This document shows, piece after piece, positions 1-32,522 of a stretch of 32,522 nt of DNA (position 1 is its first letter; each line of letters begins with the position of its first letter). The position numbers and the translations under genes are program-made. The DNA comes from Lentilactobacillus sp. Marseille-Q4993. GTDB taxonomy: Bacteria; Bacillota; Bacilli; Lactobacillales; Lactobacillaceae. Below the pieces are notes generated by a model. That model made no database searches and had not been told where the DNA came from. It worked only from the letters and a program-made list of their open reading frames with translations. The stretch is from assembly GCF_951230165.1 (NCBI RefSeq), contig NZ_CATNVB010000030.1:1-32522 (forward strand), read 5' to 3'.

Positions 1-17
1 GGTAAGATGCTTGTAGT

Positions 18-94
18 GGCTCATAGCTAGATTCCTTTCATGATTGTTTTCGCAAACATCATTTTACAGGAATCCAGCTATGGGTCCTTTTTTT
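18..94 (+). terminator. long-hairpin intrinsic terminator
   Basis: The arms at 18-36 and 68-87 pair almost fully, with an inner stem around 39-62 and a TCGC-like tip. Seven T follow at 88-94. It probably ends a transcript that begins left of the window. Confidence 0.7.
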
Positions 95-130
95 AGTCAC
101 TGTTGCACTTAAATTGTAAATTCAAGTTGC

Positions 131-156
131 AAAAAAAGAGCCGATGTTTTCGACTC
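131..156 (-). terminator. intrinsic terminator of the minus-strand gene at 351-686
   Basis: On the minus strand GAGTCG and CGGCTC (plus 151-156 and 138-143) form a stem with one G-U pair, followed by seven T. It lies only 15 nt after the TGA that ends the open tail at 171-350, but about 195 nt after the TAA of the annotated gene. That spacing suggests the gene once ran to 171. Confidence 0.65.
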
Positions 157-170
157 TTCGAATCCGTTAT

Positions 171-350
171 TCACCTAAAGTTCCTAAAAAATGCCATCGT
201 CGCTATCATCCTAGCCCCGAACCTAGCAATTCGCTCAGGTACCCGTCCCAATTTAAATTTAATTCCCGCTCCCTGGTACCAGTAACCAACATCAGACTTA
301 ATCACCAGCCGGCTTAATTTTGGATAATCGTGATTTAGAAATGCAATTAT
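171..350 (-). pseudogene. open tail in frame after the stop of the 351-686 gene
   Basis: Fifty-nine sense codons in the same frame as the upstream gene, ending in TGA 15 nt before a terminator stem. No ribosome site or start codon of its own is evident, so it is best read as the detached 3' end of the upstream gene. It could be chance: an open run of 60 codons is not rare. Confidence 0.45.
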
Positions 351-686
351 TTACAACTGTTTTCGTTTATCATCCTGCTGCCAATTCTCCTTTAGGACGA
401 ACTGACTTCTAGTGGTTCGATTGTAGCGAGGAAACTTTTGTCTAGTGCCTTTCCCCCTAGTGATGATTACTTTCTTGATTTTACCAACTCTCATTAGTGG
501 TTGCCGATTCCGATAATATTCGCCATTAGGAATAATTATCAGCGATTCCCGCAACGCGTTAACCCAACGGTTAGGATCATTATCTAGGGACAGTGCCTTT
601 TGAATATCTGAACTAAACTTTAGCGTTTCTAGTCTACCGTTAGCTCCTGGAATTTCAATTTTGGCAAAATAAACTGGTTTTGACAA
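351..686 (-). CDS. small protein of unknown function, probably truncated
   Basis: A 111-aa basic protein that I do not recognise. The start is TTG at 686, chosen because AGGAG lies six bases upstream and no better start exists. It has no signal peptide or membrane segment; the middle is rich in Arg, Lys and Asn. After the TAA at 351-353 the same frame stays open for 59 more codons to a TGA at 171-173, directly before a good terminator. The tail is basic and has protein-like composition (a GYWYQGAG segment, then an Arg/Phe-rich end). I infer an ancestral gene of about 170 codons interrupted by a stop. An 8-bp inverted repeat lies about 35 bp upstream of the start. The neighbours (a repeat element, glpK) give no hint of function. 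Confidence 0.6.
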   Translation of the reverse strand: MSKPVYFAKIEIPGANGRLETLKFSSDIQKALSLDNDPNRWVNALRESLIIIPNGEYYRNRQPLMRVGKIKKVIITRGKGTRQKFPRYNRTTRSQFVLKENWQQDDKRKQL

Positions 687-720
687 TTGTGGCTCCTGTT
701 CTACTCATATTAGTTTGCAA

Positions 721-738
721 ATTATTATTGATAATAAT
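721..738 (-). promoter_or_regulatory. inverted repeat upstream of the 351-686 gene
   Basis: ATTATTAT and ATAATAAT are 8-bp arms around two bases. The site lies 35-52 bp upstream of the TTG start, where a promoter is expected. It could be an operator, or simple AT-rich sequence. Confidence 0.3.
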
Positions 739-879
739 AGCTTATTTTGAGGAATGGAGGAATAGTAAAATGGAGAAATATTGCTCGCCTTCTTATCTGC
801 TACATAGCCAAAACCTGTTCGCCAAACCTGATTCCTACGTTTAACCATCTCACCTTTACAAACAATGATGCTGATAAAT

Positions 880-1083
880 AACTGAGGACACCGAAAAGCT
901 GCAGTAACAAATTTCAAAAAATGAAATTCATTACTGCAGCTTTGCTTTTATCCAACTACTTGCTACACGCAGTAACCGTCAGGACTGAGGGACATTATTC
1001 ATGGCGCTCAGTTACTGTCGGTTTTGCGGGGGTGAGACAACGAAAGCATCTTCGTATGCTTTCTGTCCCACTCCCTCACACTC
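880..1083 (+). repeat. dispersed structured element, copy 1
   Basis: About 200 bp that matches 20457-20652 and 20840-21036 in order and spacing. It has a conserved AACTnAGGnCACnCGAAAA block, then a long hairpin (arms 895-916 and 922-943, two mismatches), then TTTGCT. After that comes a conserved cassette with a CTGAG/CTCAG hairpin near 983-1011 and a long GGGGGTGAGACA...TGTCCCACTCCC hairpin near 1028-1078 tipped by TTCG. The hairpin at 895-943 has a different sequence from the palindrome in the other copies but sits at the same place. It does not code for protein. It may be a mobile non-coding element or an RNA. Confidence 0.75.
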
Positions 1084-1122
1084 TACCCAAATCGGCTTCC
1101 CACCACAATCTTCTCACCTAAA

Positions 1123-1167
1123 TAAAAATGACGACCGCGCACTTCGTTTGCTCGCTCGTCATTTTTA
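1123..1167 (-). terminator. glpK terminator
   Basis: The arms at 1123-1134 and 1156-1167 are perfect 12-mers (TAAAAATGACGA and its complement). They supply a T run on either strand, so it can also stop plus-strand transcription. It lies 42 bp after the glpK stop. Confidence 0.75.
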
Positions 1168-1208
1168 ATTTAGTGCTCAAAGATTACCCGTGGTGTTCAG
1201 CACTCTGC

Positions 1209-2720
1209 TTACACCCTAAACATTCTCGCCGCCTTCACAGCCTGGGTCCACCCACTGTAAAGCTTGACTCTCTTTTCTTCTTCCATATTCGGTTCAAACA
1301 ACCGGCCATCCTCAACCAGTCCCCTAACCTCATCAGTATCTTTCCAGAATCCAACAGCGAGGCCAGCCAACACAGCCGCCCCAAACGCCGTCGTATCCTC
1401 GTCAGATGCCCGTTGGATCGGAATATCCAATATATCGGCTTGGAATTGCATCAAATAGCGATTCCGAGACGCCCCACCATCGGCCATCAAACGAGGAATC
1501 TTCATCCCCGTATCACGTTCCATCGTATCAATAATATCCTTAGTGCCGTACGCAATCGATTGCAGCGTTGCCTTAACGAAGTCTTCCTTCGTGGTCCCAC
1601 GCGTCAATCCAAACACCGATCCACGAACATCCTGGTCCCAGTATGGAGCTCCTAAGCCATCAAAGGCAGGAACAACATAGACATCATCATCCGAATCAGA
1701 ATTCATCGCTGCTTGTCGAGACTCGGGAACACTTTCGACTAATCCCATACTATCTGCAAGCCAGCTCATTGCACTCCCAGCAGCAAAAATCGATCCTTCA
1801 AGAGCGTAATTCAAATGCCCATTAATATCATAAGCAATCGTCGTTAACAAGTTTTCATCTGATAACTCGGGCTTTTCACCGGTGTTCATCATAATGAAGG
1901 CACCATCACCATACGTATTCTTAACCATTCCAGTATCAAACGCGAGTTGGCCAATTAACGCAGCCTGCTGGTCCCCGGCAATTCCGGCAATTGGGACTTC
2001 AATCCCATAAAACTGGAAGTTTTCAGTGACGCCATAGACTTCACTTGAAGTTTTAACCTCAGGTAGCATAACAGCCGGAATGTTCAATAGTTTTAAAATA
2101 TCATCGTCCCAACGAAGAGCATGAATATTGAACATCATTGTTCGGCTGGCATTAGAAATATCAGTTACGTGCAATCGTCCTCCAGTTAGTTTCCACAGAA
2201 GGTAGGTATCCACAGTACCAAATAACAACTCGCCCTTTTCAGCCCGTTCTTGTGCTCCTGGAACTTGATCCAGGATCCACCGAACTTTAGTAGCTGAGAA
2301 GTATGAATCGATAATCAGACCAGTCTTTTTGTGGAATAAGTTTGAATATCCCTTATCAACAAGATTCTTAGCAATGCCGGCGGTTTGCTTGGATTGCCAG
2401 CCAATCGCATTATAGATTGGCTCTCCTGTTTCTTTATCCCAGATAATCGTCGTTTCACGTTGGTTAACGATTCCAATTCCTTCGATATCCTCTGGGTGGA
2501 CTCCAGCATCAATGAAAGCAGAAGAAATCACGTTTAACACTGACGTGTAAATTTCATTAGGGTCAGTTTCAACCCACCCACTGTGTGGGATAATTTGTTT
2601 AATTGGTTTGTAGGCCTCAATAACCTTCCGGCCGCTTTTATCAAAAATCATTGCCCGGGTACTTGTAGTCCCTTGGTCAATTGATAGTACATATTTTTCA
2701 CGATCTGTGAGAGCTGACAT
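1209..2720 (-). CDS. glpK: glycerol kinase
   Basis: GlpK, 503 aa, phosphorylates glycerol to sn-glycerol 3-phosphate in the cytoplasm, so that it can enter glycolysis or lipid synthesis. The FGGY-family fold is clear: DQGTTSTRA phosphate loop at 15-23, VNQRETT at 85-91, catalytic Asp250 in [20 protein letters not shown] and DGGASRN later, and the full normal length. GGAGG precedes the ATG. Two residues are unusual. Gln236 stands where enterococcal GlpK has the His that HPr phosphorylates (its VDYHFFG aligns with ENFQFYG here). Asp272 replaces the Thr of the NTYGTG nucleotide-binding motif. No glpF or glpO is adjacent. Two inverted repeats lie in the leader. Identity is certain; full activity is less so because of Asp272. 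Confidence 0.95.
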
Positions 2721-2777
2721 TTATATTCCTCCAGTCGGTTAACGGCATTTATCTAAATCTTATCATAAAAAACCGTT

Positions 2778-2829
2778 TCGAATTATTTTCGAGTATATGT
2801 ATCGACTTAAGCCAAATTTGTTCAAGTCG
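2778..2829 (-). promoter_or_regulatory. two inverted repeats upstream of glpK
   Basis: TCGAA-N5-TTCGA at 2778-2792 and CGACTT-N15-AAGTCG at 2803-2829 both lie in the glpK leader, 58-109 bp upstream of the ATG. They are plausible operators; no -35/-10 pair stands out clearly and no good cre site was seen. Confidence 0.35.
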
Positions 2830-2867
2830 TTTAAGATTTGCCATTTCTAATTCCGCGATAACAAAAA

Positions 2868-2895
2868 GCACACCATGAACTATACCATAGTGTGC
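2868..2895 (-). terminator. terminator of the 2945-3187 gene
   Basis: Read on the minus strand, GCACAC and GTGTGC arms plus an inner ATG/CAT are followed by five T. It lies 50 bp after the stop of the 80-aa gene. Confidence 0.75.
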
Positions 2896-2944
2896 AAATC
2901 GTTGCAATCAAGCAGTTTGTAAGTTATTTTCAAACTAGACCAAT

Positions 2945-3187
2945 TTACTTTTTAACTGAGACTAAAATATCTGTATTTTCATCCGGTGAAATCTTTTCGT
3001 CGTAACTAAAGTCAGCCTCTTGAAAATATTTTTTAATTTCACCATTGATCTCATCAACCGGCCGCTTATCTTCTTTTTGGCGAACGATAGCAATATCATA
3101 TTCCTTAGTATCGTCATTGGTGTTTTCAAAATCATATGTAACATCGACGGTATTTAAAATTTCTTGGATCATTTGACGTTCAGTCAT
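2945..3187 (-). CDS. 80-aa acidic protein of unknown function
   Basis: I do not recognise this protein. It is soluble, rich in Asp, Glu and Lys, with no signal peptide or membrane segment, and ends in SVKK. The frame stays open upstream to 3277, but I place the start at ATG 3187 because a GGGGGAC ribosome site sits just before it and the upstream residues look untranslated. It has its own promoter (3226-3253) and terminator (2868-2895), so it is a single-gene unit. Its G-rich ribosome site offers an eight-base match (GGGGACAA) to the exposed TTGTCCCC of the small RNA candidate at 5301-5308. Function unknown. Confidence 0.75.
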   Translation of the reverse strand: MTERQMIQEILNTVDVTYDFENTNDDTKEYDIAIVRQKEDKRPVDEINGEIKKYFQEADFSYDEKISPDENTDILVSVKK

Positions 3188-3225
3188 AGTTGTCCCCCAT
3201 TTCAAATAAAATCTTCTACAATACA

Positions 3226-3253
3226 AATGTAGTCCTAATTTTAAAAATGTTAA
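3226..3253 (-). promoter_or_regulatory. promoter of the 80-aa gene
   Basis: On the minus strand TTAACA (3248-3253), 16-bp spacer, TACATT (3226-3231), about 40 bp before the start codon. Confidence 0.45.
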
Positions 3254-3340
3254 GTGGTATAAGGCTGATTTTACCAAACTGTAAGATTTAGAAACCGCTA
3301 TCTTTTATTAGGCTGTAACCTCGACATTGTTAATCATGGG

Positions 3341-3368
3341 TTGCTCTTTTATGCTATATTAATATAGT
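3341..3368 (+). promoter_or_regulatory. promoter of the YczE-like gene
   Basis: TTGCTC (3341-3346), 16-bp spacer, TATAGT (3363-3368), 29 bp before the ATG at 3398. Confidence 0.55.
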
Positions 3369-3397
3369 AAACTTTCAGACAGGAGACCCAGAGATTC

Positions 3398-4054
3398 ATG
3401 GCGAAAACTAAAGACTTTAAACAACGACTTTATTATCTGTGTCTGTCGTTGATCATCAATTCTGCCGGTAACGCTCTGGCTATCTCCACCAACCTTGGTA
3501 GTGCCGTATGGACAGCGTCTGCCGTTAATTTATCCAAGACTACCGGGATTGCCTTAGGAACGACCCTGTTCGTTTACGGGGTCGGGGTCACGATTATGAA
3601 TCAATTATTGATTGGTTACTTTGACCGGCGGCGATTCTTCTCCAACCTGATATTCACACTGCCATTTAGTTACATGGTCCAAGGTGCTCAAGCCATTTTC
3701 GACTGGATGGGGGTTCCCAATTATAACTTTTGGGAACGACTGATTCTAGACGTCATCGGGTTGTTTATGGTTGCGGTTGCCGTATCAATGTATTCACGAG
3801 CTAACTTGGTAATGCACCCCAACGACGACTTAGCCTACATTGTCCGGTTCAAGTTCGTTCACGGAAGTGCGATAATTTCCCAGTGGACAAGTTACGTCCC
3901 GCCACTATCAATTACTTTGATTTGTTACCTAATTACCCACAATCTGTACGCAATTGGTTTTGGAACCGCGTTTGCCCTAATTTTCCAGGGGGCAATGATG
4001 GGCTGGTCAGACACCCATGCCTTTCCAAAACTCAAGCATCACGTCGATCTTTAA
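3398..4054 (+). CDS. YczE/YyaS-like integral membrane protein
   Basis: A 218-aa polytopic membrane protein with about five hydrophobic helices. The N-terminal half has the GNALAISTNLGSAVWTA segment typical of the YczE/YyaS family, and the length fits that family (about 210-220 aa). The family's molecular function is not settled; in Bacillus YczE has been linked to surfactin production. The start ATG follows CAGGAGA by a normal distance. Its last 23 bp overlap the end of the convergent hydrolase gene, and its terminator lies inside that gene. Own promoter at 3341-3368. The family call is from recalled motif resemblance and is fairly secure; no substrate can be inferred. Confidence 0.75.
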   Translation: MAKTKDFKQRLYYLCLSLIINSAGNALAISTNLGSAVWTASAVNLSKTTGIALGTTLFVYGVGVTIMNQLLIGYFDRRRFFSNLIFTLPFSYMVQGAQAIFDWMGVPNYNFWERLILDVIGLFMVAVAVSMYSRANLVMHPNDDLAYIVRFKFVHGSAIISQWTSYVPPLSITLICYLITHNLYAIGFGTAFALIFQGAMMGWSDTHAFPKLKHHVDL

Positions 4055-4892
4055 TGAAGGCTGAGATTAATTTCTCGGTCTTTTTTGTTTCGGGTAAATC
4101 CGGCCAGAGGACATAGTCATGAAAAGCATCGGTAAATTTATGACTCTTTACCGTCGTATCAACCGCCCGCTCAGCAACTTCAATGAATCTCTCCGTATCC
4201 GGAGATAACATTTCATTTTGGCTATAGAAAACCAGGAAGTTCTGGCCGCGCAGGTTTGCCGGGTCAAAGACATCATGTAGTTTGTACTCACCAAGTGAGT
4301 CTTCAAATTCATCACCGATTTGCTTCAGCACATCATAATCCAGAAAAATATCGTCTTCCGATTGGCGCTTAATCTTTTGGTCATGAAGTTTAGGGTCAAA
4401 CCACGGGGAAATTAAGATAATTCCCGCCACCGACTCAAACGTTGCTAAAACACTTTCAACCGCAGGAATGGTTCCTGCCGAATCTGCCAAAATATAAGTT
4501 GGCAAATCTCCAGAGTTAGTAATCACTTCTTTGATAGCTCGCTGGGAAAATTGAATCAAATCAATACTCTTCGATTGGAATAAAAGTGGGTAATCAACAA
4601 CCTTAATCGTTGCGGGAACCATGTCCCCAATCCTGGTAACCAACCGCAGCTGATCCTCATTCATTGGCACCGTCATTGCCCCACCATGAAAGTAGATAAT
4701 TTGAGCAATTGGTGCTTGCTCTGGTTCAATCGTTACGATTTGACCTGTATCAATTTTAGCAACTTTGCCCTCGAATTCAGGCTGATTAAACACACTATAC
4801 CGCTGATTTGGCTTCAAAAAGCTGTGACTTACATTGCTTTTGTACTGATTCTTTGCTAATTTGTTAAATTGGCGTCGCGCCTTGAAACTCAT
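4032..4892 (-). CDS. alpha/beta hydrolase (hormone-sensitive-lipase-like esterase)
   Basis: A 286-aa soluble alpha/beta hydrolase, probably a carboxylesterase. YFHGGA at 67-72 is the oxyanion-hole motif of the HSL/esterase class. Ser138 in ADSAG is the nucleophile, Asp232 (region NEMLSPD) a likely acid, and His258 in AFHDYVLWP the likely base. The nucleophile elbow is A-x-S-x-G where G-x-S-x-G is usual. No signal peptide, so cytoplasmic. Start ATG 4892 has GGGGTGA seven bases upstream. A perfect cre site and TATAAA box lie 40-65 bp upstream, so catabolite control is likely. It overlaps the convergent YczE-like gene by 23 bp. The natural substrate is unknown. Confidence 0.85.
   Translation of the reverse strand: MSFKARRQFNKLAKNQYKSNVSHSFLKPNQRYSVFNQPEFEGKVAKIDTGQIVTIEPEQAPIAQIIYFHGGAMTVPMNEDQLRLVTRIGDMVPATIKVVDYPLLFQSKSIDLIQFSQRAIKEVITNSGDLPTYILADSAGTIPAVESVLATFESVAGIILISPWFDPKLHDQKIKRQSEDDIFLDYDVLKQIGDEFEDSLGEYKLHDVFDPANLRGQNFLVFYSQNEMLSPDTERFIEVAERAVDTTVKSHKFTDAFHDYVLWPDLPETKKTEKLISAFIKDRRDA
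4059..4087 (+). terminator. terminator of the YczE-like gene, inside the convergent CDS
   Basis: GGCTGAGA and TCTCGGTC (4059-4066, 4073-4080) pair with G-U wobbles and are followed by six or more T. The structure lies in the coding 3' end of the hydrolase gene on the other strand. Confidence 0.6.
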
Positions 4893-4930
4893 GGAATCAC
4901 CCCATTTTTACTTAATTTTAGTAATGCTGA

Positions 4931-4956
4931 TTTATAGGCATTTGTAATCGTTTACA
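4931..4956 (-). promoter_or_regulatory. cre site and -10 box of the hydrolase gene
   Basis: TGTAATCGTTTACA (4943-4956) fits the CcpA consensus TGNAANCGNNNNCA on both strands. On the minus strand TATAAA (4931-4936) gives a -10 box, so the cre sits between -35 and -10 and should repress. It is also about 80-90 bp upstream of the first small RNA start. Confidence 0.65.
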
Positions 4957-4973
4957 ATAATTTATCAGATAAG

Positions 4974-5027
4974 TTCACAAAAAGTTCACATTTTGTTCAT
5001 TGTTTAGTAACAACTAAGCATTATATT
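4974..5027 (+). promoter_or_regulatory. direct-repeat-controlled promoter of small RNA 1
   Basis: TTCACA at 4974, TTCACA at 4985 and TTCATT at 4996 are spaced exactly 11 bp apart (6 + 5), as in binding sites of OmpR/PhoB-type response regulators. A TATATT -10 box begins at 5022, 26 bp after the third repeat begins. TTGTTT at 5000-5005 is a possible weak -35. The same geometry recurs at 5178-5231 and 5560-5613. Confidence 0.6.
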
Positions 5028-5033
5028 TAAAAC

Positions 5034-5172
5034 CGTAGCATAGGTAATGAGTTTGTTACTTGTGTTAGCGATAAATTAAATCCCCCTTTAATTTATTACT
5101 TTTATATTCATATTCTTCCCCTAGAATATAGGTATCTTGAAGGTAAGACATCCCCGTGTCTTATCTTTTTTA
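5034..5172 (+). ncRNA. small RNA candidate 1 with C-rich loops
   Basis: About 138 nt without a reading frame. Structure in order: a 5' hairpin (AGGTAA/TTACTT, about 5038-5065); a perfect 10-bp hairpin at 5071-5096 with loop TCCCCC; a 7-bp hairpin at 5110-5129 with loop TCCCCT; and a terminator at 5140-5167 with an 11-bp stem and CCCC loop, followed by TTTTTT. Every loop after the first shows a C run in otherwise very AT-rich DNA. C-run loops in Gram-positive small RNAs (for example Staphylococcus RsaE, streptococcal csRNAs) pair with Shine-Dalgarno sequences, so a translation-repressing role is inferred. Closely related in layout to candidate 3. Transcription start is inferred from the -10 box. 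Confidence 0.65.
5140..5172 (+). terminator. terminator of small RNA 1
   Basis: AAGGTAAGACA pairs with TGTCTTATCTT (one G-U) around a CCCC loop, then a run of T. The loop is of the same type as the other C loops, so the terminator may also be a targeting hairpin. Confidence 0.75.
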
Positions 5173-5177
5173 TTTCG

Positions 5178-5238
5178 TTCATAAAAGTTTCACAAATTGA
5201 ACAAAGATTAACTATATTTAGTGGGTAGTATATACAAT
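5178..5238 (+). promoter_or_regulatory. direct-repeat-controlled promoter of small RNA 2
   Basis: TTCATA at 5178 and TTCACA at 5189 are 11 bp apart, with a degraded AACAAA at 5200. At the same +26 offset as in the other two promoters lies TAGTAT (5226-5231). TACAAT at 5233-5238 is a better -10 by sequence, so the start is uncertain by a few bases. Confidence 0.45.
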
Positions 5239-5383
5239 ATCGAAAGCAAAGGTTTTCGATACACATATAATAGAACAATTAATTATTAAATAATAATTCA
5301 TTGTCCCCTTTATTTTAGATCTCCCCCGAAAAGAAGACTATATTGGTTAAAAGAAAAGGTTCCCCCGCCTTTTCTTTTTTTTG
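5238..5383 (+). ncRNA. small RNA candidate 2 with exposed C runs
   Basis: About 145 nt without a reading frame. It begins with a hairpin TATCGAAA/TTTCGATA (5238-5261) whose loop is GCAAAGGT. An AT-only hairpin follows at 5275-5304 with one mismatch. Next come two C runs in weakly structured sequence, CCCC at 5305-5308 and CCCCC at 5323-5327, and a terminator with loop TTCCCCCG at 5349-5382. It shares the C-run theme and promoter type with candidates 1 and 3 but not their sequence. The TTGTCCCC stretch can pair with the ribosome site of the 80-aa gene at 3187; this is only eight bases and unproven. Confidence 0.55.
5349..5382 (+). terminator. terminator of small RNA 2
   Basis: AAAAGAAAAGG pairs perfectly with CCTTTTCTTTT around a loop containing five C, then T to 5382. 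Confidence 0.8.
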
Positions 5384-5548
5384 CGCAAAATTTGATGACC
5401 TTGATCTAATTGACAACTTTAATCTAGGAACCTGTCGTTATTAAAAATTGTTTGGAAAGTGGTCAAAATTGATCAGAATTGTCGAATTTCACTTCAAAAA
5501 AACTTTTTGCTTCAAATTTATAGTCCAATATACCCCATTCCATAAGGG

Positions 5549-5613
5549 TTTTGACGACATTCACAAAATGTTCAAACTTTCATCCTTTTTTCTTAATATC
5601 TGTTCTGTATATT
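5549..5613 (+). promoter_or_regulatory. direct-repeat-controlled promoter of small RNA 3
   Basis: TTCACA at 5560 and TTCAAA at 5571 are 11 bp apart. Weaker repeats sit at 5549 (TTTTGA) and 5582 (ATCCTT). TATATT begins at 5608, again 26 bp after the third 11-bp step, exactly as upstream of small RNA 1. Confidence 0.55.
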
Positions 5614-5619
5614 AATAAG

Positions 5620-5819
5620 CATAGGAAAAGGGATGACTTAAATATTTCTTTTCTTACCCCCCAATAATACGTAATAAATTAATCCCCCGTTAGTTTATTA
5701 TAAGTTTCATATTCATATTCCCCTCAGAATATAGACATATTTAGATAAGACACCCCCCTCGTCTTATCTTAACTTTAAAAAAATACCTTCAAGGTCCCCC
5801 CGACCTTGGAGGTTTTTTT
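5620..5819 (+). ncRNA. small RNA candidate 3 with five C runs
   Basis: About 200 nt without a reading frame. In order: hairpin TAGGAAAAG/CTTTTCTTA (5622-5656); single-stranded CCCCCC (5657-5662); an 11-bp hairpin at 5672-5700 with loop TCCCCCG; hairpin ATATTC/GAATAT at 5715-5732 with a C-rich loop; a 9-bp hairpin at 5743-5769 with loop ACCCCCCTC; and a terminator at 5785-5819 with loop CCCCCCG. The hairpins at 5672-5769 correspond one for one to those of candidate 1, with base changes that keep pairing. Candidate 1 ends at the third of these, while candidate 3 adds a separate terminator. It ends 181 nt before the acyl-CoA dehydrogenase gene, so it is not a leader of that gene. Confidence 0.65.
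5785..5819 (+). terminator. terminator of small RNA 3
   Basis: ACCTTCAAGGT pairs with ACCTTGGAGGT (one G-U) around a loop with six C, followed by seven T. Confidence 0.85.
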
Positions 5820-5893
5820 ATGCTTTCAATCAAGTCCAAGATCTCCTCTCACATTATCAAATCAAATTCTCTTTATATTCCAATAGTATATAT

Positions 5894-5922
5894 TTGAATT
5901 ATTCCAATTATTATGTTTAAAT
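5894..5922 (+). promoter_or_regulatory. probable promoter of the acd-etfBA operon
   Basis: TTGAAT (5894-5899), 17-bp spacer, TTAAAT (5917-5922). The -10 is weak. ATTCCAAT occurs twice nearby (about 5877 and 5901) and could be a regulator half-site. Confidence 0.4.
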
Positions 5923-6000
5923 GAACTCGTAAACAGTAAATAAGGATTAATGATATTTTTTTGCCCAAGTTTGTGAAAAAATGAGCAGGAGGAATTTAAC

Positions 6001-7125
6001 ATGTTTGATAACACAATGACCGCAAAACAGAAGATGCTCCACGAAATGGTTGTCGACTTTACCGAAAACGAAGTTGCCCCATTTGACATGGAGATTGACC
6101 GGAAAGGTGACTTCACCGATGGTCTCTTTCAAAAGCTGATTGATACCGGATTTCTAGCATTGACGTTGCCTAAAGAGTACGGTGGTGCTGAATTCGATCC
6201 TATCGCTGTCGCCCAGACGATTAACGATTTGTCATACGGAAACGCTAGTGTTGGCGTTACCTTGGAGGGTCATTACAAGAGTATTGATCAATTGCTCTTA
6301 TATGGGAATCAAGCTCTCCTCGACGAATACTTGCCAACTGCCTCACAAAGAATATTTGCATTCTCTAACACCGAGCCAAGTGGTGGTTCTAATCCAACTG
6401 GGATTCGGTCAACTGCCGTTAAGGAAGGTGATCACTGGGTCCTTAACGGGGACAAGGTGATGATCACTAACGGTGGTTTAGCTGAAGTTTATACCGTGCT
6501 TGTCAAGACCGGGGATAATGAATTTTCCTGTTTCGTAGTTGATAAGGATATGCCTGGGTTTACATTCGGTAAACGCGAAGACTTTATCGGCCTCCGCGGG
6601 ACTCCAGTTGGCGAGATTGTGATGGACAACATTGTGGTGCCTGAATCTCACTTGCTTGGCAAACGGGGTCAGGGAATTGAAATCGCGGACCAAGCCCATG
6701 ACGATGCCAGAATCCTTATGGGAGCCGTTCTAACTGGAATCATGGAACACGCTTTAAAGATTGCCACCGACTATGCAAAACAACGAAAAGCGTTGGACAC
6801 CCCCCTAACCGAACTTCAGGTCATCCAAGAAAAAATTGCCAACATCGCAATTTCAAAGGAATTAACCAAGCTTGTTTACCAACAAGCAGCTATCAATAAG
6901 CAAAACCATCTCCCATATATGGAAGAAGCCGCAATGGCCAAAACGTTTGGTAGTCGTTCCGCAGTTGCCGCAGGTGATGATGCCCTTCAAGTGCTTGCAG
7001 GCTATGGTTACAGTCGCGAATACCCAATCGAGCATTTGATTCGGGACGCCAGAGCACTCGAAATTGCCGAAGGAACCGTTGAAAAAATGAGATCAGCAAT
7101 CGCCAAAGCTGAGTTTGCTAAGTAG
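6001..7125 (+). CDS. acyl-CoA dehydrogenase / enoyl-CoA reductase
   Basis: A 374-aa FAD flavoenzyme of the acyl-CoA dehydrogenase family. It oxidises an acyl-CoA or, in fermentative hosts, reduces an enoyl-CoA with electrons passed through EtfAB. The N-terminal helical domain carries LPKEYGGAEFD. FSNTEPSGGSN near 120-130 is the flavin/substrate segment (usually LTEPxAGSD). Glu357 in AEGTVEKMR is at the place of the catalytic base, and RDAR precedes it. Full length. AGGAGG lies before the ATG. First gene of a three-gene operon, 11 bp before etfB. No hydratase, thiolase or CoA-transferase is nearby, so the substrate is open; acryloyl-, crotonyl- or cinnamoyl-type CoA reduction (as in AcrC or CarC) are candidates. 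The small RNA cluster lies directly upstream. Confidence 0.9.
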   Translation: MFDNTMTAKQKMLHEMVVDFTENEVAPFDMEIDRKGDFTDGLFQKLIDTGFLALTLPKEYGGAEFDPIAVAQTINDLSYGNASVGVTLEGHYKSIDQLLLYGNQALLDEYLPTASQRIFAFSNTEPSGGSNPTGIRSTAVKEGDHWVLNGDKVMITNGGLAEVYTVLVKTGDNEFSCFVVDKDMPGFTFGKREDFIGLRGTPVGEIVMDNIVVPESHLLGKRGQGIEIADQAHDDARILMGAVLTGIMEHALKIATDYAKQRKALDTPLTELQVIQEKIANIAISKELTKLVYQQAAINKQNHLPYMEEAAMAKTFGSRSAVAAGDDALQVLAGYGYSREYPIEHLIRDARALEIAEGTVEKMRSAIAKAEFAK

Positions 7126-7136
7126 GAGGTCAAATC

Positions 7137-7925
7137 ATGAAAATCGTAGTTGCAATCAAACAAGTTCCAAAAACTGATTCAGTTAAAATTGATGAAAAGA
7201 CAAACAACCTCGTCAGAAACGGGGTCGAGGGGGTTATCAACCAGTTCGATAAGAACGCCATTGAAGCCGCCCTCCAAATTAAAGATGAAACCAACGCCGA
7301 AGTCATCGCCCTTTCAATGGGACCAAATGACTTTGAAACATCCCTCCGTGGTGCTCTTGCAATGGGAGCAGACTCAGCGGTATTACTAAGTTCTCGGGCA
7401 TTCGCAGGTGCGGACACTCTTGCTACTGCAGCCGTCCTTGCATCAGCCATCAAAAAAATTGGTGACGTTGACCTTGTAGTATTTGGTCGCCAAGCCGTTG
7501 ATGCCGATACTGGTCAGGTTGGTCCAATCGTCGCTGACAAACTAGATTTACCGCAAATAACATACGCATCATCACTCAGAGTTATTGGCGATTCACGAGT
7601 ATCAGCGGTTAGCCTCCTCGACCACTCAGAAAAACGCATCAGTGCTCAACTGCCGGCAGTCGTAACAGTTAGATCTGAACTTAACAAGCCCCGCTACGCA
7701 ACTCCTAGAAATATCATGCTTAGTTTTGATAAGGACATCACCGTTTGGTCTGAAAAAGATCTTGATGTTCCAGAGAACGAACTTGGTCAAGCAGGATCAC
7801 CAACCATCGTAACCAAAGTTTACTCGCCTGAAAAAGCAGCTAAGCAAACAATGAATCTTGAAGGTGACCCAACAACCGTTGCTGAAAAATTAATCTCAGA
7901 ATTATCTGCCAAGAACGTGCTTTAG
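7137..7925 (+). CDS. etfB: electron transfer flavoprotein, beta subunit
   Basis: EtfB, 262 aa, forms with EtfA the soluble flavoprotein that links NADH (and in bifurcating types ferredoxin) to the acyl-CoA dehydrogenase. The N-terminus MKIVVAIKQVPKTDSVKID is typical. GRQAVDADTGQVGP at 117-130 resembles the QAxDGDTAQVGP loop of clostridial bifurcating EtfB, and not the mitochondrial/respiratory form (QAIDDDxNQTGQ), so NAD(H) and a second FAD rather than AMP may bind here. AGGAGG ribosome site, 11 bp after acd and 11 bp before etfA. Identity is sure; bifurcation is inference. Confidence 0.95.
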   Translation: MKIVVAIKQVPKTDSVKIDEKTNNLVRNGVEGVINQFDKNAIEAALQIKDETNAEVIALSMGPNDFETSLRGALAMGADSAVLLSSRAFAGADTLATAAVLASAIKKIGDVDLVVFGRQAVDADTGQVGPIVADKLDLPQITYASSLRVIGDSRVSAVSLLDHSEKRISAQLPAVVTVRSELNKPRYATPRNIMLSFDKDITVWSEKDLDVPENELGQAGSPTIVTKVYSPEKAAKQTMNLEGDPTTVAEKLISELSAKNVL

Positions 7926-7936
7926 GAGGAATCGAT

Positions 7937-8896
7937 ATGACTAACAATTTAGAAACCTGGGTTTACATTGAAAACCACTTTAATCACGTAGATCCCAGCA
8001 GCTTGCAATTAGTTACCAAAGCAAAAGAAATCAGTGATGGTCCCGTTGTGGCGGTAATCACAGAAACCCCTAACCAGAACTTGGAATCAGAGGTTAAACC
8101 ATACGGTGCTGACAAAATCGTCATCATCAAGGATGAAGCCCTTAACGAAGCTAACGACGACACCATTGCTAACGCCCTAGTGGAATTAGCCAAGAAGGAC
8201 TTACCTAACGCATTTCTATTCAGTGCCACCGTCACTGGACGTTCAATCGCCCCTCGAGTTCAATCAGAGTTAAAAACCGGTTTGACGGCCGACTGTCTTG
8301 ATTTGCGATTTGAGGATGACCTACTGATTGCTTCAAAGCCTTCATACGGGGATAACGTGATGTGTGAAATCACCTGCCCTAAGACAAGACCCCAAATGGC
8401 TTCAGTTCGACCAAACACTTTTAAAGCAGTCGAAGCAACGCCAACCAGCGAAGTCGTAACGGCCAACCTTGCCGTTAAGGTTGACGACCGTATCACGATT
8501 GACACTGAAACCCCACTGGTTGCTGACGACACTAACATCAACTCCGCAACTCGCATCATCGCTTTGGGCCGTGGCGCTCAGTCCGAACAAGTAATTGCCC
8601 ATGCCAAGGCGGTTGCTGCCCGAATTGGTGCTACCATTGCCGTTAGTCGCCCACTAACCGATTTGCCTGAGTTTAGTCACGAACAACAAATTGGCCAAAG
8701 TGGAAATACCGTTGCCCCAGAATTGATTATTAACCTTGGAATTTCCGGTGCTGTTCAGTATACCGTTGGAATGCAAAATGCCGACACTATCGTTTCCGTC
8801 AACACCGACGAAAACGCCCCAATTTTTGAATCATCGGATTATAAATACGTGGGTGATGCTGAAGAATTCCTCCAGGGGTTATTAAAACAATTATAA
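7937..8896 (+). CDS. etfA: electron transfer flavoprotein, alpha subunit
   Basis: EtfA, 319 aa, partner of EtfB. The N-terminal domain is 1-190 with FSATVTGRSIAPRVQ (95-109). The C-terminal FAD domain begins near 200, with GRG at 211-213, SRP at 237-239, GQSGNTVAP at 253-261, GISGAVQY at 268-275 and NTDENAPIF at 289-297, all at the usual places. There is no N-terminal ferredoxin domain as in some clostridial forms. AGGAGG before the ATG; last gene of the operon. No clear terminator follows before the next promoter. Confidence 0.95.
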   Translation: MTNNLETWVYIENHFNHVDPSSLQLVTKAKEISDGPVVAVITETPNQNLESEVKPYGADKIVIIKDEALNEANDDTIANALVELAKKDLPNAFLFSATVTGRSIAPRVQSELKTGLTADCLDLRFEDDLLIASKPSYGDNVMCEITCPKTRPQMASVRPNTFKAVEATPTSEVVTANLAVKVDDRITIDTETPLVADDTNINSATRIIALGRGAQSEQVIAHAKAVAARIGATIAVSRPLTDLPEFSHEQQIGQSGNTVAPELIINLGISGAVQYTVGMQNADTIVSVNTDENAPIFESSDYKYVGDAEEFLQGLLKQL

Positions 8897-8910
8897 TTGG
8901 TAGCTGATTC

Positions 8911-8919
8911 TGATATACT
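8911..8919 (+). promoter_or_regulatory. extended -10 promoter of the XRE regulator
   Basis: TG-A-TATACT (8911-8919) is an extended -10 box; the -35 is weak (TTATAA at 8891, over the etfA stop). It lies 40 bp before the start. Confidence 0.45.
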
Positions 8920-8958
8920 GATTTTAAAGACCAAAATTAAAATATTGGAATGATAATT

Positions 8959-9804
8959 ATGAATATTGAACTATTTGTTCAGACTAGAAAACGATTGGGC
9001 TACTCCCAGGAAGAACTTTGTGAGGGAATTTGTACCCAGGCAACGCTAAGTAAGTTTGAAAAATCTGGTAAGGCTCCGGCCATCCGAATTCTCACCAAAC
9101 TTTGTTCCCGATTGGGACTTACGTTAGACGATATTTTCCCAATCGTGCCACCAGCTCAGTCAGAAGCAATTCGAGTGCTTGATAAAGCTGAATTCAAACT
9201 GATCACTAGTGAGTTTGCAACGGCTGAAGAAGAACTAAAGACGATTGAATTATCTGACCTGCCCACTGATGGTAAGATGCAGTATCACTTTATCCAGGGG
9301 TTCTTAGCAGCTCTTCAGGATAAACCATTATCTGACAGCCTGTTCTCATTTGATCAGATTCTGAACGATTTGGACGACGCTCACAAGACAATATATTCGC
9401 AACTGGCATTCACCGGAATCGGGACTGCCTACTTTAGAAACGGTGATTTAGACAAGAGTGAATTCTATTTCCAAAAAGTGTTTGATGAGCTTCACTCATT
9501 ACCACTGAATGGCGAAAAAGCAGTGTGGCGGGCTATGGCGATGATATTCTACACCGCTGACTACTTCGCCCACGCTGGTGACTTTGAGACCAGTGATTCA
9601 TTACTAGTTTATGGTTACGAAGTTTGTGCCAATAATCACGTCACCTACTACCTTGCTCGATCCCTGTTCCGCCAAGCCCAAAATGCTCGGGAAGAGAAAA
9701 AGCCAGCAACCGAAATCACTGACTACCTGAACGATGCAAAGGCTTTTGCAAAATTAAATAAGAACCAAAAGTTACTGAAACGAATCGCGGAATTCAAAAT
9801 TTAG
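8959..9804 (+). CDS. XRE-family regulator with helical repeat domain
   Basis: A 281-aa protein with an N-terminal helix-turn-helix (about 7-60: RKRLGYSQEELCEGICTQATLSKFE split over helices 1-3). It has a long all-helical C-terminal part with TPR-like stretches (for example GTAYFRNGDLDKSEFYFQKVFDE), the architecture of Rgg/PlcR-like (RNPP) regulators that bind peptides. The frame allows ATG at 8950, but I prefer 8959 because GGA is then at a workable distance. It follows etfA by 62 bp and could control the acd operon or the divergently oriented surface protein gene; neither is shown. No small peptide gene of the SHP type was found next to it. Confidence 0.8.
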   Translation: MNIELFVQTRKRLGYSQEELCEGICTQATLSKFEKSGKAPAIRILTKLCSRLGLTLDDIFPIVPPAQSEAIRVLDKAEFKLITSEFATAEEELKTIELSDLPTDGKMQYHFIQGFLAALQDKPLSDSLFSFDQILNDLDDAHKTIYSQLAFTGIGTAYFRNGDLDKSEFYFQKVFDELHSLPLNGEKAVWRAMAMIFYTADYFAHAGDFETSDSLLVYGYEVCANNHVTYYLARSLFRQAQNAREEKKPATEITDYLNDAKAFAKLNKNQKLLKRIAEFKI

Positions 9805-9811
9805 TAATACA

Positions 9812-9841
9812 AAAAAGGCAATCCAACCGGATTGCCTTTTT
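9812..9841. terminator. bidirectional terminator between convergent genes
   Basis: AAAAAGGCAATCC and its perfect complement flank a 4-nt loop, with A and T runs on both sides. It serves the XRE gene (plus) and the LPxTG gene (minus). Confidence 0.9.
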
Positions 9842-9853
9842 GATTGCCACTAT

Positions 9854-12800
9854 TTAGTTTTCCCTTCGCTTGAAGATTTTACCTAACCCGAATAATGAAG
9901 CTGCTAGTAACAATACCCCTATTACTGAGGTGCTTGCTGATTGTTTTTCACCGGTTTGTGGTAACTTACCCTTAACAAACTCAGGGTTAGTTTCATTATC
10001 ACCGGAGGCATTACTATTGGCTGATGAACCATTAGTTAAACTCGTATATGTTGGGGTACCATAGGCATTCCTAGCATGATTTCTCAAGGATGTAAGTTTA
10101 TACCCTGTAGTTGTTGGAGTGTTCGTCTCATCCCCTAGCGTGTTTGAAACACCAAGTTTCTCAGGCGGAACGTTTGTCTTGTTACCGGGTGTGTTTGGAA
10201 CACCTGGTTTCTCAGGCGGAACGTTTGTCTTGTTACCGGGTGTATTTGGAACATTAGGCTCCTCTGGTGGCACATTGGTCTTGTTGCCGGGAGTATTTGG
10301 TACGTTTGGTTCCTCAGGGGGCACGTTTGTCTTATGACCCGGAGTATTAGGAACATTTGGTTCTTCAGGAGGCACGTTTGTCTTATGACCCGGAGTATTA
10401 GGAACATTCGGTTCTTCAGGGGGCACGTTTGTCTTATGACCCGGAGTATATGGTGGAACAACTGTCTTTTCTGGATTTATTTCAATTTCTGGCAGAAATG
10501 CGGTTGCGATTGGAATTTTTGTTCCGCTTGAATATGGTGGCAATGTAACCTCTGAAGGCTCATTAGTCAACTTTGGCAAACCAGCGACTTCAATGCTCTT
10601 GATCGTCTGCAAATTACCACTTTGCCCTCCAGTTAACGTATAAGTCGGGGCAAGCTTTGGTGTCGTCGGAACAGAGTTATCGCTTGTATTCTTCAAATAA
10701 TAGAAATAAACTTGAATATTACTATTTTGACTGACTCCAGACCGAATTGGATTAGCAAAAAATTCTGCTAGTGGATCGTTAGTCGTAAAGCGATACGTTT
10801 GGTTCTTTTTAGTTATGACCGCATCACTATTAGAATTTTGAATAATTGAATAACCTACTAACTGATAGCCAGCAATTGTTTTCTTAATAGCCTCACCACC
10901 AATACCACCAGCTAAAATATTCTTCTTTTCATCCTTGGTGAAATCAAGTGATTGAGGATTATTCGGATCATATTTATGAACTATATAACCACTAAGAATT
11001 GCGGTATCATTGTTGAACGCATTATTGCCCCATGCCTTTTCATCAACTCCGTTACTATACACATTAACCGTCAAAGTGCCTGGCCTTGAACTTGATTTAC
11101 TTGCTGTATAAGAACCATCCGTACTATTACCAGTCAATCCCTTCTTATGCAAATAATTAATTGCTGAATTATTATTACCAACAATCAAATTAGCCAGCGT
11201 CGTTACTAATGATTTATACTGATTATTAAAACCATTATTCCCCTCAAGAAAATCAGGAAATTTACTAGCATCATTTCCTGACTTATCGCTCTCAATCTTA
11301 CCAGCCTTGATCGGACTATCCTTGTGACTATTATTATAGTCACTAACGGCTTTGGTGTATGCATCCTCAAGGGCTTGCAACCTTTGACCTTGATTTGCTA
11401 CAGCTCCCTTTTCTAACGTCTGATATGTTTTACCATTTTCATCAGTTACGGCATCGACTGATTTTAGTTCGGTTTTAGTACCATTGACGGCATCAATATA
11501 TGCATAACTCGTTTGAACCACTTTATTTCCAAGGGCATTCAAATCATCGGTGATGGATTGTCTATCCGTTGAAGCAACGCTATCAATCATCCTAATTGGC
11601 TTACCGTTTGAATCCAAGGACGTAGAGTCTTTATTGATTGCAGTATTCCAGGCGATGACTGCATCGATTTGAGCTTGAGCCTTGGTGTTGATGTCTTTAA
11701 CTTTTTGCTGCAAAGCACTGAAAGTATTAGTGATCTTTTGAAGTTGAGTGAAATCCGTTATGTTCTTTGCCATATTAGCTGAATATGTCTTTGCGGTATC
11801 AGAAAATCCGTTGAGCTTTGCTAAACTATTTTTAAAGTTTGTCAACGCATCTTCATCATATGCTTGCTTAGTATGATCAACTTTAGCCAAGGCTGTTTTG
11901 TAAGCCTCTAAGGCTACTTGATAATTATGGATCTTTTTATAATCAAACTTATTTAGCACTGTTTCTAAAGCAGTTTGTGTGTCCTCTACAGTCTGCGTAC
12001 TTTTTGTCAAATCATCTTCAGTAGTAGCTGGGTTTGACAGCTTAGAATTGTAGTTTTTGACGCTTTCATTCCATGCAGTCAAACTACTTTGTAATTGAGT
12101 TATTTCCCCATCTGATTTAGTCAAATCTTTGTAGATATCATTAGCTTTTTCATAAGCATTACGCTCCTGGTTGTTGTTAACGGCTTTAATTAACTGATCA
12201 ATTGATGGACCTGCTTCAACTTCTCCGATCTTAGAATCAGCATGTTCACTATTATAGTTATCAACAGCTTTATTATAAGCAGTCCGAGCATTATCATATG
12301 CCGTCTTACTTGCGTTAAGGGCATTCGTATCTATTGCTACGCCCTTTTCAGCATTGGCCTTGATATCCTTCAGTTGCTTATTCAACTTGGCCAACGCTGC
12401 ATTCAATTGCGCTTGCGTATCATTAACATCGGGTGCTCCCACAATCTTTTGGATTTGCTTATTGAATTGATCTGCCAATTGATCATACTTCGATAACGTT
12501 TTTTCTTGTTCAGTTCCATTCAATGTGACACTCTTGATGCCATTTTGATAAGCGTTGACGAGCTCATCAACTTTATCCTTCTTGGTAAGGTAAGTGGCAT
12601 TGCTAGTTTTAATTTTCCCAATTAAAACATTGATTTCACTGGTATTGGCAGGATTTTTCTTTAGTAGATTGTTAAGCTTGTCAACCAACGCATTTACATC
12701 CTGAGCTTGCTTATTTGCATCAGTTGTTGCTTTATTAGTTTCGTCATATGAAGATGACTTCGTTACCACTTTGGATGCCGATAAAACTTGTGGGCTTGGC

Positions 12801-13387
12801 TTAGTTGATTTCCCAGTTTTACTATTATCAATAACCGTGGCTGATTTTTTATTTAAATCACTTGCTGGTTTTGCCGTCGTGGTTGATGTTAAATTACTAT
12901 CTGTCTTCGTTGTAGACTTAGTACTTTTAACCTGTGATTTTTGAGTTTCGCGATTTGATGCAACATCTACGGTTTTGGTATTTGAAGCATTAGGTTGCTT
13001 CTGTTGATTACTAGTAGTTACCTTATTCTGAATCTGACTGTTACTACCAACTTGGTCGGTTGGTTGTGAATTAGCGTCATTCACAGACTTAGTAGCAACG
13101 TTCTGTTTAGTAGTCTGTGGATCCGTAGCCGGAGTCATAGCTTTATTTGCACCAGTAGATGTAATAGTCGGCGTGCTCGTTACAGACTTCGAGTTAGCCT
13201 GAACTTTCGACACTGTCGGTGTCGTGCTTGTTTGCGTATTATCAGCATGAACTCCTTGATCAAACGATAACAGAGAAGCCCCCATTGATAGCGTTGCTAA
13301 TCCAGCAAACACCCACTTCTTACCGTCTTTATACATTTTATAATGAATTTTGGTATCCATTTGGTTGCCCAATTGTTTACCAGTCAT
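9854..13387 (-). CDS. LPxTG-anchored surface protein with KxYKxGKxW signal peptide
   Basis: A 1177-aa cell-wall protein, probably an adhesin. KMYKDGKKW near 17-25 marks the KxYKxGKxW signal class, with cleavage near residue 48 (VHA/DN). Residues about 50-200 are Ser/Thr/Asn/Gln-rich and probably disordered or glycosylated. About 210-700 is a long helical stalk with two related segments (AYNKAVDNYNSEHADS and AYTKAVSDYNNSHKDS). About 720-930 is a compact beta-rich-looking domain. Six 17-aa PGHKTNVPPEEPNVPNT-type repeats form a proline-rich wall-spanning part. LPQTG at 1142-1146, a hydrophobic helix and KRREN complete the sortase signal. The ribosome site is GGGGG at 13397-13401, nine bases before ATG. 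The ligand is unknown. Confidence 0.92.
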   Translation of the reverse strand: MTGKQLGNQMDTKIHYKMYKDGKKWVFAGLATLSMGASLLSFDQGVHADNTQTSTTPTVSKVQANSKSVTSTPTITSTGANKAMTPATDPQTTKQNVATKSVNDANSQPTDQVGSNSQIQNKVTTSNQQKQPNASNTKTVDVASNRETQKSQVKSTKSTTKTDSNLTSTTTAKPASDLNKKSATVIDNSKTGKSTKPSPQVLSASKVVTKSSSYDETNKATTDANKQAQDVNALVDKLNNLLKKNPANTSEINVLIGKIKTSNATYLTKKDKVDELVNAYQNGIKSVTLNGTEQEKTLSKYDQLADQFNKQIQKIVGAPDVNDTQAQLNAALAKLNKQLKDIKANAEKGVAIDTNALNASKTAYDNARTAYNKAVDNYNSEHADSKIGEVEAGPSIDQLIKAVNNNQERNAYEKANDIYKDLTKSDGEITQLQSSLTAWNESVKNYNSKLSNPATTEDDLTKSTQTVEDTQTALETVLNKFDYKKIHNYQVALEAYKTALAKVDHTKQAYDEDALTNFKNSLAKLNGFSDTAKTYSANMAKNITDFTQLQKITNTFSALQQKVKDINTKAQAQIDAVIAWNTAINKDSTSLDSNGKPIRMIDSVASTDRQSITDDLNALGNKVVQTSYAYIDAVNGTKTELKSVDAVTDENGKTYQTLEKGAVANQGQRLQALEDAYTKAVSDYNNSHKDSPIKAGKIESDKSGNDASKFPDFLEGNNGFNNQYKSLVTTLANLIVGNNNSAINYLHKKGLTGNSTDGSYTASKSSSRPGTLTVNVYSNGVDEKAWGNNAFNNDTAILSGYIVHKYDPNNPQSLDFTKDEKKNILAGGIGGEAIKKTIAGYQLVGYSIIQNSNSDAVITKKNQTYRFTTNDPLAEFFANPIRSGVSQNSNIQVYFYYLKNTSDNSVPTTPKLAPTYTLTGGQSGNLQTIKSIEVAGLPKLTNEPSEVTLPPYSSGTKIPIATAFLPEIEINPEKTVVPPYTPGHKTNVPPEEPNVPNTPGHKTNVPPEEPNVPNTPGHKTNVPPEEPNVPNTPGNKTNVPPEEPNVPNTPGNKTNVPPEKPGVPNTPGNKTNVPPEKLGVSNTLGDETNTPTTTGYKLTSLRNHARNAYGTPTYTSLTNGSSANSNASGDNETNPEFVKGKLPQTGEKQSASTSVIGVLLLAASLFGLGKIFKRREN
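10139..10444 (-). repeat. six 51-bp in-frame repeats in the surface protein gene
   Basis: Six units of 17 codons, three with GHKT, three with GNKT, the last two diverging (PEKPGVPNT, PEKLGVSNT), followed by a seventh degenerate start. They can vary in number by recombination. Confidence 0.9.
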
Positions 13388-13552
13388 TAATAATTACCCC
13401 CAATTTAATATTTTATGTAAAAAATTATTATTGCATAATTTTCTGCCCATGGTTATCCTAGTTCTTATTTCTCATAAATCAAGCTATTAGTTTTTGTCGA
13501 TTAATACCAGATGCAAATCCAGAAACAATTTATAACTATGCCAACCAAAAAA

Positions 13553-13586
13553 TACCACCAAAATTTCAAATTGAAATTAGGTGGCA
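13553..13586 (-). terminator. terminator of the ketopantoate reductase-family gene
   Basis: On the minus strand CCACC/GGTGG and an inner ATTTC/GAAAT are followed by six T. It lies 20 bp after the stop. Confidence 0.75.
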
Positions 13587-13603
13587 TTCCCTTATCTATT
13601 TAA

Positions 13604-14596
13604 CTAAATTGCAATTGTTTCCTTTGGTTCTTGCTGTTCCCGCATCTTCTTCTCGTTTTGACGATGGTATTCTGCTAAATGAACCGCCTGGGTAACAAAC
13701 TTATGAGTTGGGGCATTGTAGCCATACTTCTCACCTAGTTTAGCAATGTATCCATTGATGTAATCAACCTCAGTTGGGCGGTCGTTAGTCATATCTTGAT
13801 ACATTGATGGGTAATGCAGTGGCATATCAATTCTAGTGTTTCTCTCCAAGGCGATCATTTCTTCCTTTCGACTAGAAACAAGGTGAATGTCAGCTCTCGC
13901 ACAAATATCATATGCTTCATCAATCAATTGGCGAGCCATCTGGTCAAAGCCACTAAAGTTACCAAACTCACCCATTTGAATTTCAAACATCGTACAGATG
14001 GTGTTGATAACTGAGTTAAAGATAACCTTGGTCATCAACGTTCCCATAAAGTCATCAGTCAAAGTTGGGTTCATGTGGCCCTTTTCAAGTTCATTGTACA
14101 GTTGCTTGCACATTGCGTCAGGTTTCTCGTTAAGTGGGCACATGTTCATCTTGCCGGCACCCGGTTTGCCCATGAAATCAACTTCACCTGGGCCAGGCAA
14201 AACAGTCGCAATCAAAGCAGTTCCACCAATAATCTTGTCATCATCGAAGTATTGTTGGAGCTTTTCAATATGGCCCATTCCGTTCATACAAGTAAATGCA
14301 TAGTGCTTTGGTTTAAAGAAATGGGCACAGCGTTCAAGGTAGTCAGCTAACTGCATCTGCTTAGTGAAGAAAATAAACATATCAGGATCGTCATCGTAAG
14401 TTTCTGGAGTTTCCAATTTAATATCCACTAAGTGACGGTTCTCGTGATCACGCATTACGTAGACGCCACCTTGTTCACGAATCTTATCAATATGTGGTTG
14501 CCATGTATCAATAAAGGTAACGTCGTTGCCAGCCTCTTGTAGTAAAATTCCGTATCTAAGTCCCATTGCTCCTGCACCAATCATTGCAAATTTCAT
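13604..14596 (-). CDS. ketopantoate reductase-family (PanE/ApbA) dehydrogenase
   Basis: A 330-aa NAD(P)H-dependent reductase of the PanE/ApbA family. GAGAMG at 7-12 is the Rossmann loop, K79 and N105 lie at the expected cofactor/active-site places, and Lys190 with Asn194 and Asn198 form the catalytic region. In lactic acid bacteria such proteins either make pantoate or act as D-2-hydroxyacid (for example D-hydroxyisocaproate) dehydrogenases on branched-chain keto acids; sequence alone does not decide. The gene stands alone behind a T-box whose most likely specifier is the valine codon GTA, which fits either job because both use valine-derived keto acids. Terminator at 13553. Confidence 0.85.
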   Translation of the reverse strand: MKFAMIGAGAMGLRYGILLQEAGNDVTFIDTWQPHIDKIREQGGVYVMRDHENRHLVDIKLETPETYDDDPDMFIFFTKQMQLADYLERCAHFFKPKHYAFTCMNGMGHIEKLQQYFDDDKIIGGTALIATVLPGPGEVDFMGKPGAGKMNMCPLNEKPDAMCKQLYNELEKGHMNPTLTDDFMGTLMTKVIFNSVINTICTMFEIQMGEFGNFSGFDQMARQLIDEAYDICARADIHLVSSRKEEMIALERNTRIDMPLHYPSMYQDMTNDRPTEVDYINGYIAKLGEKYGYNAPTHKFVTQAVHLAEYHRQNEKKMREQQEPKETIAI

Positions 14597-14640
14597 AATT
14601 AATCACACTCCGTCATTTAGTTTTCTCGTCAATTTCTAAT

Positions 14641-14905
14641 AAAAAAAGCGCCCTTGAAAATTAATCCAAGGACGCTTCTGCGCGGTACCACCTAATTTAC
14701 AGTCTATAAAAACTGTCACTTCAAGCACGGCCTTTTGGCGATGCTCTAACACTGTAAGGTGTGTTAACCGTAGCTACTCAGCATTCGTAGCTACTGCTTC
14801 AAGGTTACTTTCATCAAACGTGTTGATACCTCTTTTCACTTTCCGAGGCTCCCTGTGATCAGCAACAAATGATTACTCTCCTTATCGCGGCATTTCTAAT
14901 CAGAT
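14641..14905 (-). promoter_or_regulatory. T-box leader (probably tRNA-Val)
   Basis: On the minus strand the T-box AGGTGGTACCGCG (plus 14681-14693) is exact and can form the antiterminator. It overlaps a terminator with an 11-bp stem (14646-14656, 14667-14677) and seven T. Stem I is upstream with the loop-E pair AGTA / GAA. After that GAA come A and then GTA, which by the usual spacing is the specifier, hence valine. AGT (Ser) or AAC (Asn) would result from a one- or two-base shift. Uncharged tRNA would allow read-through into the reductase gene 45 bp downstream. Confidence 0.9.
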
Positions 14906-14920
14906 ATTAACGTTGCTTTA

Positions 14921-14948
14921 ATTAAACCACGTTTCGTCTAATTGTCAA
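14921..14948 (-). promoter_or_regulatory. promoter of the T-box transcript
   Basis: On the minus strand TTGACA (14943-14948), 16-bp spacer, TTTAAT (14921-14926), just after the stop of the MFS gene. Confidence 0.7.
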
Positions 14949-14962
14949 CTCATTTTAGAAAA

Positions 14963-16282
14963 TTAATTAATATTTCTTATCGAGAGGATGAATATCACCC
15001 CAATGGCGGCAAACAGCATCGACGACATAAATACCATTCCATAGCTTGTCGTTACGCTTAAAGTCATTCCAGTTAGCAACGGTGCGACCATTAACCCAAG
15101 CGTATTAGCAAAGTTGATCAGTCCTATATACATCCCCGTATTCTTCTTGACCTTTGCTTCCCGCGGAATAACATCAATATTTAATGCCATATCAACCGAT
15201 ACATAAATTCCGTTACCCAAACTAGTTAACACTGCGTAAACGATAATTCCCGTTGTTGACTTGAAGATAATGGGTACGGCAGCCCCCACAATCATGATAA
15301 TCACCCCAACCAGAATTGGTAATTTTCTTCGTTTCAAATAGTCAGATACGGGGCCAGCAATTATTAAACCAATTAACGAAATAAACAGAGTCGCAACCGA
15401 AATCTGTTTTAAAGTCCGCCCCGCTTCGGCAGTTGATTGGCCAATGTAATTTTCCAAAATATACAGTAGGTATTGCATCACCATTGTATAACCAATCATT
15501 ATTAAGAAACGGGCGACTGCAGCTTTATAAAAATCGCGATTATCATCGATAGATGGTGGTAGCAGTGACTTAATGGTCAACTCGCTCGGAATATCTTCGC
15601 GGTGGCTAGCCCGCTCCCTTGGCATAATAAGTAGCGGTAGGATACCTGACAACGTTATGAATACTGCACCAATAAAAAATCCCATTCCTTGATGAATTGT
15701 ATCAATGTAGTTTGAGCTAATCATTTGGCCAATCGGGATTCCAATCGAACTCGCCATTAGCCCAGTTGCTAGGGTTCCCCGTACTCGTTGAGGAATCCGA
15801 TCGGCCATTATTGCATACATGGGTGTTTGAATGGCGTTTTGCCCAAGGGTATTAAAGCAGTACGCCAGGGTAATGCTTGTCACCGTTGCAAAGGACCCAA
15901 TCAAATAAAGGCCAATTCCTGCGACGATTGCTCCCCAGAAAATCCAGGGTGTTCGTTTGCCAAAACGAGACTTAGTATGGTCAGATAAATTCCCCCACAA
16001 ATAGCCTGCAAACATTGATACCACCGAGGTAACCGAAGTAATTACTGAAAACGCGCTCGTTGGATCCATGAAGCCAACGTTGCTCAGATGTTGAGGCAAC
16101 AAATTAGTACCATTTATATTAAAGGCGGCAGCGTTCAGAATGGAAAACAGTGAAAAGGCAATCAGGTAGCGAATAATACTACTTGTGGGAAGTGGCTTCC
16201 CGGTGTCTGGTGAAAGACGATCAATATTGATTTCACCAGTAACTTCATCTGACATTGAGAATAGCTGTTGATTGTTCTTCAC
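14963..16282 (-). CDS. MFS transporter
   Basis: A 439-aa membrane transporter with about 12 helices, major facilitator superfamily. The loop 2-3 motif appears as GNLSDHTKSRFGKRTPWI, which resembles the sugar-cation (GPH-like) and nucleoside/sugar branches; the substrate is not clear. The frame extends to ATG 16306, but the start is GTG 16282 because AGGAGG lies seven bases before it. The first 40 residues are hydrophilic. A TATAAT box on the minus strand at 16336-16341 is a likely -10. It lies just upstream of the T-box transcription unit but is a separate gene. No terminator is obvious after it. Confidence 0.8.
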   Translation of the reverse strand: MKNNQQLFSMSDEVTGEINIDRLSPDTGKPLPTSSIIRYLIAFSLFSILNAAAFNINGTNLLPQHLSNVGFMDPTSAFSVITSVTSVVSMFAGYLWGNLSDHTKSRFGKRTPWIFWGAIVAGIGLYLIGSFATVTSITLAYCFNTLGQNAIQTPMYAIMADRIPQRVRGTLATGLMASSIGIPIGQMISSNYIDTIHQGMGFFIGAVFITLSGILPLLIMPRERASHREDIPSELTIKSLLPPSIDDNRDFYKAAVARFLIMIGYTMVMQYLLYILENYIGQSTAEAGRTLKQISVATLFISLIGLIIAGPVSDYLKRRKLPILVGVIIMIVGAAVPIIFKSTTGIIVYAVLTSLGNGIYVSVDMALNIDVIPREAKVKKNTGMYIGLINFANTLGLMVAPLLTGMTLSVTTSYGMVFMSSMLFAAIGVIFILSIRNIN

Positions 16283-16407
16283 TGTGGTTCCTCCTTTTCC
16301 GAACATTATTCAAGTCGAATTGTTCCTTAAGTTTAATTATATATCACGATTGGCGTTTATCGTTGAAAAAACTAGGGAGATGTTGGCCAAAATTCAATTC
16401 ATGCAAA

Positions 16408-16455
16408 AAAGCATCGATGATAATTTCATTATTGCGAAACTATCATTGATGCTTT
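16408..16455 (-). terminator. purB terminator
   Basis: 15-bp arms at 16408-16422 and 16441-16455 with one G-U pair, followed on the minus strand by a T run; 56 bp after the purB stop. Confidence 0.8.
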
Positions 16456-16510
16456 AATTTTTACTAAGTATTTGCTAACCGCAGTATATATCTGGGCTCA
16501 AAACCACAGT

Positions 16511-17803
16511 CTAATCAAATACTCGTTTCAAGATATCATCCACATGGCGAATGTGGTAATGGTAATCAAATGCATCGGCAATCTCATCTTCTGACAATTG
16601 ATCAGTAATTTCCTTCTTACCCTCAACTAAATCACGGAATTGAACTTGGTCATTCCATGATTTGGCAGTGAGTGGTTGAACCAAGTCATAGGCTTGTTCT
16701 CTGGTAAGACCACTATCAATCAACTTGAGCATAACCCGTTGGCTGTAAATCAGACCATAAGTCCGGTCCATGTTCTTCAACATCGTTTCAGGGAACACAT
16801 CCAAATTATCCAGAATGTTCGTGAATCGGTGCAACATATAATCAATTAGCATCAACGTATCTGGCAAGATGATTCGTTCTGCAGATGAGTGGGAAATGTC
16901 CCGTTCATGCCAAAGAGCAACGTCTTCGTACGCGGTTACCATGTGACCCCGAACTACCCGGGCCAAACCACAAATATTTTCTGAACCAATTGGGTTTCGT
17001 TTGTGTGGCATTGCAGACGAACCCTTTTGGCCTGCGTTGAAATGTTCTTCAACTTCATGGATCTCAGATCTTTGAAGGCCCCGAACTTCAGTCGCAAACT
17101 CTTCCAGACCAGTAGCAATTAATGCCAAAGTTGAAATATAGTCAGCGTGAAGGTCACGAGGAAGGATTTGACTAGTAATCTCTTGATGATGCAAGCCTAG
17201 CCGTTCGCAAACAAATTCTTCCACAAATGGAGGAACGTTAGCAAAAGTACCAACCGCACCAGAAATTTGGCCAACTTCTAGTTCCTTCGAGGCAGTATCG
17301 AAGCGAGCCTTATTCCGTTTCATTTCGGAATACCAGCGAGCAAGTTTCAAACCAAATGTAGTTGGTTCAGCTTGAACACCATGGGTCCGACCAATCATGA
17401 CAGTATCTTTGTACTTAAAGACTTTTTCTTTAATAACTTCCATGAACTTATCAATATCTTGCCGAATAATTTCGTTGGTTTGCTTGATTCGGACACCATA
17501 AGCAGTGTCAACAACATCAGTACTGGTTACTCCATAATGAACCCACTTTCGCTCTTCGCCAAGTGATTCTGACACGTTTCTGGTAAACGCAACAATGTCA
17601 TGGTGAGTTACCGCTTCAATTTCTGCAATCCGATCAACATCGAACTTAGCGTTCTTCTTGATCTTCTCAACATCTTCTTCAGGAATATGACCTAATTTTG
17701 CCCAAGCTTCGTCAATTGCAATCTCAACTTTTAGCCAAGCAGCGTATTGATTATCGAGGGACCAAATTTTTTTCATTTCAGGACGCGAATATCTATCAAT
17801 CAT
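16511..17803 (-). CDS. purB: adenylosuccinate lyase
   Basis: PurB, 430 aa, catalyses two steps: SAICAR to AICAR in IMP synthesis and adenylosuccinate to AMP. The fumarase/aspartase signature [11 protein letters not shown] is intact, as are [11 protein letters not shown] and [13 protein letters not shown]. The frame is open from 17833, but the ATG at 17803 has GGAAAGGG at the right distance and the family begins [10 protein letters not shown]. It is divergent from purA, which makes the substrate for its second reaction. Own terminator at 16408. Confidence 0.97.
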
Positions 17804-17959
17804 AGTTAAACCCTTTCCATAGCAAATTAACACCTTAATTTTACCATATTGTTCCTGTTTTATCCATATTTCATTTTTGATTGGGCAAAATAATTCGCTT
17901 TTATCTCGAAAACTCGAACGAACAGACTGGCCCCTACCAATATTATTAATGATTTACGG

Positions 17960-17988
17960 TTGAATTATCTCTTTTTATCATGTAGAAT
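17960..17988 (+). promoter_or_regulatory. purA-guaC promoter
   Basis: TTGAAT (17960-17965), 17-bp spacer, TAGAAT (17983-17988), 48 bp before the purA ATG. Confidence 0.65.
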
Positions 17989-18036
17989 CAAAAATGCTGG
18001 GTAAACAACCTAGCAATAAAATTTCGAGGTGTTTAC

Positions 18037-19317
18037 ATGTCATCAATCGTGATAGTTGGAAGCCAATGGGGCGACGAAGGAAAAGGTAAGATTACCGATT
18101 TCTTTAGCCAAGAAGCGAACATTATCGCTCGGTACCAAGGCGGCGATAATGCCGGCCATACCATTATTTTTAAGGATGAGGCATTTCATTTACAACTCAT
18201 TCCTTCAGGGATCTTTGATAAGAACAAGACCTCTATTATAGGAAACGGAGTTGTTGTTAATCCTAAATCACTCGTTACCGAGATGGATTATCTACAAGAA
18301 CACGGTGTTTCAACCGACAACCTACTAATTTCCAATCGGGCACACGTTATCATGCCATACCATCTATTATTAGATGAACTTCAAGAATCTAAAAAGGCAG
18401 AAAAAATCGGTACCACTAAAAAAGGTATCGGTCCTGCCTACATGGACAAGTTTGAACGAATCGGAATTCGGGTTGCCGACTTGATTGACAAAGAAGCATT
18501 TAAAGAAAAACTCGAAGCAAATATCAAAATTAAGAACGAAATTCTAACAAAACTATACGACGCTGAACCACTCGACGCCACTAAAATCTATGAGGAGTAC
18601 TCAAAGTACGCTGACAGAATTCGTGACCACGTTGTTGATTCTTCCTATATTATTAACAACGCCCTCGATGATGATCAAAACGTATTGTTTGAAGGTGCTC
18701 AAGGAACCATGTTGGATATCGACCACGGAACATATCCATTTGTTACATCATCAAACGCCGGTGCAAGTGGTGCAGCTACCGGTGCCGGAATTGGTCCTAA
18801 CCGGATCAACAACATTATCGGAGTTTGCAAAGCCTACACATCTAGAGTTGGTGAAGGTCCATTCCCTACTGAACTTCATGACGAAATTGGCGATCACATT
18901 CGCGAAGTTGGTCACGAATACGGGGTTGTTACTCACCGGCCACGGAGAATTGGTTGGTTTGACAGCGTTGTTCTTCGCCACGCTGCCCGGGTTGGTGGCT
19001 TTACCCACCTTGCCCTCAACTGCTTGGATATTCTAACTGGAATCGAAACGTTGAAGATTTGTACCGCTTATGAATTAAACGGCGAGACTATCAACCACTA
19101 CCCAGCTAGTTTGAAAGAATTAGACCAATGCAAACCAGTCTACGAAGAACTCCCAGGCTGGACTGAAGATATCACTAACTGCAAGACAATTGAAGAACTC
19201 CCAGAAAACGCGCAGAAGTACCTAAAGCGGATTTCTGAATTAGTAAACGTCCCTTACGCAACGTTCTCAGTCGGTCCTGATAGAGAACAAACCAATGTTG
19301 TAACTAACGTCTGGTAA
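18037..19317 (+). CDS. purA: adenylosuccinate synthetase
   Basis: PurA, 426 aa, joins IMP and aspartate with GTP to form adenylosuccinate, the first step from IMP to AMP, in the cytoplasm. [11 protein letters not shown] at 8-18 is the P-loop-like GTP/IMP motif. QGGDNAGHT and the later [11 protein letters not shown] and [11 protein letters not shown] motifs are intact, and length is normal. GAGGTG precedes the ATG. Divergent from purB; guaC follows after 20 bp in the same operon, so the pair directs IMP to AMP and returns GMP to IMP. Confidence 0.98.
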
Positions 19318-19337
19318 ACCCACGGAGGCTAATTAAA

Positions 19338-20309
19338 ATGGAAGTATTTGACTACGAAGACATTCAACTTATCCCTAACAAGGCAATTATCAAGAGCAGA
19401 AGCGAAGCTGACACTTCAGTAAAGTTCGGCCCTAAGACATTCAAGATTCCGGTCGTTCCCGCTAACATGGAAACAGTTATCGATGAAGAGCTAGCAATCT
19501 GGATGGCAAAGAACGACTACTTCTACATCATGCATCGTTTCCAACCAGAAAAAAGAACGGACTTCGTTAAGAAGCTTCACTCACTTGGTTTATACGCATC
19601 GATTAGTGTTGGTATCAAGGATGCTGAATATGACTTTATCGACGAATTGGTTAGAGAAGATGCCAAGCCAGAATACATCACCATTGATGTTGCTCACGGC
19701 CACTCAGACTACGTTATCAAGATGATCAAGTACGTTAAGGAAAAGTTACCTGAGTCATTCTTAATCGCTGGTAATTTGGCAACTCCTGAAGCAGTTCGTG
19801 AGATTGAAAACGCTGGTGCCGATGCTACCAAAATTGGAGTTGGACCTGGTAAGGCCTGCATCACTAAGCTAAAGACTGGTTTTGGTACTGGTGGCTGGCA
19901 ACTTGCCGCCCTTCGTTTGTGCTCAAAGGCTGCTCAAAAGCCAATGATTGCTGACGGTGGCATTCGTTACAATGGTGATATCGCCAAATCAGTTCGGTTT
20001 GGAGCTTCAATGGTAATGATCGGTTCATTGTTAGCAGGTCATGAGGAAACTCCAGGTAACCTTATCAGTATTGATGGTAAGAAGTACAAGCAATACTGGG
20101 GTTCAGCATCTGAAGTTCAAAAGGGTGCGTACCGTAACGTTGAAGGAAAGCAAATGCTTGTTCCTTATCGTGGCCATTTATCAGATACATTTGAAGAAAT
20201 GAAGGAAGATCTCCAGTCAGCAATTTCGTATGCTGGTGGCCGTGAGCTTAAGGATATTAGAACGGTCGATTACGTTGTCGTAAAGAATTCGATAATGAAT
20301 GGGGATTAG
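19338..20309 (+). CDS. guaC: GMP reductase
   Basis: GuaC, 323 aa, reduces GMP to IMP with NADPH, releasing ammonia. It has the IMPDH/GMPR barrel, with catalytic Cys in [11 protein letters not shown] and the phosphate-binding [15 protein letters not shown] and [16 protein letters not shown]. It has no CBS domains, and length matches the Gram-positive GuaC type, not IMP dehydrogenase. GGAGG before ATG. Second gene after purA. The tandem repeats start two bases after the TAG stop, so its 3' UTR lies inside repeat DNA. Confidence 0.95.
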
Positions 20310-20456
20310 GGAGCGAACCAGAAATCTGTGATTTCGTTTGTGAGCCCCCACAAGGGTGACACTAACTGACGACCAGAATGGGAGTCAGTCGTGACAGCTA
20401 CTGTGTGGTGCCTTCTCATCTTAAGTAAAAGTTAAGAATAAGTGAGACTGGGAATT

Positions 20457-20652
20457 AACTAGGCACATCGAAAAAAAGGCAATGATAATTTTTCATGAAA
20501 AATTATCATTGCCTTTTTGCTCATATAAAAATTCTTGTTACACGCAGTAACCATCAGGACTGAAGCCCATTATTCATGAGCTTCAGTTACTGTTGGTCTT
20601 GCGGGGGTGGGACAACGAAAGCACCTTCGTATGCTTTCTGTTCCACTCCCTT
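20457..20652 (+). repeat. dispersed structured element, copy 2
   Basis: Begins AACTAGGCACATCGAAAA, followed by a perfect palindrome (20473-20518, 46 bp with its A/T flanks), TTTTTGCT, then GTTAC-ACGCA-GTAAC, a CTGAAGC/GCTTCAG hairpin, and the long GTGGGACA...TGTTCCAC hairpin with inner GAAAGCA/TGCTTTC. Same order as copy 1 at 880-1083, with a different palindrome. Confidence 0.85.
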
Positions 20653-20839
20653 TTGATGCTAAGTGAAGAAGCTGAAAGCTTGAGCCGATTTAGGAGCACA
20701 CCAGAAATCTGTGATTTCGTTTGTGAGCCCCCACAAGGCTGACACTAACTGACGACCTGGATGGGAGTCAGTCGTGACAGCTACTGTGTGGTGCCTTCTC
20801 ATCTTAAGAAAAAGTTCAGAATAAGTGAGACCGGGACTT

Positions 20840-21036
20840 AACAAGGCACATCGAAAAAAGGCAATGATAATTTTTCTTGAAAAATTATCGTTGCCTTTTT
20901 GCTCGTATCCAAATTCTTGTTACACGCAGTAACCATCAGGACTGAAGCTCATTATTCATGAGCCTCAGTTACTGTTGGTCTTGCGGGGGTGGGACGACGA
21001 AAGCACCTTCGTATGCTTTCTGTTCCACTCCCTTTT
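20840..21036 (+). repeat. dispersed structured element, copy 3
   Basis: As copy 2, inside the second tandem unit. The palindrome at 20855-20900 has one G-U-type change and a changed tip. The middle hairpin is CTGAAGCTCAT/ATGAGCCTCAG, with longer pairing than in copy 2. Confidence 0.85.
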
Positions 21037-21207
21037 GATGCTAAGTGCAGAAGCTGAAAGCTGGAGCCGATTTAGGAGCACACCAGAAATCTGTGATTTC
21101 GTTTGTGAGCCCCCACAAGGGTGACACTAACTGACGACCAGAATGGAAATCAGTCGTGACAGCTACTGTGTGGTGCCTTCTCGTCCTAAGTAAAAGTTCA
21201 GACTAAA

Positions 21208-21250
21208 AAGAGGCCTTCACAAGTGTCGTTACTTGTGGAGGCCTCTTCTT
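21208..21250 (+). terminator. terminator at the end of the tandem repeats
   Basis: 17-bp arms at 21208-21224 and 21231-21247 with one G-U pair and a 6-nt loop. The T run is short (TTCTT). It probably ends purA-guaC read-through and any repeat RNA. Confidence 0.7.
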
Positions 21251-21334
21251 GTAGACTTGATCAACTTGGTACTTCGTTTAATAAATTGTAAAAACTTTCG
21301 GTTACTTCTTCTCACAACTACGTATTACTATAAA

Positions 21335-21380
21335 AAACTGAGCCAAAACTTCCAAAAGCACAGGGAATTTAGCTCAGTTT
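21335..21380 (-). terminator. phosphoketolase terminator
   Basis: On the minus strand AAACTGAGC pairs with GCTCAGTTT around an inner AATTCC/GGAAGTT stem, then six T; about 50 bp after the xfp stop. Confidence 0.75.
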
Positions 21381-21430
21381 CTTTAAATTTAAGAATCAAA
21401 TTTGATTAAATATCAAGTTAATATCTTAAA

Positions 21431-23890
21431 TTACTTCTTAAGTCCAGTCCATTTCCAATCAGTAAACTCTTCAATATCATGACCTTCGTCACGAGTAACC
21501 TTGAAGTGCTTAGCCAAGATGTCGTCCATCTTCTTATCAAAGTCAGCACCGGCAGCCTTGTCGATGATACCTTTGTCCATAAGAACTTGAACAGCGTCTT
21601 TAGCTTGGTTGAAACGATCCAACTTAGAATATACACGCATATCGTATGCAGTAGTGATGTCACCATCTTCACGGTAACCGTGAACATGAAGTCCTAAGTG
21701 TTGACGTTCGTAGAAGATTGATTCGATTAAGTCTTCGAAACCATGGAAACCAAATACAACTGGTGTACCTGATTCGCCGAAGAACTTAGTGAATTCTGCG
21801 TCAGATAATTCACGTTCGTCGTTAAGAGGTCCGTTCTTCTTTTGAAGACGTCCTAATTCAACAACGTTGACGTAACGCATTTTAACGTCTGGGAATGCCT
21901 TGTTTACCAAGTCAATTGCAGCAAATGACTCGATAGTTGGTTCTACACCAGCTGATGCGAAGACGATATCAGCATCTTCACCTTCAGCGACAGTAGAAGC
22001 CCAATCGATAGTCTTCAAACCAGTGTTTGCTAATTCTTCAGCTTCATCAATTGAGAACCATTGTTGACGTGGTTGCTTAGAAGCAACGATATGGTTAACC
22101 TTTTGACGGTCGTTGAATGCACGGTTGAATACTGCAAGCAATGAGTTACCATCAGCTGGTAGGTATTGGCGAATGAAGTCAGACTTCTTTTCAGCCAAAT
22201 GAGTAAGCATACCTGGATCTTGATGAGTGTAACCATTGTGATCTTGTTGGAATACAGTTGAAGTTGAGATCAAGTTCAATGATGGGTAATCATTACGCCA
22301 TGGTTGTGCTGCAGCTTGGCGGATCCACTTGAAGTGTTGAGTAGTCATTGAGTCAACAACACGTAAGAATGATTCGTATGATGCGAATACACCAGTACGA
22401 CCAGTCAATGTGTAACCTTCAAGCCAGCCTTCAGCTTGGTGTTCTGACAATTGAGCATCCAAGATACGACCTTCTGGTGCTTCGTATTGGTCGTTTGGTT
22501 CTCTAACTTTGCTCATCCATTGACGGTTAGTCATGTTGAACATATCCCAGAGACGGTTTGACATAGTTTCGTCAGGGCCGAATACACGGAATGAAGTTGG
22601 GTTCTTCTTGGCAACGCCAGCAAAGAATGTAGAAAGAACATTCATATCCATGTTACGGTTACCATCAGGTAATTCAGTACCACGGTTGCTTTCGTTAATG
22701 TCGTTAGCTAATGCTTTCCAGTCTGGTAAGTCAAGCATTTCAGGCTTAGCACCCTTAGCACGGCCACCATTAGCAACTGGGTTAGCTGCCATACGCTTGT
22801 CACCCTTAGGTGCAAAGTCAGCAACTTCGTCCTTCAATGAACCATCAGCGTTGAATAATTCAGCTGGCTTGTATGAGTTCATCCATTCTTCGAATTGTGG
22901 TAATTGGCTCAAGTCACCTTGCTTCAAGTCAAGAGGAACTTGGTGAGCACGGAATGAGTCTTCGATTGGTTCACCCTTAGCGTTGTGAGTAGGACCACCC
23001 CAACCCTTTGGTAAACGAGCAATAACTACTGGCCATGGAGCAATTTCGCCATCTTCGTACTTGCCGTTTTCGCGGGCGTCTTTTTGAATTTGCTTGATGT
23101 CAGCAATTGCTTGGTCAAACAACTTAGCAGCTTTTTCATGGTAAGTCATGAAGTCATGGATGTCGTCGTTTTCAAGGAAACGAGGTGACCAGCCAAGACC
23201 TTCGAAGAATTTACGTAATTCTTCGTCACTCATACGTGAAGTAATAGTTGGGTTTGAAATCTTGAATCCGTTAACGTCAAGAATTGGCAATACAGCACCA
23301 TCATTCTTAGGGTTCAAGAATTTGATTGAGTTCCATGCAGTCATTGCAGGACCAGTTTCGTTTTCACCATCACCAACAACAGTAAATGCAATTTGGTCTG
23401 GGTTGTCTAAGACAGCACCAGTTGCATGTGAAAGTGAGTAACCAAGTTCTCCACCTTCGTGAAGTGAACCTGGAGTTTGAGCGGTCATATGTGATCCGAT
23501 TCCACCAGGGAATGAGAAACGCTTGTAAAGACGTGACATACCTTCGAGATCTTGAGTAATCTCAGGATAATCTTCAGTGTAAGTACCGTCTAAGTATGCG
23601 TTAGTAACCATAACTTGGCCACCGTGACCAGGACCACCAATATAGAACATGTTTAGTCCGTACTTGTTGATCAAACGGTTTGCGTGGGCATACAAGAAAG
23701 TTTGTCCTGAAATTGTACCCCAGTGACCAATTGGCTTAACTTTAACGTCGTCAGCTTTAATTGGTGTATTTGTAACAGAGAATAGTGGGTTGCTCTTTAA
23801 GAAAATCATACCACCTGAAAGGTAAGTACTTGCGCGCCACCATGCGTCAACTTTTTCCAAATATTCTTTGGAATCGTAATCTACTGCCAT
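21431..23890 (-). CDS. xfp: phosphoketolase (xylulose 5-phosphate / fructose 6-phosphate)
   Basis: An 819-aa thiamine-diphosphate enzyme that splits xylulose 5-phosphate with phosphate into acetyl phosphate and glyceraldehyde 3-phosphate, the central reaction of heterolactic fermentation. GPGHGG at 86-91, the ThDP motif GDGENETGP at 173-181, [15 protein letters not shown] at 128-142 and [12 protein letters not shown] in the second half are intact, and length is normal. GAAGGAG precedes the ATG. Codon use is strongly biased (few rare codons), as for a highly expressed gene. A single-gene unit, divergent from a GntR regulator with inverted repeats between them. Whether fructose 6-phosphate is also used cannot be told. 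Confidence 0.98.
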
Positions 23891-23995
23891 GAATTTAACA
23901 CTCCTTCAATGAATTAATACCTGAGTTATTTATCTCAACTGATCTCGTAAATTAGAATTTTGGATAATGGTGAATTTATCTATTTACAAGACAAT

Positions 23996-24057
23996 ATATT
24001 ACCGGAATTTGACGAAAAGTCAACAAATTTAAAAATTGATACGTCCCAATTTTTAAA
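23996..24057 (-). promoter_or_regulatory. xfp promoter with two operator-like inverted repeats
   Basis: On the minus strand TTGACT (24018-24023) with TAATAT (23996-24001) at 16 bp is the likely promoter. TTGAC-N5-GTCAA (24009-24023) overlaps the -35. Just upstream TTTAAAAATTG-N8-CAATTTTTAAA (24028-24057) is a perfect 11-bp inverted repeat. AAAAATTG recurs near 24231-24238 in the GntR promoter, so one factor may bind both. Confidence 0.5.
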
Positions 24058-24235
24058 ATAATATACTTCCAATGGAAATCATCCGCCACTTTCCCTATGA
24101 AACCAAGGCTGCTTGAGAACCGTTATCTTTCTTTAAACCTCAATTTCAATTGCAAATAATAACGTATTTAGCCATTTTATGCTTAAAAAAGGTCTTTTTA
24201 ATTTGGTTGAAATTTTGGACCGTTCTAATTAAAAA

Positions 24236-24265
24236 TTGTACCCGTTCAAAAATAACTGTTATAAT
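24236..24265 (+). promoter_or_regulatory. GntR regulator promoter
   Basis: TTGTAC (24236-24241), 18-bp spacer, TG-T-TATAAT (24257-24265), an extended -10. CCGTTC occurs at 24219 and 24242 as a direct repeat around the -35. Confidence 0.6.
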
Positions 24266-24316
24266 TTACGGAGCAATCACATATTAGTTGGCTAGAATAC
24301 AGGAGACCATAATAAA

Positions 24317-25045
24317 ATGGCAGATTTAATATATCGTACAGTAATCAACGATATTAAAAACCGAATATTCAATAACGAGTTCAAGGACAATAAGTTGCCC
24401 GATGAGCGAAGTCTAAGCGAGTCCTACAAAGTTAGCAGGAGCACAATCAAGCGAGCCTTAGACTTATTGGTTCAGCAAGGAGTCGTTTTTAAAAAACGAG
24501 GATCCGGGACATTCATCAATCCCTTATATTTAAAAAATCAGTCTTTGTTTCAATACGAGGGAAATAATCTCGGGGTCACCGACAACATCATTACAACTGG
24601 CCACGAATCAAACATCCAATTATTGGAGTATCACGTCACCCCTGCCAGTGCCGAGATTCAACAAAATCTCTTCCTCAATGAAAATGAATTCGTCTATCAA
24701 ATAAAACGACTTCGGTTGATTGACGGTGAACCCATTATCATTGAGACCGGCTTTATCCCTATAAAGCTAGCTCCGGAACTATCTCCTGATACGGTCAAGA
24801 GTTCTATCTTCAACTTTATCGATAAGCAAGAACACAAACGAGTAAGCAAGTCCTTTATGTCAATTATGGCTGAACCCTCGACTGAGGAAGATCAGCAGCT
24901 ATTGAACCTTAAGCCAACTGAGCCCGTTGGCATTATGGCCGGAACATTTTTCTTAGATGACGGGACCCCATTTGAATTTTCAACAATGCGAATCCATTAT
25001 AAATACTTAAACTACAATACCTTTATTAACTTAAATTCAGATTAA
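24317..25045 (+). CDS. GntR-family (HutC/UTRA) transcriptional regulator
   Basis: A 242-aa DNA-binding regulator. The winged helix at about 5-72 contains LPDERSLSESYKVSRSTIKRALDLL and the wing KKRGSGTFI. The C-terminal UTRA effector domain at about 95-235 carries the usual IKRLRLIDGEPIIIETGFIP core. Such regulators respond to sugar phosphates or similar small molecules. Ribosome site AGGAGA. It is divergent from xfp and convergent with the XylT-like symporter, so either could be a target. Self-control through the inverted repeats in the 425-bp gap is plausible. The effector is unknown. Confidence 0.9.
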   Translation: MADLIYRTVINDIKNRIFNNEFKDNKLPDERSLSESYKVSRSTIKRALDLLVQQGVVFKKRGSGTFINPLYLKNQSLFQYEGNNLGVTDNIITTGHESNIQLLEYHVTPASAEIQQNLFLNENEFVYQIKRLRLIDGEPIIIETGFIPIKLAPELSPDTVKSSIFNFIDKQEHKRVSKSFMSIMAEPSTEEDQQLLNLKPTEPVGIMAGTFFLDDGTPFEFSTMRIHYKYLNYNTFINLNSD

Positions 25046-25102
25046 CTTGCAATTTATTTAAAGCTCCGAATATTTTTTTATCTGAAATACTAGAGCAATA
25101 AG

Positions 25103-25142
25103 AAAAAGTGACGATTTCAATCATTGAAGTCGTCACTTTTTT
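25103..25142. terminator. bidirectional terminator between GntR gene and symporter gene
   Basis: 19-bp arms (one G-U pair) around a single base, with A and T runs on both sides; serves both convergent genes. Confidence 0.9.
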
Positions 25143-25164
25143 CTGATTTTACAATTTTAAAAAG

Positions 25165-26553
25165 CTATGCATGTGTCACCATATTATGGTTTGATGGTGC
25201 GTGTTCCTTCTTTGCAGCAGCCTCATGCAAACTAAGCTCGATCTCTTCAAGAGATTTACCTCTAGTTTCAATAAACTTGGTGTGAACGAACCAGATGGCA
25301 ATTCCACAAATAACTGCATAGAATAGAAAGGCGTTATCGATTCCCCATGCACTTAACATCATTGGGAATGTCAATGATACAACCATATCAGCTAACCAGT
25401 TAGTTGCTGATGCAAGCGAAGTTCCTAGACCACGAATATTCAATGGGAAGACTTCACCAATCAAAACCCATGTAATTGGGGCCCATGTTGTTGCATAAAA
25501 GGCAATGTAAACAGTAAGTGCAAGGGCACTAACGATTGCAGCAACGTGAGTACCATTATCAAATTTCAAAATTGCATACATAACCAATAGTGATGCGCCC
25601 ATTCCAGTAGCACCAACAATTAGCATCTTTTTACGATCAACTTTATCCATTAAGAACATTGCGAGGATGGTAACCAAAACATTAACAACCCCGATTCCAA
25701 TGTGGGCAAGCAAAGCAGCAATAACTCCCCAACCAACGTCAGTGAAAATCGTTGGTGCATAGAAGATAACACTATTACTACCAATAACTTGCTGGAAAAC
25801 AGCGGCTCCAAGTCCAGTGATCAGTGCTGGCCGAACAGCCTTTCCAAACAATTCGCTCCAACCACCAACTTTTTGAGAGGCAGTTTCCTTAATTTCAGTA
25901 AGGGCCTTATCAACTTCTTTAGTATTACCTTTGTTGGTGCTCATCAAAACATCACGAGCATCATCAACCTTACCAACTTTGACTAAGAACCGTGGGCTTT
26001 CTGGGAGGAAAATCGCCCCAAAGAACAAGATTGCGGCTGGTAATGCGGCAAATCCTAACATCCAACGCCAACCTGTATACATATGAGCAAATGTATAGTT
26101 AAGGATGTATGCCAATAAAATACCAATCATAATCATTAACTGAAACATTGTCGCCACAGCACCATGCATTTTCTTTGGTGCCAATTCGTGCAAGTAAGCA
26201 GGAATCAATGCTGAGGTAATTCCAACCCCAATTCCTAAAATAATTCTCGTAAATAGCAAAATCCAAAAGTTTGGTGCAAATCCAGAAGTTATAGCACCGA
26301 TAAAGAATATTACCGAAGCCCAGATCAACAGCTTCCGGCGGCCGTAGGTATCCAAGAATTTACTTGTTGCGAGAGCACCAACAATCGCACCAATCAAAAC
26401 AGAACTAACAACCCAGCCTTGTTCCCAAGGCCCCAAGTTCAATTGCTTTTGAATAAATAGAATAGCTCCAGATACAGATGCGATATCGTAACCAAACAGC
26501 AGGCCACCTAGGGCTCCAAAACTATATATAAAACCATTTGAAACTTTCTTCAA
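25165..26553 (-). CDS. XylT-like pentose-proton symporter
   Basis: A 462-aa, 12-helix sugar porter (MFS), probably importing xylose, arabinose or galactose with a proton. Family motifs are present: GRRKLL after helix 2, PESPRFLV after helix 6, FQQVIGSNSVIFYAPTIF in helix 7 and IGEVFPLNIRGLG near helix 10. From memory it aligns over its whole length with D-xylose symporter XylT of L. brevis, whose N-terminus corresponds to codon 6 of the ATG frame. I therefore start at TTG 26553, with GGAG nine bases before it; the ATG at 26568 has no ribosome site. Two adjacent cre sites lie just downstream of its -10 box, so CcpA repression by roadblock is expected. Substrate is inferred only. Confidence 0.88.
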   Translation of the reverse strand: MKKVSNGFIYSFGALGGLLFGYDIASVSGAILFIQKQLNLGPWEQGWVVSSVLIGAIVGALATSKFLDTYGRRKLLIWASVIFFIGAITSGFAPNFWILLFTRIILGIGVGITSALIPAYLHELAPKKMHGAVATMFQLMIMIGILLAYILNYTFAHMYTGWRWMLGFAALPAAILFFGAIFLPESPRFLVKVGKVDDARDVLMSTNKGNTKEVDKALTEIKETASQKVGGWSELFGKAVRPALITGLGAAVFQQVIGSNSVIFYAPTIFTDVGWGVIAALLAHIGIGVVNVLVTILAMFLMDKVDRKKMLIVGATGMGASLLVMYAILKFDNGTHVAAIVSALALTVYIAFYATTWAPITWVLIGEVFPLNIRGLGTSLASATNWLADMVVSLTFPMMLSAWGIDNAFLFYAVICGIAIWFVHTKFIETRGKSLEEIELSLHEAAAKKEHAPSNHNMVTHA

Positions 26554-26613
26554 ACCACACATCTCCATTTCAATATATCTAAAATAAATTGATAGGTCAT
26601 AGTGCGCGCGCTT

Positions 26614-26640
26614 TGCAAACGGTTACTGCAACCGCTTACA
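26614..26640 (-). promoter_or_regulatory. tandem cre sites of the symporter gene
   Basis: TGCAACCGCTTACA (26627-26640) fits the CcpA consensus fully; TGCAAACGGTTACT (26614-26627) fits except for its last base and shares one T with it. Both lie between promoter and start codon. Confidence 0.7.
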
Positions 26641-26645
26641 GTTTT

Positions 26646-26693
26646 AGGGTAGTTCTCTTGTCCGGATAAGTCAACACTTTATAACATTGTTAT
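26646..26693 (-). promoter_or_regulatory. symporter promoter and upstream palindrome
   Basis: On the minus strand TTGACT (26669-26674), 17-bp spacer, weak -10 TACCCT (26646-26651). ATAACA-T-TGTTAT (26681-26693) is a 13-bp palindrome just upstream of -35, where an activator or repressor could bind. Confidence 0.45.
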
Positions 26694-26733
26694 GATAAAT
26701 ATACTCAGATTGATTATATTTAGTACAAAAACG

Positions 26734-26762
26734 GCCAGTCCCAATAACGTATTGAGACTGGC
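26734..26762 (-). terminator. terminator of the 61-aa gene
   Basis: 13-bp arms (one G-U on the minus strand) with a 3-nt loop, T runs on both sides; 14 bp after the stop. Confidence 0.8.
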
Positions 26763-26775
26763 TATTTTTTAACCC

Positions 26776-26961
26776 CTAACTAGGAAATGCAACGTACATC
26801 AAGCCCGCAGTGGCAACAAGCAGGATTAATACAATTGGACCATAATGACGTTTTTGACTAGGTTGTTTGTCGATTCTTGCAAACTCGAAGATCCAGAGAA
26901 ACAAAAATACCAGTAGCAAAACATCGCAAATTCCTGATACGGTAACCAATAAATTGTGCAT
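26776..26961 (-). CDS. 61-aa membrane protein of unknown function
   Basis: Two hydrophobic helices (about 4-27 and 42-59) with a basic, polar loop between them (RIDKQPSQKRHYG). There is no signal cleavage site. GGAG lies seven bases before the ATG and a terminator follows, so it is a real single-gene unit. A cre-like site flanked by an inverted repeat lies 73-94 bp upstream, as for the neighbouring sugar genes. I do not recognise the family. Confidence 0.75.
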   Translation of the reverse strand: MHNLLVTVSGICDVLLLVFLFLWIFEFARIDKQPSQKRHYGPIVLILLVATAGLMYVAFPS

Positions 26962-27023
26962 ATTATCACTCCATTAATTGCTTAAATAGTTATACGGATA
27001 ATTTTTTCTCTCTAGTTACTACT

Positions 27024-27055
27024 TTAACTCAAATAATAGCGCTTACAAGAGTTAA
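27024..27055 (-). promoter_or_regulatory. cre-like site inside a 7-bp inverted repeat
   Basis: TAATAGCGCTTACA (27034-27047; minus strand TGTAAGCGCTATTA) is one base from the CcpA consensus. TTAACTC (27024-27030) and GAGTTAA (27049-27055) flank it. It lies upstream of the 61-aa gene. From 27056 to 27236 I see nothing definite. Confidence 0.5.
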
Positions 27056-27236
27056 CCTCATTCACTATTAGTTAATTGATTACCAATTTAATACTGCGAA
27101 TGGTAAGTAAGAAGTACCACTACTTTATATTATAAATTCTCAAGCTGCTGTATCTTCCCACAAATCTAGTATAAACAAATAGTTCTTCCGTTTTTAAAGT
27201 TGAAATTCAAATCAGTTTAAAAGTTTGCATTTTTTG

Positions 27237-27274
27237 TGAAAGCGATTGCAAAACTGATAAACCTGGTCTATTAT
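27237..27274 (+). promoter_or_regulatory. GH43 gene promoter with overlapping cre
   Basis: TTGCAA (27246-27251), 17-bp spacer, TATTAT (27269-27274). The cre TGAAAGCGATTGCA (27237-27250) fits the consensus and overlaps the -35, so it should repress. Confidence 0.7.
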
Positions 27275-27292
27275 TATGGGCATGTTTTGGTT

Positions 27293-27318
27293 TTAGTAAA
27301 AAAAGTCGACTTTACTAA
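27293..27318 (+). promoter_or_regulatory. nested palindrome in the GH43 leader
   Basis: TTAGTAAA-N10-TTTACTAA are perfect 8-bp arms. Inside, AAAGTCGACTTT (27302-27313) is a perfect 12-bp palindrome. It sits just after the expected start of transcription, a normal place for a specific repressor. Confidence 0.5.
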
Positions 27319-27387
27319 TTGCAAATTATGGATCCCCAAAGCATCATCTTTTGTTATTGAATTACATCAAGTGAAGGGAGAACCACC

Positions 27388-29925
27388 ATGAAATATCAAC
27401 GGATTATTAAATTTCTGATTGGTACCATCTGCACTGTCACTGCGACTACTATTTTGAGCATTTCCACTGCCCCCAGTTCAAATGCCGCCGATAATCATTC
27501 AAATTCCAACATCAATTCTGTAAACAAAACTACTTTAAAAACAGAAATTGATAAGGCGAATGCAATAAAACCAACCCTCTCAAATTACGCTAAAATAAGC
27601 CAGGAATTCTTAACAACAGCAACCGAAAACGGTGAAAAGTTAATCAAGAATGATCAAGCATCTCAAAAGGACATTGACCAACAATCAAAGGTATTGGCCT
27701 CCGCAATTTCTGGAATGATAAAAAAGAACGAAAATCAGCAACGATACACGTCAGTTCCAGTCGGAAAAGAATGGCTTGATACTGACGGTGCTCCAATTCA
27801 AGCCCACGGCGGAGGGTTTTTACAGTCCACCGATACGGATGGGACCCCCATCTATTACTGGGTTGGGGAAGATAAGAGTCATAACGCAGGCTTTTTCAAC
27901 GGTATTAACTTGTACTCATCAAAAGACTTAGTAAATTGGACATTTAAAAACACCATTGTTAAACCAAACGTAAGTAACAATGCCCTTTCAAACGTAATTA
28001 TGGAACGACCAAAATTACTCTATAATGCCAAAACTAAGAAGTATGTCTTATGGGCTCATTGGGAAAATCAGGGAAATTACTCCTCCAGTCAAGTAGCAAT
28101 CGCTACCAGTGACACACCTGATGGCAACTATAATTTTGTTGGCCATTGGCGTCCCGGTGCAAATGCCACCAATCGCAACTGGCGAGTTAATAACGCTGAT
28201 GGTCAAGTAAAGGCCCAGTTTGACAAGGGCAATTCAATTGCTGACTATTCAAATACTGATACGTGGGGAACTCCCTCACGAGACTTTACTTTATTTGAGG
28301 ATAACGGAAAGGCATATATTGTTTCCACCGAGAACGGTACTACGATGCGAATATATGAACTCAACTCCGATTTTACTGATGTTGATAAGTCTGCAATGAG
28401 TTCATATGAATTGTTTAAGGGAGCTAGACGTGAAGCTCCCGCAATCGTAAAAGCCGGCAATTATTACGTATTAGTATCATCACAACAATCTGGCTGGTAT
28501 CCAAACCAAGGACGTTATTCCTATACCAAAAACATTGCGGATCCCAACGGTTGGAAAGTTGATAAAACAACAAGTAGTAGTGGCACAGAAATTGATACTC
28601 CAAGTGGTATATTGGGAGATAATTCCACTTTTCACAGCCAACCCACTAACATCATGAAGGTTACTGGAAACGGCCAAACAAATTATATTTATATGGGTGA
28701 TTCTTGGAATCCATCAGAACTAGGAAAATCAAGTTATGTTTGGCTACCCCTAACGATTACTGGCCTAGACAGCAATTCCCCTAAAGTCTCGATGAACTAT
28801 GAACCTAGCTGGTCACTCGCCAAAGATACCGGTAAAATTATTGGTTCAAATGAAAAGTTACTATCGAAGGATATGCCAGTGTCAACTAACCAGCAAAATA
28901 CGGACACAAAGTTTGATGCCTCAAAAGCTAATGATGGCGATGCATCCAATACTTTCTTCAAACCTCTCAAGGTCCCATATACCTACACAATCGATTTAAA
29001 ATCGAATCAATCAGTCAGCAGAGTAGACCTAAGTTTCCGTTTGATGAATGGTTCAGAAACCTTTAGTCAGTATACTATTGACACCAGCACAGATGGTAAG
29101 ACTTGGACTAAACAAGTCGATCAAACAAACAACAATTCAGAAGTTGGCTTTTTGAGTCATCAATTAACCGGAAAGGCTCGATATATTCGTCTTTCTGTGC
29201 AAAAAGTTAAGAAGGATAAGGACAAGCAGGAGGCAGATTGGGCTTCAGGACTAATGGAAATGTCAGTTTACGGGCCCAAAGATGAGGATTCAAACGATTC
29301 TCCAGCTCCCACTAACCCTAATCAAAATCCAACTCCAGCACCATCACCATCACCAATTACCAATCCCCAACCAGTTCCAGACTCTAAGCCTAGTCCAGAC
29401 AATCCATCAAATTCAACTACCACAACTAGTACTCCCACTCCTAAACTACTGAAAAAGGGATCGCCTATTTACGCAACTAAAAAAATTGCGTTGTATCGAA
29501 CTACCAACTTCAGTAAAAACGTTCAAATTGCAGTTTACCCAAAAAGGACAAGACAAAATCGACCAACGTTTACAATCCTTGATTACGCCAAATCAAAAAC
29601 AGGTACATTGCGATACAAGGTTCGTGATAGTAACAAGAGTTCTAAAACATATGGTAAAGTTGGCTTTTTAACAGCAAATAAAGAGTTTGTTCAACCGCTC
29701 TACTATAGCTCTAGCTCAAAGACCAATAAAGTCACTGTAATTAATAATCAAGGAATTAACGGTTACCATAAGATCTCCTTAAAGGGTAAAGTCAAACATT
29801 ACAAACATGGTGCCCACTTAAAGGTATCCAAGCTTGTCAAATATAACAACACTAGTAGATATGAACTAACCAATGGTAGCTTCATCACCGCTAATAAAAA
29901 ATTTATAATTAGCGGAACTTATTAG
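27388..29925 (+). CDS. secreted GH43 (subfamily 24-like) galactanase with carbohydrate-binding and DUF5776 domains
   Basis: 845 aa. Signal peptide 1-33 (SNA/AD). A short helical FIVAR-like region follows at 45-115. The five-blade GH43 domain spans about 120-490, with QAHGGG near the start, MERPKLLYN and the putative acid Glu in REAPAIVK; the YWVGEDKS and YIYMGDSWNP segments match exo-beta-1,3-galactanase (GH43_24) as I recall it. A discoidin/CBM32-like domain lies at about 505-650. A Pro/Ser/Thr linker (650-700) and two DUF5776 surface domains (about 700-770 and 775-845) follow, so the enzyme probably stays on the cell surface. The best guess for substrate is beta-1,3-galactan of type II arabinogalactan. 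AGGGAG ribosome site, cre-controlled promoter, own terminator. Confidence 0.85.
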   Translation: MKYQRIIKFLIGTICTVTATTILSISTAPSSNAADNHSNSNINSVNKTTLKTEIDKANAIKPTLSNYAKISQEFLTTATENGEKLIKNDQASQKDIDQQSKVLASAISGMIKKNENQQRYTSVPVGKEWLDTDGAPIQAHGGGFLQSTDTDGTPIYYWVGEDKSHNAGFFNGINLYSSKDLVNWTFKNTIVKPNVSNNALSNVIMERPKLLYNAKTKKYVLWAHWENQGNYSSSQVAIATSDTPDGNYNFVGHWRPGANATNRNWRVNNADGQVKAQFDKGNSIADYSNTDTWGTPSRDFTLFEDNGKAYIVSTENGTTMRIYELNSDFTDVDKSAMSSYELFKGARREAPAIVKAGNYYVLVSSQQSGWYPNQGRYSYTKNIADPNGWKVDKTTSSSGTEIDTPSGILGDNSTFHSQPTNIMKVTGNGQTNYIYMGDSWNPSELGKSSYVWLPLTITGLDSNSPKVSMNYEPSWSLAKDTGKIIGSNEKLLSKDMPVSTNQQNTDTKFDASKANDGDASNTFFKPLKVPYTYTIDLKSNQSVSRVDLSFRLMNGSETFSQYTIDTSTDGKTWTKQVDQTNNNSEVGFLSHQLTGKARYIRLSVQKVKKDKDKQEADWASGLMEMSVYGPKDEDSNDSPAPTNPNQNPTPAPSPSPITNPQPVPDSKPSPDNPSNSTTTTSTPTPKLLKKGSPIYATKKIALYRTTNFSKNVQIAVYPKRTRQNRPTFTILDYAKSKTGTLRYKVRDSNKSSKTYGKVGFLTANKEFVQPLYYSSSSKTNKVTVINNQGINGYHKISLKGKVKHYKHGAHLKVSKLVKYNNTSRYELTNGSFITANKKFIISGTY

Positions 29926-29939
29926 CGTGTTTTTTTAAG

Positions 29940-29982
29940 TCGGAATGGCATCCTTCAAAAAAGATGTCATTCCGATTTTTTT
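29940..29982 (+). terminator. terminator of the GH43 gene
   Basis: 13-bp arms (29940-29952, 29963-29975; one G-U) followed by seven T. Confidence 0.85.
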
Positions 29983-30137
29983 ATTCCAACTATACTGACT
30001 CTTGGAATAAAATATTGGTTTATATAATAGGTAGTGTTTTTGTTACTTTAAAGCCTGACGTAACCCACTAGCAATCTTCATCGTTAATAACCATGTTAAG
30101 CATATTACCAAAAGTTTGGGTAATTCTTCTCACTCAG

Positions 30138-30167
30138 TTGAAAGCGCTTTACGCTAGGGTATATAGT
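30138..30167 (+). promoter_or_regulatory. GH27 gene promoter with overlapping cre
   Basis: TTGAAA (30138-30143), 18-bp spacer, TATAGT (30162-30167). TGAAAGCGCTTTAC (30139-30152) has the ideal AAAGCGCTTT cre core with its last two bases off consensus. It covers the -35. Confidence 0.65.
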
Positions 30168-30240
30168 GTGTTTATGGTCATTTCAACTACTACTCAATGT
30201 CACAAATAACCTATCACTTTAAATCATTAAGGAGATCATC

Positions 30241-31509
30241 ATGAAAGAAGAATTCCGAGAATTTGCTGCGGTACCACCAAAAGGCTGGAACAGTTGGGAC
30301 AGCTACGGTGCATCCGTAAAAGAAGATGAAGTAAAAAGAAATGCTGATTATATGGCAAAAAATCTTAAACCATTCGGATACGAATACATAGTTGTAGACA
30401 TCCAGTGGTACGAACCTACTGCGGACTCATCCGCCTACCATAATTTCTATCCTCTAGTGATGGATGAATATTCGAGATTACTCCCAGACGAGAAAAGATT
30501 TCCATCAGTCAAGGAAGGAAACGGTTTTGAAAAACTAGCCGATTATGTTCATTCACTTGGACTCAAGTTTGGAATTCATATTATGCGCGGGATTCCAAGA
30601 CAGGCGGTTCATAACGCGACTCCCATCAAGGGAACTGATAAGACAGCTCGTGATATCGCTTTGAACTCCATCTGTCCCTGGAACTCAGACATGTACGGTG
30701 TCAATGTTGATATGCCAGAGGTTCAAATGTACTATGATTCATTGATGGAGCTTTACGCATCATGGGGTGTTGACTTCATCAAGTGTGATGACATCGCAAA
30801 TTCACAAATTTATGGAGGAACTTTAAAAAAAGAAGTTGAGGCATTAAGAAAAGCAATCGACAAGACTGGTAGGGACATGGTTTTATCGCTTTCTCCAGGT
30901 CCTGCCCCAGTTGAAAACGGATCATTTTTCCAACGAAACGCAAACATGTGGAGAATAACTAACGACTTTTGGGATCAATGGAATCTCCTTTTAAATATGT
31001 TCGATCGTGCAGATAAATGGTCAGCAATGTCCCGGCCTGGAAACTGGCCTGATTGTGACATGCTTCCTCTTGGTCACATTGGAATTCGTTCCGTTGATGG
31101 TCCTGGCGGTAATCGTCAGACAAGGTTCACCAAACCTGAACAAAAAACAATGATGACCCTTTGGGGAATGATGCAATCTCCGCTAATCATGGGTGGTGAG
31201 CTCCCTGATCTTGACAAGTGGACAACTGAAATGTTAACTAACAAAACCATTTTAGAGCTTGATAACAACGTTCTTGAAAAGAAACAACTGTTTAGAAATA
31301 AGGAATATATTGTTTGGGAAGCTGATACAGCAGAGCATAGTTACTTTGCAATTTTTAACATCTCAGATTCTATCATTCAAAATATTGATTCAATCTTAGC
31401 AAATCAGCAAATCAACAAGCACGGCCACCTAACCTGGGAAAATTCAGACATCAAGCCCAATTCGACAATTTCGATTGATCCCCATGGCGTCTGCTTAATT
31501 GAACAATAA
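30241..31509 (+). CDS. GH27 glycosidase (alpha-galactosidase or beta-L-arabinopyranosidase)
   Basis: A 422-aa retaining glycosidase with the GH27 barrel. PPKGWNSWDSYG at 12-23 is the family opening. Asp183 in FIKCDD is the nucleophile. The Asp pair in NWPDCDML at 268-275 holds the acid/base. The C-terminal 90 residues form the usual beta domain. There is no signal peptide, so it acts in the cytoplasm on imported oligosaccharides. GH27 contains both alpha-galactosidases and beta-L-arabinopyranosidases; the VVDIQWYEP and HIMRGIPRQAV stretches belong to a bacterial clade that I cannot assign by eye. AAGGAG ribosome site. Next to the secreted GH43 and a pentose-type symporter, removal of arabinopyranose or galactose from arabinogalactan fragments is likely. 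Confidence 0.88.
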   Translation: MKEEFREFAAVPPKGWNSWDSYGASVKEDEVKRNADYMAKNLKPFGYEYIVVDIQWYEPTADSSAYHNFYPLVMDEYSRLLPDEKRFPSVKEGNGFEKLADYVHSLGLKFGIHIMRGIPRQAVHNATPIKGTDKTARDIALNSICPWNSDMYGVNVDMPEVQMYYDSLMELYASWGVDFIKCDDIANSQIYGGTLKKEVEALRKAIDKTGRDMVLSLSPGPAPVENGSFFQRNANMWRITNDFWDQWNLLLNMFDRADKWSAMSRPGNWPDCDMLPLGHIGIRSVDGPGGNRQTRFTKPEQKTMMTLWGMMQSPLIMGGELPDLDKWTTEMLTNKTILELDNNVLEKKQLFRNKEYIVWEADTAEHSYFAIFNISDSIIQNIDSILANQQINKHGHLTWENSDIKPNSTISIDPHGVCLIEQ

Positions 31510-31566
31510 TCTATTTATCCAACAAATTTAAAGAACCCACCATCAGAATATAATTAACCTCACCGT

Positions 31567-31609
31567 AAAAATGTAGCGATAACTGTATTGAAAGTATCGC
31601 TACATTTTT
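31567..31609 (+). terminator. terminator of the GH27 gene
   Basis: Perfect 15-bp arms (31567-31581, 31595-31609) followed by T. From 31610 to 31822 I see only AT-rich sequence. Confidence 0.85.
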
Positions 31610-31822
31610 TCTTTTACCTGAACACCTTCTGGGCAAGCACCTTCTCATATTTTTTTGTCTCTAAATAACAATTTACTGTTTCGTAAAAAAATAATTCAAA
31701 CTTTTTTTGAAAATTATTATTTATCATTATCTGCCTTACTCTCCCACCCGTTTTCATCTTCTTTCATTGCCTAATTAAAGGGCTTTCAAGCTGTTTTTTA
31801 GTAAAAAATCAGTGCTTAAATC

Positions 31823-31850
31823 TTGCATTTTCAGAAAAACCATCTAGAAT
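31823..31850 (+). promoter_or_regulatory. promoter of the 112-aa gene
   Basis: TTGCAT (31823-31828), 16-bp spacer, TAGAAT (31845-31850), 52 bp before the ATG. Confidence 0.6.
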
Positions 31851-31902
31851 AAGAGTTGTTCAAAAGTAATATATCAGTTTTAAACGTAAAGGAGATTATA
31901 CT

Positions 31903-32241
31903 ATGACTGAAATCATTTCTAACGAAACCCTAAACTCAAAAGAAAAATTTGAAGAATTTATTATCGATTACTTCTCAAAAAATAAAGTCCTAGAGGGATC
32001 ATACGAAACCAAGGAATACTTCGAGTACTACAGTGTTCACTTCAATAGCTCGAAGGGAATCGTTATCACCATCACCACTGGCTTGTACGCAAATGGTGGT
32101 ACCCCTTCATTACCACTAAAGCAAACTGAAACCACATCGATTGAAGACTTCCGTCAGTTACTTATTAACAAAAAATTTGCTGAACCAGGTAAGACTTTAT
32201 CAGATGTTTTCAATGACTTCACTGGCATCACTACCGACTAA
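31903..32241 (+). CDS. 112-aa soluble protein of unknown function
   Basis: An acidic, soluble protein with no signal peptide or membrane segment. The middle part (YYSVHFNSSKGIVITITTGLY) looks like beta strands and the ends look helical. AAAGGAG lies eight bases before the ATG and a good promoter lies upstream, so it is a real gene. I do not recognise the family. Downstream come a fragment of the dispersed element and a strong terminator at 32408, which probably ends its transcript. Confidence 0.75.
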   Translation: MTEIISNETLNSKEKFEEFIIDYFSKNKVLEGSYETKEYFEYYSVHFNSSKGIVITITTGLYANGGTPSLPLKQTETTSIEDFRQLLINKKFAEPGKTLSDVFNDFTGITTD

Positions 32242-32346
32242 CCAGTTATCGAAATCATTCGTTATCTCACACCCGCGCGGTGCGTCGTGGACGATGTTCC
32301 TCAATCCATACGGTGATTGGATATAGTTAGTATCTAGAAAAAGTCC

Positions 32347-32381
32347 GAGGTTGGGACGTAACTAGGTAAATCGAAAAAAAG
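32347..32381 (+). repeat. fragment of the dispersed element
   Basis: GAGGTTGGGAC then GTAACTAGGTAAATCG and AAAAAAAG match the block that precedes the palindrome in copies 2 and 3 (for example AACTAGGCACATCGAAAA). No palindrome or downstream cassette follows directly; instead a different terminator hairpin lies 27 bp further on. Confidence 0.65.
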
Positions 32382-32407
32382 AAGCGATAAATTTCAGGTT
32401 CTACAAT

Positions 32408-32455
32408 ATCTGTTGTTGGTGATAGATTTTTCTATCACTGATAGCAGATTTTTTT
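32408..32455 (+). terminator. strong intrinsic terminator
   Basis: 19-bp arms (32408-32426, 32431-32449) paired throughout with four G-U pairs, a TTTT loop and seven T. All wobbles are valid on the plus strand only, so this is the transcribed direction. Confidence 0.85.
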
Positions 32456-32475
32456 GTATATTCTAAAGGTACACA

Positions 32476-32496
32476 AAAACGGAGACCTTCCGTTTT
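32476..32496 (+). terminator. short hairpin, possibly a second terminator
   Basis: AAAACGGA and TCCGTTTT pair perfectly around a 5-nt loop; symmetrical A/T flanks make it usable on either strand. Confidence 0.45.
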
Positions 32497-32522
32497 AAAC
32501 CACCCTACTAAAAGCGTTCAAA

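Follow-up and report, generated by a model that had tools for sequence, protein, structure and literature searches.

Positions 4974-5822 of the window (the whole 32,522-nucleotide stretch of DNA that was analyzed) very likely hold three tandem, separately transcribed small RNA (sRNA) genes under the control of a response regulator, with C-rich loops that would block G-rich Shine-Dalgarno sites. The source genome (G000) belongs to Lentilactobacillus, and the array sits in a gap (4893-6000) bordered on the left by an alpha/beta hydrolase gene on the minus strand (4032-4892) and on the right by an acyl-CoA dehydrogenase gene on the plus strand (6001-7125). The segment beyond the right border (6001-8896, plus strand) encodes this acyl-CoA dehydrogenase followed by both electron-transfer-flavoprotein subunits, a set that is uncommon for a lactobacillus. 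Elsewhere, the minus strand carries what reads as the gene of a large, secreted surface protein (9854-13387), which has proline-rich repeats and an end of the LPXTG-like type, as well as a T-box leader (14665-14897) that is the sole Rfam match at the gathering score within the window.

The gap contains 13 runs of at least four C, starting at 4900, 5082, 5118, 5152, 5305, 5323, 5362, 5533, 5657, 5684, 5720, 5753 and 5796. All of them fall within three hairpin units except those at 4900 and 5533, in agreement with the original prediction of eleven C runs divided among three units, which had the sites right and some coordinates one base low. In 2000 simulations of the gap, base shuffling yielded a mean of 0.8 runs (maximum 5) and a first-order Markov chain a mean of 4.8 (maximum 13), so that the number of C runs is by itself only moderately unusual. 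The case for the array rests on the position and conservation of these runs, rather than on their number.

Unit A, a predicted sRNA gene of ~139 nt (5035..5173; all features of the array are on the plus strand), comprises a 5' hairpin, hairpins H1 (5074..5093, loop UCCCCC) and H2 (5110..5129, loop with CCCC), and a terminator (5140..5173, loop UCCCCG). Its predicted fold (5035-5173) has an energy of -39.3 kcal/mol (z -6.75), which none of 200 shuffles equaled. The unit is preceded by a direct-repeat box, TTCACA-N5-TTCACA-N5-TTCATT (4974..5001), and by a likely -10 element, TATATT (5022..5027). Unit C, predicted at about 200 nt (5620..5822), is arranged as a 5' hairpin, a C6 linker (ACCCCCCAAU, 5654..5669), H1 (5671..5701, loop CCCCC), H2 (5715..5732, loop CCCUCA), an extra C-loop hairpin (5743..5769) and a terminator (5785..5819, loop with CCCCCC). 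Its fold (5620-5822) is also more stable than all of 200 shuffles (-54.3 kcal/mol, z -7.82), and it follows a box reading TTCACA-N5-TTCAAA (5560..5576), in which a third site is not clear, and a likely -10 element TATATT (5608..5613). The extra hairpin occupies the position of the relatives' terminator: in the window's species, this old terminator (5743-5769) no longer has a T run, and another terminator with a C loop follows on its 3' side, so that the RNA gains one more C loop.

Unit B (5241..5382, about 140-155 nt) is weaker than A and C as an sRNA gene, and shares their plan loosely. Its fold (5241-5382) reaches -26.5 kcal/mol (z -2.98, with 1 of 200 shuffles as good), and two of its three C runs lie outside stable helices in the predicted fold, those at 5305 and 5323 being in linkers and that at 5362 in the terminator loop (5349..5382, loop with CCCCC). 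The box upstream is degenerate (TTCATA-N5-TTCACA-N5-AACAAA, 5178..5205), and the promoter is ambiguous between TATATT (5213-5218) and TATACA (5231-5236). The RNA ends of the units were placed from their -10 boxes. The three units all close with a hairpin and a T run, as had been predicted, and a terminator scan of the window listed those of A and C and not that of B, a plain hairpin with a T8 tail. A promoter scan of the window listed nothing at A or C, as expected for activator-dependent promoters.

To place the array within its genus, the segment 4960-5830 was compared by BLAST with 60 genomes (its own and 59 others), yielding matches in all 23 genus-mates and three matches outside the genus (E 0.003-0.007). 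The type-A alignment (A1) comprises 24 RNAs from 23 genomes; it omits the type-A RNA of G012, along with an incomplete second copy from the edge of a contig of the same genome (L033), and the second type-A copies of G010 and G016, both of which keep all three C loops. Two type-A genes lie side by side in G013 (L007 1276-1712), G010 (L014) and G016 (L015). The type-C alignment covers 20 genomes, with G002, G007, G014 and G020 outside its search, and a further alignment (A3) comprises 30 RNAs. On reading the array loci of those four genomes, no type-C H2 was seen; by eye, their RNA joins a C-type leader to an A-type H1, which suggests either a single ancestral gene that may have been duplicated later, or loss and fusion. 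The covariance model returned one match each in G002, G007 and G014, with G020 outside that sample, and G007 presents an additional box and CCCC upstream. Within the array itself, the model matched unit A at 5068-5172 (E 5.5e-17, the unit A sequence being in the training set), unit C at 5671-5775 (E 1.1e-11, outside the training set) and, weakly, unit B at 5275-5381 (E 0.0023). Judged by sequence, A and C started out as copies of a single gene and have since diverged, and B is loosely related to them.

The stems of these RNAs covary and their loops remain constant. For type C, 94.6% of cells are paired and 61 are double-change cells, versus 18.2 upon shuffling; for A and C combined, the corresponding values are 96.0% and 74 versus 21.7, and none of 500 shuffles reached the observed count in either set, in a control that does not keep the relatedness between sequences. 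Sliding the stems by 1-3 columns lowered the paired cells to 33-47% in both sets, a comparison that favors the named stems over the slid ones, as the structures were hand-named from the same folds. The strong covariation is located in the H1 and terminator stems, and the nearly invariant H2 stems provide no covariation support. For type A alone, the RNAalifold covariation term is weak, at -0.63, and double changes are seen in 4 of 24 pairs. The type-A 5' hairpins vary in sequence; by eye, they were seen in all of the 25 single-sequence folds except those of G002, G007 and G014.

At least four C are present in H1 of all 24 type-A RNAs, in H2 of 23 and in the terminator of 22 (lost in G007 and G014). 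In the 20 type-C RNAs, they are kept in the linker of 18 (lost in G003 and G011), in H1 of 18 (lost in G009 and G012), in H2 of 19, counting the closing base in the run, and in every terminator. The H2 run is lost from both types in G005, and the terminator run of unit B is lost in G005, G006 and G012. Since the C runs are constant while the stems covary, the loop is the part kept by selection, and the stem largely its holder. Genus-wide conservation, stem covariation and loop invariance thus support, for A and C, the original prediction of sRNA genes displaying C runs in loops and linkers, which had named homologs lacking C-rich loops or covarying stems as evidence against it; for both types, the homologs proved favorable.

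The promoter repeats, in contrast, had been overlooked in the original prediction of C-loop units, as had the recurrence of the architecture in other genera. Repeats with an 11-bp period precede each unit (TTCACA-N5-TTCACA, exact at A and degenerate at B and C), and direct repeats of this kind would be typical of a site for an OmpR-family response regulator. Across 24 genomes, the three-site pattern TTCACA-N5-TTCACA-N5-TTCA matched 28 times in 19 genomes and its reversed control never; 26 of these matches are at the array and two inside an ORF. The exact two-site pattern TTCACA-N5-TTCACA matched 103 times (reversed control, 11), with 43 matches at the array and 60 elsewhere by hand count. We read 28 non-array loci, holding 32 of these approximately 60 sites and partly picked for recurrence between species, and 15 of the 28 adjoin secreted or envelope-type genes, a proportion that is not an unbiased rate. 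These genes encode secreted proteins with S-layer-like signal peptides (L119, L122-L124, L130, L131), glycosyl hydrolase 25 (L120, L135), a transglycosylase-associated protein (L090, L101, L133) and a membrane-like protein of 168-179 aa (L118, L121, L129, L134), which is followed by a sugar-nucleotide dehydratase-like ORF in L118, L121 and L129. Pfam searches, which covered L120, L090, L122 and two L118 proteins, supported the glycosyl hydrolase 25 (L120) and transglycosylase-associated (L090) assignments and gave no family for L122; the other genes were named by reading. No common theme emerged from the other 13 loci. The promoter of a transporter gene at G000:C43 carries a loose box. Taken together, the box sites away from the array point to a regulon of the cell envelope.

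The recurrence of this arrangement was assessed in 301 Lactobacillaceae genomes. The covariance-model search of this family that had been proposed for the array recovered, with model R1, all 15 genomes of the genus, most of them in the training set, and gave weak matches in 14 genomes outside it (best E 2.4e-5). Approximately four of these 14 loci (L161, L162, L165, L170) show C-rich loops and a repeat resembling the box when judged by eye, and the rest look like chance terminators on inspection. A pattern capturing the architecture, TCACA-N5-TTCACA followed 40-100 bases on by CCCC, was found in 118 of the 301 genomes, some of them coding or chance matches (L186, L204, L205), and in 25 of 40 genera, compared with 12 genomes for the reversed control, the counts being of genomes because matches overlap. 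Outside the genus, 105 of 286 genomes are positive. Thirty fetched loci, which are not a random sample (14 from genus g4 and 9 from g12, among the matches listed), contain 34 C-loop hairpins, against 2.6 from shuffles and none on the opposite strand, against which the comparison is biased by the CCCC that the selection pattern demands; six of the 30 have no C-loop hairpin. Genus g4 has tandem genes of the box and C-loop kind (L191, L216, L217). Two g12 genomes carry a box-driven putative RNA of ~340 nt (L215 1406-1789 and, on the reverse strand, L226 1666-2047), each with six C-loop hairpins by script and eight by eye, besides further CU-rich linkers. What unites the putative class beyond the genus is promoter and loops rather than overall sequence.

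Among the eight OmpR-type output domains encoded by G000, the leading candidate for the regulator, as yet only a lead, is an ArlR/CovR-like protein (L141, G000:C2:87494-88177), whose best partial PDB matches are ArlR and CovR domains and whose best full-length matches are other OmpR-family regulators. L141 is matched at E 1e-75 in 277 of the 301 genomes. The architecture is present in one of the 24 genomes without L141 versus 117 of the 277 with it (Fisher p 1e-4, phylogeny ignored), and L141 also occurs in 160 of the 183 architecture-negative genomes; the first comparison favors a regulator that is necessary but not sufficient. At none of the eight OmpR-type loci of G000 was a similar repeat seen on the strand of the regulator gene. 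Another of these proteins, encoded near pstS (L144 1036-1737), has a receiver half that looks degenerate, with NCBIfam matches mainly to the output half. Co-occurrence profiling covered two of the eight, the second being L145 (G000:C31:16270-16968), which looks CiaR-like. If L145 were the regulator, the RNAs would be the lactobacillar counterparts of the streptococcal csRNAs, which are driven by a response regulator through a TTTAAG-N5-TTTAAG box and carry stretches complementary to translation starts (PMC3091779). We regard this as very unlikely: the presence of L145 is unlinked to the architecture (69 of 118 positive versus 94 of 183 negative genomes, p 0.24), all 14 genomes of genus g55 are architecture-positive and none has L145 at E 1e-60, and L145 was dropped as a candidate because its distribution does not follow the trait. 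No CiaR-named model appeared among the NCBIfam matches listed, which were up to 25 of the best per protein.

Control by PhoP, which would make these phosphate-starvation RNAs, is somewhat less improbable, but still unlikely. TTCACA presumably fits a loose TTHACA-type half-site, and the pst promoters of the genus present repeats with the same 11-bp period as the sRNA boxes. Upstream of pstS (L080-L088), PhoP-like TTTACA/TTTACG repeats are one letter off the sRNA box. The nine pst promoters, from five genomes and excluding a weak pstS match (L089), comprise five with TTTACA-N5-TTTACA and four, by eye, with TTTACG-N5-TTTACA, and none with TTCACA-N5-TTCACA, whereas the sRNA boxes read TTCACA and the other box sites often adjoin envelope genes.

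In the mechanism that we favor, an OmpR-family response regulator would bind the TTCACA-N5-TTCACA-type repeats and activate sRNA promoters that have no good -35 element; the RNAs would present open C runs in linkers and in the loops of hairpins and terminators, and these would pair with the G-rich Shine-Dalgarno regions of mRNAs, blocking translation. For a C5 run, GGGGG is a better pairing partner than AGGAGG, which counts against a simple choice of targets. A scan of the source genome for AAGGGG-N3..11-ATG gave 190 sites versus 85 for the control, and shows merely that such sites are common. Precedents for a C loop acting on a G-rich start region are found in LhrC (PMC4132741, PMC5880928) and sX13 (PMC3771888). 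These precedents also argue against the rather improbable alternative that the RNAs are transcribed and act as a sponge titrating a protein or another RNA. A multivalent decoy would suit several C loops per RNA, with at least six C-loop hairpins in the L215 and L226 RNA, and a sponge acting on the C-rich RoxS has been reported from B. subtilis (PMC8216469). It is far less probable still that the hairpins serve the downstream gene as leaders or attenuators, or are remnants of terminators, without action in trans: the array does lie upstream of the acyl-CoA dehydrogenase gene on the same strand, but the frame, strand and sequence downstream of it all differ among the relatives read, each unit has its own box, and the loops are more constant than the stems.

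Extending the proposed Shine-Dalgarno block to the family is a more tentative step, which we would not yet back over its alternatives. Many Lactobacillaceae might share an undescribed post-transcriptional branch of the envelope-stress regulon, in which a single conserved ArlR/CovR/LisR-like regulator drives fast-evolving C-loop sRNAs. On the same tentative footing, the only part of these RNAs to stay constant could be the anti-Shine-Dalgarno C loops, of which each RNA would have three to at least six, and loop number could tune how many mRNAs one transcript silences. This family-wide circuit is of greater interest than the array itself, and also less certain. Were it real, two-component-controlled C-loop sRNAs with different sequences would recur in listeriae, streptococci and lactobacilli, through convergence or through descent keeping only the loops. 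With a promoter box that is conserved, a regulator candidate and a clear element for pairing, the family lends itself to separate tests of its regulator, its signal and its targets in food bacteria.

Several known sRNAs resemble the array in part. RsaE/RoxS carries a C-rich motif aimed at Shine-Dalgarno sites; its model (RF01820) matched best at unit B, with 18.5 bits against a gathering score of 79. Rfam scans by gathering score and by E-value were used to search for a known family, and gave no related one. The streptococcal csRNAs of the CiaRH regulon share several sRNAs per genome, promoter repeats spaced by five bases and potential pairing with translation starts (PMC3091779). Their TTTAAG-N5-TTTAAG box differs from the TTCACA/TTCATA type seen here, and the pairing stretch of those in S. 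pneumoniae is an unpaired region between two stem-loops. The alpha-r14 or cuckoo RNAs of alphaproteobacteria have three hairpins with the same anti-Shine-Dalgarno motif on highly different stems (PMC10746234); that motif is CCUCCUCCC, whereas the loops here are C4-C6, and constant loops on freely changing stems are found here at H1 and the terminator, the H2 stem being invariant. The four CcsR RNAs of alphaproteobacteria, a distant phylum, also lie together (PMC10253847), and CcsR1-4 form one processed transcript together with a protein gene. In Xanthomonas, sX13 has three hairpins with CCCC/CCCCC loops, one of them UCCCCCU as in H1 of unit A, and represses mRNAs that carry GGGG close to their start (PMC3771888); it belongs to another phylum and to the polA locus, and the excerpts of that report mention no direct-repeat box. 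Accounts of sRNAs in lactobacilli are few, and a 2021 study of L. casei knew of a single earlier one (PMC8220740). A description of these C-loop RNAs was not found among the matches listed from the openly licensed papers searched: the text of PMC8220740 and PMC13109727 contains neither "C-rich" nor "CCCC", and PMC5643018, in the part consulted, concerns a different, long RNA.

The closest parallel is LhrC of Listeria monocytogenes (RF00616), with five near-identical copies (LhrC1-5) of 111-114 nt that require the LisRK two-component system and respond to envelope stress (PMC4132741). Its CUCCC sites, carried by loop A, the linker and the loop of the terminator, bind the G-rich stretch ahead of the start codon (PMC4132741, PMC5880928), a precedent for C runs in terminator loops, which the original prediction had called unusual for a tandem array. 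Shared with LhrC are the presence of multiple copies (A and C homologous, B loosely so) and of C runs in a hairpin loop, a linker and a terminator loop, the linker run being confined to B and C. The LhrC model matched nothing in G000 at E 0.001, nothing in the window at the gathering score and, even at E up to 10, nothing in 4893-6000. Among 20 LhrC promoter loci fetched, 18 were usable (L246 and L247 were not) and one presented TTCA-N7-TTCA; the consensus of LisR is described as not known in the excerpts of PMC4132741. Given the lack of a match to the family model, and of the repeat in most of the LhrC promoters that were read, the best reading is that the array would work like LhrC, yet is no member of its family. 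The array is a real, conserved tandem of C-loop sRNA genes and defines a new family within a known kind of sRNA.
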